From assembly GCF_003367905.1 (NCBI RefSeq), contig NZ_CP029462.1, positions 620,001-684,000 on the forward strand: a stretch of DNA of 64,000 nucleotides, written 5' to 3'. This stretch comes from Megasphaera stantonii (GTDB taxonomy: Bacteria; Bacillota; Negativicutes; Veillonellales; Megasphaeraceae). Positions 1 through 64,000 of the stretch are shown here, in pieces. The position numbers were made by a program, and so were the translations under genes. Below the pieces are notes generated by a model. It was not told the DNA's origin and did no database searches. It worked only from the letters and a program-made list of their open reading frames with translations. Positions within the stretch are counted from its first letter, which is position 1; each line of letters starts with the position of its first letter.

Positions 1-996
1 CAGCACGCGCTGCCAGTCCTTCGTCGCACCATAGACAATAGCCGCGCCGATAAAGGAAATAGGAACGAGCATATTGGCCATCTTATCGGCAAAATTCTGC
101 ACTGGCGCGCGGCGGGTCTGCGCCTCTTCGACCAAGTGGATAATCTGGGCCAGCGACGTATCGGCGCCGACCTTTTCGACCTTGACGACGAGGTCTCCGG
201 CCTCGATGACGCTGCCGGCATATACAAAGGTCCCGGGCTGCTTGATAGCCGGATTCGATTCGCCCGTAATGGAGGCCTGATTGACTGCCGCATTCCCGCC
301 GACGACTTTCCCGTCCACACAGATCTTTTCGCCCAGATGGACGGCAATCGTATCGCCTACCTTCAGTGAGTCGACAGGGACCTTTCGTTCCCGGCCATTT
401 TCCACGAGCCATACGTCCCGCTGATCCAGCTTCAAGAGGCCCGAAATCTGGCGGCGCGCCCGTTCGGCAGCATATTCCGTCAGCATTTCCGCTCCATTGG
501 AAAGGGCCAGCAAGGTCAGGCTCGATTCGGGCTTGCCAGCCAGGACGGACGCGGCCACAGCCGTAGCGGTCAGCGTATCGGCATTAGCCTGCTTGTCCCG
601 GATAACGCCCATGACGCCGTTCTGGATAAACCGCCGGGCGATAAATAAGGTAAACAAGCGCCGGAACAGGAGAATGCCGTCGTAAAATTCCGGATTCGTT
701 TTGCGTAAAATATTCATGGCGATAAAGCCGCCGACAGAAATAATGGCTTCGCGCCGGTATGCCGCTACGTCCCATTCTTTTTTATCTTCCTTAGCTTTTC
801 CGTATTTCTGCTCAAAGGAGCGGACCAACATGCGGATAATCCGCAGATCCACCTTCCCCTGGTAGTATATGGTCAGCTTTTGCTCGTCAGACGAGGCGGC
901 AGCCACGCCGGGAATCTGGCGCAGCTTGACGCTCAGGATAGAGCGCATGCGCAGGGGCAGCACGCTGTGAAGCGGCAGGGTACAACACGTATACAT
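1..996 (-). CDS. Heavy-metal (P1B-like) P-type ATPase, N-terminal part, cut by window edge
   Basis: The visible 332 codons are the N-terminal part of a metal-transporting P-type ATPase; the phosphorylation (DKTGT) and nucleotide-binding regions lie beyond the left edge. A short N-terminal segment (about residues 10-60, containing IPGVAAASSDEQ) looks like a degenerate heavy-metal-associated fold without a CxxC. Hydrophobic segments follow, then the actuator domain with the diagnostic TGES motif (in ASITGESNPAIK). The ATG at 996 follows the upstream gene's stop after one base, so the two are probably translationally coupled. It is the last visible gene of a four-gene run starting at 2246. The family pumps transition metals across the inner membrane; the metal cannot be read because the metal-site helices are off the window. 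Mn/Zn CtpC-like is a guess. Confidence 0.85.
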   Translation of the reverse strand, partial: MYTCCTLPLHSVLPLRMRSILSVKLRQIPGVAAASSDEQKLTIYYQGKVDLRIIRMLVRSFEQKYGKAKEDKKEWDVAAYRREAIISVGGFIAMNILRKTNPEFYDGILLFRRLFTLFIARRFIQNGVMGVIRDKQANADTLTATAVAASVLAGKPESSLTLLALSNGAEMLTEYAAERARRQISGLLKLDQRDVWLVENGRERKVPVDSLKVGDTIAVHLGEKICVDGKVVGGNAAVNQASITGESNPAIKQPGTFVYAGSVIEAGDLVVKVEKVGADTSLAQIIHLVEEAQTRRAPVQNFADKMANMLVPISFIGAAIVYGATKDWQRVL

Positions 997-997
997 C

Positions 998-1660
998 TTA
1001 TCTCCGCCCCCTCATCAACGACGTAGCCCACCACAGCATCTGCGGTCCCGACGGGCGCTGATTCTGGCCGATCATCTTGCGCATGCCCCGCACGGCCAAA
1101 AAGAGAGACAAGAGGGAACGCAAATCAAAGACGTTGGCCGTCTTCTGCGATACGGCAGAATTCAAGAAATTCAGCGTCTCATACAGCACATCCGTATAAG
1201 CCGACGCAGCCGTTTTCGTCTGCACAGGCGCCGGCACATACGGCGGAGCCGGAACAGCGGGAAAAATACGTTCCCCTAAATAACGTTCCAACGCATCCAG
1301 AGCCCCTTCATTATCCGAGCATACCAGAATACTCCCTGTCGCCGCATTGACTTCCACGCGCCGCGCCGCCGGCAAACTGCCGAGAGCCTGCTGCAGAAGC
1401 TCGGCCAGGGGCTGATTCTGCACTAATGCGGCAGCCCGATATCGGCGTCGGCCCCGTGTAGAAGATACACAGGCAAAAGCCGGTATATTCGGTCTGACAG
1501 GCGCGGCAGGCATAGCCGGAGCCGCATAGGGAGGATTGGCAGCCTGTTTTCCCATTCCCTTGCCCCTTCCTCCGGCTGGAGAAAATCCGCCGCCGGACAC
1601 CATGTTATGAATCGCCTTTCCGATAGAAGCTCCCAACATAAATCCGGAAGCATAAGACAT
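998..1660 (-). CDS. HMA_2-like accessory protein with glycine-rich N-terminal helix
   Basis: This 220-residue protein lies directly upstream of the P-type ATPase. The ATG at 1660 is preferred over an in-frame TTG two codons earlier because AGGAGAGG sits 5-6 bases upstream of it. The N-terminus has a glycine-spaced hydrophobic stretch (GFMLGASIGKAIHNM), then a Gly/Pro/Ala-rich low-complexity linker (about 25-60). A folded part follows, resembling a heavy-metal-associated ferredoxin-like domain (about 70-130, VEVNAATGSILVCS) without a CxxC pair. The C-terminus is basic and helical. The pattern VxxNxxTGSxLI recurs in the next gene upstream. A role as partner or chaperone of the ATPase is inferred from gene order; the function is not established. 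Confidence 0.6.
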   Translation of the reverse strand: MSYASGFMLGASIGKAIHNMVSGGGFSPAGGRGKGMGKQAANPPYAAPAMPAAPVRPNIPAFACVSSTRGRRRYRAAALVQNQPLAELLQQALGSLPAARRVEVNAATGSILVCSDNEGALDALERYLGERIFPAVPAPPYVPAPVQTKTAASAYTDVLYETLNFLNSAVSQKTANVFDLRSLLSLFLAVRGMRKMIGQNQRPSGPQMLWWATSLMRGRR

Positions 1661-1662
1661 AA

Positions 1663-2004
1663 TCAACCTCTCCTTTCCGCATGGTTCATGATATACTGTT
1701 CCACCCGGGCCAATTCGGCATTGCTCCGCAGCGCCTGCGGCCTGTACAAAATCAGCACGGAACCGGTAACAATATTGATTTCTACCTTATCAATTTCCCT
1801 ATAGCTGGCCACATAGGCATATATCTTTCCGGCCAGCTCCGCATTGCCGACCAGCTTGCGGCTGTACAAGCGGATGCGCCCCGGAAGATACGATGAAATG
1901 CGCACAGCGCGGATGATAAAATCCCATTTCGATACAGGAAGCACGTGAGTAAGCCGTCCCTTCTTATCAATGATTACCAGTGTAAAAAAGACCGTCACCG
2001 CCAT
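1663..2004 (-). CDS. Small HMA_2-like domain protein
   Basis: A 113-residue protein in the ATPase gene run. Residues about 30-95 have the pattern SSYLPGRIRLYSRKL...VEINIVTGSVLILY, which matches the CxxC-less heavy-metal-associated variant (HMA_2-like) found beside or inside metal P-type ATPases of anaerobes. The N-terminal 15 residues are hydrophobic. No strong ribosome-binding site precedes the ATG at 2004, so the start is uncertain; the intergenic gap to the upstream gene is only 26 bases. Without cysteines it probably does not bind soft metals through the classical motif. An alternative role is a protein-protein adaptor for the ATPase. Confidence 0.6.
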   Translation of the reverse strand: MAVTVFFTLVIIDKKGRLTHVLPVSKWDFIIRAVRISSYLPGRIRLYSRKLVGNAELAGKIYAYVASYREIDKVEINIVTGSVLILYRPQALRSNAELARVEQYIMNHAERRG

Positions 2005-2030
2005 GGCGACAGTCTTTTCTATAACGCTTC

Positions 2031-2246
2031 TTATTTTGCCGCTGCTTCCTGCGCCGCAATCAAGTCTTCCAATTCTTCTTTTTGACGCTGTAATTCAGCC
2101 AAAGGCACATCGGCCGTAACCGTCCCGGCTGCCGGCTGCTGCAGGGCCAACAGCTGCTGCTCCCGTTCTGTAAGCAGTTTATACCCAAATACGCCGGCGA
2201 CGACGCCAATACCTAAGCCAATCCAAAAATCGCTGTTCTGAAACAT
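2031..2246 (-). CDS. Small single-pass membrane protein with coiled-coil tail, first gene of metal-ATPase run
   Basis: A 71-residue protein starting at the ATG at 2246, chosen because AGGAGAGG lies 7 bases upstream; a longer reading frame to 2291 has no such site. Residues 5-25 form a glycine-rich membrane helix (FWIGLGIGVVAGVFGYKLL). The rest is a charged, glutamate- and glutamine-rich helix likely to form a coiled coil (LQRQKEELEDLIAAQEAAAK). It contains no cysteine or histidine. The layout (one membrane helix plus charged tail, encoded before a metal P-type ATPase) resembles the mycobacterial PacL scaffold proteins, but I see no sequence proof of homology. Function unknown. Confidence 0.65.
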   Translation of the reverse strand: MFQNSDFWIGLGIGVVAGVFGYKLLTEREQQLLALQQPAAGTVTADVPLAELQRQKEELEDLIAAQEAAAK

Positions 2247-2367
2247 AGCCAACCTCTCCTTCGTAAATAGAAACTGATACTTATTACTCATTTATTATAT
2301 ATCAAATGAAGGCTGATGTAAATATTTTTGATAATAATTATTTTATTTAATATTGAAATTTGAACAA

Positions 2368-2404
2368 AAAAATGGAGAGTCCCTTTTGGTACTCTCCATT
2401 TCAC
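2368..2404 (-). terminator. Intrinsic terminator of galU
   Basis: Read on the minus strand just after the galU stop, ATGGAGAGTACC pairs with GGACTCTCCAT around a short loop and is followed by a run of seven T. It separates galU from the metal-ATPase genes. Confidence 0.85.
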
Positions 2405-2412
2405 GCATCCAT

Positions 2413-3285
2413 TTATTTTGTCATCAAATCTTTCAAATACTTCCGGAAGGGCTCGCCCAAATCGGGACGGCGCAGGGCATACTCGACCGTCGCCTTTAAA
2501 AAGCCCAGCTTGTCGCCTACGTCGTAGCGTTTGCCTTCAAAGCAGTAGGCGTATACGGCTTCGCGCGACGCCATAGTCTGAATCGCGTCGGTCAGCTGGA
2601 TTTCTCCGCCTTTGCCCGGCTCGGTGCGGGCCAGCACTTCAAAGACGTCGGGCGTAATGATGTAACGGCCCAGGACGGCCGTACGGCTCGGCGCTTCTTC
2701 GATAGACGGCTTTTCAATCATATTCGTAACCCGCAGGACATTCTTTCCTTCGACGGGAACGCCGGCTACGATTCCATAGGACGATACCTTCTCCAAGGGC
2801 ACTTCCTGGCAGCCTAAAATCGTCGCGCCTAAGTCGTTATAAATGTCGATCATCTGGCGCAGAGCCGGGTTCGTTTCGTTGTATACGACGTCGTCGCCGA
2901 GAAGGACGGCAAAGGGTTCGTCATCGATAAAGGACCGGGCGCACAAGATAGCGTCGCCTAAGCCGCGCATGTGCTTCTGCCGGATGTAGTGGATGTTGAT
3001 TTCCGAAATACTGCGGACCATCTTCAGCAGCGACTCCTGCCCGTGGCTTTCCAAATGCATTTCCAGGCCCGGATTCGTATCGAAATGGTCCTCGATGGCC
3101 CGCTTGGCGTGGCCGCTGATGATCAGGATTTCTTCGATGCCGCTCTGCAGGGCTTCTTCTACAATATATTGAATCGTCGGCTTATCGACGATAGGCAGCA
3201 TTTCCTTCGGCGTAGCCTTCGTCGCCGGCAAAAAACGGGTGCCGAAGCCGGCAGCCGGTATGACAGCCTTACGAATTTTCTTCAT
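2413..3285 (-). CDS. galU: UTP--glucose-1-phosphate uridylyltransferase
   Basis: GalU makes UDP-glucose from UTP and glucose-1-phosphate in the cytoplasm, feeding LPS core, capsule and other glycan synthesis. The 290-residue length is normal for the family. The nucleotidyltransferase signature is at residues 11-29 (AAGFGTRFLPATKATPKEM), followed by VDKPTIQYIVEEA, LLGDDVV, and the C-terminal KGGEIQLTDAI and KRYDVGDKLGFLKA motifs. AAGGAGGATC precedes the ATG. The gene starts 12 bases after the stop of the upstream membrane-anchored protein, so the two are probably co-transcribed. A terminator follows. The identification is firm. Confidence 0.97.
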   Translation of the reverse strand: MKKIRKAVIPAAGFGTRFLPATKATPKEMLPIVDKPTIQYIVEEALQSGIEEILIISGHAKRAIEDHFDTNPGLEMHLESHGQESLLKMVRSISEINIHYIRQKHMRGLGDAILCARSFIDDEPFAVLLGDDVVYNETNPALRQMIDIYNDLGATILGCQEVPLEKVSSYGIVAGVPVEGKNVLRVTNMIEKPSIEEAPSRTAVLGRYIITPDVFEVLARTEPGKGGEIQLTDAIQTMASREAVYAYCFEGKRYDVGDKLGFLKATVEYALRRPDLGEPFRKYLKDLMTK

Positions 3286-3297
3286 AGCAGATCCTCC

Positions 3298-5277
3298 TTA
3301 TTCAAACCAGCGGGACAAATCGAATTCTTCGCCGATCTGTTCCTTGATATATCCCTGCGCTAAATACAAGCCTAATAGCGACAAGGTGGAGATGCGCAGC
3401 ATCGTGCTGTCCCAAATGTCGCCCAAATCGGCCAGTACCGGCGAAATATCTTCCATAATATCCAGGGCTTCTTCGCCGCCGAAGCCGGCAGGCCGTTTTT
3501 TCGCCAGCCGCAGCAGCTGCGACTGCATGGCCCTGTCGGAAATACCGGCCAGGCGGAAGAACCGCGTCGCCATGCTTTCGTCGATCATAGCCAGCTTCAC
3601 CAGGGGCGAATTGAAGGAACGGACGATATATTCCGCCGGCATGGGCGTTCCCTTCAGCACCTTGCGCAGTTCCTCTTCCGTAAAGCCGCGGTAGCGGAAT
3701 AAGAGCGGATACGAATCAGCCAGGATTTCAGCAAAGTGCGTTTCCTTGCCTTCAAAAGCCGTGCAGTGGAGATAATCGAGCTGCTGGTAATAGGGGCGTT
3801 CCGTCGGGAATCCGTCGAGGAAGGGCAGTACGTACTTGTCGATGTACTGGCCGAAGGTTTCGGCGTCGACGTTGTGGGAATTGCGCGAATACAGGAACAG
3901 CAGCAGGACAGACAGTATCTTATAGTGGTTGTCCGACAGATAAGGCATGATTTTCAAGGCGTCGACGGCGACGAGATGGCGCGTCGAAACAGGCGAGCCC
4001 TGCACGATATCGGCAAAGGCCTGCAATGCCATCGCCGCGACGTAATCCTTCGGATGGGCCACGTAGGCCTTTTGCACGTTCTGCAGCGCTTCCTGGGCCA
4101 GCAGCGACGACAGGGCTTTCTTTCGTTCGCCGTCGGATCGGCAGCCGATGCGGCGGAAGGCCGCCGCCGTAATCGAAGCAGCCTGCGCTTTCATATCCTC
4201 GGTCACCATGCCGAATTGACGCAGGAAATGAGCCGTGCATTGGGACATAAAGGGCGAATCGGCTTCGGGAGCCGCTTCCCAAATAGACGGCCGGCCGGCC
4301 ATTGGCGCAGCTTTCGCCGCCGAGCGGGACAGGTCGTTGCCCCAGGGGCTCTTCTGCTGCTTCGTCTCGTTGCCGGCGTCAGTATGCGTATGCTGCCGTA
4401 CCGGCGGCATGACGGCCGTTTCGTCGCTTGCCGGGGCCGCGCCGGTCTGACGCACGGCATCAGACAAGCGGCCTGCGTCGAACATAACTGTTTCGTCTGC
4501 CGCAGCAGCCGTTTCTTCCTGCTTTCTGCGCAGCTCGGCCGGACTGATGACCTGCGTTTCGTCGGAGACGCTTTTGGCGGCAGCCTTGGCCGTTTCAGCC
4601 ATGACTTCCTGCACGATGCGGCGTCCCGGCCGCGCCGCGGCTTCGCCCTGCGATTTCGCCTCTAAATCGGCGGCTACGACGGCGGCCATATCGGCCAAGG
4701 CGGCGCGGGGAGCCTCTTCGTCTTCCCGTTCTCCCTCAGACCGTTCAGCGGCTTTGGCGCTCCGCAATGCTTCAGCCATGTCTTTCTTCTTGGCTTCTTC
4801 TTCCTTCGCCTTGTGAGCCGCAGCTTCTTCTTTATCGATTTTATCCATGGCTTCTAATATTTCTTCGCGCGACAATACCTGTGTCGCGTCGAGATGTTCC
4901 TGCTTCTTAGCCGGACGATGCGGTTCTTCGTATACGATTTTTCCGTCGCGGCGTACGGCTTCTCCCTTCGTCGTCACGAAGGCCGTTTCGTCGGGATTTT
5001 CCTGACGCTCCCGCACGGTTACGTTAGAAATGCGAGGAATGGGCGCCGTATCTTCCCTGACGGGCTGCTGCGGCTGCGCCGAGCGTCTTTTTTCCGCCTC
5101 GTCATACCCGAGGGACGACTTGCCCTGGCCTGGCCGTTCGGACGCGGCGCGGCTGTGGCGGTTCTTTCCTTTTTTCTCTTCCTTCTCCGAGCTGCCGCCG
5201 GAAAATAAAATATAGCATACTACAAAAAAGACAACTGCAATGCCAGCTACAATAGCATATGGTAACAAATTTGCCAT
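3298..5277 (-). CDS. Membrane-anchored protein with long disordered region and repeated D-x-T motifs; function unknown
   Basis: A 659-residue protein; the ATG at 5277 has GAGAGG upstream, so the longer 669-codon reading is rejected. Residues 3-26 are one membrane helix with a short N-terminus, so the rest is probably cytoplasmic. Residues about 27-340 are low-complexity, highly charged and Ala/Glu/Lys-rich, with likely coiled coil at 136-185. This region carries a repeated motif of the form D-[EA]-T-x-[hydrophobic] with Thr at 98, 132, 241, 263 and 287, and a weaker copy at 77 (EDTAPI). Residues about 340-659 are predicted helical and globular, ending LSRWFE. I do not recognise a family. It precedes galU by 12 bases, hinting at an envelope or cell-cycle link, but that is inference. 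Confidence 0.75.
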   Translation of the reverse strand: MANLLPYAIVAGIAVVFFVVCYILFSGGSSEKEEKKGKNRHSRAASERPGQGKSSLGYDEAEKRRSAQPQQPVREDTAPIPRISNVTVRERQENPDETAFVTTKGEAVRRDGKIVYEEPHRPAKKQEHLDATQVLSREEILEAMDKIDKEEAAAHKAKEEEAKKKDMAEALRSAKAAERSEGEREDEEAPRAALADMAAVVAADLEAKSQGEAAARPGRRIVQEVMAETAKAAAKSVSDETQVISPAELRRKQEETAAAADETVMFDAGRLSDAVRQTGAAPASDETAVMPPVRQHTHTDAGNETKQQKSPWGNDLSRSAAKAAPMAGRPSIWEAAPEADSPFMSQCTAHFLRQFGMVTEDMKAQAASITAAAFRRIGCRSDGERKKALSSLLAQEALQNVQKAYVAHPKDYVAAMALQAFADIVQGSPVSTRHLVAVDALKIMPYLSDNHYKILSVLLLFLYSRNSHNVDAETFGQYIDKYVLPFLDGFPTERPYYQQLDYLHCTAFEGKETHFAEILADSYPLLFRYRGFTEEELRKVLKGTPMPAEYIVRSFNSPLVKLAMIDESMATRFFRLAGISDRAMQSQLLRLAKKRPAGFGGEEALDIMEDISPVLADLGDIWDSTMLRISTLSLLGLYLAQGYIKEQIGEEFDLSRWFE

Positions 5278-5456
5278 ATCAACCTCTCCTCTATCTTGCT
5301 CTATCAAATATCTTTCCCTATTGTATCATACTGCATCTATTTTAGCACTAGCCTATTTAGGTTGAAGCCCCATGAATTTAGGAAGCTATCGCCGTTGGAC
5401 AAAGACCGCCGGGAACGGTATACTATGGGTATACTGCGCAAAGGAGGCGGGCCGTC

Positions 5457-6128
5457 ATGCCCCATGAAATAAACCATTCGTACAAAGCCGTCATCTTCGA
5501 TATGGACGGCACGGTTCTCGATACGTTGTCCGAGCTGACTCATAGTCTAAATCATATATTCAGGCTCCACCAGCTGCCGGAGCTCTCTCCGCAGGAGGTG
5601 CGCCTCTGCCTGGGCTACGGCTATACGGGATTGATCGAGCGGGCCGCTCCGTCCGTGCCGGCCGACGAGCAGGCCCTGTTAGCGGAAGAGTTCAAGCAAT
5701 ATTACAGCGCCCACTGCCAAGGCAATACCCGTCCCTACGACGGCGTCGCAGACATGCTGGCAGCGCTGCGAAACGGCGGATACAAGACGGCCATCGTTTC
5801 CAACAAAGGACAAGGCGCCGTATCGCTCCTCCACGAGGAGTTCTTCCGCCAGCTCGTCGATTTCTCCATAGGCGAATCGCCGCAGTACCGCAAAAAGCCT
5901 GCGCCGGACATGATAGAGAAAGCCCTGCACCTCTTGAACTGCCGACCCGAACAGGCCGTCTACGTCGGCGATTCAGAAGTAGACAAGGAAACGGCGGACA
6001 ACGCCGGACTGACGTCGGTCCTCGTCACCTGGGGCTTTCGGGATTCGTCCTTTTTAGAAAGCCTTCATCCTGATTACCTCGTCCATTCCTGTCAAGAACT
6101 GACCCATCTGTTTCTCCCCAACGACTAA
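5457..6128 (+). CDS. HAD-superfamily phosphatase, phosphoglycolate-phosphatase-like
   Basis: A 223-residue haloacid-dehalogenase-family hydrolase. The nucleophile motif DMDGTVLDT is at residues 15-23, followed by a helical cap (subclass IA), motif II in AIVSNKG, the motif III lysine in KKPAPDMI, and the acidic motif IV VYVGDSEVDKETADNAG. Gph/PpaX-type members dephosphorylate 2-phosphoglycolate or small phosphate esters; the exact substrate cannot be read. AAAGGAGG precedes the ATG. It stands alone on the plus strand between two minus-strand operons and ends in a shared bidirectional terminator. Confidence 0.88.
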   Translation: MPHEINHSYKAVIFDMDGTVLDTLSELTHSLNHIFRLHQLPELSPQEVRLCLGYGYTGLIERAAPSVPADEQALLAEEFKQYYSAHCQGNTRPYDGVADMLAALRNGGYKTAIVSNKGQGAVSLLHEEFFRQLVDFSIGESPQYRKKPAPDMIEKALHLLNCRPEQAVYVGDSEVDKETADNAGLTSVLVTWGFRDSSFLESLHPDYLVHSCQELTHLFLPND

Positions 6129-6129
6129 A

Positions 6130-6190
6130 AACCGACCCTTCAAAGTGAAGCCTGAAACGCTGACTTGGAAGGGTCGGTTCATTTTATTTC
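6130..6190. terminator. Bidirectional terminator between HAD phosphatase and SLH gene
   Basis: AACCGACCCTTC and GAAGGGTCGGTT form a long stem between two convergent genes, followed by a T-rich stretch on the plus strand (TTCATTTTATTT) and preceded by A-rich bases that serve the other direction less well. Confidence 0.8.
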
Positions 6191-6194
6191 TTTT

Positions 6195-7382
6195 TTAATT
6201 CATTACATCGTTTTCCACGTAAGCGATGGCGTTGGACGTCGCCTGGTCTACGAGGGGTGAATAGCTGATATTGTCATGACGGCGGCCGCGGCGGTCCACG
6301 TCGTAGCCTTCGCCGTCACCGCTGCGATTTTCCTGCACATGGACAGCCTTTCCCGGAGCGGCCAGGGTTTCAATGCGGATAACGCCTGCTCCCACCCGCT
6401 CGGTCAATGCCTTGAGGGTCTGCTCGCTCACCGGGCGGCGGACCGTAACGACGACCTGTTCGTTGACGTAATCAGGAATGGAGCCGACGTAGGTCTGCAC
6501 GCCTTCCATCCGCACGATCGTATTGACGGCGCTGTTCAGAATGCGGTCGTAGTCGCTCCGGCTCAAGCGGACGCGGCGAATAGACACGGCGTCGGCGCGA
6601 GTCACTTCATGCTCAATGCGGTCTTCCAAATACCGGCCTGGGCTGCCTTTTATACCTAACACGAGGGTATTGCCTTCCCAGTACATCGTCCCGTACCGGA
6701 AATAGGCCACGGCCGAGCCGTATTCGGCATTGAGGCATTTCATGACCTGCATTTCCACCTGCACGTGGGATACGTAGTCTTCGTCCGAATGGAGCAGGCG
6801 GTATATGACCTCGGCCGCTTCCATGCGGGTAATGCCGTCTTTCGGGCGGAAGCGGTTATCTTCCGGCACCATGATATTCTTGCTGTGCAGCACCTGAACG
6901 GCCGTCAGCTCAGCTGGCGATACGTCGCCTTCATCGGCGTAGGCTTCTACCTCACCGTCGGCGTCCGCCAGGCGGCAGTACTGCAGATACCGATACAGGA
7001 CGCCGGCAAATTCTTCCCGCGTCACTTCTTTATCCGGCTGGAACGAGCCGTCTTCATAGCCCGTCAAAATGCCCTGGGCCGCTACGGCCGCCATGGCGTC
7101 GGCAGCCCGTCCTGGCTGGACGTCCTTAAACTCCGGATTCGCTAACGGCATATTGGCAGCAGCGTTGTAAATGAGCTGGGCCAAATCGCCGCGAGTCAAC
7201 ACGGTATTCGGATGAAACTGATCGCCCGTAACGAAGGTCAGGCACTGCGTATCGTACAAGTAGTCGACGGCAGCCCGCTGGGGCAATGTGTTCAAGTCCG
7301 TATACGGCGCTTCTGCCGAAGCAGCGCCTGCGGATAGTATAGCGGCGGTGCCTAAAACCGCCGCCAAGGCTCTATATTTCAT
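6195..7382 (-). CDS. Secreted SLH-domain protein (paralogue of the next gene upstream)
   Basis: A 395-residue exported protein. The signal peptide ends near residue 23 (MKYRALAAVLGTAAILSAGAASAEA). Three S-layer-homology repeats cover about residues 28-200, with the typical TRGD/TREE/TRME positions (VLTRGDLAQLIYNA, VTREEFAGVLYRYL, ITRMEAAEVIYRLL). SLH domains anchor proteins to peptidoglycan; in Negativicutes they tether outer-membrane or periplasmic proteins to the polyamine-modified wall. The C-terminal part (about 225-350) is homologous to that of the neighbouring SLH protein, sharing MYWxGxTLxxGxK, DYxNExVVxTV and SExT. No porin barrel is evident. AAGGAG precedes the ATG. The gene lies 26 bases downstream of its paralogue, consistent with tandem duplication. 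Confidence 0.9.
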   Translation of the reverse strand: MKYRALAAVLGTAAILSAGAASAEAPYTDLNTLPQRAAVDYLYDTQCLTFVTGDQFHPNTVLTRGDLAQLIYNAAANMPLANPEFKDVQPGRAADAMAAVAAQGILTGYEDGSFQPDKEVTREEFAGVLYRYLQYCRLADADGEVEAYADEGDVSPAELTAVQVLHSKNIMVPEDNRFRPKDGITRMEAAEVIYRLLHSDEDYVSHVQVEMQVMKCLNAEYGSAVAYFRYGTMYWEGNTLVLGIKGSPGRYLEDRIEHEVTRADAVSIRRVRLSRSDYDRILNSAVNTIVRMEGVQTYVGSIPDYVNEQVVVTVRRPVSEQTLKALTERVGAGVIRIETLAAPGKAVHVQENRSGDGEGYDVDRRGRRHDNISYSPLVDQATSNAIAYVENDVMN

Positions 7383-7408
7383 GCAAATGTCTCCTTTTGC
7401 GACAATAT

Positions 7409-8464
7409 TTACTGAACTACGATGCGCAGCGCACCGCCGAGGGCGTCGTCCAGGTTGGCCCGCGTTTCTTCCGAAATGGACTGTACGGTGAGGACGACTT
7501 TTTCATTGAGATAGTCGACGTCGGTCTTGACGACGGCATCTGTAGCTTCCGTAGCTCTGTATACTTCTTCGGCTTTGGACATCATCTTCTTATAGTCGTC
7601 ATAGCTGTATTTAGCCGTCTGTACGTATACGACATTTTTCGGTATCGTCTTATCCGCCGCCAGGACGCTTTCCAGTTCGTCTTTATTCTTCTGCGTCTTC
7701 ACGCCGATGTGGAGGGTATCGCCCTGCCAGTACATAATGCCGTCGCCGGCGAATTTCTTGATCGAACCGTAGGCTTCCGTAATATCCTTAAATACCTTCG
7801 TTTCCAGGGACGCTTCCTCCGGCGTTGCTTCCGGCGCCGCCGCCTGAGCCGAATCGGCAGTCATGACGATGCGGTACAATACGTTGACCGCTTCGCCGCG
7901 GGTAACGTATTCCTTCGGATTGAAGACGTTGTTGGAGCCCGTCATATAGCCTGCCGCGCCCATTGCGTTGACGGCTTCCTTAGCCCACGGAGAAATCTTG
8001 GCTTCGTCGGCGAAGGGGACGGTCTGCTCGCCCGTCGTCGCCATGCCCTTGTAGCTCATGTAATTATAAGCGATGACGGCGAATTCTTCCCGCGTAATGT
8101 TCTGCGTCGGCCGGAAGGTGCCGTTGCTGTAGCCGCTCATAATCTGCTTATCGACAAGAGAGGAAATGGCCCGTTCAGACCAGCGGCCCTTGACGTCCTT
8201 AAAGTCCGTCGTCACCGCCGCCGAATCTTCGCCGATCATGTTGTTGATAATCGCCGCGATGCCTTCGCGGGTAATATCCTCATTCGGGCGGAATTTTCCG
8301 TCTGTGCCGCTGACATAATGGCGGTCATAGAAATACTGTACGGCCGCTTTTCCCCAGTAATTGTCGATGTCCGTCAGCTGCGACGCATTATTTGCCGCAA
8401 AGGCGGCCGTGCTGAGGCCGGCAGCCAAGGCAGCTGTTATGAAAACTTTCGCATATTTTCTCAT
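7409..8464 (-). CDS. Secreted SLH-domain protein, three repeats
   Basis: A 351-residue exported protein with a signal peptide (MRKYAKVFITAALAAGLSTAAFA, cleavage after about 23). Three SLH repeats follow: 27-78 (TREGIAAIINNM), about 84-140 (TREEFAVIAYNYM) and about 150-205 (TRGEAVNVLYRIV). A short Ala/Glu linker leads to a C-terminal alpha/beta domain (about 230-351) shared with the downstream paralogue. It probably sits in the periplasm bound to peptidoglycan through SLH; at this size it is not a classic OmpM porin, which has one SLH repeat plus a beta-barrel. ACAGGAGAG precedes the ATG. The upstream region to 8580 holds no gene and presumably the promoter. Confidence 0.9.
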   Translation of the reverse strand: MRKYAKVFITAALAAGLSTAAFAANNASQLTDIDNYWGKAAVQYFYDRHYVSGTDGKFRPNEDITREGIAAIINNMIGEDSAAVTTDFKDVKGRWSERAISSLVDKQIMSGYSNGTFRPTQNITREEFAVIAYNYMSYKGMATTGEQTVPFADEAKISPWAKEAVNAMGAAGYMTGSNNVFNPKEYVTRGEAVNVLYRIVMTADSAQAAAPEATPEEASLETKVFKDITEAYGSIKKFAGDGIMYWQGDTLHIGVKTQKNKDELESVLAADKTIPKNVVYVQTAKYSYDDYKKMMSKAEEVYRATEATDAVVKTDVDYLNEKVVLTVQSISEETRANLDDALGGALRIVVQ

Positions 8465-8580
8465 CGTGCATCTCTCCTGTCCATACTATATAGTTCACAG
8501 CATCGCTGTATACGTTATTCTCATATCTTTTTTATTTTATCACACTCAAAACGAATAGGGAATAGGCCGTCCTTGGCCAA

Positions 8581-9561
8581 TCAGTATTCCCGGAAGGCCT
8601 CTTCGATCTCATGGATATCCCTGGTTTTGAGCAGGGCCAGCTGCAGCAGGATTTTCGCCTTCTGCGGTGTCAGCGTATCGGCGCAGATCGTGCCCTCGTA
8701 TTCGGCTACGGGCGTAACGGCTCCGCCCAGGGTCCGGCTGGCCCGCACGACGACGAGGCCCTCTTTCATTGCTTTCTGCAGGGACTGCCATACGGCTCCG
8801 GGCATGCGGCCGTGGCCAAAGCCGGCCAGCACGAGGCCGCAGACACCCTGCGGGACGAGGGATTCTATCCAGCGTTCCATGCCGACATAGGCGTAGGCAA
8901 CAACGACGGTCGGCAGGGCGGCACAGCCGCTGCAGGACAAGCCGGACTCATAGGTATGGCGGCGCAGCGGGGCTTGATAAAACATGGGCATTCCGTCCTG
9001 CATCAGTCCTATATAGCCGAGCTGACGGCTTTTAAAGGTGTCGACGTGAGTCGTATCGGTCTTTTCTACAAACCGGGCGCTGCAAATCGTCCCGTTCATG
9101 ACGATGACGACGCCGTAACGGCCCGTTTCGGCCTGGGCCGCCGCCTGCACGGCTTCCAGCAGATTTAAGGGACCGTCGGCGCTGATAGCCGTCGCCGGAC
9201 GCATGGAGCCGACGAAGACGACGGGCTTTTCCGTATGGACGGCCAGATTCAGAAAATACGCCGTTTCTTCCATCGTATCGGTGCCGTGGGTAACGACGAT
9301 ACCGTCTACGTCGTCCCTGCCGGCCAGCTCCTGCACCCGGGCGGCCAAGGCCAGCCACAGCCCTTCGCTCATATCAGAGCTGTCTATGCTGCAGAATTGC
9401 TCGCCCCGAATCCGGGCATACTGATGAACGGCGGGCACAGCCTGCAGCACCTCGTCTATCGTCGCCGCTCCGGCAGTGTATCCTGTCAAATCTTCTTCTG
9501 TCGCCGCCTTTCCGGCAATTGTCCCGCCGCAGGCTACGATGTATATATTAGGCAAAGCCAT
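8581..9561 (-). CDS. L-asparaginase
   Basis: Hydrolyses L-asparagine to aspartate and ammonia. The 326-residue form starting at 9561 is chosen because GGAGG lies 9 bases upstream and it begins at the conserved core (MALPNIYIVACGGTIAGKA); the longer reading frame lacks a site. Catalytic signatures are GGTIAGKA (first Thr, about residue 13) and VVTHGTDTMEETAYFL (the Thr-Asp pair near residues 90-91), plus VGSMRPATAISADGP. The motif set matches the AnsB-like type, but no signal peptide is present, so the enzyme is probably cytoplasmic. Its promoter must lie between its start and the terminator of the upstream esterase gene. Confidence 0.93.
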   Translation of the reverse strand: MALPNIYIVACGGTIAGKAATEEDLTGYTAGAATIDEVLQAVPAVHQYARIRGEQFCSIDSSDMSEGLWLALAARVQELAGRDDVDGIVVTHGTDTMEETAYFLNLAVHTEKPVVFVGSMRPATAISADGPLNLLEAVQAAAQAETGRYGVVIVMNGTICSARFVEKTDTTHVDTFKSRQLGYIGLMQDGMPMFYQAPLRRHTYESGLSCSGCAALPTVVVAYAYVGMERWIESLVPQGVCGLVLAGFGHGRMPGAVWQSLQKAMKEGLVVVRASRTLGGAVTPVAEYEGTICADTLTPQKAKILLQLALLKTRDIHEIEEAFREY

Positions 9562-9589
9562 ACATAATTTCCTCCAATCGTCTTTATAT

Positions 9590-9632
9590 GAAAAAAGACC
9601 GGCATCGCACAGACGCCCAGTCTTTTTCCATG
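9590..9632 (-). terminator. Intrinsic terminator after the esterase gene
   Basis: On the minus strand AAAGACTGGGC pairs with GCCGGTCTTT (with a G-U wobble) and runs into T. It separates the floA-nfeD-esterase operon from the asparaginase gene. Confidence 0.75.
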
Positions 9633-9656
9633 ATTCAGTGTATTTCCGCAAGCCGG

Positions 9657-10400
9657 CTACCTCACGGGAACAGCCAGCGCTTCATCCAGCCATTGCACGG
9701 CGTCGCCCATCATATTCGTCGTCACGAAATGGCCCAGGCCGTCGTACGTCCCGTAACGGCTGATAACCTGGCTGTCTTTCGCCAGCTTCTCCATATACAG
9801 CTCCTGAGCCTTATTGTCGACGACGTCGTCGGCGCCGCCGTTAAGAGCCAGGACGGAGCGGCCGGCCAGCTTATGCGTATAGGCGTAGGGGTCCATGGCC
9901 TGAATCTGCATGGCCAGCACGCGGTAGCTTCTCGGCTTTTCGATGTGGAGCGCCGCCCGGAACCGGCGGTCCGATTCATCCCACCAGCCGGAGCCGTTCA
10001 GGGCTACGGCCGTACGGAATTCGGTATAGTGGGTCATGACGCCCAAGGCCGTAAAGGCCCCCATAGAATGGCCCATGACGGCGCACGGCACATGCCGCCG
10101 CCACTTGCGTATGTACTTGATAATCGACGGCGCTTCGCGGATGTTTTGAAAAACCGTCTGCCAAAATTCACCGTACGCCGCAGGGCTGTTGTAGTCGATG
10201 GGGCCGCGCTCGCCGTGGTTTACGGCTTCGGGAATGAGCACGTCGTATCCGTAAGCTGCCAGCAGATGGCCGCGGACGGATTGGTATTCCTTCTGCGACG
10301 TCCAGCCGTGATAAAACAGCACGACGCCCTTCGGCATATCGCCGCAGGTGATCTGCAGGGCCGGAATGCCGTCTATATTAATTCGAGTTTCTCGTATCAT
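9657..10400 (-). CDS. Alpha/beta-hydrolase esterase (YitV-like)
   Basis: A 247-residue cytoplasmic serine hydrolase. The oxyanion-hole HGW is at residues 31-33 (LFYHGWTSQKEYQ), the nucleophile is Ser112 in GHSMG, and the likely acid and base are in GGADDVV and GLGHFV near the C-terminus. The pattern resembles the B. subtilis YitV/YtaP type of small esterases; the substrate is unknown. The gene is 41 bases downstream of a small membrane-protein gene at the end of the nfeD-floA operon and is followed by a terminator, so it is probably the last gene of that transcript. Confidence 0.85.
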   Translation of the reverse strand: MIRETRINIDGIPALQITCGDMPKGVVLFYHGWTSQKEYQSVRGHLLAAYGYDVLIPEAVNHGERGPIDYNSPAAYGEFWQTVFQNIREAPSIIKYIRKWRRHVPCAVMGHSMGAFTALGVMTHYTEFRTAVALNGSGWWDESDRRFRAALHIEKPRSYRVLAMQIQAMDPYAYTHKLAGRSVLALNGGADDVVDNKAQELYMEKLAKDSQVISRYGTYDGLGHFVTTNMMGDAVQWLDEALAVPVR

Positions 10401-10441
10401 ATCCTATCCTCACTTTGTCTCATTATGTCCGATGGAAGGCC

Positions 10442-10885
10442 TTAGCGCCGGTTGCGGCGGCGAGCCAATGGCGGCTGCAGCAGCTCTTCCCATACGAGGC
10501 CGGCGTAAAGATCCCGTGCTTCGGGCGTCAAGCCGCTCCACGGTTCTGTTTTTGTCTTGGCCAGCCGGACCGGCGCGGCCGATTTGGGCTGAGGCGGCAG
10601 CGACGCGGCGTATGCCGCCAGCTGCGCCGCAGCGGCAGGAATGGCAGCGGCTGGTTCTTCTGCCGGCGCCTTGACCTTTCGCGACCGTATAGGAACGCGG
10701 CGCGGCGCCGTTCGGACCGGTTCCGGTTCTTTCTTAGCCGGCGCAGGCGGCTGCGGTTTCTCTGCCGGCGGGGTCTGACGCTTCGGATAACGCCGCTTTT
10801 TACGCATGGCGTCGGGCAGAGAAAACAGGATAATCATAATAATGGGTATGACGTAATTTAAGAGGCTGCCGTCGAATATATCCAT
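10442..10885 (-). CDS. Small membrane-anchored Pro/Ala/Lys-rich protein
   Basis: A 147-residue protein of unknown function. Residues 9-24 are one N-terminal membrane helix (LNYVIPIIMIILFSLP), followed by a long basic, proline-rich, probably disordered stretch (about 28-110) and a short C-terminal helix (LTPEARDLYAGLVWEELLQPPLARRR). AGCAGGTGATACC precedes the ATG. It begins 12 bases after the floA stop, so it is part of the flotillin/NfeD operon. A role in membrane microdomains is suggested only by position. No family recognised. Confidence 0.65.
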   Translation of the reverse strand: MDIFDGSLLNYVIPIIMIILFSLPDAMRKKRRYPKRQTPPAEKPQPPAPAKKEPEPVRTAPRRVPIRSRKVKAPAEEPAAAIPAAAAQLAAYAASLPPQPKSAAPVRLAKTKTEPWSGLTPEARDLYAGLVWEELLQPPLARRRNRR

Positions 10886-10897
10886 GGTATCACCTGC

Positions 10898-11941
10898 TTA
10901 TTCTTCCGCCTCAGACGTAAATCCGCCTTTATGGCCTTCGTCCTTCGCCGGCGCCGGCTTCGCCTTGGGGATGCCGGCCTGGGCCACAGCCGAGCGCATT
11001 TCCGTATCAGCCATGATATTTTTCATATTATAGTAGTCCATCACGCCAAGCGTTCCGTCCCGCAGGGCCTGAGCCAAGGCCAGGGGAACCTCCGCCTGTG
11101 CTTCGACAACTTTGGCCTGCATTTCCTGAGTATAAGCCTGCATTTCCTGTTCCTTCGCTACAGCCATGGCCCGCCGTTCTTCCGCTTTGGCCTGGGCGAT
11201 CTGCTTATCCGCTTCCGCCTGGTCCGTCTGGAGGCGCGCGCCGATGTTGCGGCCTACGTCGACATCGGCAATATCGATAGACAGGATTTCAAAGGCCGTA
11301 CCGGCGTCGAGGCCTTTGTTCAGCACGGTCTTGGAAATTTCATCGGGATTTTCCAGCACCTGTGAATGGTCGCTGGCCGAGCCGACGCTGGTAACGATGC
11401 CTTCGCCGACGCGGGCGATGACCGTCGCTTCGCCGGCGCCGCCAACGAGGCGGTCGATATTGGCCCGGACCGTCACGCGGGCCCGTACTTTCAGCTCGAT
11501 GCCGTTTTGGGCGACAGCCGAAATAAAGGGCGTTTCAATGACCTTGGGGTTGACGCTCATCTGCACGGCTTCCAGTACGTCGCGGCCGGCCAAATCGATG
11601 GCGCAGGCCCGTTCAAAGGTCAGGGCCATCGTAGCCCGGTGCGCCGCAATGAGGGCGTCGACGACGCGGTCTACGTCGCCGCCGGCCAGATAATGGGCTT
11701 CCAGCTGGTTGGCATTGACGTTGAGGCCCGCCTTATTCGCCTTGACCAGCGGCAGGATAATCTTCGACGGCACGACGCGGCGCAGGCGCATGCCGATGAG
11801 ATTGACGATGCCGACGGACACGCCGGCAGCCATGGCCGAAATCCACAAGCCGATGGGCACGAAGTGCAGAAACAGGGATATGGCCACAATGGCTATGACG
11901 ATGACGATAATCGGTACGGCAAGAACTGATAATATGGACAT
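10898..11941 (-). CDS. floA: Flotillin-like protein FloA
   Basis: FloA is a bacterial flotillin that forms membrane microdomains and affects fluidity, secretion and cell-envelope enzymes. The 347-residue length fits. An N-terminal hydrophobic hairpin (about 5-50) is followed by [23 protein letters not shown], the PHB/SPFH region ([38 protein letters not shown]) and an Ala/Glu-rich coiled coil ([27 protein letters not shown] region), all typical of the YqfA/FloA family. It is 12 bases downstream of an NfeD-family protease-like gene, the standard FloA/NfeD pairing, which strongly supports the call. Confidence 0.96.
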
Positions 11942-11953
11942 AAGGTACCTCCT

Positions 11954-13264
11954 TTACTCGCTACGTTTGGGAACCGGCTCGACGACGACGCGCGTTCCTT
12001 CTACTTCTACGACGCGCACTTCTACGTCCCTCTCGATGAACGAGCCTGCCGATACGGCGTCGACTCGCTCCTTGCCGATGCGGATGGTGCCGGCCGGCCG
12101 TAAAATAGTAATGGTTTTTCCCCGCTGATACAGGTACTTGCTCTTATCAGACTGGGACGAATAGCCTTTCTCCTTCGTCGACTGCGTCGTCAGCATGAAC
12201 TTCGCCGCCAGCCGGCTCTTCGGCAGACGCTTGCCGACAAAATAAAACAAAACTAAAGACAAGACGGTTCCGCCGGCTAAAATGTAGACAGAATCTATAG
12301 TCGCCCCCAGCGTATAAAATAAGCTGCCGAAGAGCAGCAGCACGCCCAGGACGCCGAAAATCCCCATGCCGGGAGACAGGATTTCCATCCCGACGAAGAA
12401 CAGACTGCCGATAAACGCGCCTAAGACGATCAGGCTGTCGCCCAGTGAATCCTCGCCGGACAGGAACAGCAGGCCGCCTAAGACGATAGCCGTAATGATG
12501 CCTACGCCGATGCCGGCCGTTTTGATTTCTACAAAGATCGCCATCAGGATGAGGGCGATGACGACCATGCGGACGTATTCGTTCTGCAGAATGCCGATGA
12601 TGCTATCCTTCCAGCTCTTTTCTTCATACTGAACCGACGCATCGCCCAGGCTGAACAACTTCAGCGCCTCTTCCGGCGAATTGGCCGTCCCTTCGGAAAT
12701 GCCGAGCTCCTTGGCCTGCCCGTCTGACAAAGATAATATCTCGCCGGGCTCGGCATAGTCAGGATACCCGTGGGTCTTGTCGACCATGGCTTCGGCTACG
12801 CGGGGATTATGGCCCATATGGGAAGCTGTCGCGCTGAATTCCGATTTCATGGCGGCGATATTTTTCTCCGTATTGGGAATCGGCTCGGCTGCGCCGATGC
12901 TGCTTCCCGGTGCCATGACGATGTGGCGGCACGATAAGGCGATGAGAGCGCCTGCCGACCAGGCCCGCGATTTGACGAAAGCAATCGTCGGCAGGGACGT
13001 GCTCCGCAGCATATCCCGTATTTTCAGGGCGCTGTCCGCCCTGCCGCCCATGGTGTCGATAGACACGACAACGGCTGTATCACCCGTTTCTTCCGCCAGC
13101 TCCAGGCCCCGCCGCACGAGAGCGGCCTGGCTCCCGTCAATTTCACCGGAAATGACGATAGCCCGCACCGAATCGGCCGCCTGAACAGATGGCAGCGCAG
13201 CCGCCGAACATAATATAATGAACCATCCAAGTACAACTAACCAAATGCGCCGCACTGCACTCAT
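11954..13264 (-). CDS. NfeD-family membrane protein with ClpP-class serine protease domain
   Basis: A 436-residue protein of the long NfeD class (YqeZ-like). The ATG at 13264 is chosen because AAGGAGG lies 5 bases upstream; a GTG six bases earlier overlaps the site. A signal peptide (LWLVVLGWF-type, ending near VQA) precedes a ClpP-like protease domain (about 33-230) with VVSIDTMGGRADSA and the serine motif SRAWSAGALIALSC. Four or five membrane helices follow (about 235-345), then a C-terminal OB-fold NfeD domain (GKTITILRPAGTIRIGKERVDAVSAG). NfeD proteins partner with flotillins; the target of the protease is unknown. The adjacent floA confirms the context. Confidence 0.92.
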   Translation of the reverse strand: MSAVRRIWLVVLGWFIILCSAAALPSVQAADSVRAIVISGEIDGSQAALVRRGLELAEETGDTAVVVSIDTMGGRADSALKIRDMLRSTSLPTIAFVKSRAWSAGALIALSCRHIVMAPGSSIGAAEPIPNTEKNIAAMKSEFSATASHMGHNPRVAEAMVDKTHGYPDYAEPGEILSLSDGQAKELGISEGTANSPEEALKLFSLGDASVQYEEKSWKDSIIGILQNEYVRMVVIALILMAIFVEIKTAGIGVGIITAIVLGGLLFLSGEDSLGDSLIVLGAFIGSLFFVGMEILSPGMGIFGVLGVLLLFGSLFYTLGATIDSVYILAGGTVLSLVLFYFVGKRLPKSRLAAKFMLTTQSTKEKGYSSQSDKSKYLYQRGKTITILRPAGTIRIGKERVDAVSAGSFIERDVEVRVVEVEGTRVVVEPVPKRSE

Positions 13265-13279
13265 AGGCACCTCCTTGTA

Positions 13280-13681
13280 TCACTCCTCACCTTCCGGCAC
13301 GTCGACGCACCGGAAATATCCGGCCTGCCGCAGCGTATGCAGCTCTTCCTGCGACAATGAATGAGCCGCCTGCTTTTCCAATTCCTCTATCGGCTTGGCT
13401 TCCATCGCGCGAACGCGCTCCGCCACGGCCTCGTATACGGCGGCCGGCTTATTTTCTTTCATCCATTCCAGCATATGATCCAGCCACTTCCGGCACGACC
13501 ACGATTCGTCGCCGTGATTATGGCCGCGCAGGATCTGCACCTGTTCCTTTTCCGGAATTTGAGATAAAAACCAGTTCCATTTTTCCCGAGCAATCACATA
13601 GCGGTACATGGCGTCCACATCGCGCAGATGCCGTTCATGCAGCTCTAATGTATATCTCGACCAAAATAAACTGAGCGTCAT
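13280..13681 (-). CDS. Hypothetical protein heading the nfeD-floA operon
   Basis: A 133-residue soluble protein; the ATG at 13681 has GGAGG 8 bases upstream. It is rich in Trp, His, Glu and Arg (REKWNWFLSQIPEKEQ, HNHGDESWSCRKWLDHMLEWMKEN) and has a C-terminal acidic helix. No signal peptide or membrane segment and no recognised motif. It begins the operon that continues with nfeD after 15 bases. Function unknown. Confidence 0.65.
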   Translation of the reverse strand: MTLSLFWSRYTLELHERHLRDVDAMYRYVIAREKWNWFLSQIPEKEQVQILRGHNHGDESWSCRKWLDHMLEWMKENKPAAVYEAVAERVRAMEAKPIEELEKQAAHSLSQEELHTLRQAGYFRCVDVPEGEE

Positions 13682-13857
13682 AAGGACTACCTCCACTTAC
13701 TAAAGTATATTTGCCTTATTTATTATACGTTTCCACACCCGGCAGGTAAATACCTTCTTTTTCAAAAAAAATTCCCGCCGAAACGCATATACCATATGTA
13801 TCGGCGTATTATCCTTATTATACTAAATCTACAACTTGTATCGCAAAATATTTTTAT

Positions 13858-13904
13858 AAAAAAATAAGGCTTGCCGATCGAAAACCGGTAAACCTTATTT
13901 TCTA
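13858..13904 (-). terminator. Intrinsic terminator downstream of yfbR-like gene
   Basis: On the minus strand AAAATAAGGTTTACCGGT pairs with TCGGCAAGCCTTATTTT across a short loop, followed by T-rich sequence. It lies 18 bases after the stop of the HD-domain gene. The remaining bases to 13697 contain no gene I can support and should hold the promoter of the nfeD operon. Confidence 0.8.
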
Positions 13905-13921
13905 TCTCTTTAAAAGTCCTG

Positions 13922-14506
13922 TCAGCCCGAATGATTCATTTCATCCAGAGATAAGGAGAAGCTCGGCGCATAGTCAGCCAAAAACATATCAACCTCCGGC
14001 ATACCCAGCTGCTCCAGCCGCGCTTTCAGCGATGAGAAGGCCTCGGCAAACTCGCGGTTGCCCGCCGCCAGTTCCTGCCGGCACTTCAAATATGCGCTCA
14101 GCGTATCAGCCGCCTTGACGAAGGGCCACGCCGGGTCCTCCTCGGCACCGCAGATGAGCGGTTTATAATGGGCATGCAATTCCTCCGGCAGCGTCTGAAC
14201 CAGCTTTTCCTGGGCCATGGCTTCCACGTCGCCGTAGGTACGGCGCATCTTTTCGTTGAAATATTTGACCGGAGTCGGCATATCTCCCGTAAAGATTTCC
14301 GCCGCATCGTGATACATAGCCAGCACAGCAGCCTGCTTCGGGTCCGTGCGGCCGCCGAAATGCAGATTGCTGAGAAGGCAGAGATGATAGGCGATCATGG
14401 CCGTCTGCAGCGTATGCTCCTGGATATTTTCTTCCTGCGTGTTGTGCATCAGGCTCCAGCGACGAATGAACTTCATCCGCGCCAGCAGCGCAAAGAAATG
14501 GCTCAT
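13922..14506 (-). CDS. HD-domain 5'-nucleotidase, YfbR-like
   Basis: A 194-residue HD-domain phosphohydrolase. The YfbR family removes phosphate from deoxyribonucleoside 5'-monophosphates. Metal ligands are visible: His in EENIQEHTLQTA (about residue 31), the HD pair in AMYHDAAEIFTGDMPTPVKYF (about 66-67), and the late Asp in VKAADTLSAYLKC. The RW at the N-terminus (MKFIRRWSLMHNT) also fits YfbR. It starts 9 bases after the trpS stop and shares its T-box-controlled transcript, then ends at a terminator. Confidence 0.88.
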   Translation of the reverse strand: MSHFFALLARMKFIRRWSLMHNTQEENIQEHTLQTAMIAYHLCLLSNLHFGGRTDPKQAAVLAMYHDAAEIFTGDMPTPVKYFNEKMRRTYGDVEAMAQEKLVQTLPEELHAHYKPLICGAEEDPAWPFVKAADTLSAYLKCRQELAAGNREFAEAFSSLKARLEQLGMPEVDMFLADYAPSFSLSLDEMNHSG

Positions 14507-14515
14507 GACGGCCTC

Positions 14516-15502
14516 TTATTTCCGGTTCAGGCCCATAGCACGGACGACTTTTTCGTACGTTTCGCTGGCCTTGGCATGAGCCTTCGCCGCACCTTTATCG
14601 AGAATTTCATCCAATTCCGGGTCGTTGACCAGCTGGGCGTAGCGGGCCTGAATCGGCTCGAGGGCGGCGATTACGGCTTCGGCCACGTCCTTCTTGAATG
14701 CTCCGTAGCCCTTGCCGGCATACGCCGTTTCGACTTCTTCATGGGTACGGTCCGTCACGGCCGAGAAGATTTCAATCAGGTTGGAAATACCCGGCTTGTT
14801 TTCCCTGTCGTAGTGGACGGAGTTTTCGCTGTCCGTCTGGGCCCGCTTGATTTTCTTTTCAATGGCCTTCGGTTCGTCGAGCAGATAAATCGTCGCCGTC
14901 GTATTGTCGTCGGACTTGCTCATCTTCTTCGTCGGTTCCTGAAGGCTCATGACGCGCGTGCCATCGTGGCCCAGGTAAATATCGGGAATCGTAAATACTT
15001 CACCGTACAGGCGGTTGAAGCGCTGCGCCAGGTCGCGGGTAATTTCCATGTGCTGCTTCTGGTCGTCGCCGACGGGCACGTAATTGGTCTGATACAAGAG
15101 AATATCTGCAGCCATGAGAGGCGGATAGACAAGCAGGCCGGCAGGAATCGAATCTCCCCGCTTCGACGCCTTATCCTTGTACTGGGTCATACGTTCCAGC
15201 TCGCCTACGTAAGACTGGGTCATCATAATCCAGCCCAGCAGGGCGTGTTCCGGCACTTCGGACTGTACGAACAGCGTGGATTTTTCCGGGTCGAGGCCCG
15301 ATGCGATGTAAATAGCTGCCAGAGCCCGCGTCCGTTCATGGAGAAGCTTCGGGTCCTGAGGCACCGTAATGGCGTGCTGGTTGACGACGCAGTAATAGCA
15401 TTCGTTACCGTCCTGCATCTTCGAAAAATTGCGCAAGGCGCCTAAATAATTTCCCAATGTAAGATTGCCGCTCGGCTGAATGCCGGAAAAAATAATCGAC
15501 AT
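14516..15502 (-). CDS. trpS: Tryptophanyl-tRNA synthetase
   Basis: Charges tRNA-Trp with tryptophan. The 328-residue class Ic enzyme has the HIGH-equivalent near GNLTLGNYLGAL (residues 12-23) and KMSKS at 193-197. VGDDQKQHMEITRDLAQRFN is another TrpS signature. GAGGATGATACT precedes the ATG. Expression is controlled by the upstream T-box leader, whose specifier reads UGG. The downstream gene is a YfbR-like nucleotidase with no obvious tryptophan link. Confidence 0.98.
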   Translation of the reverse strand: MSIIFSGIQPSGNLTLGNYLGALRNFSKMQDGNECYYCVVNQHAITVPQDPKLLHERTRALAAIYIASGLDPEKSTLFVQSEVPEHALLGWIMMTQSYVGELERMTQYKDKASKRGDSIPAGLLVYPPLMAADILLYQTNYVPVGDDQKQHMEITRDLAQRFNRLYGEVFTIPDIYLGHDGTRVMSLQEPTKKMSKSDDNTTATIYLLDEPKAIEKKIKRAQTDSENSVHYDRENKPGISNLIEIFSAVTDRTHEEVETAYAGKGYGAFKKDVAEAVIAALEPIQARYAQLVNDPELDEILDKGAAKAHAKASETYEKVVRAMGLNRK

Positions 15503-15540
15503 AGTATCATCCTCCTCAAATTCAACACATTGCTATGCTA

Positions 15541-15813
15541 TAAAAAAATCCTTCCATCCCTCTATGATAGGGACGAAAGGAAAGACATTTCCGCGGTACC
15601 ACCCTGGTTGGCAAGATGCCCGACTCATACGCGCACGTTTCATGCGCTCTTCCTCATAACGGCGGAAGTCCCGGCGGCGCCTACTCGTCGTTCAGACCGC
15701 ATCTCCCGGGCCCATTCCCGCCTGCGTCCTCATGCCGGCCTTCCACTGCCGCCGGCTCGCTGCAAAGGGTGCCGCAAGGGTACTTGCTCCCGTTCATCGA
15801 CATTCTCTATTAC
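15541..15813 (-). promoter_or_regulatory. T-box leader (Trp specifier) upstream of trpS
   Basis: A tRNA-sensing transcription-attenuation leader on the minus strand. The conserved antiterminator box AGGGTGGTACCGCG is at 15591-15605. The terminator (CGTCCCTATC...GAGGGATGGAAGG plus a run of seven T) is at about 15541-15577. Upstream, the stem I landmarks are AGCGAG and CAGTGGAAGG. The specifier follows the GAA of GGGAATGGGCCCGGGAG; the triplet at 15712-15714 reads UGG (Trp), matching trpS. High uncharged tRNA-Trp should favour antitermination. Confidence 0.9.
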
Positions 15814-15820
15814 GTTCAAT

Positions 15821-15849
15821 ATTGTATATCCTGCCCATCCCCTTGTCAA
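15821..15849 (-). promoter_or_regulatory. Sigma-A promoter of the trpS T-box transcript
   Basis: On the minus strand TTGACA (15844-15849), a 17-base spacer and TACAAT (15821-15826). Transcription should start near 15813, at the 5' end of the T-box leader. Confidence 0.85.
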
Positions 15850-15980
15850 GCGCCGCAGCAGCACCGATTTAAGGGCATGCCATGCCTCCATCGTATTTCT
15901 TGCCATAAAAGGCAAGCATTAGACATGATCGGATTTAAAACCTATAATGTAATTAGTAAGAATACCTTATGTTAAAGGTC

Positions 15981-16011
15981 TTGACTTAAAGCAAACTCCA
16001 TGTGATATGAT
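15981..16011 (+). promoter_or_regulatory. MerR-type 19-base-spacer promoter upstream of the phosphatase gene
   Basis: TTGACT (15981-15986), a 19-base spacer beginning TAAAGCAAACTCCAT, and TATGAT (16006-16011). The over-long spacer is the hallmark of promoters twisted open by MerR-family regulators. The -35 and first spacer bases are nearly identical to the promoter of the AdhR-like gene at 21749: CTTGACTTAnAGnAAACTCC. Control by that regulator is inferred. Confidence 0.7.
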
Positions 16012-16051
16012 AAAGTTCATCTCAGGATATACACCGCAAGGAGGGCTGCAA

Positions 16052-17356
16052 ATGAATAAAAAGAAACTGTTGAAACGAATTGTTCCCGTATTGCTCATCG
16101 CCTGTGCCGCCGCGTACGCCTTCATTCCCGGCGTCAAGACGGCAGCCCAGCAAAGCCTTCGGACAACAAAGTCCCTGGCCGCTCATTACGAACTCACCAG
16201 CAATGTAGACGCCATGAACATCCGTCAGGTCATTACGGAAGACAGCGAGACGTCGCGGACCGTCATGTGGCAGTCGGCAATGGCCGAAGACGACGCTGTC
16301 GTAGAATATCATAAGCAGGGCCAGGACGAGGTCTACGCCGTCGCGGCGACGAGCGAAGCCTTTACGGACGACGGCGTGACGACGTATATCCATAAAGCAA
16401 CGCTGACGGAGCTGTCGCCCGGCACAGCCTACGAATACCGCGTCGGCTACGGCCAAAAGCGAAGTGCCTGGATTCCCCTGCACACGGCAGAAGGAAACGA
16501 ATTTAAAGCCCTGATATTTCCCGACTCACAGTCCAGCGATTACAGCGTATGGGCCGCCACGCTGGACCCGGCCTGGCAGGCTCATTCCGACGTCCAATTC
16601 GTCGTCTCTATGGGCGACCTCGTCGACAACGGCCAGGATCATTACCAGTGGAACGCCTGGTTCGACGCTGCGGAAGATATGATCAGCAAGATCCCCATCG
16701 CGCCGGCGATGGGCAATCACGAAACGTACAACCGCGACTGGAAGATCCGCATGCCCGAAGCCTATCTCCGCCTGTTCGCCCTGCCGGCCAACTCGCCCGA
16801 GCCGTATCGGAACCAGTTTTATTCCTTTGATTACGGCGATGTTCACTTCGTCGTCCTCAACACGCAGATTTCCGAAATGGCCCAGTTCCAGCCCAAGCTG
16901 CTGGAAGATGAAATGGCCTGGTTCCACCAGGACATGGCCCGCACAACAAAAAAATGGAAAGTCGTCGTCATGCACAAGGATGTCCTGCAGTACGGATTCC
17001 AAAACCGCCCGCAGCCCCGCGAAGAAGGCTTTTCCGAAGAAGGCCGCCAGTGGATGCCCCTCTTTGACGAATACGGCGTCGACGTCGTATTATCAGCCCA
17101 TCTCCACAGCTATCGCGACCGCGGCCATATCCGCAACTTCCAGCGCGATGCTTCAGGTCCGCTGTACATCCTGACGGGCGTAGCCGGCAGCGTCCAATAT
17201 CCCGGCTTATGGAAAAACCATTCCCTGGACGAGTACGCAGCGCCTCAGCCGGAAACGGAAAACTACCTGGTCATGGAAGCCTCCGACGATACCCTTACCT
17301 TTACGGGGTACCTGCCTTCCGGAGAGGAACTCCATACCGTCTCTATCAAAAAATAA
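16052..17356 (+). CDS. Secreted purple-acid-phosphatase-like metallophosphoesterase
   Basis: A 434-residue extracytoplasmic phosphoesterase with an N-terminal basic plus hydrophobic segment (MNKKKLLKRIVPVLLIACAAAYAFIP). A fibronectin-III-like PAP N-terminal domain (about 45-145) precedes the catalytic metallophosphatase domain. Metal-ligand motifs are visible: IFPDSQS (the D-x-Q variant of the first motif), SMGDLVDNG, AMGNHET, VVMHKD and SAHLHSYRD. The family hydrolyses phosphate monoesters. AAGGAGGG precedes the ATG at 16052; an upstream in-frame ATG lacks a site. It stands alone and ends in a terminator. Its promoter resembles that of a MerR regulator 5.7 kb away. Confidence 0.87.
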   Translation: MNKKKLLKRIVPVLLIACAAAYAFIPGVKTAAQQSLRTTKSLAAHYELTSNVDAMNIRQVITEDSETSRTVMWQSAMAEDDAVVEYHKQGQDEVYAVAATSEAFTDDGVTTYIHKATLTELSPGTAYEYRVGYGQKRSAWIPLHTAEGNEFKALIFPDSQSSDYSVWAATLDPAWQAHSDVQFVVSMGDLVDNGQDHYQWNAWFDAAEDMISKIPIAPAMGNHETYNRDWKIRMPEAYLRLFALPANSPEPYRNQFYSFDYGDVHFVVLNTQISEMAQFQPKLLEDEMAWFHQDMARTTKKWKVVVMHKDVLQYGFQNRPQPREEGFSEEGRQWMPLFDEYGVDVVLSAHLHSYRDRGHIRNFQRDASGPLYILTGVAGSVQYPGLWKNHSLDEYAAPQPETENYLVMEASDDTLTFTGYLPSGEELHTVSIKK

Positions 17357-17373
17357 TCGTATCAGCCTGCACG

Positions 17374-17414
17374 GCCCTTCCCCAACAGTACGCCCGGGGG
17401 AGGGCTTTTTTGCG
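17374..17414 (+). terminator. Terminator of the phosphatase gene
   Basis: GCCCTTCCCC pairs with GGGGGAGGGC and is followed by six T on the plus strand, just after the stop at 17356. Confidence 0.85.
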
Positions 17415-17467
17415 GTACATCGCAGCATACTCGCAACGCCGATAGCCTGCAGCCTTCCCTTCAATAA

Positions 17468-17508
17468 CAAAAAACATCCCGCCTGACGAAAGAGCAGACG
17501 GGATGCAT
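17468..17508 (-). terminator. Terminator of ileS
   Basis: On the minus strand CATCCCGTCTGC pairs with the CAGGCGGGATG arm and continues into six T. Confidence 0.85.
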
Positions 17509-17526
17509 ACGAATAGAATATGTTAC

Positions 17527-20322
17527 TTATTTCAAGACGGAAACGCAGCGTGCGCACAGCGTCGGATGTTCGGCATCAGCGCCGACGGTTTCACTGTGAA
17601 TCCAGCAGCGTTCGCATTTTTCATGAGTCGACGGAGCGACGACGACCTTCATATCGCCATGGTCTTCGCCGGAAACGGCTTCAGCCGGGGCCGCTTCGTT
17701 CAGCAAGGAAACTTCGCTGACGATGAGCAGCGTCGCCAGCTGGTCTTTCCACTGGCTGAGGAAGTCGTAGTCTTCGCCGGAAGCGTAAATCGCAACGGCA
17801 GCGTCCAGGGCATGGCCGATCTTCTTATCCTGACGAGCGCCTTCAAGGATACGCGTCAAATCGCGGCGGTACGACAGTAGCGTATTCCAGCGAGCTTCCA
17901 AATCGGCGTTCAAATATTCCGGATGAGCTTTCGGCCAATCCGTCAGAAGAACGCTTTCTTCCTTGCCGGGAATCTGCGGCATGTTCTGCCAAACTTCTTC
18001 TGCCGTGAAGGACAATACGGGCGAAATGATCTTGACCAGCGTATCGAGAATCTGGTACATTGCCGTCTGGGCGCTGCGGCGGACCTGCGAGTCGGCCTTT
18101 TCCGTGTACAGGCGATCTTTGATGACGTCGAGGTACATAGCGCTCAAGTCGACGGTGCAGAAGTTGTGAATCGCATGGTACATGACGTGGAACTGGTAGT
18201 TTTCATAGGCTTCCGTAACCGTTTCATATACTTGTTCCAGACGCATAAGAGCCCATTTATCGAGTTCGGTCATATCGGCATAAGCGACGGCGTCCGTTTC
18301 CGGATTGAAGTCGCTGAGGTTGCCCAAAAGATAGCGGAAGGTGTTGCGGATCTTGCGGTATACGTCAGACAGCTGCTTCAAAATCTTCGGGGACAGGCGG
18401 ATATCGCCCTGGTAGTCGGCCGAGGATACCCACAGGCGCATGACGTCGGCGCCGTACTGTTCGATGACTTCCTGCGGAGCTACCGTATTGCCGACGGATT
18501 TACTCATCTTGCGGCCTTCGCCGTCGACGGTAAAGCCGTGAGTCAGTACGGATTTATACGGAGCGCAGCCGTTGACGGCTACAGACGTCAGCAGGGACGA
18601 GTTAAACCAGCCGCGATGCTGGTCCGAGCCTTCCAGGTACATTTCGCAGGGATAATCCAATTCCGGATCGTTGCAGAGAACGCCCTGATGGGTGCAGCCG
18701 CTGTCGAACCATACGTCCATGATGTCGCTTTCCTTCTGGAAATGGGTGCCGCCGCAGTGGGGGCACGTAAAGCCTTCGGGCAGCAGTTCCTTTTCATCGT
18801 GCATCCACCACGTATCGGAGCCTTCTTCGGCAAACATCGTCTGCAAATGAGCGATCGTTTCGTCGTTGATGATGTGTTCGCCGCAGTCCTTGCAGTAGAA
18901 AATAGGAATCGGAACGCCCCATACGCGCTGACGGGAAATACACCAGTCGCCGCGGTCGTGAATCATGTTGTAAATGCGGTCGTGGCCCCAGCCGGGAATC
19001 CACTGTACCTGGTCAATCGCTTCCAGCGCTTTCTGACGATAGCCGTCAACCGAGGAGAACCACTGTTCCGTCGCGCGGTAGATAATCGGGTTCTTGCAGC
19101 GCCAGCAATGAGGATACTGATGGCGGAAGGTGCTCTTGGCGAAGAGCGCGCCCATTTCAGCCAACCGTTTGATGATAGGAACGTTCATATCGAAGACGAA
19201 CTTGCCTTCGTAATCGGGAACCTTGTCGGTATAGCAGCCGTTGGATCCGACAGTGCCGATCGGCTTGACGCCCCACGACGCGTATTTCATGCAGACATCG
19301 AAGTCGTCCTGGCCGTGGTCCGGAGCCGTATGAACGAGGCCTGTGCCGGCGTCGAGCGTAACGTGATCGCCGAGAAGGACGGGAACCTTGCGGTCTGCGT
19401 AGAAGGGATGCTGGAAGACGAGGCCTTCGATCTGCTTGCCCGTCATGACCTCAGGCAATACTTCGTAGTCTTCTGCCTTGCCGGCCTTCATCGTCGCTTC
19501 GACGAGTTCCTTAGCCATGAGCAGGTATTCTTCGCCGATTTTGACCCATACGTATTCAAAGTTTTCATTGGCGCAAATGGCCATGTTGGCCGGAATCGTC
19601 CAAGGTGTCGTCGTCCAAATCAAGGCGAATACCTTATCCGGATCGGCACCCTTCGGCATGTGGCAATTCAAGTCAACAGCCTGGAATTTTACATAGATGG
19701 AGAAGGATTTGTCGTCCTTGTATTCGATTTCAGCTTCAGCCAGGGCCGTTTCGCAGTGCGGGCACCAGTAAACGGTTTTGAGGCCTTTGTAAATATAGCC
19801 CTTCTTGGCCATTTTGCCGAATACGCCGATCTGAGCCACTTCGACCTGCTTATGAAGCGTCAGGTAGGGATGATCCCAATCGCCGAGAACGCCGAAGCGG
19901 ATGAAGTCCTGCTTCTGTTCTTCTACGCGTTCCAAGGCATAATCGCGGCATTTCGCCCGCAAATCGAGGGCAGACATTTCATGGCGGTTCAGGCCCGTAT
20001 CCTTAATGACGGCGTGTTCAATCGGCAGGCCGTGCGTATCCCAGCCGGGAATATACTTCGTATAATAGCCCTGCTGCGTCTTATATTTTAAAATAATATC
20101 CTTTAATACTTTATTTAAAGCATGGCCGATATGGAGCTTGCCGTTTGCATACGGAGGGCCGTCGTGCAGAATAAATTTCGGCGCGCCGTCGCGCTTCTGC
20201 AGCCGTTTTTCATAAATCTTGTGTTCTTGCCAGAATTTTAAAAAGTCCGGTTCCCGTTTCGGCAGATTGCCGCGCATGGGGAAATCCGTTTTTGGCAGAT
20301 GTAAGGTCTTGCCGTAGTCCAT
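17527..20322 (-). CDS. ileS: Isoleucyl-tRNA synthetase
   Basis: Charges tRNA-Ile. The 931-residue bacterial enzyme has the class I motif HIGH at residues 64-67 (GKLHIGHALNKV), an editing domain with WTTTPWTIPANMA, KMSKS in DGEGRKMSKSVGNTV, and a C-terminal zinc finger with two Cys pairs (KCERCW and CARC). Length and zinc finger fit the type found in most bacteria. GAGGAAACACA precedes the ATG. The upstream T-box with specifier AUC controls it, and a terminator follows. It is transcribed alone. Confidence 0.98.
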   Translation of the reverse strand: MDYGKTLHLPKTDFPMRGNLPKREPDFLKFWQEHKIYEKRLQKRDGAPKFILHDGPPYANGKLHIGHALNKVLKDIILKYKTQQGYYTKYIPGWDTHGLPIEHAVIKDTGLNRHEMSALDLRAKCRDYALERVEEQKQDFIRFGVLGDWDHPYLTLHKQVEVAQIGVFGKMAKKGYIYKGLKTVYWCPHCETALAEAEIEYKDDKSFSIYVKFQAVDLNCHMPKGADPDKVFALIWTTTPWTIPANMAICANENFEYVWVKIGEEYLLMAKELVEATMKAGKAEDYEVLPEVMTGKQIEGLVFQHPFYADRKVPVLLGDHVTLDAGTGLVHTAPDHGQDDFDVCMKYASWGVKPIGTVGSNGCYTDKVPDYEGKFVFDMNVPIIKRLAEMGALFAKSTFRHQYPHCWRCKNPIIYRATEQWFSSVDGYRQKALEAIDQVQWIPGWGHDRIYNMIHDRGDWCISRQRVWGVPIPIFYCKDCGEHIINDETIAHLQTMFAEEGSDTWWMHDEKELLPEGFTCPHCGGTHFQKESDIMDVWFDSGCTHQGVLCNDPELDYPCEMYLEGSDQHRGWFNSSLLTSVAVNGCAPYKSVLTHGFTVDGEGRKMSKSVGNTVAPQEVIEQYGADVMRLWVSSADYQGDIRLSPKILKQLSDVYRKIRNTFRYLLGNLSDFNPETDAVAYADMTELDKWALMRLEQVYETVTEAYENYQFHVMYHAIHNFCTVDLSAMYLDVIKDRLYTEKADSQVRRSAQTAMYQILDTLVKIISPVLSFTAEEVWQNMPQIPGKEESVLLTDWPKAHPEYLNADLEARWNTLLSYRRDLTRILEGARQDKKIGHALDAAVAIYASGEDYDFLSQWKDQLATLLIVSEVSLLNEAAPAEAVSGEDHGDMKVVVAPSTHEKCERCWIHSETVGADAEHPTLCARCVSVLK

Positions 20323-20344
20323 TGTGTTTCCTCCTCATTCAGTA

Positions 20345-20589
20345 AAAAAAATAACGCCTCCATCCCTAAGGGACGAAGACGTAATCACCGTGGTACCACC
20401 CTATTGACTGCAGTGCAGCCACTCTATGCCCGTAACGGAGCTACCCGTCGGCTGGTTCACAGCCGAAGCTTCCAAGTGATCCGCCTGCATACCGTCTTTC
20501 CCGGGCTCACACTCTTCCCGGTTCGCTGTAAAGACCTCCGACGCAGGCCGTCTTGTTCATCGCATTTTAATATACATAAACTTGTATAT
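20345..20589 (-). promoter_or_regulatory. T-box leader (Ile specifier) upstream of ileS
   Basis: On the minus strand the T-box AGGGTGGTACCACGG lies at 20388-20402, followed by a terminator (CGTCTTCGTCCC...GGGATGGAGGCG then eight T). The stem I landmarks AGCGAACCGGGA and GAGTGTGAGCCCGG are present. The specifier position before ACTTGGAAGC reads AUC (Ile) at 20478-20480, matching ileS. Confidence 0.92.
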
Positions 20590-20595
20590 AGCCGT

Positions 20596-20624
20596 ATTTT
20601 AATAGTTTATATGATATTTGTCAA
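20596..20624 (-). promoter_or_regulatory. Sigma-A promoter of the ileS T-box transcript
   Basis: TTGACA (20619-20624), a 17-base spacer and TAAAAT (20596-20601) on the minus strand. Confidence 0.85.
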
Positions 20625-20689
20625 GACGTTTCAAAGATGAACCCGAAACGAAGGGCTCCTACATGCGCATCCCGGCCGCTGTGCGGCAA

Positions 20690-20726
20690 AAAAAATAAAC
20701 CTTACTATGAACTAGTAAGGTTTACG
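20690..20726 (-). terminator. Terminator of tRNA-Val(GAC)
   Basis: On the minus strand TAAACCTTACTAG pairs with AGTAAGGTTTA, followed by a run of eight T. Confidence 0.8.
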
Positions 20727-20730
20727 TGTG

Positions 20731-20807
20731 TGGTGGGCGGTAATGGATTCGAACCATCGACCCCCTCGATGTCAACGAGATACTCTAACCAACTGAGCTA
20801 ACCGCCC
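20731..20807 (-). tRNA. tRNA-Val (anticodon GAC), CCA encoded
   Basis: A 77-base cloverleaf: acceptor GGGCGGT/ACCGCCC with an encoded CCA, D-arm GCTCAGTTGGTTAGAGT, anticodon loop TTGACAT read as GAC, T-arm TGGTTCGAATCCA. It has its own promoter (20837-20866) and terminator, so it is a single-gene unit. Confidence 0.95.
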
Positions 20808-20836
20808 TCAACAGTGCCGCTCCATGCGACTTGTTT

Positions 20837-20866
20837 ATTATACGGCAAAATCAGCGAATTTGTCAA
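20837..20866 (-). promoter_or_regulatory. Sigma-A promoter of tRNA-Val(GAC)
   Basis: TTGACA (20861-20866), an 18-base spacer and TATAAT (20837-20842) on the minus strand. The stretch from here to 21057 has no gene I can support. A 72-codon frame runs through it (20886-21104) out of phase with the end of the TlpA-like gene, but its composition and position give no support. Confidence 0.85.
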
Positions 20867-21057
20867 TAGTAATTTTATAACTTTTTCACGCTGCCATCAA
20901 CTTTTTTCCCTTCCTACCATCGATGCAGGAACCATGGTGAATAGGCACCAAAAAGGAATTTCCATCGAGGCCTATTCTGCCAATCCAAACGGGAATATCA
21001 ATACGGACCAGCCTTCTGAGCGCAGCAACTCGCAACCCAAGGCTTTCGCCCAATACG

Positions 21058-21624
21058 TCACGGTTCCATCCCTCTTTCCACCATATAAGCCAACGATCTT
21101 TCATCGGGCAGCCCTGCGACTCTGTCGGAAATGGCTCCGCCTTTGCGGATCATGACGCACTGCGGGACTTCATATACGTTATAGTCGTCGGCGACAGACA
21201 AGGCGCCCGTATAAAAGGGCATGGCATAGGCATGCTGCAAATAAAAGGAGCGGGCTTCTTCTGCCGTGCTGCCGAAAGAAAGGGCGACGACATGGATATC
21301 ATCGCCGTACCTTCGGTATATATTTTCCAGCACAGGCATTCCCTCTTTGCTGTCGTCGCTCCAGGGCATCCAGAAATAGATGAGCACGGGCTTGTCGTTA
21401 TATAAATCTCGTATTTCTGTATCTTGCCCGTCCATGGCGCGGATATGGCCGTTATGAGCCAAGATTTCCGTATCGGCTATCATGGCTTCTTCCGCTGCTT
21501 TTTCATAGGCCTCCAGCGTCGCCTCTTTCTCCGTCCCCATCCAGAAAGCGACAAAATACGCCGCACAAGCGACGGCGAGGGCCGCGATGATTTTATTTTT
21601 TATACCGGCACGTGTTTTATTCAT
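21058..21624 (-). CDS. TlpA/thioredoxin-fold membrane-anchored protein lacking the CxxC motif
   Basis: A 188-residue protein with an N-terminal membrane anchor (about 11-28). From about 50 on it has a TlpA/AhpC-TSA-like thioredoxin fold: DKPVLIYFWMPWSDDSKEGMPVLENIYRRY, VVALSFG, then a cis-Pro-type loop VPQCVMIRKGG. In redox-active relatives the FW is followed by Cys-x-x-Cys; here it is FWMPWSDD, so both catalytic cysteines are missing. Cys20 lies in the membrane segment and Cys156 beside the cis-proline. It is therefore probably not a thiol-disulfide oxidoreductase; a binding or assembly role is possible. It diverges from the merR gene with 124 bases between them. Confidence 0.75.
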   Translation of the reverse strand: MNKTRAGIKNKIIAALAVACAAYFVAFWMGTEKEATLEAYEKAAEEAMIADTEILAHNGHIRAMDGQDTEIRDLYNDKPVLIYFWMPWSDDSKEGMPVLENIYRRYGDDIHVVALSFGSTAEEARSFYLQHAYAMPFYTGALSVADDYNVYEVPQCVMIRKGGAISDRVAGLPDERSLAYMVERGMEP

Positions 21625-21693
21625 GGCATCACCTTATCGTATTTTTTTCAGTATATCATACCCCGTCAAGGACAGCGAATTTCCATCCGTCTC

Positions 21694-21724
21694 TTGACTT
21701 ATAGTAAACTCCATACTGTATAGT
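21694..21724 (+). promoter_or_regulatory. MerR-type 19-base-spacer promoter and operator of the AdhR-like gene
   Basis: TTGACT (21694-21699), a 19-base spacer and TATAGT (21719-21724). The core CTTGACTTATAGTAAACTCC resembles the ACT/AGT-repeat operators of the AdhR/NmlR branch of the MerR family. It sits in the divergent gap between the TlpA-like gene and the regulator, so autoregulation is likely. Confidence 0.75.
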
Positions 21725-21748
21725 AAGGGTACTAGGAGGGAATCTATC

Positions 21749-22105
21749 ATGAAAATCAAAGAAGTAAGCGAGCAATACGACATTACGCCGGACACGCTGC
21801 GGTATTACGAACGCATCGGCCTGATCCGCAACGTCCCGCGCGATAAAAACGGCATCCGCAATTATTCAGAGGAAAACTGCAATACCATCGCCTTTATTAA
21901 ATGCATGCGTTCGGGCAACGTATCCATCGAAGGCCTGACGGAGTACATCGAGCTGTACAACCAGGGCAGCCGCGAGACCTATGAGGCGAGAAAGGCCATC
22001 CTCGTCCGCGAACGGGACCGTCTCAAAGAGCGGATGAGCGCCATGCAGGAAGCCTTGGCGTATTTAAATCGAAAAATAGCGACGTACGACCGCTGGAGCA
22101 AGTGA
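21749..22105 (+). CDS. MerR-family transcriptional regulator, AdhR/NmlR-like
   Basis: A 118-residue regulator. The winged-helix DNA-binding domain is at 1-70 with KIKEVSEQYDITPDTLRYYERIGLI, the standard MerR recognition region, followed by a long dimerisation helix (75-112). Cys52 (IAFIKCMRS) sits where AdhR of B. subtilis has its aldehyde-sensing cysteine; Cys44 is also present. There is no metal-binding loop at the C-terminus, so metals are an unlikely signal. TAGGAGGG precedes the ATG. The gene has a 19-base-spacer promoter and probably activates itself and the phosphatase gene at 16052. A terminator shared with rpsI follows. Confidence 0.88.
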   Translation: MKIKEVSEQYDITPDTLRYYERIGLIRNVPRDKNGIRNYSEENCNTIAFIKCMRSGNVSIEGLTEYIELYNQGSRETYEARKAILVRERDRLKERMSAMQEALAYLNRKIATYDRWSK

Positions 22106-22140
22106 CAAACTCCAGAACCGACGGAGCAGGTGCTTTTTAC

Positions 22141-22182
22141 AAAAAAAATGGCGTACACCTCATGGGTTACGCCATTTTTGAT
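22141..22182. terminator. Bidirectional terminator between merR and rpsI
   Basis: AAAATGGCGTA and TACGCCATTTTT form a strong stem with A and T tracts on both sides, serving both converging genes. Confidence 0.85.
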
Positions 22183-22216
22183 TGCATAGGTTTTAGAGTA
22201 GTTATTATGAAAATGA

Positions 22217-22609
22217 TTAACGTTTGGAGAACTGAGAAGCCTTGCGGGCTTTCTTCAAGCCGTATTTCCGACGTTCTTTTTCACGAGGATCGCGAGTCAG
22301 GAGACCAGCCTTTTTCAAGGACTGACGGAAATCCTGGTCGACTTCCAACAGCGCGCGGCTGATGCCGTGACGGATTGCGCCGGCCTGGCCGGACGGTCCG
22401 CCGCCCTTTACGTCAGCAATGACGTCGTACTGTTCCGTTACGCCAGTCAGTACGAGGGGCTGTCTAATGATCAATTCCAGCGTTTTACGGCCGAAATATT
22501 CGTTCAAATCTTTTTTATTAACTGTGATTTTGCCTTGACCCGGAACCAGACGAACTCTGGCAACGGAGGTCTTTCTACGGCCAGTGCCGTAGTACTGTGC
22601 TACTGCCAT
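22217..22609 (-). CDS. rpsI: 30S ribosomal protein S9
   Basis: The 130-residue S9 of the small ribosomal subunit. It shows [19 protein letters not shown] at the N-terminus and the invariant basic tail ending SQFSKR, which reaches into the decoding centre. It follows rplM by 21 bases, the standard rplM-rpsI pairing. Confidence 0.98.
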
Positions 22610-22630
22610 GAAATCTTCCTCCCGGTATGA

Positions 22631-23071
22631 TTAACGAATGTTTAAATTCAGAACTTCAGGTTTCTGAGCCTGATGCGGATGTTCTGCACCAGCGTACACA
22701 TTGAGCTTGCGGTACATCTGTTCGCCTAATTTGTTTTTCGGCAGCATACCGCGGATAGCCATTTCTACGACCCGTTCCGGACGGTTTTCGAGCATGTGGC
22801 CGAGCTGCGTGAATTTAGCTCCGCCGGGATAACCGGAATGACGGAAATATGTTTTCTGAACCAATTTTTTGCCAGTTACTTTTACTTTTGCTGCGTTGAC
22901 TACGATAACATAGTCGCCTGTATCTACATGCGGGGTAAATGTAGGTTTATGTTTTCCCCGAAGAACTTTGGCTACTTCGGCAGCAAGACGTCCTAATGTC
23001 TGGCCTTCAGCGTCAACAACAAACCATTTGCGTTCGATGTTGCCGGCATTAGCCATAAATGTAGTTTTCAT
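22631..23071 (-). CDS. rplM: 50S ribosomal protein L13
   Basis: The 146-residue L13 of the large subunit: [29 protein letters not shown] at the N-terminus and [24 protein letters not shown] near the C-terminus. GGGAGGAATC precedes the ATG. It starts the rplM-rpsI transcript, with a structured leader between promoter and gene that may be the autoregulatory site. Confidence 0.98.
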
Positions 23072-23158
23072 GCTGTGTGATTCCTCCCTGATACGACTAA
23101 CTAACCAAGCTTTAAGGCTCTTTCTCCGGGGCTAAGTGGAGTCCAAGTGAAAAGCTTA
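23072..23158 (-). promoter_or_regulatory. Possible ribosomal protein L13 leader
   Basis: The 5' leader of rplM can fold: AAGCTTT pairs with AAAGCTT, enclosing a smaller CTCC/GGAG stem. Firmicutes rplM genes often carry such an autoregulatory leader (Rfam L13_leader). I infer this from position and pairing; a covariance-model search was not possible. Confidence 0.45.
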
Positions 23159-23165
23159 CCTAATT

Positions 23166-23194
23166 ATTTTACAGATTACGGCACCCCTTGTCAA
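23166..23194 (-). promoter_or_regulatory. Sigma-A promoter of rplM-rpsI
   Basis: TTGACA (23189-23194), a 17-base spacer and TAAAAT (23166-23171) on the minus strand. Confidence 0.85.
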
Positions 23195-23326
23195 GTGATT
23201 TTTTCGTAAATTTACCGGCTCTCCGCAGACTCTGCCAAGGAATCATATTTGCCGAAAGAATAGGCGGTCCGTCTTGATTTTCCTTTATTCGTTATCGTTC
23301 GCCCCGGAGATGATTTCAAAATTTAT

Positions 23327-23355
23327 TTGACAAACGGCTCATTTAATGCTAAACT
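23327..23355 (+). promoter_or_regulatory. Sigma-A promoter of the metY-metA T-box transcript
   Basis: TTGACA (23327-23332), a 17-base spacer and TAAACT (23350-23355) on the plus strand. Confidence 0.8.
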
Positions 23356-23361
23356 TAGCGT

Positions 23362-23640
23362 CAACAATTTGATAGTATTGCAATGAAGAGAAGAGTACAT
23401 GAAAAAGAACGGCACAGAGAGTTCCCGCTGTGGTGAAAGGGAATCCGGGGCGTTTCATGGAAGATGGACTCCGAGCAGGTTAGTCGAATCATTAGACTGC
23501 CCGGGCGCACCCGTTACAGTGCTATGGTATTCAGGGCTTCGGCCTGCGTACCTGAAGAGGCCGGGCCTGCGAAGGTCCGGTGAAATTGGGTGGTATCACG
23601 GTGCTTCCGTCCCTTTGGGGACGGGAGCTTTTTTTATTGC
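23362..23640 (+). promoter_or_regulatory. T-box leader (Met specifier) upstream of metY-metA
   Basis: The T-box GGGTGGTATCACGG is at 23588-23601, followed by a terminator CCGTCCC/GGGACGG plus seven T (about 23602-23636). Stem I landmarks are AGAGAG (AG bulge) and GTGGTGAAA (distal loop). The specifier site in GAAGATGGACTCCGAGC reads AUG at 23464-23466, so the leader should sense uncharged tRNA-Met. Methionine-limited cells would then express both genes. Confidence 0.9.
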
Positions 23641-23689
23641 CTGCTATCGGCTTGTCACATAAATTTTTTTACAACGGGAGGAACACATC

Positions 23690-24976
23690 ATGAACCCTAT
23701 CGACACCTATGAATTTGAAACATTGCAGCAGCACGCCGGACAAATCCCCGATCCTGCGACGGGAGCCCGGGCCGTCCCCATTTATCAGACGACGTCGTAC
23801 GTCTTCGCCAGCGCCCAGGACGGCGAGGACATCTTCGCCCTGCGCAAGCCCGGCTACATTTACAGCCGCCTGACCAATCCGACGCAGGACGTGCTGGAAA
23901 AGAGAATCGCCGCGCTGGAAGGCGGAACGGCCGCCTTAGCCGTCGCCAGCGGTTCGGCTGCCATCGCTTACACCATACTGAACCTTGCCGGCGCAGGCGA
24001 CGAAATCATCGCGGCCCCGACCTTATACGGCGGCACCTTCGAATTATTTACGGAAACGCTGCAGCGCTTCGGCATTACGACCCGTTTCGCCGACGCCGAC
24101 GACCCGTCGACCTTTGAAGCCCTCATTACGGATCATACGAAAGCGTTGTACATCGAAAGCCTGGGCAATCCGGCCATCAATATTCCCGACTTCGAAGCCC
24201 TGGCCCATATCGCCCACCGAAACGGCCTGCCCCTCGTCGTCGACAGCACTTTCGCCACGCCGTATTTATTCCGCCCCTTCGAGCACGGCGCCGACATCGT
24301 CGTCCATTCGGCGACGAAATTCATCGGCGGCCACGGCACGACCCTCGGCGGCCTCATCGTCGAAAACGGCGCCTTCGACTGGACGTCGGGCAGATTTCCC
24401 AACATCGCATCGCCGGACCCGTCGTACAACGGCATCAATTTTGCGACCGATATGCCCGGAGCCGGCTTCGTCACCCGCATTCGTGCCAAAAGCCTCCGCG
24501 ACCTCGGGGCCTGCATCAGCCCCTTCAACGCCTGGCTCCTCCTCCAAGGGATGGAAACGCTGTCCCTGCGCATGGAACGCCACGTTGCCAACGCCCAAAA
24601 AATCGCCGAATACCTGGAAAGCCACCCCGCCGTCGCCAAGGTCAATTATCCCTCCCTTTCCTCCTCGCCGTACTACGCCCTGGCTCAGAAATATTTCCCC
24701 AAAGGAACGGGTTCTATTTTCTCCTTCGAGCTGGCAGGAGGCTATAATGCAGCCCGGGCCTTTATCGACCACGCCGAGATTTTTTCCAATTTAGCCAACG
24801 TAGGCGATTCCAAATCCCTGCTAGTCCATCCGGCTTCGACGACGCATCAGCAGCTGTCGGAAGAAGCGCAGCGTGCCTGCGGCATCACGCCCGGCACGGT
24901 ACGCATCTCCGTCGGCCTGGAAAACGTCAACGACCTGCTGGCAGATGTCGAGCAAGCCCTGTCCGCCGCCAACTAA
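23690..24976 (+). CDS. metY: O-acetylhomoserine sulfhydrylase
   Basis: Makes homocysteine from O-acetylhomoserine and sulfide in direct-sulfhydrylation methionine synthesis. The 428-residue PLP enzyme of the Cys/Met-metabolism family has [24 protein letters not shown], the aspartate of [13 protein letters not shown] and the PLP lysine K210 in [13 protein letters not shown]. The length of about 430 and the [12 protein letters not shown] block fit MetY rather than cystathionine gamma-synthase. GGGAGGAACACATC precedes the ATG. It is followed after 32 bases by metA, which supplies its substrate. Confidence 0.95.
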
Positions 24977-25008
24977 AGACAAATTTACTTGCAAAGGAAG
25001 ATAGCCAT

Positions 25009-25944
25009 ATGCCCATTAAAATTACAGACGGCCTGTCGGCCAAAGAACTGCTTCATGAAGAAGGAATTTTTACCATAGACAAGGGCTCGGCCCTCCATCA
25101 GGATATCCGCCCCCTCCGCATCCTCATCCTCAATCTCATGCCCCTGAAAAAACCGACGGAACTGCAGCTCCTCCGCCTGCTCGGCGATTCGCCCCTCCAG
25201 GTTGAAGTAGATTTCTGCCGCACGACGAGCCATGAAAGCGTTCATACAGACCCGTCGTATTTGGAGCAAAATTACTATACCTTCGACGACATTAAGAATA
25301 ACTATTACGACGGCCTGATCATCACCGGCGCGCCTGTCGAGCAGATTCCCTTCGAAGACGTCGACTACTGGCCCGAGCTGACGACGTATCTGGACTGGTC
25401 TGCAGGGCACGCCTTTTCCACCTTGTATTTCTGCTGGGGCGCACAGGCGGCTCTCTATCATTATTACGGCGTCGAAAAGCGCCTGCTGCCGGAAAAATTA
25501 TTTGGCATCTTCGAATACCAGCTCACGCAGAAAGGCCATCCCCTCCTGCGCGGCTTCGACGACAGGTATTTCATTCCCCAATCCCGTCACACCGCCATCG
25601 ACGATATCAAGGTGTACAACACGCCGGCCCTGGACATCTTATCCCGTTCTCCGGAAAATGGCATCAACATCATCGGCACCGCCGACCATCGTCGCTTTTT
25701 CGTCCTCGGTCACTTCGAATACGACCGGCGGACGCTGGAAACCGAATACCTGCGCGACAAAAACAAAGGCTTGCCCATCAGCGTTCCCAAACATTACTAT
25801 CCCAAGGACAACGACAAGAACCGCCCGGTCTTCACCTGGTGCAGCTACGCCCATCTGTTCTACCATAACTGGCTCAATATCGTATATCAGGAAACGCCGT
25901 ACTGCCTGGAGGACATCGGCCGCGGAAAATTCTGCGTCCGCTGA
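25009..25944 (+). CDS. metAA: Homoserine O-acetyltransferase (MetA fold)
   Basis: Acylates homoserine in the first committed step of methionine synthesis. The 311-residue length fits the MetA family. The catalytic Cys142 lies in YFCWGAQAALYHYYG, and HFEYDRRTLETEY supplies the conserved C-terminal block. Residue 111 is Glu (TGAPVEQIPFEDV). In studied MetA enzymes Glu111 selects acetyl-CoA and Gly111 succinyl-CoA, so this should be an acetyltransferase, matching MetY. The ATG follows GCAAAGGAAG. A terminator follows. Confidence 0.93.
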   Translation: MPIKITDGLSAKELLHEEGIFTIDKGSALHQDIRPLRILILNLMPLKKPTELQLLRLLGDSPLQVEVDFCRTTSHESVHTDPSYLEQNYYTFDDIKNNYYDGLIITGAPVEQIPFEDVDYWPELTTYLDWSAGHAFSTLYFCWGAQAALYHYYGVEKRLLPEKLFGIFEYQLTQKGHPLLRGFDDRYFIPQSRHTAIDDIKVYNTPALDILSRSPENGINIIGTADHRRFFVLGHFEYDRRTLETEYLRDKNKGLPISVPKHYYPKDNDKNRPVFTWCSYAHLFYHNWLNIVYQETPYCLEDIGRGKFCVR

Positions 25945-25968
25945 CAGCCGGCACGGCTCCTGCATACA

Positions 25969-26014
25969 GAAAAGGCTGGATACCTTCTGCCGTATCCAGC
26001 CCTTTCGTTTCGTA
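25969..26014 (+). terminator. Terminator of metY-metA
   Basis: AAAGGCTGGATAC pairs with GTATCCAGCCCTTT, followed by CGTTTCG; the T-run is imperfect. It may also serve the converging upp gene. Confidence 0.7.
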
Positions 26015-26037
26015 TATCCAATATAGAATGGTTCTTG

Positions 26038-26661
26038 TTACTTCGTGCCGAAAATCCTGTCGCCGGCGTCGCCGAGGCCGGGAACGATATAGCCGTGTTC
26101 ATTCAGCGTATCGTCCAGAGCGGCCACGTAAATGCGCACGTCCGGGTGATCCTTATTGACCCGCTGCACGCCCTGAGGCGCCGCAACGAGGCACATGAGC
26201 TTAATATTCTGCACGCCCTTGTCCTTCAGCAGGGTAATCGCCGCCGACGCGCTGCCGCCCGTAGCCAGCATGGGGTCGACGATGATGAAATCGCGGTCCT
26301 GCACATCGGGCAGCTTGCAGTAATATTCGACGGGCTCCAGCGTTTCCGGATCCCGGTACAGCCCGATATGACCAACTCTGGCCATGGGAATTAAATTGAG
26401 CAGGCCCTGCACCATGCCCAGACCGGCGCGAAGAACGGGCACGATGCCCAGCTTCTTGCCGCTGATCTGTTTTCCCGTCGTCGGCGCGACAGGAGTCTCA
26501 ATGGCAATATCTTCCAGCGGCAAATCCCGCGTAATTTCATACCCCATGAGCATCGTAATTTCTTCCAGCAAATTGCGGAAATCAGTAGAACCGGTTTCCT
26601 TCTTCCGCATCAGCGTCACCTTGTGCTGAATCAGCGGGTGATCCATTACCTGTACCTGCAT
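26038..26661 (-). CDS. upp: Uracil phosphoribosyltransferase
   Basis: Salvages uracil to UMP with PRPP. The 207-residue form starting at 26661 matches the family length and has AAGGGAG 11 bases upstream; the TTG reading extending to 26682 overlaps that site. The PRPP-binding motif is [18 protein letters not shown], and the C-terminal [11 protein letters not shown] is the uracil-binding hood. It follows rpiB by 21 bases. Confidence 0.97.
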
Positions 26662-26682
26662 ACTCTGCGGCTCCCTTCCCAA

Positions 26683-27120
26683 TTATTTGTCCATTTCCGT
26701 AATCATCGCAACGCGGTCGGCATGACGGCCGCCGTCGAAACCCGTCGTCAAGAAGACCCGCACGATTTCTCTGGCAACGCCCGGCCCGATGACCCGGCCG
26801 CCCATGGTCAGGATATTGGCGTCATTGTGGCGGCGGCAATATTCCGCCGAGAACAAGTCGTGGCACAAAGCGGCGCGGATGCCGTGCACCTTATTCGCCG
26901 CAATGCCGATGCCGATACCCGTACCGCAGAACAGGATGCCCCGGTCAAAGGTACCGTCCGCTACGGCTTCGGCCACCTTTTTGGCGACTTCCGGGTAATC
27001 GCACCGTTCGCCCGTGAGGGTACCATAATCGGTAAATTCGATTCCCTGTTCGTTCAAATATTCCTTGATGTTTTCTTTCAAATCAAAGCCGCCGTGATCA
27101 GCGCCAAGTACTAATTTCAT
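26683..27120 (-). CDS. rpiB: Ribose-5-phosphate isomerase B
   Basis: Interconverts ribose-5-phosphate and ribulose-5-phosphate in the pentose phosphate pathway. The 145-residue RpiB has VLGADHGGFDLKENI at the start and the catalytic Cys in FCGTGIGIGIAANKVHGIRAALCHD. AGGAGGAACGACG precedes the ATG. It begins a short operon with upp, linking ribose phosphate to PRPP use. Confidence 0.97.
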   Translation of the reverse strand: MKLVLGADHGGFDLKENIKEYLNEQGIEFTDYGTLTGERCDYPEVAKKVAEAVADGTFDRGILFCGTGIGIGIAANKVHGIRAALCHDLFSAEYCRRHNDANILTMGGRVIGPGVAREIVRVFLTTGFDGGRHADRVAMITEMDK

Positions 27121-27211
27121 CGTCGTTCCTCCTTATGTCTCCGGACATGTTATATATAGTATATATTCATTATACTCTGTAATAGAGAAGATGAACAGAT
27201 TGAAATACAAT

Positions 27212-28261
27212 TTATAAGATGATGACGTTGCCGCCGGCAGCTTTCTTCATGCGGTTCATGATCGCCATGCCCAAGCCGTCTCCATCGACGCCTTCCGCTA
27301 AAATGAGATCCACCTTGTCCGTATCGAAGGACAACAGCCCCGTATACAGCTGGTTGGCCAGGGCCGCCTTATCGCCTCGCCGGCCCCATATGTACATATC
27401 GTCTTTCGGGAAATGAGCGCCCACTTCCTGGCTGACTAAAAATCCAACGGTTTTTCCATCGGCTAATGCGTCTTCATACAAGTCTTTCAACTTGGCCGTT
27501 ACGGCTGCTTCCGTGCCTACGACGACGGTCATCGGAGCCGACGGAGCGTAATGGCGGTATTTCATACCCGGAGCTTTCGGGGCGCCCTGGCCGGTCACTA
27601 AGTTCGTATCCAGACGCACGTACGTGACGACTTCCTTCAGCATGTCCATCGTAATGCCGCCCGGCCGGAGAATCGTAACGGAATCTTCTCCGTCGCATTC
27701 GACGATCGTCGATTCGACGCCGATGCAGCAGGGCCCTCCATCGATAACCATGTCGACGCGGCCGTCCATGTCGTGCATGACTTCTTCCGCCGTCGTCGGA
27801 CTGGGACGGGTCGATAAATTGGCACTCGGGCCGGCAACGGGAACGTCGGCGCAGCGCAGGAAGGCCCGGCATATGTCGTGATCCGGGCAGCGCAAGGCGA
27901 CTGTATCTAAGCCGCCCGTAGCCGCGTCGGGAACCTGGGGCTGCCGGGGAAAGATAATCGTCAGCGGCCCGGGCCAAAAGCGATCCATCAGCTTTTTCGC
28001 CGTCGGCGTAATGCAGGCCGCCACCTTTTCCGCCCCCTGCTGATCCGGCACTGTTAAAATCAGCGGATTGTCGCTGGGCCGGCCTTTCGCGGCGTATATG
28101 CTCCGGCAGGCGTCGGCATTGAGACCGTTGGCGCCGATGCCGTACACCGTTTCCGTCGGAAACACGACCAACCCTCCGGCACGTATAATGCGCCCCGCTT
28201 CTTCCAGTACGGCTTTATCTTTTTCGATGTCTGTAATGTGTACAAGTTTTGTCTGTTTCAT
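27212..28261 (-). CDS. tsaC: L-threonylcarbamoyladenylate synthase (Sua5/TsaC)
   Basis: Forms threonylcarbamoyl-AMP from threonine, bicarbonate and ATP, the first step of tRNA t6A37. The 349-residue length indicates the Sua5 form: the YrdC/TsaC domain (about 10-205, with VVFPTETVYGIGANG, KGRPSDNPL and PSANLSTRPSPTTAEEV) plus a C-terminal Sua5 domain (KAPGMKYRHYAPSAPM then about 240-349). It starts one base after the prmC stop, so it is translationally coupled. The other t6A genes are at 50-52.6 kb. Confidence 0.96.
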   Translation of the reverse strand: MKQTKLVHITDIEKDKAVLEEAGRIIRAGGLVVFPTETVYGIGANGLNADACRSIYAAKGRPSDNPLILTVPDQQGAEKVAACITPTAKKLMDRFWPGPLTIIFPRQPQVPDAATGGLDTVALRCPDHDICRAFLRCADVPVAGPSANLSTRPSPTTAEEVMHDMDGRVDMVIDGGPCCIGVESTIVECDGEDSVTILRPGGITMDMLKEVVTYVRLDTNLVTGQGAPKAPGMKYRHYAPSAPMTVVVGTEAAVTAKLKDLYEDALADGKTVGFLVSQEVGAHFPKDDMYIWGRRGDKAALANQLYTGLLSFDTDKVDLILAEGVDGDGLGMAIMNRMKKAAGGNVIIL

Positions 28262-29128
28262 CTACATCTGCTCTTTTCGTATAAATAAGATAACCCGTTC
28301 TATTCCGCCGTAATCAGTTACGGTTTTCTTATGACGGTAGGCTCCCGTATTCGTAAAGATACGCACGACGTCTTCCGTCTGGCCCACGCCTATTTCTACG
28401 GCGCAGCAGCCGCCAGGCCGCAGAAAGGCCTGAGATTGCTCCGCAATGCGCCGGTAAGCGTCGAGCCCGTCGTCGCCGCCGAACAGCGCCTGCGGCGGAT
28501 CGTAGCGGACTTCCGGCTGGAGCCGCTCCATGTCGTCCCGCGTCAAGTACGGCGGATTCGATACGATCCAATCAAAACGCTGCTCCGGCAGGGCGGCGCA
28601 CACGTCGCTTTCCACCCAGGTCACGCGGTCGGCCAATCCCAGGGCCTCGCCGTTTTGACGAGCGACAGCCAGCGCCTGGGGAGAAATATCGACGCCCGTA
28701 CCTGCCGTCTCGGGCAGGTAATGAAGAAGGCTCAGGATAATCGCGCCGCTTCCCGTGCCGATATCCAATATCGACGCCGGCGGCTGAGATTTCGCCGCAT
28801 CCAGCATCGTCTCGACGAGCATTTCTGTCTCCGGGCGCGGCACCAGCACGTCCGTCGTAACCCGGAAGTCGAGTCCCATAAAGGCCTTCGTGCCTAAAAT
28901 ATGGGCGACGGACAGGCGGCCGGCCCGTTTTTTGACCATTTCCCGGTACGCCGCCAGCTCCGGCGGATTCATGGGCTGGTCGTAGTGGGCATATAAATAA
29001 ATTCGTTCCTTCTGCAGGACGTGAGCCAGCAATATTTCCGCGTCCAAACGGGGCGTATCGACGCCTTTCTGGGCAAAATATTCCTGCGTCCACTGCAGGA
29101 GACTCCCGATAGTCCACAACTTACTCAT
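28262..29128 (-). CDS. prmC: Protein-(glutamine-N5) methyltransferase, release-factor-specific
   Basis: Methylates the glutamine of the GGQ motif of release factors using SAM. The 288-residue enzyme has the SAM-binding [22 protein letters not shown] and the substrate-binding NPPYLTRDD. The N-terminal helical bundle (residues 1-90) is typical of PrmC. It overlaps the end of prfA by 8 bases, the standard coupling with its substrate gene. Confidence 0.96.
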
Positions 29129-30203
29129 GATTTTCTTCTTTCATGAGCTCGGCCCGGCGGGCTTCAGCCAAAGCCTGTATGAATTCGTCGATATCGCCGT
29201 TCAAAATATTTTCCAGCTTATACAGCGTCAGGTTAATGCGGTGGTCTGTCACGCGGCCCTGGGGGAAGTTATAGGTACGGATTCGCTCGCTCCGGTCGCC
29301 TGTGCCGACCTGGCTGCGCCGTTCCTCCGTAATTTCTGCGTCGGCAGCCTGCTGGGCCTGGTCCAGCAGCCGTGCCTTTAATACCCGCATCGCCTTGGCC
29401 CGGTTTTCCAGCTGCGACCGTTCGTCCTGGCATTCTACAACCATGCCTGTCGGAATATGGGTCATGCGCACAGCCGAACTCGTCTTATTGACGTGCTGGC
29501 CGCCGGCGCCGCTGGCACGGAAATAGTCGACGCGGACGTCATCCATGTTCAAATCGACTTCTACGTCTTCTGCTTCCGGCAGGACGGCGACAGTCGCCGT
29601 CGACGTGTGAATACGGCCGCCGGCTTCCGTCACCGGCACGCGCTGTACGCGGTGCACGCCTGATTCGTATTTCAGCTTGCCGAACACGCCCGAGCCTTCA
29701 ACGGAAAAGATGACTTCCTTAAAGCCGCCCAGCTCCGGAGCGTTGGAGCTGATAATGCTCGCCTTCCAGCCGGGCTGTTTTTCAATATATTTCATATACA
29801 TGCGGAACAAATCCCCGGCGAACAGCGCCGCTTCATCGCCGCCGGCGCCGCCGCGGATTTCCATGATGACGTTTTTATCATCCCTCGGGTCCTTGGGCAG
29901 CATGAGGATATGGAGCTGTTCTTCCAGCTCGGCCAATTCCTTAGACGTTTCGCCGAGTTCTTCCTTCGCCATGGCGATGAGGTCGGCATCGCTGTCCGGA
30001 TCGTTCAGGATGTCCTTATCTCCCTCGACGGTATTGGCGACTTCCTTATATTTCCGGAATGTTTCTACCAGCGGCATGAGCGACGCGTGTTCCTTTGTCA
30101 GCTTCTGCCATTCGTCCTGTCGGGCAATGACCGACGGGTCGCTGATGCGCTGCTCCAAATCCATGAATTTATTTTCCACGTCCTGCACTTTATCAATAAA
30201 CAC
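29121..30203 (-). CDS. prfA: Peptide chain release factor 1
   Basis: Terminates translation at UAA and UAG. The 360-residue RF1 shows GGQ in [13 protein letters not shown], which presents the glutamine methylated by PrmC, and the stop-codon-reading tripeptide P-V-T in [19 protein letters not shown]. PxT identifies RF1 rather than RF2 (SPF). It is the third gene of the rpmE-yqhQ-prfA-prmC-tsaC block. Confidence 0.98.
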
Positions 30204-30236
30204 CTGTATCTCTCTCCCATCCTATGCGTATATCCC

Positions 30237-31133
30237 CTAGCGAAGGTCCAAATCGGCCTGCTCTTCCTTCTTTTCTTCCGGCTTAGCCGCTTCCAGAGCC
30301 CGAATAGCAACTTCAATCTGGTCGTCGTGGGGCTCTCTCGTTGTCAAATACTGCAGCCACAGGCCCGGCTTGAACAAGGTCTGCAGCAGCTGGCTTTCCG
30401 TCCGGCTGGCCAGCCGTATCATTTCATAGCTGATTCCGGCTACGACGGGCATGAGGACGATGCGCGACGCGACGCGTTCCAGCAGGCTGGGCCAGCCCAA
30501 AAAGGCAAATACGAAAATCGACACAACCATGACGATGAGCAGGAAATTCGTACCGCAGCGCGGGTGAAGGCGGCTGTGGCGGCGGACATTTTCCACCGTC
30601 AGCTCCTGTCCCGATTCGTAGGTCCAGATCGTCTTGTGCTCGGCTCCGTGGTATTCAAATACGCGCCGAATATCTTTCGTCAGAGATATGCCCCATATAT
30701 ACAATAAAAAGATAGCCAGCCGCAGCACGCCTTCTACAATATTCATCCACACGGCGCTGTGCTCAATGCCGGGAATAAATTTGACGGCGTACGTCGGGAT
30801 AAGCAAAAAAAAGACGATAGCCAATACGATGGAAAAGGCCATCGTCAGAGCCATTTCCGTGTTGGTAATCTGTTCGTCTTCCTCTCCGGCAGCCTGCGCC
30901 GAATAGGACAAGCTCTTCATGCCGTATACCAGCGACTCGCACAGGGCGACGGTGCCGCGCAGGAAGGGCTTTTTCAGTATCGGATACCGCTCCGTAATTG
31001 AATGGACCGTATCCTTTTTTACGGTAATCTCGCCGGACGGCGTTCGGACCGCCGTGGCAATATACTCGGGGCCGCGCATCATGACGCCTTCGATGACGGC
31101 CTGTCCGCCTACATATATCTTCGTCTGCTTCAC
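30237..31133 (-). CDS. yqhQ: DUF1385 membrane protein, YqhQ-like
   Basis: A 298-residue membrane protein of the DUF1385 family, common next to prfA in Firmicutes. It starts YVGGQAVIEGVMMRGPEYIATAVR, has several hydrophobic segments (about 95-160 and 200-245) and the conserved FEYHGAEHKTIWTYESG and HPRCGTNFLLIVM motifs. The conserved His, Glu and Cys suggest a metal or enzymatic site, but its biochemical role is not known to me. Confidence 0.9.
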   Translation of the reverse strand: MKQTKIYVGGQAVIEGVMMRGPEYIATAVRTPSGEITVKKDTVHSITERYPILKKPFLRGTVALCESLVYGMKSLSYSAQAAGEEDEQITNTEMALTMAFSIVLAIVFFLLIPTYAVKFIPGIEHSAVWMNIVEGVLRLAIFLLYIWGISLTKDIRRVFEYHGAEHKTIWTYESGQELTVENVRRHSRLHPRCGTNFLLIVMVVSIFVFAFLGWPSLLERVASRIVLMPVVAGISYEMIRLASRTESQLLQTLFKPGLWLQYLTTREPHDDQIEVAIRALEAAKPEEKKEEQADLDLR

Positions 31134-31157
31134 TGCTTGTCCCCCTTATTTATTTCT

Positions 31158-31197
31158 GCATATACAAAGAGAGCAGAGCATCGCTGCTCTGCCGCCA
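31158..31197 (-). terminator. Attenuating terminator between rpmE and yqhQ
   Basis: On the minus strand GCAGAGCA pairs with TGCTCTGC across a four-base loop, followed by TCTCTTTG. The T tract is weak, so it may reduce rather than stop read-through into yqhQ-prfA. Confidence 0.6.
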
Positions 31198-31209
31198 ACT
31201 TTGTACTTC

Positions 31210-31416
31210 TTATTTAGCTTTTTTACCATAACGTTTATTGAACTGTTCGATACGGCCGCGAGCCTGCTGTGCACGCTGCTGACCCGTAAAGAACGGATGG
31301 CATTTAGAGCAAATTTCAACGCGCAGTTCGGATTTCGTCGAACCGGTTTCAAACGTATTGCCGCAAGCGCACGTAACTACGGCAGTGCCGTACTTCGGAT
31401 GAATACCTTCTTTCAC
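31210..31416 (-). CDS. rpmE: 50S ribosomal protein L31
   Basis: A 68-residue L31 with the zinc-binding cysteines CACGN...[10 protein letters not shown] (C+ form), so this organism's main L31 depends on zinc. AAAGAGGTGTG precedes the ATG. It leads the release-factor operon and is followed by a weak terminator. Confidence 0.97.
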
Positions 31417-31531
31417 TATTCACACCTCTTTCTTATCTATCATACCAAACCTATGCTAAGATAGTATAGCATAGTGCCCCATGAAATGCAAGGACATAAA
31501 TTTACAAATTTTACGTCCCCTGTCCCGGACC

Positions 31532-32038
31532 TTATCTCCCATCCGGCCAAAGAAGCACGGCCTTTCCGGCCTCGCGGCTTTTCGCCACGTCGATAACCCG
31601 CTGGTTCGATGAGCCGCGGAAATACAATCCCGGGTCCTTCAGGGCGTCGACGAAGGGGCCGTCGACGAGGACATCGCAGGCCTCCAGCAGAGCTTTCCGA
31701 GCCGGCTGGGCCAGGATTTCTTCGTACAAAAATCCCGAATATACCCAGATGCTTTTTTCCGGCACGGCACGGCGAACGACCTGCACCAGCTCCAGCAGGT
31801 CTTCGGCATTTTCCATCGGCTCTCCGCCGAGAAGGGTCAGCCCGCTGTTCGTATCGTCCTGCAGATAGGATATGAGCCGTTCTGTTTCAGCCGCCGTCCA
31901 TTCGCTGCCGGCGTTAAAATCCTGATATTCTTCATTGAAGCAGTTGACGCAGTGCCGGCTGCAGCCCGTCACAAATACGGTCGCCCGTATGCCCGGACCG
32001 TTAGCGATGTCGTACTGCCTGATTTGTCCATATCTCAT
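31532..32038 (-). CDS. nrdG: Anaerobic ribonucleotide reductase activating protein
   Basis: A radical-SAM enzyme that installs the glycyl radical on NrdD. The 168-residue protein has the cluster motif C-x3-C-x2-C in TGCSRHCVNCFNEEYQ (about 29-40), followed by the SAM-binding LLGGEPM. It starts 12 bases after the nrdD stop; the pair is one operon. Confidence 0.96.
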   Translation of the reverse strand: MRYGQIRQYDIANGPGIRATVFVTGCSRHCVNCFNEEYQDFNAGSEWTAAETERLISYLQDDTNSGLTLLGGEPMENAEDLLELVQVVRRAVPEKSIWVYSGFLYEEILAQPARKALLEACDVLVDGPFVDALKDPGLYFRGSSNQRVIDVAKSREAGKAVLLWPDGR

Positions 32039-32049
32039 GACCCGGCCTC

Positions 32050-34200
32050 CTAGATATGCAGGACGCGGTTCTTAATTTCCTGCGTTCGCCCTTCGTTCCA
32101 GAAATTTTCTCCCAAATAACCGCAGGTCCGCCGGATAACCGTCAGCTTGGAGCGATCCCTGTTATGGCAGCGCGGGCATTCCCACTCGTTGTCGCCGTTG
32201 AGGACGATTTCCCCGTCAAAGCCACATTCGTGGCAGTAATCCAGCTTCGTGTTGAACTCGGCGTAAGTAATACGGTCGTAAATATATTGGATCATCGTCA
32301 GGACGGCAGGAATATTATGGGCCATGTTCGGGATTTCCGCATAGCTGATGCAGCCCCCTGTCGATTTATCTTCAAATTCCGCTTCAAATGCAAATTTGTC
32401 GAAGACGTTGATAGGCTCGCGGACGTCGACGTGGTAGCTGTTCGTATAGTACCCCTTGTCGGTCACGTCCTTAATGACGCCGAAACGGGCCGTATCGATT
32501 TTGCAGAAACGGTTCGTCAGGTTTTCCGCCGGCGTGCCGTACAGGGCGAAGCCGATGTTCGTTTCTTCCTTCCACCGCTTGATGTGGGCGTTGAATTCGT
32601 CCATGATGCGGTGGGCAAACCGCTTCCCTTCCGGAGCCGTATGGGAGCAGCCCTTCGTGAGAAGCGTCGCTTCATATATGCCGATATATCCCAGGGATAA
32701 GGTCGCATAGCCGCCGTACATAAATTTCTCAATCGACTCGCCCGGCTTGAGGCGTGCGATGGCTCCGTACTGCCAGTGGACGGGCGACACGTCAGACGTG
32801 ATCTTTTTGAGCAGCTCTACGCGCAGCAGCAGGGCCTTTTTGCAAAGCTCCAGCCGCTTATGGAGAATCTGGAAAAACTTGTCTTCGTCGCCGTCGGCCA
32901 GAATGCCGATTTGCGGCAGGTTAATCGACACGACGCCCATGTTGAAGCGGCCGTCAAATTTATACTTGCCGTTTTCGTCTTTCCAGGGGCTCAGAAAAGA
33001 GCGACAGCCCATGGGGCTGAACACGTTGCCTTCGTAGGTTTCGCGCATCTTCTTAGCCGAAATATAGTCGGGATACATGCGCTTAGCGGTGCATTCGGCA
33101 GCCAGCTCGGTCAGATAGAAATAAGGGCTGCCCTTGCGGACGTTGTGCTCGTCCAATACGTATATCAATTTCGGAAAGGCCGGCGTGACGTAGACGTTGG
33201 CCTCGTTTTTGATGCCCTGAATGCGCTGGCGCAACAGTTCCTCGTCGATGAGGGCCGCTTCCTTCGCGTATTCGTAGTCAGGCTGGAAATACATGAACAA
33301 GGTGACGAAGGGAGCCTGGCCGTTCGTGGTCATGAGCGTATTAATCTGGTACTGAATCGTCTGGATACCGTCCTTAATTTCCTTTTTCGTCCGCTTCCAG
33401 GCTATTTCTTCAGCCTTTTCCATATCCGGCTCGATGCCGTAAACTTCCTTCTGCTCTTCTACGACGGCTTCCATGTATTTATTGAAGGATTTGCGGACGT
33501 AAGGAGCCAAAATGCGGTCGATGCCGTTGATGGACTGGCCTCCGTACTGACCGCTGGCTACCTGGGCAATGATCTGCGTCGTCACCGTACAGGCTACCTG
33601 AAACGATTTCGGCGTGTCGATTTTCTTGCCGTTGATGACCGTGCCGTTGGCCAGCATGTCTTCCAGATTGATGAGGCAGCAGTTGAACATAGGTTGGATG
33701 ATGTAATCCATGTCGTGGAAATGAATGGCCCCGCTGTCATGAGCCTGGACGATATCGGCCGGAATGAGCTTGCGGCGGGCAATATCCTTGGACACCTCGC
33801 CGGCGATCAAATCGCGCTGCGTCGACACGACGTGGCCATTTTTATTGGAATTTTCATCAAGGACCTCGAGATTGGTATTGTTCAGCAGGCCGAAGACATC
33901 CGAATCAGTCGTATTGGTCTGGCGCTTGAAGGCCTGAATGGCTTTGTAATTTTCATAGGCCCGGGCCGTCGCCGGATTGTTGTATTGAATCAGGCGGTAA
34001 TACACCTGATCTTCAATGGCATATATGGTCATATCCTTGTGCATGGTCGAGGCATAGGCTTCAATCTCCCTGGCGATTTTCTCCGCCTGGCCCTCTTCAT
34101 AAATGCCGCTGCTGCTGTTCATGGCTTTTTCTATAGCCGCGACGATTTTATTGCGGTCAAAGGGCGCTCTCTGCCCGTTGCGCTTGATGACTTCCAACAT
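32050..34200 (-). CDS. nrdD: Anaerobic ribonucleoside-triphosphate reductase
   Basis: Reduces NTPs to dNTPs without oxygen. The 716-residue form starting at 34200 is preferred because GGAGG lies 7 bases upstream. An N-terminal ATP cone (MLEVIKRNGQRAPFDRNKI) provides allosteric control. The C-terminus has a zinc site of two CxxC pairs (CHECG and CPRCH) and the glycyl-radical loop RRTCGYLGENFWNEGRTQEI. Co-encoded with nrdG. As the only ribonucleotide reductase in the window it fits an anaerobe. Confidence 0.97.
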   Translation of the reverse strand: MLEVIKRNGQRAPFDRNKIVAAIEKAMNSSSGIYEEGQAEKIAREIEAYASTMHKDMTIYAIEDQVYYRLIQYNNPATARAYENYKAIQAFKRQTNTTDSDVFGLLNNTNLEVLDENSNKNGHVVSTQRDLIAGEVSKDIARRKLIPADIVQAHDSGAIHFHDMDYIIQPMFNCCLINLEDMLANGTVINGKKIDTPKSFQVACTVTTQIIAQVASGQYGGQSINGIDRILAPYVRKSFNKYMEAVVEEQKEVYGIEPDMEKAEEIAWKRTKKEIKDGIQTIQYQINTLMTTNGQAPFVTLFMYFQPDYEYAKEAALIDEELLRQRIQGIKNEANVYVTPAFPKLIYVLDEHNVRKGSPYFYLTELAAECTAKRMYPDYISAKKMRETYEGNVFSPMGCRSFLSPWKDENGKYKFDGRFNMGVVSINLPQIGILADGDEDKFFQILHKRLELCKKALLLRVELLKKITSDVSPVHWQYGAIARLKPGESIEKFMYGGYATLSLGYIGIYEATLLTKGCSHTAPEGKRFAHRIMDEFNAHIKRWKEETNIGFALYGTPAENLTNRFCKIDTARFGVIKDVTDKGYYTNSYHVDVREPINVFDKFAFEAEFEDKSTGGCISYAEIPNMAHNIPAVLTMIQYIYDRITYAEFNTKLDYCHECGFDGEIVLNGDNEWECPRCHNRDRSKLTVIRRTCGYLGENFWNEGRTQEIKNRVLHI

Positions 34201-34296
34201 GTGCATACCTCCCATGATATAGTGTATATTTACCTAAAAATCAACGCTGCATATACAATATATATGATTTCCCTTTCGTAAAACAGTGCACACCCA

Positions 34297-34321
34297 TATT
34301 ACTATATCTGGTATATGTTGT
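34297..34321. promoter_or_regulatory. Possible NrdR-type operator upstream of nrdDG
   Basis: An AT-rich near-palindrome with CATATTAC and GGTATATG arms lies about 100 bases before nrdD, roughly resembling the NrdR box pattern ACACwATATATwGTGT. The match is weak and the second box is not clear, so this is a candidate only. Confidence 0.25.
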
Positions 34322-34362
34322 CAATCGCCCAATACTTGATACTGTTGTTATCAAGTCCTATC

Positions 34363-34412
34363 AAAAAGAGCGGCAAGCCTTCAAAAAACTGCGTTTCTGA
34401 AAGCCTGCCGCC
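34363..34412 (-). terminator. Terminator downstream of tcdA
   Basis: On the minus strand GCGGCAGGCTTTCA pairs (with G-U wobbles) with TTGAAGGCTTGCCGC, followed by TCTTTTT. Confidence 0.8.
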
Positions 34413-34437
34413 TGTGTATAACTCGATAAAAAATTTT

Positions 34438-35142
34438 TTATGGGATTTGGAGAAGATCCCGTATCACCGCTCCGGCTAAAATGAGTCCGGCTGCCGACGG
34501 CACGAAGGAAATACTGCCTATGCCGGAACAGCCTTCTTCCCGCCGTACTGGCCGGGGCGTCTCTTTGGAATATACGACCTTGACGCGGCGGATATTCCGC
34601 TTTTTCAGCTCCCTCCGCATCACCTTGGCCAGGGGATCGACAGACGTCTTCTCGATCTCGGCAATTTCAAACAGCTCCGGATGGAGCTTATTCCCCGCTC
34701 CCATAGCGGAAATGACGGGAATACCGGCCTCATAGGCTTCTGCTATGATATCGACCTTCGCCGCTACTGTATCAATGGCGTCAACGACGTAATCAGCGCC
34801 CGACTGCGCAACCAGGCCCGGCCGCTCTGCCGGCAGGTAAAACACGTGATGCGTTTCGACCTCTATGTCCGGATTAATCGACAAAAACCGCTCCTTCATG
34901 ACCTCGACCTTAGGCCGGCCAATAGCCGGCACAGTCGCCCCGAGCTGGCGGTTTACATTAGACGGGTCGTATACGTCGCCGTCGACGAGAATCAAGCGGC
35001 CGATACCGGCCCGGCAAAGGGCCTCGGCCACAAAGGAACCGACGCCGCCGACGCCGAACACCAGCACCGTTTTGCCCGCTAGGGCTTCTACCTTATCCCA
35101 TCCCAGCAGCAGCGCCGTCCGCTGGGCGTATTCCTCCCGCAC
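34438..35142 (-). CDS. tcdA: tRNA threonylcarbamoyladenosine dehydratase (TcdA), ThiF/E1-like
   Basis: Converts t6A37 to its cyclic form ct6A with ATP. The 234-residue E1-like enzyme has the nucleotide-binding VLVFGVGGVGSFVAEALCRAGIGRL, the ATP/metal aspartate in LVDGDVYDPSNVNRQ and YVVDAIDTVAAKVDII. EEGCSGIGSISFVPSAAGL near the C-terminus is typical of TcdA (CsdL). It lies 3 bases downstream of a small VOC gene in a short operon. With tsaB/C/D/E elsewhere in the window, the t6A route looks complete. Confidence 0.93.
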   Translation of the reverse strand: MREEYAQRTALLLGWDKVEALAGKTVLVFGVGGVGSFVAEALCRAGIGRLILVDGDVYDPSNVNRQLGATVPAIGRPKVEVMKERFLSINPDIEVETHHVFYLPAERPGLVAQSGADYVVDAIDTVAAKVDIIAEAYEAGIPVISAMGAGNKLHPELFEIAEIEKTSVDPLAKVMRRELKKRNIRRVKVVYSKETPRPVRREEGCSGIGSISFVPSAAGLILAGAVIRDLLQIP

Positions 35143-35145
35143 GGC

Positions 35146-35508
35146 TTACCGTTCCGGAACGACTTCCAGCCAGTAGCCGTCGGGGTCGACGATAAAATAA
35201 ATGCCCATAGCCGGATTTTCATAGACGACACAGCCCATTTCCTTATGCTTGGCCAGGGCCGCATCCATATCCTTGACGGAAAAGGCCGTATGGAACTCGT
35301 TTTCGCCGAGATTATAGGGCTCTTTTCTGTCTTTGAGCCACGTCAGCTCCAACTGGAAATCAGAAACGCCGTCGCCGAGATAAACAATCGTAAAATCAGG
35401 CTTTTCAATACGGCGCACTTCCGTAAGGCCCAGGGCTTCTTTGTAAAACTCCATGCTGCGCTGCAAGTCCAGCACGTTAAAATTAGTATGTCTGAATGTA
35501 AACTGCAT
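35146..35508 (-). CDS. Glyoxalase I-fold (VOC) protein, lactoylglutathione-lyase-like
   Basis: A 120-residue vicinal-oxygen-chelate protein with two beta-alpha-beta-beta-beta repeats: TFRHTNFNVLDLQRSMEFYKEALGL and FHTAFSVKDMDAALAKHKEMG. The metal ligands are at the usual places (His in FRHTNFNV, Glu in LELTW, His in EFHTAF, Glu in WLEVVPE). GloA-like enzymes detoxify methylglyoxal with a thiol; an exact substrate cannot be read. It sits between a YbaK-like gene and tcdA in one short operon. Confidence 0.88.
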   Translation of the reverse strand: MQFTFRHTNFNVLDLQRSMEFYKEALGLTEVRRIEKPDFTIVYLGDGVSDFQLELTWLKDRKEPYNLGENEFHTAFSVKDMDAALAKHKEMGCVVYENPAMGIYFIVDPDGYWLEVVPER

Positions 35509-35522
35509 GTGTAGGTTCCTCC

Positions 35523-36002
35523 TTATGCTTCTTCCTGCCAGCCTTTGGAAACGTCGACCCAGCCTTGAGACCGGGCGTAGAGTTCCAATTCCGGCAGCGT
35601 CAGTTCGATAGCGCTGTTGCCGCTGCCGCAGGCCGGAAAGACCGTTTCAAACCGCTTCAGCGATTCGTCCAGATATACGGTCACGCCGGGATTAACGGCA
35701 AAGGGGCAGACGCCGCCGACGGGATGTCCAATTAACCGTTCCACGTCGTCATGCTTGATCATCGTCGCCTTTTTATGGAACCGCGTCTTGAATTTATGAT
35801 TGTCCACGCGGGCGTCGCCGGCAAACAATACTAAAATCGGCCCGTCATCCAATAAAAACGACATGGATTTGGCGATGCGTCTGCCTTCCGTATGAAGGGC
35901 CGCCGCCGCTTCGTCGACAGTCGCGCTGGACTGATCCAGTTCCAACACGCGGTCAGCCATGCCCCACTGGGCAAAATACTCCCTTACCTTCTGAATAGAC
36001 AT
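35523..36002 (-). CDS. YbaK/EbsC-family aminoacyl-tRNA deacylase
   Basis: A 159-residue trans-editing domain protein (YbaK/ProX-like), which removes wrong amino acids from tRNA, typically Cys or Ala from tRNA-Pro. The conserved lysine is in GRRIAKSMSFLLDDGPILVLFAGDARVDNHKFK, and GHPVGGVCPFAVNPGVTVYLDESLKRF is the family signature. ATG at 36002, preceded by AGGAGGGGACAGAAAGG. It heads the VOC-tcdA operon. Confidence 0.9.
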   Translation of the reverse strand: MSIQKVREYFAQWGMADRVLELDQSSATVDEAAAALHTEGRRIAKSMSFLLDDGPILVLFAGDARVDNHKFKTRFHKKATMIKHDDVERLIGHPVGGVCPFAVNPGVTVYLDESLKRFETVFPACGSGNSAIELTLPELELYARSQGWVDVSKGWQEEA

Positions 36003-36085
36003 CCTTTCTGTCCCCTCCTGTATCATAGCGTTATTAGGTTTCATTATATTACCATTTGGAAAGGGATTCAAATAATTTTTACGAA

Positions 36086-39000
36086 TTACGGCAATTCGAA
36101 GTCAGCCGTACTGCCCCTGTCGGTCTTGTGGACGGCCAGGCGCGCGTCGATTCGCTCTCTCAGCTCCGGTACGTGGGAGATAATGCCGACGAGACGGCCG
36201 CCCTGCTTGAGCTCCATCAGAGCCTTTAAGGCGAAATCCAGCGTTTCTCCGTCGAGAGTACCGAATCCTTCGTCGATAAATATCGTATCGAGGTGAATGC
36301 CGCCGGAATAGGCCTGTACCACGTCGGCCAGTCCTAGGGCTAAGGCCAGGGAAGCCAAAAATGTCTCGCCGCCGGAGAGCGTATTAGCCGGGCGGGCGTA
36401 TCCCGTATAGTTGTCGAATACTTCGATATCCAGGCCGATGCGCCGCACGCGCTTGTCGTCCCACGAGCGGGAACGCTGCAGCTCATACCGCCGGCGGCTC
36501 ATCAAATCGAGGCGGGCGTTGGCCGCCGCCAAGACTTCGTCGAGAAGTGCTCCCAGCACATACCGCTCGAAGTTGACACCCGTATGCTGTCCGGAAATCA
36601 GTTCATATATGGAACCGACTGCCTCATACCGAGCCGACAGCTCCGCTTGCTCTCCCTGCCAGGCGGCAATCTGCTCCCGCCCCCGGCACAGCTCCTGTCG
36701 GCGTATCGCCGCGGCGGCACAGGATTCAGATAATCGCTGGCACAGCTTGTTTTTTTCGTCAAGCTGCGCCTTATATGCCGCCATATCTGGCTCCGGCTGC
36801 GAGGCGACGGCCTTTTCTTCCTGCGCTATCCGGCCCTGTATCTGCTGTACGTCCCGGTTATACTCGTCGACAGCCTGCTGCTCTCTGTCGATGGAGCCTA
36901 CAAAGGGCTGCAGTTCCCGGCATTGCTGCAGGCTTTCGATTCCAGCCTGTCGAACCCGTTCCTTCAAATCGGCGGCGTACTCTTTATATTGCTTTCGCAG
37001 AGCCGTCACCTGCTCCTGCAGCAGGCGTTCCTGCTCCGTCCAGCGCGCGGCCTCCTTTTCGGCGTCGACGACGGCCTTTCGGCTTCGTTCTGCCTGTTCT
37101 TCATAGGCTTTAACGCGCTGGCTCAAATCAGCCATATGCCGTCTCAGTACGGCGGCGTCCCGATATTCTGCCGGTACGTCCGCTTCGGCCTGTTTCTTCG
37201 CCAACTGGCTCTGCGCGGCGGCAAGTCGAGCCGCTTCCGCCTGCTGGCGGGACTGCTCTTCTTTTTGTATCCCTTCCTTTTGCTTCAGCTCCCATTGCGT
37301 CACGGCGGCCCTCGTCCGTTCTGCCTGGGCGGCTTGTTCGCCCAGGAGGCTAACCTTCTGCTTCTGCGCGTCCAGCCGTACCCGCCATTGGGCGGACGTA
37401 CATTCAAAAGGATACTGAGCACGCAGGTCGTCGCGCTGCCGCTTCAGACTTTGGAACTCCGCCTGTACGCGCTGGAGAGTCAGTTCAGCCTGACGGCGCT
37501 CCTCATCGCGCTGCTGAGCCTGCCGTTTCCGCGCTTCTACATCCTCTTTCCGCGGCATATGAGCCGCCAAAGGAGCCGGCATGGGATGATCCGTCGCGCC
37601 GCAAACAGGACAAGGCTCTCCTTCTTTCAGCTCCTTAGCCAGCAAAGCGGCCTGTCCCTGCAAAAACAAGGCTTGTACGCCTTCGTAATCTAGCTGCGCC
37701 TGCGCTGCCCCGGCGGCGGCCCGGCGGCAGGCGTCCTCGGCAGCCCGGCACGCGCTGTCCTTCTGCGAGATTTCCTCAGCCAAGGCCTCTATCGCCGCTT
37801 CTCGATTCAGCCTTTCTTCCCAGACAGCGGCCTGCCCTTTGGCCTGCTCCCATGCCGCGGCCAGCTCCGGCTGGCCGGCTACTTCCGCCCGTCCAGCGTC
37901 TATCCGGGCCTGCAAGGCCTCCCGTTCCTTCTGCAGCGCCGCCAATACCTCGTCGGCGCGCCGACTCTGGTCCGCCAGCTGCCGGGCCCTGCGGCACAGC
38001 TCTCCATACTGCTCGGCTTTTTCCGCCATACTCTGCAGCAGTATGAGTTGCCTTGCGTCGGCGTCATGGGCCGCGCCCTGCGCCTGCAGCGCTTCGGCCT
38101 CTTTGCGTACGGCCTGAAGTCGCTGTAGCGCCCCCTCGGCCTGTACGGCAGCTTCGCCGGCTTTTTGTCCGGCGGCGACGCCCTGGGCCTGTATCTCATC
38201 GAGCTGACGGCATGGTTCCGCCAGCAGCTGTGCGCGGCGCAGCACGTCGATATAAGCCTGTTTCTCCGCCATAGCTGTTTCCTGCTGACGCAGCTGATCC
38301 CGCAGCCTGCGGCTTTCCTTCAAATTCTGCCAATGGCTGTACACTACCTGCGCATCCTGGACTGTTTTCTGATAGACATCGCGGTCGGCTATGGCCGCGT
38401 CCAATTCGCCCTGACGCAGCCGTTGTTCTTCGTCTGCAGCTTGTTCCATAGCGGTCAGCGCCGCTGCATCGCCGGCTCCCAGGCTCTGCAAAAGCTGAGC
38501 AATGCGCTCCTTGCGCAAGTCGTACTGCGACAGGATATCGTCGTATTTTTCCTTTGCCAGCTCCTGCAGCCGGGCGTAGCGCTGGGTATGAAACAAGGTC
38601 TGCATAATCTGCTGGCGGTCCGCCGAGCTGGCCAGCAGCAAACGGCGGAAATCCCCCTGGGGCAGCAGGACGACCTGCCGGAACTGCTCGGCCTTAAAGC
38701 CCAGCAGCCGTTCCACCTCTTCGCCGACCTTTTTCGTCGCAATGACCGCCGTCTTTTCGCCCTTTTCGTCCACGGCGTATAAGGCGGCCGACGCCGCCGA
38801 TTTCTTTAAGCCAGTGCCGCGCTTTTTCGCTATCTGCTGCTCCGGCCTTCGCTCGACGCAGTACCGCGCCGGCCCGATGGCAAAGGCAAAGACGACGTAC
38901 GTCTCCTCTTCCGGCGAAGCATATTCACTGCGCATATGGGCGCCCGAGCGGCGGTTTCCGCTCGTTTCGCCGTACAGGGCATAGCACATCGCATCCAGTA

Positions 39001-39130
39001 CCGTCGTCTTGCCGGCGCCGGTCGGCCCGTATATCAAAAACAGCTTATGATCTTCCAGCCGGCGGAAATCAATAACCTGACGCCCGGCATAGGGACCGAA
39101 GGCGTTCATTTCCAAATATAATGGTTTCAC
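36086..39130 (-). CDS. sbcC: Exonuclease SbcC (Rad50-like ATPase)
   Basis: The ATPase subunit of the SbcCD nuclease, which cleaves hairpins and processes double-strand breaks. Start at GTG 39130, overlapping the sbcD stop in a GTGA; AAGGAG lies 10 bases upstream. Walker A is GPTGAGKTTVLDAMCYALYG, then two long coiled coils flank the zinc hook CPVCGATDHPMPAPL. The ABC signature is NTLSGGETFLASLALALGLADVV and Walker B is FIDEGFGTLD. The 1014-residue length is normal. Co-transcribed with sbcD. Confidence 0.96.
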   Translation of the reverse strand: MKPLYLEMNAFGPYAGRQVIDFRRLEDHKLFLIYGPTGAGKTTVLDAMCYALYGETSGNRRSGAHMRSEYASPEEETYVVFAFAIGPARYCVERRPEQQIAKKRGTGLKKSAASAALYAVDEKGEKTAVIATKKVGEEVERLLGFKAEQFRQVVLLPQGDFRRLLLASSADRQQIMQTLFHTQRYARLQELAKEKYDDILSQYDLRKERIAQLLQSLGAGDAAALTAMEQAADEEQRLRQGELDAAIADRDVYQKTVQDAQVVYSHWQNLKESRRLRDQLRQQETAMAEKQAYIDVLRRAQLLAEPCRQLDEIQAQGVAAGQKAGEAAVQAEGALQRLQAVRKEAEALQAQGAAHDADARQLILLQSMAEKAEQYGELCRRARQLADQSRRADEVLAALQKEREALQARIDAGRAEVAGQPELAAAWEQAKGQAAVWEERLNREAAIEALAEEISQKDSACRAAEDACRRAAAGAAQAQLDYEGVQALFLQGQAALLAKELKEGEPCPVCGATDHPMPAPLAAHMPRKEDVEARKRQAQQRDEERRQAELTLQRVQAEFQSLKRQRDDLRAQYPFECTSAQWRVRLDAQKQKVSLLGEQAAQAERTRAAVTQWELKQKEGIQKEEQSRQQAEAARLAAAQSQLAKKQAEADVPAEYRDAAVLRRHMADLSQRVKAYEEQAERSRKAVVDAEKEAARWTEQERLLQEQVTALRKQYKEYAADLKERVRQAGIESLQQCRELQPFVGSIDREQQAVDEYNRDVQQIQGRIAQEEKAVASQPEPDMAAYKAQLDEKNKLCQRLSESCAAAAIRRQELCRGREQIAAWQGEQAELSARYEAVGSIYELISGQHTGVNFERYVLGALLDEVLAAANARLDLMSRRRYELQRSRSWDDKRVRRIGLDIEVFDNYTGYARPANTLSGGETFLASLALALGLADVVQAYSGGIHLDTIFIDEGFGTLDGETLDFALKALMELKQGGRLVGIISHVPELRERIDARLAVHKTDRGSTADFELP

Positions 39131-40272
39131 AACAAGCCGTCTCCTTCCCGCTGCAGCATATCCGTCCACAAGTCGTCCATGCAAGCCTGCTCGGCCTCCG
39201 TCAGCGGCCGGTCCGGCATCATGGCCGTGGCAAAGCTCTCAAACAGCTGCCGCTCCGTAGTCCTGTGCAGGTCGAAGTCCCGTTCTCCCGTGCCGCCGCT
39301 TTGACGGTTCGGCATTTCCAGCGCCGCCGCTCGCGGATATTTCTGCCGCAGCTTAGCCATGCCGTCCAGAATCGGAGCCGTATCGGTCAGGCGGAACAGG
39401 ATATAGTCGTCGGTATGCAAGTCTTCGCCGGCCATGATATCCTCAAACAAGCCCTCGACGACGCGTACGTCATGGCGGGGAGAAAAGGGCAAAAACGACG
39501 TCGCCGTCCCGCCCTTTTCGTCTATATCCACGATGACGGCTCCTTTTTTCTGCCTCCATTCGCCGAAGGAATATTTCAGCAGGCTGCCGGCATAGCGCAC
39601 GTTCGGCCCGCCCACCTGCTGCGGCCCGTGGAGATGGCCCAGAGCCGTATACGTATAGTCGGAAAACAAGGCCGGCGAAACGGCGTCGCTTCCGCCGATC
39701 GACAACGGGCGTTCTGAATCGCTGCTTTCGCCGCCGGCAGCGAAGACATGGGCGACGCAGACCGTCCGCATCGCCGTTCCGGCGCGCCGGCTGTCTATGA
39801 AACGGGCTAAGGCGTCCTCATGGCTGCGGATCGTATCGTCGCCGAAATACAACCTGGCCGCTGCCGGCTCGATAAACGGCAGGAGCACAAAGGCCACGGG
39901 TCCATAGGCGTCATGCAGGACGACCGGCCCGATCAGCTTGTCGAGTTCCCCGGCAATATAAAACCCCTGTTTTTCCAGCATCCGGCTGCCGAAGGACAGG
40001 CGGGCCGCGCTGTCATGATTGCCGCTGATGACGAAAAAGGGAACCCCCGCTTCCGCCGTAATCTTCGTCGCGATTTCATCAAACAAGGCCACGGCGTCTG
40101 CCGGCGGCAAGCTGCGGTCGTATACGTCGCCGGCCAGCACGACGGCGTCGATGCCCTCGTCCCGGATCATCGGCAGAAGCTGTTCCGTCAGCACATAGGC
40201 CTGGTCGTCCGTCAGGTAATCGCCGTAAAATAGTTTTCCTAAATGCCAATCTGCCGTATGCAGAATCCGCAT
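39127..40272 (-). CDS. sbcD: Exonuclease SbcD (Mre11-like nuclease)
   Basis: The nuclease subunit of SbcCD. Metal-binding motifs are RILHTADWHLGKLFYG, VLAGDVYDRSLPP, VISGNHDSAARLSFG and ALGHLHGPQQVG. ATG at 40272 preceded by GGAGGGATTGCCT. The 381-residue length fits. Its stop overlaps the sbcC start, and the nfo gene lies 13 bases upstream, making a repair cluster nfo-sbcD-sbcC. Confidence 0.95.
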   Translation of the reverse strand: MRILHTADWHLGKLFYGDYLTDDQAYVLTEQLLPMIRDEGIDAVVLAGDVYDRSLPPADAVALFDEIATKITAEAGVPFFVISGNHDSAARLSFGSRMLEKQGFYIAGELDKLIGPVVLHDAYGPVAFVLLPFIEPAAARLYFGDDTIRSHEDALARFIDSRRAGTAMRTVCVAHVFAAGGESSDSERPLSIGGSDAVSPALFSDYTYTALGHLHGPQQVGGPNVRYAGSLLKYSFGEWRQKKGAVIVDIDEKGGTATSFLPFSPRHDVRVVEGLFEDIMAGEDLHTDDYILFRLTDTAPILDGMAKLRQKYPRAAALEMPNRQSGGTGERDFDLHRTTERQLFESFATAMMPDRPLTEAEQACMDDLWTDMLQREGDGLL

Positions 40273-40285
40273 AGGCAATCCCTCC

Positions 40286-41119
40286 TTATTCGCAGTATAA
40301 ATCCCGCAGCATAGCGATTTCCCTGGCGTAGCCGTCTAACTCGTTAGGAGTTTCCAGATAAAACGGCAGCGTCCGCAGGGCCGGATGGTTGATAATCTTC
40401 CGAAATGCCTCCAGTCCGATATGGCCTTCGCCGATTTTTTCATGCCGGTCCTTGCGGCTGCCCAGGGGATTCTTGCTGTCGTTGATATGAACGGCCTTCA
40501 GCCGCTCCAATCCGATAAGGCGGTCAAACTGCTCCAGCACCTCATCCAGGCGCTCCGTAATGTCATAGCCGCCGTCAAATACGTGGCACGTATCCAGGCA
40601 GACGCCTACCTTATCAGAAAATTGCACCTTGTCGATAATAGCCGCCAGCTCTTCAAAGCTGCGGCCTACTTCCGTCCCCTTGCCGGCCATGGTTTCCAGC
40701 AGCACCGTCGTCCTTTGTCCTGAAAACATGCATTGGTTCATCATGGACGCAATGAGGCGGATTCCCTCGTCCGCGCCCTGCCCGACGTGGCTGCCGGGAT
40801 GAAAATTGTAACGGCAGTTATCCAGATATTCCAGCCGCTGCAAATCCTCGCTCATCGCTTCGACGGCAAACTGCCGCGTTCGCTCCGTCTTGGAGCAGCC
40901 GTTGAGCGTATACGGCGCATGGGCCAGAATAGGCGCAAAATCATGGGCCGCCATGAGCTCGTTCAGCTGCTTCATATCGTCTATATCCAGCTTTCGGACA
41001 CTGCCGCCGCGGGGATTGCGCGTAAAAAACTGAAACGTATCGGCGCCGATGGTCAGAGCTTCCTCGCCCATATGGCGAAAGCCCTGGGAAACGGACAGAT
41101 GACATCCTATATGCAGCAT
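40286..41119 (-). CDS. nfo: Deoxyribonuclease IV (endonuclease IV)
   Basis: An apurinic/apyrimidinic endonuclease that starts base-excision repair. The 277-residue TIM-barrel protein shows the zinc-ligand motifs: [84 protein letters not shown] and [11 protein letters not shown]. It is downstream of perR and upstream of sbcDC on the same strand. Confidence 0.96.
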
Positions 41120-41137
41120 ATTTCTTCACCTCGCATA

Positions 41138-41186
41138 AGAAAAAGGCTGCAGCAAATAGTATGTCACTTCGCTGCAGCGCTCTTCG
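41138..41186 (-). terminator. Putative terminator of perR
   Basis: On the minus strand GCTGCAGC recurs around a 19-base loop, followed by CTTTTTCTT, between perR and nfo. The long loop makes it uncertain. Confidence 0.45.
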
Positions 41187-41195
41187 TATTTTTTA

Positions 41196-41606
41196 TTATT
41201 CTGCCTCCTGGCAGTCCTTGCATACACCCAGGAAAGACAAACTCACGCCGCTGACAGAAAATCCTGTCTGCGCCTCGGCCTGTCTGGCCAGCTGGCCTTC
41301 GTCGATATCGACGTCGAGCACGCGGTTGCATTTGACGCACCGTATATGGGCGTGCTGGGATGTATTATAATCGTAGCGGTGGGCGTCTTCGCCGCACTGC
41401 AAAATTTTTACTACGCCGATTTTTGCAAAAATCTCCATGGTCTTGTACACCGTCGCCAAGCTCATCGATGGATACTGGGGCTGGAGCTGCTGGTAAATGG
41501 ATTCTGCGTTGGGATGGGTCATATTATGATCGATCGCATCGTATACAGCCAGCCGCTGCGGCGTAACCTTGTAGCCGTTACTCCGTAATAATTCGGCAAT
41601 ATTCAT
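41196..41606 (-). CDS. perR: Fur-family peroxide-responsive repressor, PerR-like
   Basis: A 136-residue Fur-family regulator. The ATG at 41606 is preferred over the longer reading because AAGGGGGG lies upstream. The winged helix is at 1-80 (KVTPQRLAVYDAIDHN and MSLATVYKTMEIFAK). Two zinc pairs, CVKC and CKDC, give the structural site. The regulatory ligands follow PerR: H-P (THPNAE), D and H-x-H in RYDYNTSQHAHIRC, and Asp rather than Glu at the position of B. subtilis D104 (RVLDVD). This Asp is what makes PerR oxidisable. A clear PerR box near its promoter (41683-41711) was not found. Confidence 0.85.
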   Translation of the reverse strand: MNIAELLRSNGYKVTPQRLAVYDAIDHNMTHPNAESIYQQLQPQYPSMSLATVYKTMEIFAKIGVVKILQCGEDAHRYDYNTSQHAHIRCVKCNRVLDVDIDEGQLARQAEAQTGFSVSGVSLSFLGVCKDCQEAE

Positions 41607-41682
41607 ATCGTTTCCCCCCTTTTGTGCAAGGATACTGAGCATACTAACTAAACATATAATATGCGAAAGTATTCTCTATTAC

Positions 41683-41711
41683 ATTGTAACGGTTATTAAT
41701 AGATTTTTCAA
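41683..41711 (-). promoter_or_regulatory. Promoter of perR
   Basis: TTGAAA (41706-41711), a 17-base spacer and TACAAT (41683-41688) on the minus strand, 77 bases before the perR start. Confidence 0.65.
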
Positions 41712-41735
41712 TATAAATAGATAAAATTTTTTAAT

Positions 41736-41764
41736 TTGACGAATACAAAATTTGCAAGCATAAT
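41736..41764 (+). promoter_or_regulatory. Promoter of tex
   Basis: TTGACG (41736-41741), a 17-base spacer and CATAAT (41759-41764) on the plus strand. Confidence 0.6.
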
Positions 41765-41791
41765 ATATACTGTATTAGAAAGGAGTTTTCC

Positions 41792-43981
41792 ATGACAGAC
41801 CAACACATTATTCAAACAATCGCTCATACGATACACGTGTCAGAAAAGCAAATCCAGACGGCCCTGAGCCTCCTGCAAAGCGGCAACACGATTCCCTTTA
41901 TTGCCCGTTACCGCAAGGAAGCGACGGGTATGCTGAACGAAATACAGCTGCGCCAAATCCAGGAGCAGTACGAATATGAACAAGCCCTGTCCAGCCGCCG
42001 CGAAGCCGTGCGCCAGTCCATTATGGAGCAAGGCCAGTGGACGGAAGAATTAGGACGTCTCCTAGACCAGGCCGGCAAGCTGCAGGAAATCGAAGATCTT
42101 TACATGCCTTACAAGCCGAAAAAACGGACAAAAGCGTCCATGGCCCGCGACGCCGGGCTGGAGCCGCTGGCCGACATCTTCTGGCAGCAGGACCCCCACG
42201 GTCCGTCTCCGGAAGAGGCCGCCGCGTCTTACCTGAACGAAACGATACCGACAATCGAAGACGCCATTGCCGGCGCGGCCAATATTTTAGCGGAACGCAT
42301 GTCCGAGCTTGCGCCGTACCGTCAGTATCTCCGCCGCGCCTTGTGGAAAACGTCAAAGCTGGAATGCGCCCTGTTAGTCGAAGAGGACGAAGCCAAGGCC
42401 ATGCTGACCTATAAGGACTTCAGCGGCCGCATCGCCTCCCTTCCCAGCCACCGCATACTGGCCATCAACCGAGGAGAAGCGCAGAAGCTGCTGAAGGTAA
42501 CTCTGACCGACACGCCGGACGCCAACATCGGCAAGCTCATACAAGACGTAACAGTCTGCGATTCGCCTTACGGGCAGATCATCGCCGCAGCAGCAGCCGA
42601 CAGCTATAAGCGCCTCATCTTCCCCCAGTTGGAACGGGAAATCCGCAGCGACCTGACAGAACGGGCCGAAAAGCAGGCCATTTCTATCTTCGCCAAGAAC
42701 CTGCGCAGCCTGCTCCTCCAGCCGCCCTTTGCCGGACAGGTAATCTTAGGCCTGGACCCGGGATACCGCACGGGCTGCAAGGCCGCCGTCATCGACGCGA
42801 CGGGCAACGTCCTCGATTACGGCGTCTGCTATTTGACCGGCTCGGAAAAACAGCGCCGCGCCAGCGCCGACACCCTCCTGAGCATGATTCAAAATCACGG
42901 CGTAACGCTCTTATCTATCGGAAACGGCACGGCCTCTTATGAAACGGAGCAGTTCGTAGCCAGCCTCATTCAGGAAAACGACTTATCCTGCCGCTACATC
43001 ATCGCCAACGAATCAGGCGCGTCGGTCTACTCTGCGTCCGATCTGGCTAGGGAAGAGCTGCCCGACCTGGATGTCACCATCCGCGGAGCCGTATCCATTG
43101 CCCGCCGGATTCAGGATCCCCTGGCAGAGGCCGTCAAAATCGACCCGAAATCAATCGGCGTCGGCCAATATCAGCACGACGTCAACCAAAAGTCCTTATC
43201 AGCCGCCCTGGACGCCGTCGTCGAATCCGTCGTCAACTACGTCGGCGTCGACCTCAACACGGCGTCGGCAGCCCTGCTGCAGCATGTATCGGGCTTGACG
43301 GCGGCCACGGCGGCCAATATCGTCGCCTACCGCAAGGAAAAGGGCCCCTTTCACAGCCGGCAGGAGCTGCTGTCGGTCAACCGCTTAGGCCCGGCTACCT
43401 TTACGCAGTGCGCCGGCTTCCTGCGCATTAAAGGCGGCGACGAACCCTTGGACAACACGTCGGTCCATCCCGAATCGTACGAGCTGACAGAAAAAATCAT
43501 CAGCCATTATGGCCTGACGAAAGCAGACCTCCACGACGAAGAGAAACTCCGCGCCCTGCAAAGCAAGGTGCAGATGAATGCCGTCCCCGTCCTGGCCGCC
43601 AAATTCCAGGCCGGCGAGCCGACGATCCGCGATATCCTGGAAGAGCTGCGCAAGCCGGGCCGCGATGTCCGCAGTGAATTCCCTCTGCCGCTGACGCGCC
43701 GCAACGTCGTATCTCTGGACGAATTAAAAATAGGAACCGTCGTCCGCGGCACCGTCCACAACGTCGTCGACTTCGGCGCGTTCGTCGACTTCGGATTAAA
43801 GACACCGGGGCTGATTCACCGCTCCGAGCTGTGCAATCATCCCTTCCGCCACCCGACCGACGTCATCAGCGTCGGAGACGTCGTCGATGCCGTCATCATC
43901 TCCGTCGACAGCTCCCGCGGCCGCGTCGGCTTATCGATCAAAAAATTAAAGCAATCCCTGAAAAAACCAACAGAATCCTGA
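41792..43981 (+). CDS. tex: Tex-family RNA-binding transcription accessory protein
   Basis: A 729-residue Tex protein, which binds RNA and affects transcription and virulence gene expression in some bacteria. Domains in order: N-terminal helical TEX region (1-180, IPFIARYRKEATGMLNEIQLRQI), YqgF-like RNase-H fold (about 320-450, VILGLDPGYRTGCKAAVID), helix-hairpin-helix pair (about 500-560), and a C-terminal S1 RNA-binding domain (about 650-720, GTVVRGTVHNVVDFGAFVDFGLKTPGLIH). GAAAGGAG precedes the ATG. Single-gene unit with its own promoter and terminator, divergent from perR. Confidence 0.96.
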   Translation: MTDQHIIQTIAHTIHVSEKQIQTALSLLQSGNTIPFIARYRKEATGMLNEIQLRQIQEQYEYEQALSSRREAVRQSIMEQGQWTEELGRLLDQAGKLQEIEDLYMPYKPKKRTKASMARDAGLEPLADIFWQQDPHGPSPEEAAASYLNETIPTIEDAIAGAANILAERMSELAPYRQYLRRALWKTSKLECALLVEEDEAKAMLTYKDFSGRIASLPSHRILAINRGEAQKLLKVTLTDTPDANIGKLIQDVTVCDSPYGQIIAAAAADSYKRLIFPQLEREIRSDLTERAEKQAISIFAKNLRSLLLQPPFAGQVILGLDPGYRTGCKAAVIDATGNVLDYGVCYLTGSEKQRRASADTLLSMIQNHGVTLLSIGNGTASYETEQFVASLIQENDLSCRYIIANESGASVYSASDLAREELPDLDVTIRGAVSIARRIQDPLAEAVKIDPKSIGVGQYQHDVNQKSLSAALDAVVESVVNYVGVDLNTASAALLQHVSGLTAATAANIVAYRKEKGPFHSRQELLSVNRLGPATFTQCAGFLRIKGGDEPLDNTSVHPESYELTEKIISHYGLTKADLHDEEKLRALQSKVQMNAVPVLAAKFQAGEPTIRDILEELRKPGRDVRSEFPLPLTRRNVVSLDELKIGTVVRGTVHNVVDFGAFVDFGLKTPGLIHRSELCNHPFRHPTDVISVGDVVDAVIISVDSSRGRVGLSIKKLKQSLKKPTES

Positions 43982-43982
43982 C

Positions 43983-44023
43983 ACAACAGCCAGATGTGCC
44001 CCGGCATATCTGGCTGTTTTCCA
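43983..44023 (+). terminator. Terminator of tex
   Basis: AACAGCCAGAT pairs with ATCTGGCTGTT, followed by TTCC. Just after the tex stop. Confidence 0.75.
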
Positions 44024-44046
44024 TATTAAAGTATATCTCCGTATAC

Positions 44047-44084
44047 GAAAAAAAACGCTAGTGCATCACTGCACTAGCGCTCTC
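44047..44084 (-). terminator. Terminator of the tRNA Val-Glu-Asn cluster
   Basis: On the minus strand AGCGCTAGTGCAG pairs with TGCACTAGCG and is followed by eight T. Confidence 0.85.
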
Positions 44085-44089
44085 GAGTC

Positions 44090-44165
44090 TGGTGGGCGAT
44101 AACAGGATCGAACTGCTGACATCCTGCTTGTAAGGCAGGCGCTCTCCCAGCTGAGCTAATCGCCC
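44090..44165 (-). tRNA. tRNA-Val (anticodon UAC)
   Basis: A 76-base cloverleaf with acceptor GGGCGAT/ATCGCCC, anticodon stem CCTGC/GCAGG, loop CTTACAA read as UAC, and an encoded CCA. Last gene of a three-tRNA cluster. It complements tRNA-Val(GAC) at 20731. Confidence 0.95.
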
Positions 44166-44171
44166 AAATAG

Positions 44172-44247
44172 TGGTGACCCCTACGGGATTCGAACCCATG
44201 TTCTCGCCGTGAAAGGGCGGTGTCTTAAACCACTTGACCAAGGGGCC
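44172..44247 (-). tRNA. tRNA-Glu (anticodon UUC)
   Basis: Acceptor GGCCCCT/AGGGGTC, anticodon loop CTTTCAC read as UUC, T-arm TGGGTTCGAATCCCG, encoded CCA. The anticodon stem CCGCC/GGCGA lacks the usual final pair (27-43 reads C-A), and the D-loop has one extra T, so it is slightly non-canonical but should still fold. Confidence 0.92.
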
Positions 44248-44248
44248 A

Positions 44249-44324
44249 TGGCTCCTCAAGTAGGACTCGAACCTACGACAAATCGGTTAACAGCCGATTG
44301 CTCTACCGACTGAGCTATTGAGGA
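44249..44324 (-). tRNA. tRNA-Asn (anticodon GUU)
   Basis: Acceptor TCCTCAA/TTGAGGA, anticodon stem ATCGG/CCGAT, loop CTGTTAA read as GUU, and an encoded CCA. First gene of the Asn-Glu-Val cluster. Confidence 0.95.
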
Positions 44325-44356
44325 ATAACTCATGTGTTCTCACTGGAACGATATTT

Positions 44357-44385
44357 ATTATACTAGTAAGAAAGAAAAAATGCAA
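44357..44385 (-). promoter_or_regulatory. Promoter of the tRNA Asn-Glu-Val cluster
   Basis: TTGCAT (44380-44385), a 17-base spacer and TATAAT (44357-44362) on the minus strand. Confidence 0.8.
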
Positions 44386-44470
44386 GTACTTTTTTGAAAA
44401 TTTTTTGATGAATTCTGACGCCTCTATGTCCCAGCCTGCTCGCCGGCCTTACACATCCATTTTACCGCAA

Positions 44471-45643
44471 TTACCCTTGTTTCAGCCGTTTGATAAAGCT
44501 GAAAATACAATACGCCGACGCAGCAGCCGCCAAGCCGCCTCCGGCATAGCCGATATAGGCAATAGAACTGTACGTAGAAACCATGCCGCCAATCCAGGTG
44601 CCGCTGCCGATTCCCAAGTTGAAGATGCCGGAAAAAATAGACATCGCCACGGCAGCCGCGCTGAGAGACGTATGCTGAATTAGTTCGGCCTGGAAAGATA
44701 CGTTGAAGATCGTAGCAGCCATGCCGAGGACCGCGCATAATATCATGACGGCATACAAGCTGCCTGAAGCCGCGTGCAGCAATAATGGCGGCACAGCCAT
44801 GCAGATAAACGACAGGCGAAGCATTCCGAAGCGAAAATGGCCGTAGCCGCGCGAAAACAAGACGCTGCCGCCTAATCCGCTGAGGCCGAAAAGAATCAGC
44901 GTCAAAGTAATCCACTCTTCCGACATACCGGCAATCTGCTGCAAAAACGGTTCGATATAGCTGTAACTCGTATAATATGCCGTCGCCATGACTACGGTCA
45001 GCCCATATAAACGAATCAAGACGGGATTTTTAACGAGCTCCGGCAGCTGCCGTACCGAGAAGGCCGAGCGGCTGGGAATCTGCGGAAATACGCGCCATAT
45101 ATAAACCAAGGTGAGAAAAGATATGATGCCGATCGTCAAGAAGGTCATGCGCCAGCCAATATACAAGCCGATAACGCGGCCTAAAGGCAGGCCTAAAATC
45201 ATCGCGATAGAAGTTCCCGTCGCCACCATGCTCAGCGCCGTCGAGCGATGTTCCTTTTCTACGAGCTGAACGGCCATAGGAGCCGCAATAGACCAAAAGA
45301 CGGAATGAGCGCAGGCCACGCAGATGCGCGACGCCGTCAGCAATGCATATTGGCTGGAAAAAGCCGATAGTGCCTGCCCCAGACAAAACACGCCCAGCGT
45401 CATCAGCAGCAGCTTGCGGTATTCTACCTTGCAGGCCAGCAGCATGAGAGGCAGCGATAAAATCGTAACCGCCCAGGAATAGGCCGATATCATGACGCCG
45501 GCCTGCGCTTCGGTAATCTGAAAGTCCGAAGCGATGCTCGTCAGCAGTCCAATCGGCATAAATTCCGACGTATTAAATAAAAAAGCCGAAACGGTAATCC
45601 CCGCCAGGGGCAGAAATTGACGCAATGAAATACGGTGGTTCAT
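44471..45643 (-). CDS. MFS efflux transporter, SotB/AraJ-like
   Basis: A 390-residue major-facilitator protein with about 12 membrane helices in the inner membrane. The N-terminus TSEFMPIGLLTSIASDFQITEAQAGVMISAYSWAV and the helix-4/5 region SVFWSIAAPMAVQLVEKEHRSTALSMVATGTSIAMILGLPLGRVIG match the proton-driven SotB/AraJ family that exports sugars or drugs. No strong substrate clue. It lies alone between groEL and the tRNA cluster on the same strand; an upstream promoter is not evident. Confidence 0.9.
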   Translation of the reverse strand: MNHRISLRQFLPLAGITVSAFLFNTSEFMPIGLLTSIASDFQITEAQAGVMISAYSWAVTILSLPLMLLACKVEYRKLLLMTLGVFCLGQALSAFSSQYALLTASRICVACAHSVFWSIAAPMAVQLVEKEHRSTALSMVATGTSIAMILGLPLGRVIGLYIGWRMTFLTIGIISFLTLVYIWRVFPQIPSRSAFSVRQLPELVKNPVLIRLYGLTVVMATAYYTSYSYIEPFLQQIAGMSEEWITLTLILFGLSGLGGSVLFSRGYGHFRFGMLRLSFICMAVPPLLLHAASGSLYAVMILCAVLGMAATIFNVSFQAELIQHTSLSAAAVAMSIFSGIFNLGIGSGTWIGGMVSTYSSIAYIGYAGGGLAAAASAYCIFSFIKRLKQG

Positions 45644-45729
45644 AAAAAAACGACATCTCCTGATATAGCTAAGAATTGAACTTCCCTATCATATAAAATT
45701 TTAAGCGAAAGGTCAAGAAAAATGCACGT

Positions 45730-45764
45730 AAAAAAGCTCTCGCGAAAAATCACGAGAGCTTTTG
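45730..45764 (-). terminator. Terminator of groESL
   Basis: On the minus strand AAGCTCTCGTGA pairs with TCGCGAGAGCTT and continues into a T run, just after the groEL stop. Confidence 0.85.
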
Positions 45765-45794
45765 CAATTACATTTACACAGGTAAGAACAACTC

Positions 45795-47450
<1,656 letters not shown>

Positions 47451-47465
47451 CTAGGTTCTATAAAA

Positions 47466-47747
47466 TTAGCAAATAGCCAAGATGTCGCGTTCGCTGACGA
47501 TCAAATATTCAGTGCCTTCATATTTGACTTCCGTGCCTGCATATTTGGAGAAAATAATCTTGTCGCCGACTTTTACATCCAATGCAACGCGGCTGCCATT
47601 GTCCTGCACTTTGCCGGGACCTACGGCAACGACTTCGCCCTGGCTCGGCTTTTCTTTAGCCGTATCAGGCAAAAAGATGCCGCTGGCAGTTTTTTCTTCT
47701 TGTTCCAGTACGCGGATAACAACGCGATCTCCTAACGGTTTTAACAT
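47466..47747 (-). CDS. groS: 10 kDa chaperonin GroES
   Basis: The co-chaperonin lid of GroEL. The 93-residue form starts at 47747, where GAGGAGGAATATAAA precedes the ATG; a longer reading lacks support. [33 protein letters not shown] is the family signature. First gene of the groESL operon. Confidence 0.98.
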
Positions 47748-47788
47748 TTTATATTCCTCCTCAATCATACACTGTATCTTTCATCTTG

Positions 47789-47815
47789 TTAGCACTCGCT
47801 GTATCCGAGTGCTAA
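47789..47815. promoter_or_regulatory. CIRCE element (HrcA operator)
   Basis: A perfect match to the consensus inverted repeat TTAGCACTC-N9-GAGTGCTAA between the groESL promoter and groS. HrcA repressor binds it, giving heat-shock control. The hrcA gene is not in this window. Confidence 0.97.
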
Positions 47816-47826
47816 TTACAATATAT

Positions 47827-47855
47827 ATATTACTCATGAAAGGTGAAAAAGTCAA
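47827..47855 (-). promoter_or_regulatory. Sigma-A promoter of groESL
   Basis: TTGACT (47850-47855), a 17-base spacer and TAATAT (47827-47832) on the minus strand; the CIRCE dyad begins 11 bases after the -10. Confidence 0.8.
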
Positions 47856-47883
47856 GACTTTTGTCTTCTTTTTTTCGCAACCC

Positions 47884-48474
47884 CTACGTCGAGCCGCCGC
47901 GGCGCTGCTCTGCGCTGGCAACGACCGCCTCAGCAACAGATTTTAACGAACGGCGCTTTTTCATGCTGTATTGCTGCAGACGGCGATACGCCTCCTGTTC
48001 GGATATCTTATACAGCTCCATCAAGTAGCCCTTTGCCTTTTCGACAACTTTTCTCGTCTCTATGCGCTCGTTCATTTCCCAGAGCTGCCGCGCCGTTTCT
48101 TCCTGCCGTTTAAACTGAGATATGGCGATTTCCATGGCAGGAAACAGGTTGACCGGGCTCACGGGCTTGACCAAATACCCCAGCACACCCGAATCCTTGG
48201 CTTGCTCAACGACGTCCTGCTGGCTGTAAGCCGTCAGCAGCAAAACCGGCGCAATGCGTTCGTGACAGATCATTTTAGCCGCATGGATGCCGTCCAGCCG
48301 CGGCATTTTGATGTCCAGCAATACGATATCCGGCTTTTCTTTCCGCGCCAATTCCAGCGCTTCCACGCCGTCGGCCGCTTCCCCCACGACCACATGGCCG
48401 GCTTCTTCGAGCATTTCGCATAAATCCAGCCGGATGATAGATTCATCGTCCCCAATTACGACGCGATATCCCAT
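47884..48474 (-). CDS. Response regulator with ANTAR RNA-binding domain (EutV/AmiR-like)
   Basis: A 196-residue response regulator. The ATG at 48474 is preceded by AGAGGGGATAACG; a longer frame has no site. Receiver domain 1-120 with phosphoacceptor Asp54 (IVLLDIKMP) and LVKPVS. A coiled linker leads to the ANTAR domain at about 138-190: RKVVEKAKGYLMELYKISEQEAYRRLQQYSMKKRRSLKSVAEAVV. ANTAR proteins bind paired hairpins in nascent RNA and prevent termination. Its kinase partner is encoded just upstream (5 bases), so the pair resembles EutV-EutW. No ethanolamine genes are visible here. Confidence 0.92.
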   Translation of the reverse strand: MGYRVVIGDDESIIRLDLCEMLEEAGHVVVGEAADGVEALELARKEKPDIVLLDIKMPRLDGIHAAKMICHERIAPVLLLTAYSQQDVVEQAKDSGVLGYLVKPVSPVNLFPAMEIAISQFKRQEETARQLWEMNERIETRKVVEKAKGYLMELYKISEQEAYRRLQQYSMKKRRSLKSVAEAVVASAEQRRGGST

Positions 48475-48479
48475 ATTCG

Positions 48480-49898
48480 TTATCCCCTCTCTGCAATAGA
48501 AAACTGTATTCGTACTTCCGTGCCGTGCGGCACAACGGGAGTAAACGACAACTCTCCTTTTAAATCCTTTTCTACCAACGTGCGGACGATTGTCAGGCCC
48601 AAATGCTTGCGCCCTTCGCCGCCTTGCGGCAAGGTCATGCCGACGCCCGTATCGCTGACGGTCAGCGCGCACGTCGTCCCTGCCTGCGTCACGGCGACGC
48701 GCACTTCCCCTTCGTCCAGCCCCTCAAAGCCGTGGATGATGGCATTAGTAATCAGTTCATTCAGCACTAACGCCAGCGACGTAGCCATATCCGACGGCAG
48801 GGGCAGCTCGTTTCCGGAAAACGACGTCCTGACGCGGCATTCCGCCCCGGCCATGCCATGAGTCAGCAGCGACAGCAGCTGTTTGGCGACTACGCAGATA
48901 TCAATAGATTCTTCGTCGTGGTGCGATAAAATTTCATGAACCAAGGAAATGCTGAGTATGCGGTTTACGCTTTCCTGCAGCACATCCTTCGCCTCCCGGC
49001 TTTCGGTCCTGCGCATCTGCATGCGCAGCAGGCTGGCGACAGTCTGCAAATTATTTTTTACGCGGTGGTGAATTTCCTTGATAACCGACGTCTTGATCAT
49101 CAGCTCTTCTTCTTTGCGGTACAACTCAGTCCGCTCCGTCAAAATAGCTATGACCCGATATACCTTGCCGCGCCGCAGCAGAGGAATGACCCGCCGCGTG
49201 ACGACGACTTCCCCGAAGGTAATGTCCTCGGCAAAGCCTTCCCGCGTCGCCAGGGCCTGCTTCGCGCCGGTCAGATTGGTCCGGCTGTTGTAGATATTAG
49301 AACCGACCAGCATGCCGGAATATCCGCGCATGTGCATGATGCTTTCCGCCATTTCGTCTGCGTAAATCACGACGCCGTTGCAGTTGATGAGGATAACGCC
49401 GTCCTGGACGGATAAGGGGCGGTACAGCTTGCGGAAATCCCTCTCGATGGGAACCTGCAGGGCCAAAAAAGCCGTTTCAGTCAGCATATCGCGGTTGCTT
49501 TCTATTGTGCCGACAAAGGCGACGACGGCGATCGTTTCCCCGCCGTTATCGACGAAAGGATAGGCGAACAGCGGCTCAATACGCCCATAATCTACCTCTT
49601 TGCTGCCTTGCATCATCTGCCCCGTCTGCAGTACCTGCAGCACGACCGGTTCTTCGTACCCGGCGCAGACTGTTCCGGCTTTTTTTCTATTCGCCTGCGT
49701 TTCTGCCGGCTGCAGCAGCGGGAGGCGCTGCGCCGCCAAGACTACCGTGCCAGCCTTCTGCCCCGGCACAAAGACCAGCAGCTCCCGATGGGATAAGTCG
49801 CTGGCAAACTGCAGCAAATCTTCGCTGTTTTTTAGAATATGAATTTGTACGTCCGACAAGGCGCTGGCACTGCGGCAAATCGTTTCGATAGAAGACAT
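48480..49898 (-). CDS. Sensor histidine kinase, EutW/HisKA_2-type
   Basis: A 472-residue soluble kinase without membrane helices. The N-terminal half (1-160) resembles the GAF-like H_kinase_N sensor region; a PAS domain follows (about 163-255, DGVILINCNGVVIYADEMAESIMHM). The HisKA_2 motif EIHHRVKNNLQTVASLLRMQ holds the phospho-accepting His near 277-278. The HATPase domain has the N box LNELITNAIIHGF and G1 box VSDTGVGM. Its signal must be cytoplasmic and is unknown. It follows tsaD by 13 bases and is translationally close to the ANTAR regulator. Confidence 0.9.
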   Translation of the reverse strand: MSSIETICRSASALSDVQIHILKNSEDLLQFASDLSHRELLVFVPGQKAGTVVLAAQRLPLLQPAETQANRKKAGTVCAGYEEPVVLQVLQTGQMMQGSKEVDYGRIEPLFAYPFVDNGGETIAVVAFVGTIESNRDMLTETAFLALQVPIERDFRKLYRPLSVQDGVILINCNGVVIYADEMAESIMHMRGYSGMLVGSNIYNSRTNLTGAKQALATREGFAEDITFGEVVVTRRVIPLLRRGKVYRVIAILTERTELYRKEEELMIKTSVIKEIHHRVKNNLQTVASLLRMQMRRTESREAKDVLQESVNRILSISLVHEILSHHDEESIDICVVAKQLLSLLTHGMAGAECRVRTSFSGNELPLPSDMATSLALVLNELITNAIIHGFEGLDEGEVRVAVTQAGTTCALTVSDTGVGMTLPQGGEGRKHLGLTIVRTLVEKDLKGELSFTPVVPHGTEVRIQFSIAERG

Positions 49899-49911
49899 AA
49901 TCAGGACCTCT

Positions 49912-50922
49912 TTAATACGAGGAAATCGCCAAGGCCGGCTTGGCGTTGAGCGTTAAATCGGCGAAATGCCCTTCCAGGGCCATGTAATAAGCCCGGCATC
50001 CAATCATCGCCCCGTTGTCCGTACATAAAACGGGCTCTGGCCGATAAAACGAATACCCGTGGGCTGCGCAGGCCTGTTCCATCGCCGCGGCTAAGGCGCT
50101 GTTGGCCGAAACGCCGCCGGCAACGGCAATCTTGTTCATGCCGCAGTACGCCGCTGCGTCCATGGTCTTTTCTACCAGCGTTTCCACTACGGTCTTTTGG
50201 AAGCTTGCCGCAACGTCGTGTACGTCATAGGGCTGCTTTCGCTGTTCCTGTGTATGAAGGTAATTCAGCACCGCCGATTTTAAGCCGCTGAAACTGAATT
50301 CAAAGTTATGCTTTTCATGCAGGGCCTTAGGAAATGCAATGGCGTCAGGATTTCCGTCCTTCGCCAGCTTGTCGATCTGCGGGCCGCCAGGATAGGGATA
50401 GCCCATGACGCGGGCAATTTTATCGAAGGCTTCCCCCGCCGCATCGTCCCGCGTCTGCCCCAGCAGCGTAAACGTATTGTATCCTTCGATTTTTACCAGC
50501 TGCGTGTGGCCTCCCGACACGACCAGCGCCAAAAAGGGCGGCTCCAGCTCGGGATGGCTGAGGAAATTGGCAAAAATATGTCCCTCCATGTGGTTGACGC
50601 CAACCAAGGGCTTATCCAAGGCAAAGCTCAGGGCCTTGGCGGCCGCGACGCCGACCAGCAGCGCGCCGACTAACCCCGGGCCATAGGTAACGCCAATGTG
50701 ATCTATCTCCTGCAGCGACACATGCGCCGTATCGAGAGCTTCTTTAATAATCGGCATGACGTATTCGATATGCTGCCGCGAAGCAATTTCCGGGACGACG
50801 CCGCCGAATTTACGGTGAATCGGCACCTGCGTCGATATGATATTAGAAAGAATCTGCCGTCCGTCCTGAATGACGGCGGCCGACGTTTCGTCGCAACTCG
50901 TTTCCAGTGCTAAAGTATACAT
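49912..50922 (-). CDS. tsaD: tRNA N6-adenosine threonylcarbamoyltransferase (TsaD)
   Basis: Transfers the threonylcarbamoyl group to A37 of tRNAs reading ANN codons. The 336-residue Kae1/TsaD has the start TLALETSCDETSAAV, the metal-binding H-x3-H in GVNHMEGHIFANFL, VSGGHTQLV and DDAAGEAFDKIARVMGYPYPGGP. It lies 2 bases after rimI in the t6A operon. Confidence 0.97.
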   Translation of the reverse strand: MYTLALETSCDETSAAVIQDGRQILSNIISTQVPIHRKFGGVVPEIASRQHIEYVMPIIKEALDTAHVSLQEIDHIGVTYGPGLVGALLVGVAAAKALSFALDKPLVGVNHMEGHIFANFLSHPELEPPFLALVVSGGHTQLVKIEGYNTFTLLGQTRDDAAGEAFDKIARVMGYPYPGGPQIDKLAKDGNPDAIAFPKALHEKHNFEFSFSGLKSAVLNYLHTQEQRKQPYDVHDVAASFQKTVVETLVEKTMDAAAYCGMNKIAVAGGVSANSALAAAMEQACAAHGYSFYRPEPVLCTDNGAMIGCRAYYMALEGHFADLTLNAKPALAISSY

Positions 50923-50924
50923 CC

Positions 50925-51407
50925 TTACTCATCCTTTTTATATGAATTGGTAATCCACTGATAATTTTCTTTTTTACAGTCCATTACGTAGGCGTCTTCT
51001 TCCGGCTCAGAATAATAGTTTTTCCGTACTGACAGGACCTGATATCCTAATTTGCGGTACAAATGCAACGCCCCGATATTAGAAACGCGCACTTCCAAAA
51101 AAATATCGCTGCATCCGTCTTCCCAAGCCGCTTCCATCAAGACCCGCAGCAGCAGTTCGCCGTAGCCTTGCCGGCGGTATTGCTGTTTCAGCGCGATGTT
51201 CGTAATCTGCCCTTCGTCAAGAACGCGCCACAACCCGGCATATCCGGCGATAGTTCCATCTTCATCGGCTAATACGTAATACATGGTCAAATTCGGATTG
51301 GCCAGCTCTCTGGTTATAGCCTGCAACGACCACGGCACGGAAAAAGATTCTGTCTCTACGTCGAAAATGCCTTGGGCGTCAGCCTCTTCTGCTTTTCTTA
51401 CAATCAT
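50925..51407 (-). CDS. rimI: Ribosomal-protein-alanine N-acetyltransferase (RimI)
   Basis: A 160-residue GNAT acetyltransferase of the type that modifies S18 and is often found between tsaB and tsaD. ATG at 51407 overlaps the tsaB stop in an ATGA. The acetyl-CoA motif is QQYRRQGYGELLLRVLMEAAWEDG, and EVRVSNIGALHLYRKLGYQVLSVRKNYY is the RimI signature. Protein target inferred from family. Confidence 0.93.
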   Translation of the reverse strand: MIVRKAEEADAQGIFDVETESFSVPWSLQAITRELANPNLTMYYVLADEDGTIAGYAGLWRVLDEGQITNIALKQQYRRQGYGELLLRVLMEAAWEDGCSDIFLEVRVSNIGALHLYRKLGYQVLSVRKNYYSEPEEDAYVMDCKKENYQWITNSYKKDE

Positions 51408-52114
51408 AGGCACCGTTGGCCTCCATGACGTTTTTCCCACAATACCTCCGCCTCGCTCCGGCGCTTGTACGCCGGCGTCAAGGTCATGCAGTCGTCTGCC
51501 TCTCCAGCGGCCAGGCGCTGCTGGCCGGCAAGGGCCAAACTGCCAGCACGGGGAATGACCATCGTCGGCGGTGCAATGCGGAATAAATCGCTGGCAGCGG
51601 CAATCTTCTGCCGGCCCAGCAAGGCACCGTCTCCGCAAAATACGACGGGCTCGCCCTGCTGCTGCAGCCGTTCCAATACGTCGTCCAACGGCATGACAGA
51701 CACGTCGTCCAGCGTTTCCAGTATGCCCCGGTTCCACTTGTATACCGATGCGTACACGTTCCCCTTCTGCGCGTCGATAAGAGGACAGATTTTATCCGCA
51801 TTTCCTACAAAATTCCAAGCCAAACTCGTCGGCGTTTCTATGCCGACAATAGGCGTCTGCCAGGCAAAGGCCAATCCCTTAGCCGTCGCCAAGCCGATGC
51901 GCAGCCCCGTAAAAGACCCCGGTCCGATAGATACGACAATCCCGTCGATATCGGCTTTGCCTACCGACGCCTTATCCAGCATATCGGCGATATGCGGCAT
52001 CAGCTGTTCCGAATGGGTTAATCTTGCTTGTATCGTAAGCTCCGCCCGCAGCGTCTGCTCATGTAAAAGGGCCACGCTCGACACAAGGCTGGATGTTTCA
52101 ATGGCTAACAACAT
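51404..52114 (-). CDS. tsaB: t6A biosynthesis protein TsaB
   Basis: TsaB dimerises with TsaD and is needed for t6A formation. The 236-residue protein starts LLAIETSSLVSSVALLHEQ and has the family block SIGPGSFTGLRIGLATAKGLAFA. It overlaps the end of tsaE by 17 bases and rimI by 4, so the operon is tightly coupled. Confidence 0.95.
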   Translation of the reverse strand: MLLAIETSSLVSSVALLHEQTLRAELTIQARLTHSEQLMPHIADMLDKASVGKADIDGIVVSIGPGSFTGLRIGLATAKGLAFAWQTPIVGIETPTSLAWNFVGNADKICPLIDAQKGNVYASVYKWNRGILETLDDVSVMPLDDVLERLQQQGEPVVFCGDGALLGRQKIAAASDLFRIAPPTMVIPRAGSLALAGQQRLAAGEADDCMTLTPAYKRRSEAEVLWEKRHGGQRCL

Positions 52115-52565
52115 AAGACTCTACCTCTTTTTCCGCGGCAGCCCAGCGGGCGCCGTTAAATTCAAAATGAAAGATGCGTTCCGTCAAACCCTTTTTTTCG
52201 ATAAAAACGCGAGCTGCGTCCTCCGGCAGGCGTTCGGGGAATTTTTCCGACCACTCGATGACGGTCACGCCTCTCGTCAAGTAATCGTCAAACCCCAAAT
52301 CGTCTAATTCATATTCGTCTTCCAGACGATAAAAATCAAAATGCTGCAGCGGAACGGCATGTTCATAATAGTTCAATATAGTGAATGTCGGACTGACGAC
52401 GGGCTCGTCAATGCCCATTCCCTTAGCAATGCCTTGGACAAAATGCGTTTTTCCCGCGCCCAAATCCCCCTGCAGCGCTAATACGTCGCCGTCGCTTAAA
52501 ACTCGTCCTAACGCAGCGCCTAAGGCAATCGTATCTTGTTCCGAATGTGTTTCTATATCTATCAT
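52098..52565 (-). CDS. tsaE: t6A biosynthesis ATPase TsaE
   Basis: A small P-loop ATPase that works with TsaB-TsaD. Residues about 34-44 hold the Walker A LQGDLGAGKTHFVQG; SPTFTILNYYEHAVPLQHFDFYRLEDEYELDDLG is the family signature. The ATG at 52565 has GAGGAGATGCGTC upstream. 155 residues, normal. It follows thiL by 11 bases. Confidence 0.95.
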   Translation of the reverse strand: MIDIETHSEQDTIALGAALGRVLSDGDVLALQGDLGAGKTHFVQGIAKGMGIDEPVVSPTFTILNYYEHAVPLQHFDFYRLEDEYELDDLGFDDYLTRGVTVIEWSEKFPERLPEDAARVFIEKKGLTERIFHFEFNGARWAAAEKEVESYVVSH

Positions 52566-52576
52566 GACGCATCTCC

Positions 52577-53557
52577 TCACCTATGAAAATGATTCCAACC
52601 AGTCGGCTGTAATACAGACGTCTTTCCCTCATGCCGGACGTATACCTGTCCCTTGCCGGCCCGTGCCTGCCCAATGGCCGTCACATAGGGATACTCCCTC
52701 CGCAGGGCTTCGAAATCGTCGGGAGCCATCGTAAAGATCAACTCATAATCTTCTCCGCCGTTAAATACATAGGCATATATATCTTTCTGTACAGACTGGG
52801 CCCATTGCCGCAGCTCCTCGCTGCAGGGAATCGCCTCTTTATCCAATATCAAATCGACGCCGCTGGCCTTGGCAATTTCATTGGATTCGCTAGCTAAGCC
52901 GTCGCTGATGTCATTTAAACTATGGGCACGATATGCTACCAAAGCTCGTCCTAGTTGTATCTGCGGCGTTGGAAATTGATGAGCTTTTTTCAAATGAGTA
53001 TACCCATCTATCCCATGAAGAAGTACATCCAGACCGCCGGCAGAATCGCCAATCGTATGCGAAACGGCGACGACATCGCCCGGCTTGGCTCCGCTGCGGC
53101 AAATAGCTTTCCCTGACTCCACTTCGCCAAAGGCCGCCACAGTGATGACTAACGCGCCTTTAGACAAAACCGTATCCCCGCCAATAATATTGACGCCGTA
53201 GGTTTTGCATATGTCTTTCATTCCCTCATACAGCGCCGTCAAATCAGCCATTTCCATATCCGTAGGAATTGCAGTAGACAGGACGATATGCGTCGGAATG
53301 CCTCCCATCGCGGCGATATCGCTTAAATTAGAAGCCACTGCTTTATACCCGACGTCAAACCAGGAAGCCGTCTTCCCTATGATGAAATGACTCCCCTCGA
53401 CCATCGTATCAATGACGGCAATTTGTTCCATGCCTTCTGTCGTCTTATACACAGCGCCGTCGTCGCCAATTCCCACGACGACAGAAGAAGGATTAAACAA
53501 GGTCCCTTCCTTGACGGCATCAATGAATCCAAATTCGCCGATCTCTGAAATCTTCAT
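52577..53557 (-). CDS. thiL: Thiamine-monophosphate kinase
   Basis: Phosphorylates thiamine monophosphate to thiamine pyrophosphate, the last step of the pathway. The 326-residue AIRS-fold kinase starts MKISEIGEFGFIDAV at 53557, where ATGAGGAGTACTAAC supplies the ribosome site. VVGIGDDGAVY, DTMVEGSHF, VGYKAVASNLSDIAAMGG and ISDGLASE are the conserved motifs. It leads the t6A operon, a common arrangement in Firmicutes. Confidence 0.95.
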   Translation of the reverse strand: MKISEIGEFGFIDAVKEGTLFNPSSVVVGIGDDGAVYKTTEGMEQIAVIDTMVEGSHFIIGKTASWFDVGYKAVASNLSDIAAMGGIPTHIVLSTAIPTDMEMADLTALYEGMKDICKTYGVNIIGGDTVLSKGALVITVAAFGEVESGKAICRSGAKPGDVVAVSHTIGDSAGGLDVLLHGIDGYTHLKKAHQFPTPQIQLGRALVAYRAHSLNDISDGLASESNEIAKASGVDLILDKEAIPCSEELRQWAQSVQKDIYAYVFNGGEDYELIFTMAPDDFEALRREYPYVTAIGQARAGKGQVYVRHEGKTSVLQPTGWNHFHR

Positions 53558-53644
53558 GTTAGTACTCCTCATATATTTAGACTTTTGAATATATTTTAAT
53601 AGAAACACAGTCAAAAGTAAAATCATTACGCCCATTTAAGTATA

Positions 53645-53681
53645 CAAAAAAACAGCTCATACAAATTGCATGAGCTGTTCT
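53645..53681 (-). terminator. Terminator of the rRNA operon and its tRNAs
   Basis: On the minus strand AACAGCTCATG pairs with ATGAGCTGTT and is followed by seven T. It closes the 16S-23S-5S-Trp-Arg transcript. Confidence 0.85.
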
Positions 53682-53682
53682 G

Positions 53683-53759
53683 TGGTGACCCGGTAGGGAT
53701 TCGAACCCTAGACCTACTGATTCGTAGTCAGTCACTCTATCCAGCTGAGCTACCGAGTC
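53683..53759 (-). tRNA. tRNA-Arg (anticodon ACG)
   Basis: Acceptor GACTCGG pairs with CCGGGTC (one wobble), anticodon stem ACTGA/TCAGT, loop CTACGAA read as ACG (presumably A34 to inosine by TadA), T-arm AGGGTTCGAATCCCT, encoded CCA. Last gene of the rRNA operon. Confidence 0.93.
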
Positions 53760-53798
53760 ATGGAAGGGATTAAATCGCTAACAGATATAATCCCTTTT

Positions 53799-53874
53799 TG
53801 GCAGGGGCAGAAGGACTTGAACCCTCAACCGACGGTTTTGGAGACCGCTACTCTACCAATTGAGCTATACCCCT
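53799..53874 (-). tRNA. tRNA-Trp (anticodon CCA)
   Basis: Acceptor AGGGGTA/TGCCCCT, anticodon stem GCGGT/ACCGT, loop CTCCAAA read as CCA, encoded CCA end. It lies between the 5S gene and tRNA-Arg. This is the tRNA read by the trpS T-box. Confidence 0.93.
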
Positions 53875-53880
53875 ATAATA

Positions 53881-53997
53881 ATCAGCGGCTTCCTATCCTC
53901 CCAGGGGGCCTCCCCCCAAGTACTTTCGGCGTTTGCGGGCTTAACTGCTGTGTTCGGCATGGGAACAGGTGGATCCCCGCAGCTATCGCCACTGAAT
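53881..53997 (-). rRNA. rrf: 5S ribosomal RNA
   Basis: About 117 bases, with ends pairing TCAGTGGC with GCCGCTGA. The central CACCTGTTCCCATGCCGAACACAG and AAGCCCGCAAACGCCGAAAGTACTTGG regions are typical of 5S. Ends estimated from the terminal helix. Confidence 0.93.
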
Positions 53998-54018
53998 TTC
54001 CTAAGGGCCCGTGCCCTT

Positions 54019-54052
54019 ACAACTGCATAAAACGAACTTCCTTAACGAGCCT
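54019..54052 (-). other. 3' arm of the 23S processing stem
   Basis: In the transcript CGTTTTATGCAGTTGT (54019-54034) pairs exactly with ACAACTGCATAAAACG upstream of 23S at 57171-57186, and GGCTCGTTAAG pairs with CTTAACGAACC at 57122-57132. It flanks 23S as an RNase III-type processing stem. Confidence 0.75.
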
Positions 54053-54179
54053 CCGCTCTGTTTACGGTTCCTTCCTCAGAACCTGCTTCCAGATTCCCTC
54101 ACCCACTCCCTTCGGGAGTAAGCGACTCGCTCCTGTTTGTGCGTCGCTTCTCAGCTCCTTCAAACAGGGCTCCCTGCTT

Positions 54180-58884
<4,705 letters not shown>

Positions 58885-58976
58885 TGTGAAGAGCTGATTG
58901 CTCGTTCTTACTTATTATTGGTGTTACCTGTTTTGAAATCTTATTGCTAAGACCTCGCACTCTGGCGTATTGTTTC

Positions 58977-59001
58977 GTATCACACTGTTCAGTTTTCAAA
59001 G
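58977..59001 (-). other. 5' arm of the 16S processing stem
   Basis: In the transcript CTTTGAAAACTGAACAGTGT lies in the leader and can pair with ACATTGTTCAGTTTTGAGAG in the spacer 3' of 16S (with a few wobbles). This encloses 16S in an RNase III-type stem. Confidence 0.7.
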
Positions 59002-59028
59002 GCCATGCCGTCTCGCGACGACTTGTAT

Positions 59029-59057
59029 ATCTTACCAGACTCGCCCGGGCTTGTCAA
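59029..59057 (-). promoter_or_regulatory. rRNA promoter P2
   Basis: TTGACA (59052-59057), a 17-base spacer and TAAGAT (59029-59034) on the minus strand. The stem arm and the 16S gene follow. Confidence 0.88.
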
Positions 59058-59131
59058 GCACTTTTTTGAAGTTCTTTTCAAGCGAACCGGCTATCCGGCC
59101 TGCCGCGGCGTCCTGCCGCAACAGCTTGTTT

Positions 59132-59160
59132 AGTATATCCCCTTTTCGTCCTGTTGTCAA
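59132..59160 (-). promoter_or_regulatory. rRNA promoter P1
   Basis: TTGACA (59155-59160), a 17-base spacer and TATACT (59132-59137) on the minus strand. It lies 103 bases upstream of P2. The rest of the gap to niaR (59161-59265) shows no gene. Confidence 0.85.
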
Positions 59161-59265
59161 TACCTTTTTCACAAATATGCAGAACCGGCAATCGTCTGTA
59201 CCTTACCAAATTTGACTTCCAGTGCCGCAGCCACCGTATATACGTGCTTAATTTACGGTATCTCT

Positions 59266-59778
59266 TTATGTATATAAAACGCCCAGCGATTCTAATGCTT
59301 CCTGAATGGCGTCTATGTCTTCCTGGCAAGCCGCCGTCACCAAATGCGTATGTATGCCGCCGCTGATCCGGCTTAGGAGTTCTGCCTGCGAGTCTTTCAT
59401 CTTTTTGACATATTGTTTGACGTCGCGGCGCGAGCGGAGATTCAGCGTACCTTCCAGATTGCCGTACACTTCGTGTTCAATGACGACATTATGAACGACA
59501 CCGCCGTTATCCACAATAGCCTCTAATTCCGCCTGCATCAATTCCATGTCATGACAGCATACAAATACATGCTGTACCCCCGGGAGAATATCGCCAATCA
59601 GCTGATAGCCCCGCGGCGTCGATACGATGCCCAGGCCTTCTGCCCGCAATATAGCCACGTCGCCGACGATGATCTGCCGGCTGACATCACACTGCTGCGA
59701 AAGCTCCGTTCCCGTAACGGCACCTTTCGCATTTGTCAAAATCTGAACGATGCGCTTTCTTCTTTCTGCACTATCCAC
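59266..59778 (-). CDS. niaR: NiaR-type repressor of NAD biosynthesis (HTH plus 3H domain)
   Basis: A 170-residue nicotinate-responsive repressor of niacin uptake and NAD synthesis genes in Firmicutes. HTH_11 at about 5-62 (RKRIVQILTNAKGAVTGTELSQQCDVSRQIIVGDVAILRAEG) and the 3H domain at about 70-168, named for three conserved histidines: FVCCHDMEL, VVIEHEVYG and GGIHTHLVT. The His residues bind a metal that helps hold nicotinate. No NAD genes are visible in the window. Confidence 0.92.
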   Translation of the reverse strand: MDSAERRKRIVQILTNAKGAVTGTELSQQCDVSRQIIVGDVAILRAEGLGIVSTPRGYQLIGDILPGVQHVFVCCHDMELMQAELEAIVDNGGVVHNVVIEHEVYGNLEGTLNLRSRRDVKQYVKKMKDSQAELLSRISGGIHTHLVTAACQEDIDAIQEALESLGVLYT

Positions 59779-59791
59779 GCGCCGCGCCTCC

Positions 59792-60301
59792 TTATCTTTT
59801 CCGATGCTCCCTATTGCTTTGCGCCCTGATGAGCATACAAATAATTCTTCCCCATAAAAAACCTAAAAAAATTCCCGGAATAAAGCCGATCATTTCATTG
59901 AATATCCATGACTGGCTAAAAAAAGGAAATACATAGGCTGCAAACTGAATCCCGCCGAACAGAAGCACTGCGGCGACCAATATAACCGGTGCCAACAGCA
60001 GCGGCGGACATTGGATCATATACCCGTCTTCCAACACCTGCATTAGGGGAAAACGCCGGCGAAAATATACGGAAATCCCAGCGCCGAACAAGCCTCCTAG
60101 CAAAAACCATAGCACGGCCAATGCAAAAAATACGGCAAAATAATATATAATGCCAATCCCCCACAATAAAAACACGATATAGGGTATGACGATGACAAAG
60201 GGCATACAGTTCCTCGGTCTTTGAAAATAGCAGGCATAGGTAAAAAGGATACCAGCCATAATAATTTGAAATCCAGTTAACACATCGTATGCAGGAATCA
60301 T
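59792..60301 (-). CDS. Multi-pass membrane protein of unknown function
   Basis: A 169-residue integral membrane protein. The ATG at 60301 is preferred because CAAGGAGAG lies about 9-10 bases upstream; a longer reading lacks a site. About five to six membrane segments: 5-25, 32-52, 53-80, 100-128 and 135-160. A short loop FRRRFPLMQVLEDGYMIQCPP joins two of them. No family recognised; it recalls small DUF membrane proteins of the CcdC type. Lies 13 bases before niaR and probably co-transcribed. Confidence 0.7.
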   Translation of the reverse strand: MIPAYDVLTGFQIIMAGILFTYACYFQRPRNCMPFVIVIPYIVFLLWGIGIIYYFAVFFALAVLWFLLGGLFGAGISVYFRRRFPLMQVLEDGYMIQCPPLLLAPVILVAAVLLFGGIQFAAYVFPFFSQSWIFNEMIGFIPGIFLGFLWGRIICMLIRAQSNREHRKR

Positions 60302-60464
60302 ACGCTCATCTCTCCTTGCAGTCTCCATGTTGTTTTTGCACTCTTTTCCGGGAATCAATACTTATATTATAGGGTATATCAGATAAAATTTAAATACTAT
60401 TGCATCGCCAGTTCGCTCCTGAAAGGCTGCTCCGCCGCTGCGACGAATCATAAAGGCAAACAAA

Positions 60465-60500
60465 AAAAAGACCCCGACGCAAATCGAGGTCTTGACTGCC
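60465..60500 (-). terminator. Terminator of lysA
   Basis: On the minus strand AAGACCTCGAT pairs with GTCGGGGTCTT, followed by a T run. Confidence 0.85.
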
Positions 60501-60514
60501 CTTAGCAGATCCTA

Positions 60515-61768
60515 TTATAAATTGGAGAAGTCTAATGTAGCAAACAAATCATCCAGCGTTTCGGCACGACGAATCTGCGTTACGCTGCCGTCGGCATGGA
60601 GGAGCAGTTCTGCCGAACGAAGCTTGCCGTTGTAATTAAAGCCCATGGAATGGCCGTGAGCGCCTGTATCGTGAATGACGAGGACGTCGCCGTCGTTAAT
60701 TTCCGGAAGGGCCCGGTCGATAGCAAATTTATCGCAGTTTTCGCAGAGCGATCCCGATACGTCATAGATATGATCCTTCGGCGCGTTTTCCTTGCCCATG
60801 ACAGTGATATGGTGATACGAACCGTACATGCCGGGACGCATGAGGTTAGCCATGCAGGCGTCGACGCCAATGTATTCCTTCCAGATATGTTTATGGTGAA
60901 TCGCCGTCGTGACGAGATAACCGTAAGGACCCGTAATGGCGCGGCCGCATTCAAAAGACATGCGGATATTGCCGAGACCGGCCGGAACCATGATTTCTTC
61001 GTAATGAGCCTGAATGCCCTTGCTGAGTTCATCATAATCGATGAAGGACTGTTCCGGTTTGTAGGGCAATCCAATGCCGCCGCCGAAATCGAGAAATTCG
61101 ATGTCGATGCCGACGTTCTTCTGTACGTCTACAGCCAATTCAAACATCATTTTAGCTGTGTTGATTAAGCCGTTGACGTTCAATTCATTGGAAACGACCA
61201 TCGTATGGAGGCCAAAATGCTTAACGCCTTTTTCTTTCAGAATACGGAAGGCCTCAAAAATCTGTTCGCGCGTCATGCCGTATTTTGCTTCTTCCGGCGT
61301 ACCGATGATGGCGTTGCCTTCTTTCAGCAGCGGACCGGGATTGTAACGGGCGCAAATCCATTCCGGCAGCGGGCCGTATGTTTCCAAATACTCAATCATC
61401 GTAATATCGTCCAAGTTGATGAGAGCGCCTAATTCCATCGCTTTCTTGTATTCTTCGTACGGTGTATCATTGGAAGAAAATACGATATCGTGGCCTGTAA
61501 TGCCGACCTTTTCACACAATACCAATTCAGCCATAGAGCTGCAGTCCGCGCCGACGCCTTCGGCCTGAAGAAGTCTCATGAGATAGGGATTCGGCGTAGC
61601 CTTGACTGCAAAATATTCCTTGAAATCCGGAGCCCAGGAAAAAGCCTTGATCAGCTTCCGCACGTTGTCGACAATGGCTTTTTCATCATAAATATGAAAG
61701 GGCGTAGGATATTTAGCGATAATGTCGCGAATCTGCTGTTCCGTAAACGGTACTGTTTTCTTGTTCAT
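60515..61768 (-). CDS. lysA: Diaminopimelate decarboxylase
   Basis: Makes lysine from meso-diaminopimelate using PLP. The 417-residue fold-III decarboxylase has the PLP lysine in EYFAVKATPNPYLMRLL, the phosphate-binding LDFGGGIGLPY and ECGRAITGPYG, and the active-site Cys in VSGSLCENCDKFAIDR. MRPGMYGSYHHI and HDTGAHGHSMGFNYNGKLRSAELLL support LysA rather than an ornithine or lysine decarboxylase. ATG at 61768 (GGAG 9 bases upstream) is preferred over the ATG at 61783. A divergent LysR gene shares its upstream region. Confidence 0.93.
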   Translation of the reverse strand: MNKKTVPFTEQQIRDIIAKYPTPFHIYDEKAIVDNVRKLIKAFSWAPDFKEYFAVKATPNPYLMRLLQAEGVGADCSSMAELVLCEKVGITGHDIVFSSNDTPYEEYKKAMELGALINLDDITMIEYLETYGPLPEWICARYNPGPLLKEGNAIIGTPEEAKYGMTREQIFEAFRILKEKGVKHFGLHTMVVSNELNVNGLINTAKMMFELAVDVQKNVGIDIEFLDFGGGIGLPYKPEQSFIDYDELSKGIQAHYEEIMVPAGLGNIRMSFECGRAITGPYGYLVTTAIHHKHIWKEYIGVDACMANLMRPGMYGSYHHITVMGKENAPKDHIYDVSGSLCENCDKFAIDRALPEINDGDVLVIHDTGAHGHSMGFNYNGKLRSAELLLHADGSVTQIRRAETLDDLFATLDFSNL

Positions 61769-61848
61769 TACATTCAACTCCATTTTATATATACAACATA
61801 ATAGTAAAATTATAAATGAAACATACTTTCAATTCATTGCTTCCTTAC

Positions 61849-61869
61849 GGCTAATATTATATAATAGCC
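61849..61869. promoter_or_regulatory. Candidate LysR operator between lysA and lysR
   Basis: A dyad GGCTA-N11-TAGCC in the 175-base divergent region between lysA and the LysR-type gene. The arms and spacing fit the T-N11-A class of LysR-family sites. Binding is inferred. Confidence 0.5.
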
Positions 61870-61943
61870 ATAGGCAATTTGTAAAATAGATTATTCTAAT
61901 TTAATCAATTCGCATTTCAAATTATAAAGCAAAGGACTACCTC

Positions 61944-62804
61944 ATGGATACTACGACACTTCGCACTTTTATCACCTTAGCGGAAATAAAGAATTTTACC
62001 AAGACGGCGCAGCAGCTCTTCGTCGCCCAATCGACCGTAACTAACCGCATCCGCGACTTGGAAACGGAACTGGGCGTCGCCTTGTTTATCCGCAATCACA
62101 AGCAAGTCGACCTGACGCCGGCCGGCTTGAAATTTCTCGAATACGCCCAGCGTTTTATCGAATTGGAAACGACGGCACTGCAAGATGTGCAGGCCTCTCC
62201 TACGTATGCAAAAAAAATCAATATCGGTACGACAAATACGATTTATGAGTGTCATTTGCAGAAAAAAATCCGGGCCTACTTGCATACGAACCCGGACATA
62301 TCCCTCGGCGTGACGATCAGCCATACCCTCGACATGCTGCAAAAATTGCAGGACGGTATGCTGGACGCCGTATTTTCATTCAGCGCCATCTTCCGCGACG
62401 GCTATATATGCCAGCCCTACCGCACGGACACGCTGGTCCTCGTCTGTCAGGCCGACGATAAGGAATACGCTTCCGGCATCTATAAAAGCGACCTGCAAAA
62501 GATCAATTATTTATTCTGCAATTTCGCCCTGCAGGGAGTCGGCCTGTATATTCAGGACTTGTTTCCCCGGTATCACCGCTTCCCTATGGAAATCGACAAC
62601 AGCACCAAGCTGCCCCAATATGTAGCCGAAGGGCTGGGGTATACGTTCCTTCCCCGCAGCCTCATTGAAGACGATTTGCTGCTGGGAAAGCTGCGGGCGA
62701 TTCCGCTCCTCGACTTTGCACCGCCAAAGGTCGACAGCTACTATATTACCCGCAGCCCTGGCAACGTCCCCGATTCGCTGGAAGCCTTTCTGCTGCAGCC
62801 GTAA
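61944..62804 (+). CDS. LysR-family transcriptional regulator, divergent from lysA
   Basis: A 286-residue LTTR. N-terminal winged helix at 1-60 (TLRTFITLAEIKNFTKTAQQLFVAQSTVTNRIRDLETELGVALFIRNHKQVDLTPAG), then a substrate-binding-like effector domain (about 88-286). Its divergence from lysA mirrors the lysR-lysA pair of E. coli, where LysR activates lysA in the presence of diaminopimelate. The name is not proven by sequence. A bidirectional terminator follows. Confidence 0.87.
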   Translation: MDTTTLRTFITLAEIKNFTKTAQQLFVAQSTVTNRIRDLETELGVALFIRNHKQVDLTPAGLKFLEYAQRFIELETTALQDVQASPTYAKKINIGTTNTIYECHLQKKIRAYLHTNPDISLGVTISHTLDMLQKLQDGMLDAVFSFSAIFRDGYICQPYRTDTLVLVCQADDKEYASGIYKSDLQKINYLFCNFALQGVGLYIQDLFPRYHRFPMEIDNSTKLPQYVAEGLGYTFLPRSLIEDDLLLGKLRAIPLLDFAPPKVDSYYITRSPGNVPDSLEAFLLQP

Positions 62805-62821
62805 AACTTTCATTTCCACAT

Positions 62822-62857
62822 AAAAATAAGAGCCCCATAGAGGCTCTTATTTTTGTG
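62822..62857. terminator. Bidirectional terminator between lysR-type gene and oxidoreductase
   Basis: AAAAATAAGAGCC pairs with GGCTCTTATTTTT around a seven-base loop; A and T tracts suit both directions. Confidence 0.88.
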
Positions 62858-62870
62858 CAGTATTACATAT

Positions 62871-63875
62871 TTATGCGTGCTCCTGCTCGTTGCGGGCCGG
62901 GCATTGCGAACTATCTTTAAACCAGCGGCACGGCTTGCAGCGCCGGCAGGGCACCGGTTCCTGTCCCGCCAATATTTTTCCGGACCACGCCGGGTCAGCT
63001 AAATGGCACCGGCCTACGGCAATGCAGTCGGCGTATCCTTTTTTCAGAATCAATTCGCATTCTTCGCCGCTCTTGATATTTCCCACCGCCAGGACCGGAA
63101 TCTGCACGGCTTGCTTAACGCGCGACGCGGCGTATATCTTATTGTCGAGGGGAAAATCGTCGGGCACATCGTAATTTTTCGTCCCCGTAGAAATGCTCAG
63201 CAGATCTGCGCCGGCGCTTTCTAAAGCCTTCGCCAGGTCAATCAATCCGTCTATCGTCGGATAGCCTATGCGGGCGGACACGATAAAGTCCGATCCGCAG
63301 GCTTTTTTAATATCCTGAACTAATTCGACGAGCAGGCGGATACGATTTTCAAAGGAACCGCCGTATTCGTCATCGCGCGCGCTCGTCTCGATAACCTGGC
63401 AGAGATAGTATCCATGAGCGCCTTGTAATTCGACACCGTCAAAGCCCGCTTCACGACAGCGGACTGCCGCCCGGATAAAATCCTCTTTATAGGATAAAAA
63501 TTGTTCCCTGCTGATATCGGCAATGGAATTTTCGTCCATCACTTTCAAACCGACGTTGGAAATCTGGATTAAACCGACGGCTCCGCCGGCCTTGACTATC
63601 TCAGCAAGCCGCCGCAAAGGGGGAATGAAATCGTCCTTCCACAGCCCGATAGCTTCGCGCACATCCCGCATTTCCGTCACGTTGCTTCCTTCCACGACGA
63701 TCATCCCGGGATTGCCGGCCGTATAGGCTTGATACCGCTGCAGCATATACTCCGTAACGTAATTTCCCGGAACCTTTTGGATAATATCGGCCATCGGCGG
63801 TATGACAATACGATTGGGCATTGTCTTGCTTCCCACGGCCAGAGGCGCCGCTGCATGGGGAAATAAGCTATTCAT
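62871..63875 (-). CDS. FMN-dependent NADH:flavin oxidoreductase (OYE family) with C-terminal cysteine cluster
   Basis: A 334-residue Old-yellow-enzyme-type TIM barrel. PNRIVIPPMA opens the fold; ELQGAHGYYLCQVIETSARDDEYGGSFENRIRLLVELV carries the substrate His and the family signature, and VGRCHLADPAWSGKIL is near the FMN phosphate. The C-terminus ends with four cysteines in PCRRCKPCRWFKDSSQCPAR, a likely 4Fe-4S site. Larger relatives (2-enoate reductase, BaiCD) continue into an FAD/NAD(P)H domain that is absent here, so electrons must come from a separate protein. GAAGGAGTGAGACT precedes the ATG. Confidence 0.88.
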   Translation of the reverse strand: MNSLFPHAAAPLAVGSKTMPNRIVIPPMADIIQKVPGNYVTEYMLQRYQAYTAGNPGMIVVEGSNVTEMRDVREAIGLWKDDFIPPLRRLAEIVKAGGAVGLIQISNVGLKVMDENSIADISREQFLSYKEDFIRAAVRCREAGFDGVELQGAHGYYLCQVIETSARDDEYGGSFENRIRLLVELVQDIKKACGSDFIVSARIGYPTIDGLIDLAKALESAGADLLSISTGTKNYDVPDDFPLDNKIYAASRVKQAVQIPVLAVGNIKSGEECELILKKGYADCIAVGRCHLADPAWSGKILAGQEPVPCRRCKPCRWFKDSSQCPARNEQEHA

Positions 63876-63970
63876 AGTCTCACTCCTTCAGATGTATTTT
63901 TTTTAATCATAATATAGATGTCGCCGTTCCGTCAATTTTTTATATACATGGACATCCCGGCACGCTTATA

Positions 63971-63999
63971 TTGACATTTGTACAGCCGCTCTGTATGAT
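63971..63999 (+). promoter_or_regulatory. Sigma-A promoter pointing off the right edge
   Basis: TTGACA (63971-63976), a 17-base spacer and TATGAT (63994-63999) on the plus strand. The gene it serves lies beyond the window. Confidence 0.8.
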
Positions 64000-64000
64000 A

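Follow-up and report, generated by a model that had tools for sequence, protein, structure and literature searches.

A predicted MerR-type regulon in Megasphaera stantonii and its relatives, with an NmlR/AdhR-like regulator and a purple-acid-phosphatase-like protein

In the excerpts of the literature used here, MerR-family promoters carry a dyad between -35 and -10 elements that are 19 bp apart (PMC9909328), and the dyad centre of CueR and CadR sites is 7 bp from the -35 element (PMC5045206). In similar excerpts, the conserved cysteine of the short regulators NmlR and AdhR is Cys54 and Cys52, respectively (PMC4776306), and AdhR has a single cysteine (PMC3499171). We compared these systems with a locus of Megasphaera stantonii in which a metallophosphatase gene and a merR gene have closely similar promoters. 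The locus lies in a stretch of 64,000 nucleotides, referred to below as the window, and has the following features.

15920-15948, + strand: possible second, ordinary phosphatase promoter, TAGACA-N17-TATAAT, sigma-70-like, by consensus match only
15981-16011, + strand: MerR-type promoter of the phosphatase gene, with TTGACT at 15981-15986, a 19-bp spacer at 15987-16005 and TATGAT at 16006-16011
16052-17356, + strand: metallophosphatase, 434 aa, membrane-anchored or secreted, purple-acid-phosphatase-like (PF16656 and PF00149)
21058-21624, - strand: TlpA/ResA-like thioredoxin-fold protein without a CxxC motif, divergent neighbour of merR
21694-21724, + strand: MerR-type promoter of merR, with TTGACT at 21694-21699, a 19-bp spacer at 21700-21718 and TATAGT at 21719-21724
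21749-22105, + strand: NmlR/AdhR-like MerR regulator, 118 aa, with Cys44 and Cys52 (profile matches and alignments)

The initial annotation of this DNA had proposed that both promoters combine TTGACT, a spacer of exactly 19 bases and a good -10 element, and that they share a sequence. The coordinates above confirm the first point. As to the second, CTTGACTTANAGNAAACTCC was present exactly at 15980-15999 and 21693-21712, and at no other site in the window with up to three mismatches. The mean number of matches expected by chance in the window was 0.03 (100 shuffles), and two matches occurred in none of the shuffles. A genome-wide search, which had been proposed as a check, was done with TTGACTTANAGNAAACTCC at up to three mismatches in the complete 2.65-Mb genome; it gave two exact sites, with the nearest others, six in number, at three mismatches (eight in all), and the reversed control pattern gave one match. 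The phosphatase and merR sites, in genes 5.7 kb apart, were each other's sole matches in the genome at up to two mismatches. A plasmid search with 15900-22150 as the query gave no match.

Most of the dyad in the phosphatase promoter falls inside the 19-bp spacer. The best-fitting dyad has its centre 13 bp into the element, which is 7 bp past the -35. We assessed spacing with an anchor that was blind to the -10, leaving out the four phosphatase genes of the genus that have no element. The best -10 was at 19 bp in 19 of 22 element-bearing promoters, within the 19-20 bp used as the NmlR/AdhR criterion; there was a tie in one promoter, and 24 bp was best in two, the phosphatase promoters of genus g2. 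The spacer and the dyad, together with the conservation described below, support the earlier assignment of both promoters to the MerR type. Spacers of 17 bases had been reported for other promoters of the window; this held for the best sites of trpS and ileS, and at rplM a 17-bp site only tied with a 20-bp site. There is a T-box leader at 23374-23617 (+ strand) in the window, and the leader regions of trpS and ileS had no Rfam match at the gathering score. The TAGACA-N17-TATAAT site, about 30 bp before the phosphatase element, beats the element by one match when both are compared to the plain consensus, and this candidate promoter could allow expression of the phosphatase independently of MerR.

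The regulator is a short protein with a MerR N-terminal DNA-binding domain (PF13411, 60.3 bits) and no effector domain. The best NCBIfam model was NmlR (NF041849), with a score of 129.8 bits. Because this is under the curated cut-off of 175, we call the protein NmlR-like and not NmlR; the best model and Cys52 nevertheless agree with its earlier description as AdhR-like. Cys44 and Cys52 were invariant in the 12 aligned members, and both were present in all 15 merR genes of the sample of regulator-bearing genomes described below. Among the MerR sequences from the order and from Phascolarctobacterium, Cys44 was limited to the 13 that scored at least 149 bits. Cys52 aligns with a cysteine of 5e01, H. 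influenzae HI_0186, which we take to be NmlR; 3gp4 does not have that cysteine. The TlpA/ResA-like gene adjoins merR divergently in the genomes G000 and G011 and convergently in G006 (21058-21624 of the window; L122, 3089-3664; L118, 2612-3157), and the CxxC motif is absent in all three. Control of the divergent gene in the window by the regulator was considered, and no good promoter was seen on its strand.

Using one promoter pattern, we found six sites in the genome that contains the window, and none with the reversed control; a looser pattern found seven. The six sites precede the phosphatase gene, merR, a DUF362-ferredoxin gene, a gene for a Tat-exported DUF362 protein, which lies upstream of cupin and flavodoxin genes, a gene for a Tat-exported metallo-beta-lactamase (MBL)-fold protein, and a second, broken copy of this last gene. 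The broken copy (L109, G000:C1:2487000-2492500) has its own element and is split by transposase genes. Homologues of all five intact element-bearing genes occur in a single 12-kb stretch of another genome, G103, with six elements. This stretch encodes the MBL protein (50.5% identity to that of the window's genome), the phosphatase (56%), an FMN reductase, two flavodoxins (flavodoxin identity 40%), MerR (53%), the DUF362-ferredoxin protein and a second DUF362 protein (79% and 75%), and a cupin (60%). Within the genus, the element was found at the DUF362-ferredoxin gene in G000, G001, G003, G006, G009, G011, G012 and G013; in G001, G006, G009, G012 and G013 this gene was identified chiefly from its first codons. 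Aldo/keto reductase genes share the promoter in G007. A region of the window's genome (L111, G000:C1:432000-444500) contains flavodoxin, cupin, aldo/keto-reductase-like and further MerR genes, and one element at up to five mismatches. The regulon had been described as a split one of two genes. The six promoter sites, and the clustering in G103 of homologues of the five intact genes, do not uphold that description: judged from sequence, the predicted regulon is not of two genes and includes at least five kinds of gene.

In the model that we propose, the regulator encoded at 21749 would bind dyads of the type CTTAGAGT-NN-ACTCYAAG within promoters that have a 19-bp spacer, and the bound dimer would keep the promoter off. 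Once an electrophile, for example an aldehyde, had modified Cys52, the regulator would twist the DNA and bring the -35 and -10 elements into alignment. This would turn on merR itself, the phosphatase gene and at least three further units, namely the DUF362-ferredoxin gene, the Tat-exported DUF362 gene with cupin and flavodoxin, and the gene for the Tat-exported MBL-fold protein. The phosphatase would be one output among several genes of the regulon. We have high confidence in a multi-gene regulon of the 21749 regulator that includes the phosphatase.

An aldehyde or thiol signal is plausible. The alignment of Cys52 with the cysteine of HI_0186 and the redox-type genes at the shared promoter (DUF362, flavodoxin, cupin, and the aldo/keto reductases of G007) argue for such a signal, and against a circuit that is real and responds to something else, such as a metal, a phosphorylated metabolite or the phosphate supply. 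We still regard one of these other signals as quite possible, given the score below the NmlR cut-off, the two invariant cysteines versus one in AdhR (excerpt of PMC3499171), and a phosphatase that would be odd within an aldehyde regulon. In addition, reading the genes at the six genome sites by eye revealed neither estD nor a thiol-dependent alcohol/formaldehyde dehydrogenase gene such as adhC, the target expected of NmlR/AdhR regulators.

The phosphatase itself has the N-terminal domain of purple acid phosphatases, a metallophosphoesterase domain and the corresponding fold. An N-terminal helix is seen in its structure model (pLDDT 89.5, pTM 0.87), for which the 23 best Foldseek matches in the PDB were plant purple acid phosphatases (sweet potato, kidney bean, lupin and wheat), with TM-scores over the query of 0.69-0.74. 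Asp158, Asp189, Asn222, His308, His350 and His352, which we take to be the expected metal ligands, were invariant in 24 sequences. Purple acid phosphatases owe their colour to a tyrosine metal ligand. The position of this iron-binding tyrosine presumably corresponds to Asp192 (placed by motif spacing, without superposition), which was invariant in 24 of 24 aligned relatives, and by this criterion the protein differs from the purple enzymes.

We examined conservation in a genus sample of 15 genomes, in which the named relatives are chiefly Megasphaera, plus Colibacter and Anaeroglobus. Eight of the genomes have a merR orthologue (63-72% identity, leaving aside the window's own), and 14 have the phosphatase. 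The element was upstream of merR in all eight genomes with that gene, and upstream of the phosphatase gene in 10 of 14, comprising eight of eight with merR and two of six without it. The four phosphatase genes without the element are in G002, G004, G005 and G014, all of which have no merR orthologue. We shuffled the 22 upstream regions (200 bp each) to give 4400 sequences, of which none matched at up to 4 mismatches of 23 and six matched at up to 6. The distance between the two genes is about 5.6-5.7 kb in G000 and G006, but in G001 they are far apart; the shared promoter is therefore independent of their linkage. Absence of the element before orthologous phosphatase genes had been named in the initial annotation as an outcome that would count against regulation of the phosphatase by this protein. 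The presence of the element at 10 of the 14, and in all eight genomes with the regulator, instead supports that proposal, and it is very likely from this comparison that the regulator at 21749 controls the phosphatase.

Two genomes, G003 and G008, have retained the element at the phosphatase gene and have no merR orthologue. The phosphatase of G003 (L125, G003:C38) matches in two pieces in different frames, and that at G014:C57 in three pieces; either decay or assembly error may explain these fragments. G008 has a merR-type promoter and a ribosome-binding-like site (L128, approximately 3330-3520) with no merR gene after them, next to a gene for a 1052-aa protein resembling the gene that flanks merR in G007.

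The pairing of promoters was also found beyond the genus. Among the named phosphatase loci (58, of which 46 were examined and 12 left out, some also included in other counts), 18 of 46, counted without regard to the presence of the regulator, had the element at up to six mismatches, in Megasphaera-type, Veillonella, Phascolarctobacterium and Acidaminococcaceae records. It was absent from 28, including Acidaminococcus, Selenomonas and Mitsuokella; M. micronuciformis, Colibacter, Anaeroglobus, one Veillonella and P. faecium loci also had none. At the level of the order, outside the genus, the element was present at 9 of 18 phosphatase genes, and order-level MerR genes had it in 9 of 17 cases. 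In Phascolarctobacterium, the element is followed by the phosphatase gene, then by a short reading frame and merR, and in all six genomes of this genus (g18) merR follows the phosphatase gene at a distance of about 150 bp, by match coordinates. In six genomes of genus g76 the two genes are adjacent and each has its own element; in G123 they are unlinked, again with an element at both. The two genes are neighbours or share an operon in two other families. We also examined 33 phosphatase regions (34 genes) from genomes that all have a regulator match, a sample that is biased because many regions were picked for apparent closeness of the genes. The element (up to five mismatches) was present at 22 of these 34 phosphatase genes and absent at 12, counted per gene and with second phosphatase copies outside the count; 12 of 15 merR genes had it, and one of the three misses lies behind the phosphatase gene in an operon. 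G035 has a degenerate element at its phosphatase gene and gave no MerR_1 match in a search that was positive in 12 of 14 control genomes. The cases of G003, G008 and G035, the phosphatase genes that have no element, the divergent dyad type at the G011 phosphatase gene and the second candidate promoter in the window count against control by the regulator. The recurrence of the promoter pairing in distant relatives nevertheless makes it very probable that the phosphatase is part of a larger, regulated circuit of the stress type.

Similar sites are used by other MerR proteins. In a survey of 380 genomes of the class (regulator at E ≤1e-25, scoring up to 12 candidates in each genome, counted by eye), at least one element was found in 154 of 158 genomes with the regulator versus 67 of 222 others, with four matches overall for the reversed control; these counts are not independent, because the genomes are related.

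Control of a true MerR-type phosphatase promoter by a paralogous MerR protein, and not by the 21749 protein, is unlikely. The genome does encode more MerR proteins, and by eye two of their genes seem to be preceded by opposite-strand promoters of the MerR type. Two genomes of family f2 have a more distant MerR gene that is divergent from the phosphatase gene or its operon, with an element of the AAAG..CTTT type between them. The dyad at the G011 phosphatase gene is also of this type, and the merR promoter of G011 is unlike it; because of this site and the different MerR in the two f2 genomes, the controlling MerR may be exchangeable. The mutual and exclusive match of the phosphatase and merR promoters at up to two mismatches speaks against a paralogue, as does the same kind of merR next to the phosphatase gene in f5 and f24 genomes. 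It is very improbable that the likeness arose by chance, or by common origin without common regulation, despite there being just two near-identical sites in the genome, both of them good sigma-70 promoters, since the conservation in other families, the 19-bp spacer, the dyad and the gene linkage all oppose it. Chance likeness was rejected on the rarity of the element in the shuffles and the genome search, and on its absence at up to four mismatches from the 4400 upstream shuffles. A mere resemblance between strong promoters was rejected on the spacer, the dyad and the linkage.

Control by the 21749 regulator remains our preferred reading. More tentatively, such NmlR-like regulators with two cysteines may govern an old carbonyl/redox stress regulon across anaerobic Negativicutes, with an extracytoplasmic enzyme resembling purple acid phosphatases in its core. 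If so, electrophile stress would involve the cleavage of a phosphorylated compound outside the cytoplasm, a step so far unrecognised. The analysis predicts a regulon in a class of anaerobes, together with its operator, its regulator and its target genes, and it gives a membrane-anchored phosphatase and the DUF362 proteins of unknown function a testable physiological setting. In a limited literature search, we met no such regulon for these anaerobes among the papers listed. The search found nothing joining NmlR with a metallophosphatase, Megasphaera with a MerR-phosphatase regulon, DUF362 with MerR, flavodoxin and cupin, or purple acid phosphatase with the MerR family and aldehyde.

Compared with known systems, the predicted circuit is closest to NmlR (Haemophilus/Neisseria) and AdhR (YraB, Bacillus subtilis), which are likewise short MerR proteins without an added sensor domain, with a cysteine at the position aligned with HI_0186 and redox-type target genes. 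It differs from them in the sub-cut-off NmlR score of its regulator, in the two invariant cysteines, and in its sites, which precede phosphatase, DUF362 and MBL-fold genes. The promoters resemble those of the DNA-distortion activators MerR, CueR and BmrR in the 19-bp spacer with a dyad between the -35 and -10, and the sites of CueR and CadR in the dyad centre 7 bp from the -35; here, in contrast to MerR, CueR and BmrR, the half-site (by eye) and the target genes are others, and activation is a prediction. The phosphatase shares both Pfam domain types and the fold with the plant purple acid phosphatases, but is only 15-18% identical to them and has Asp192 presumably in place of their iron-binding tyrosine.
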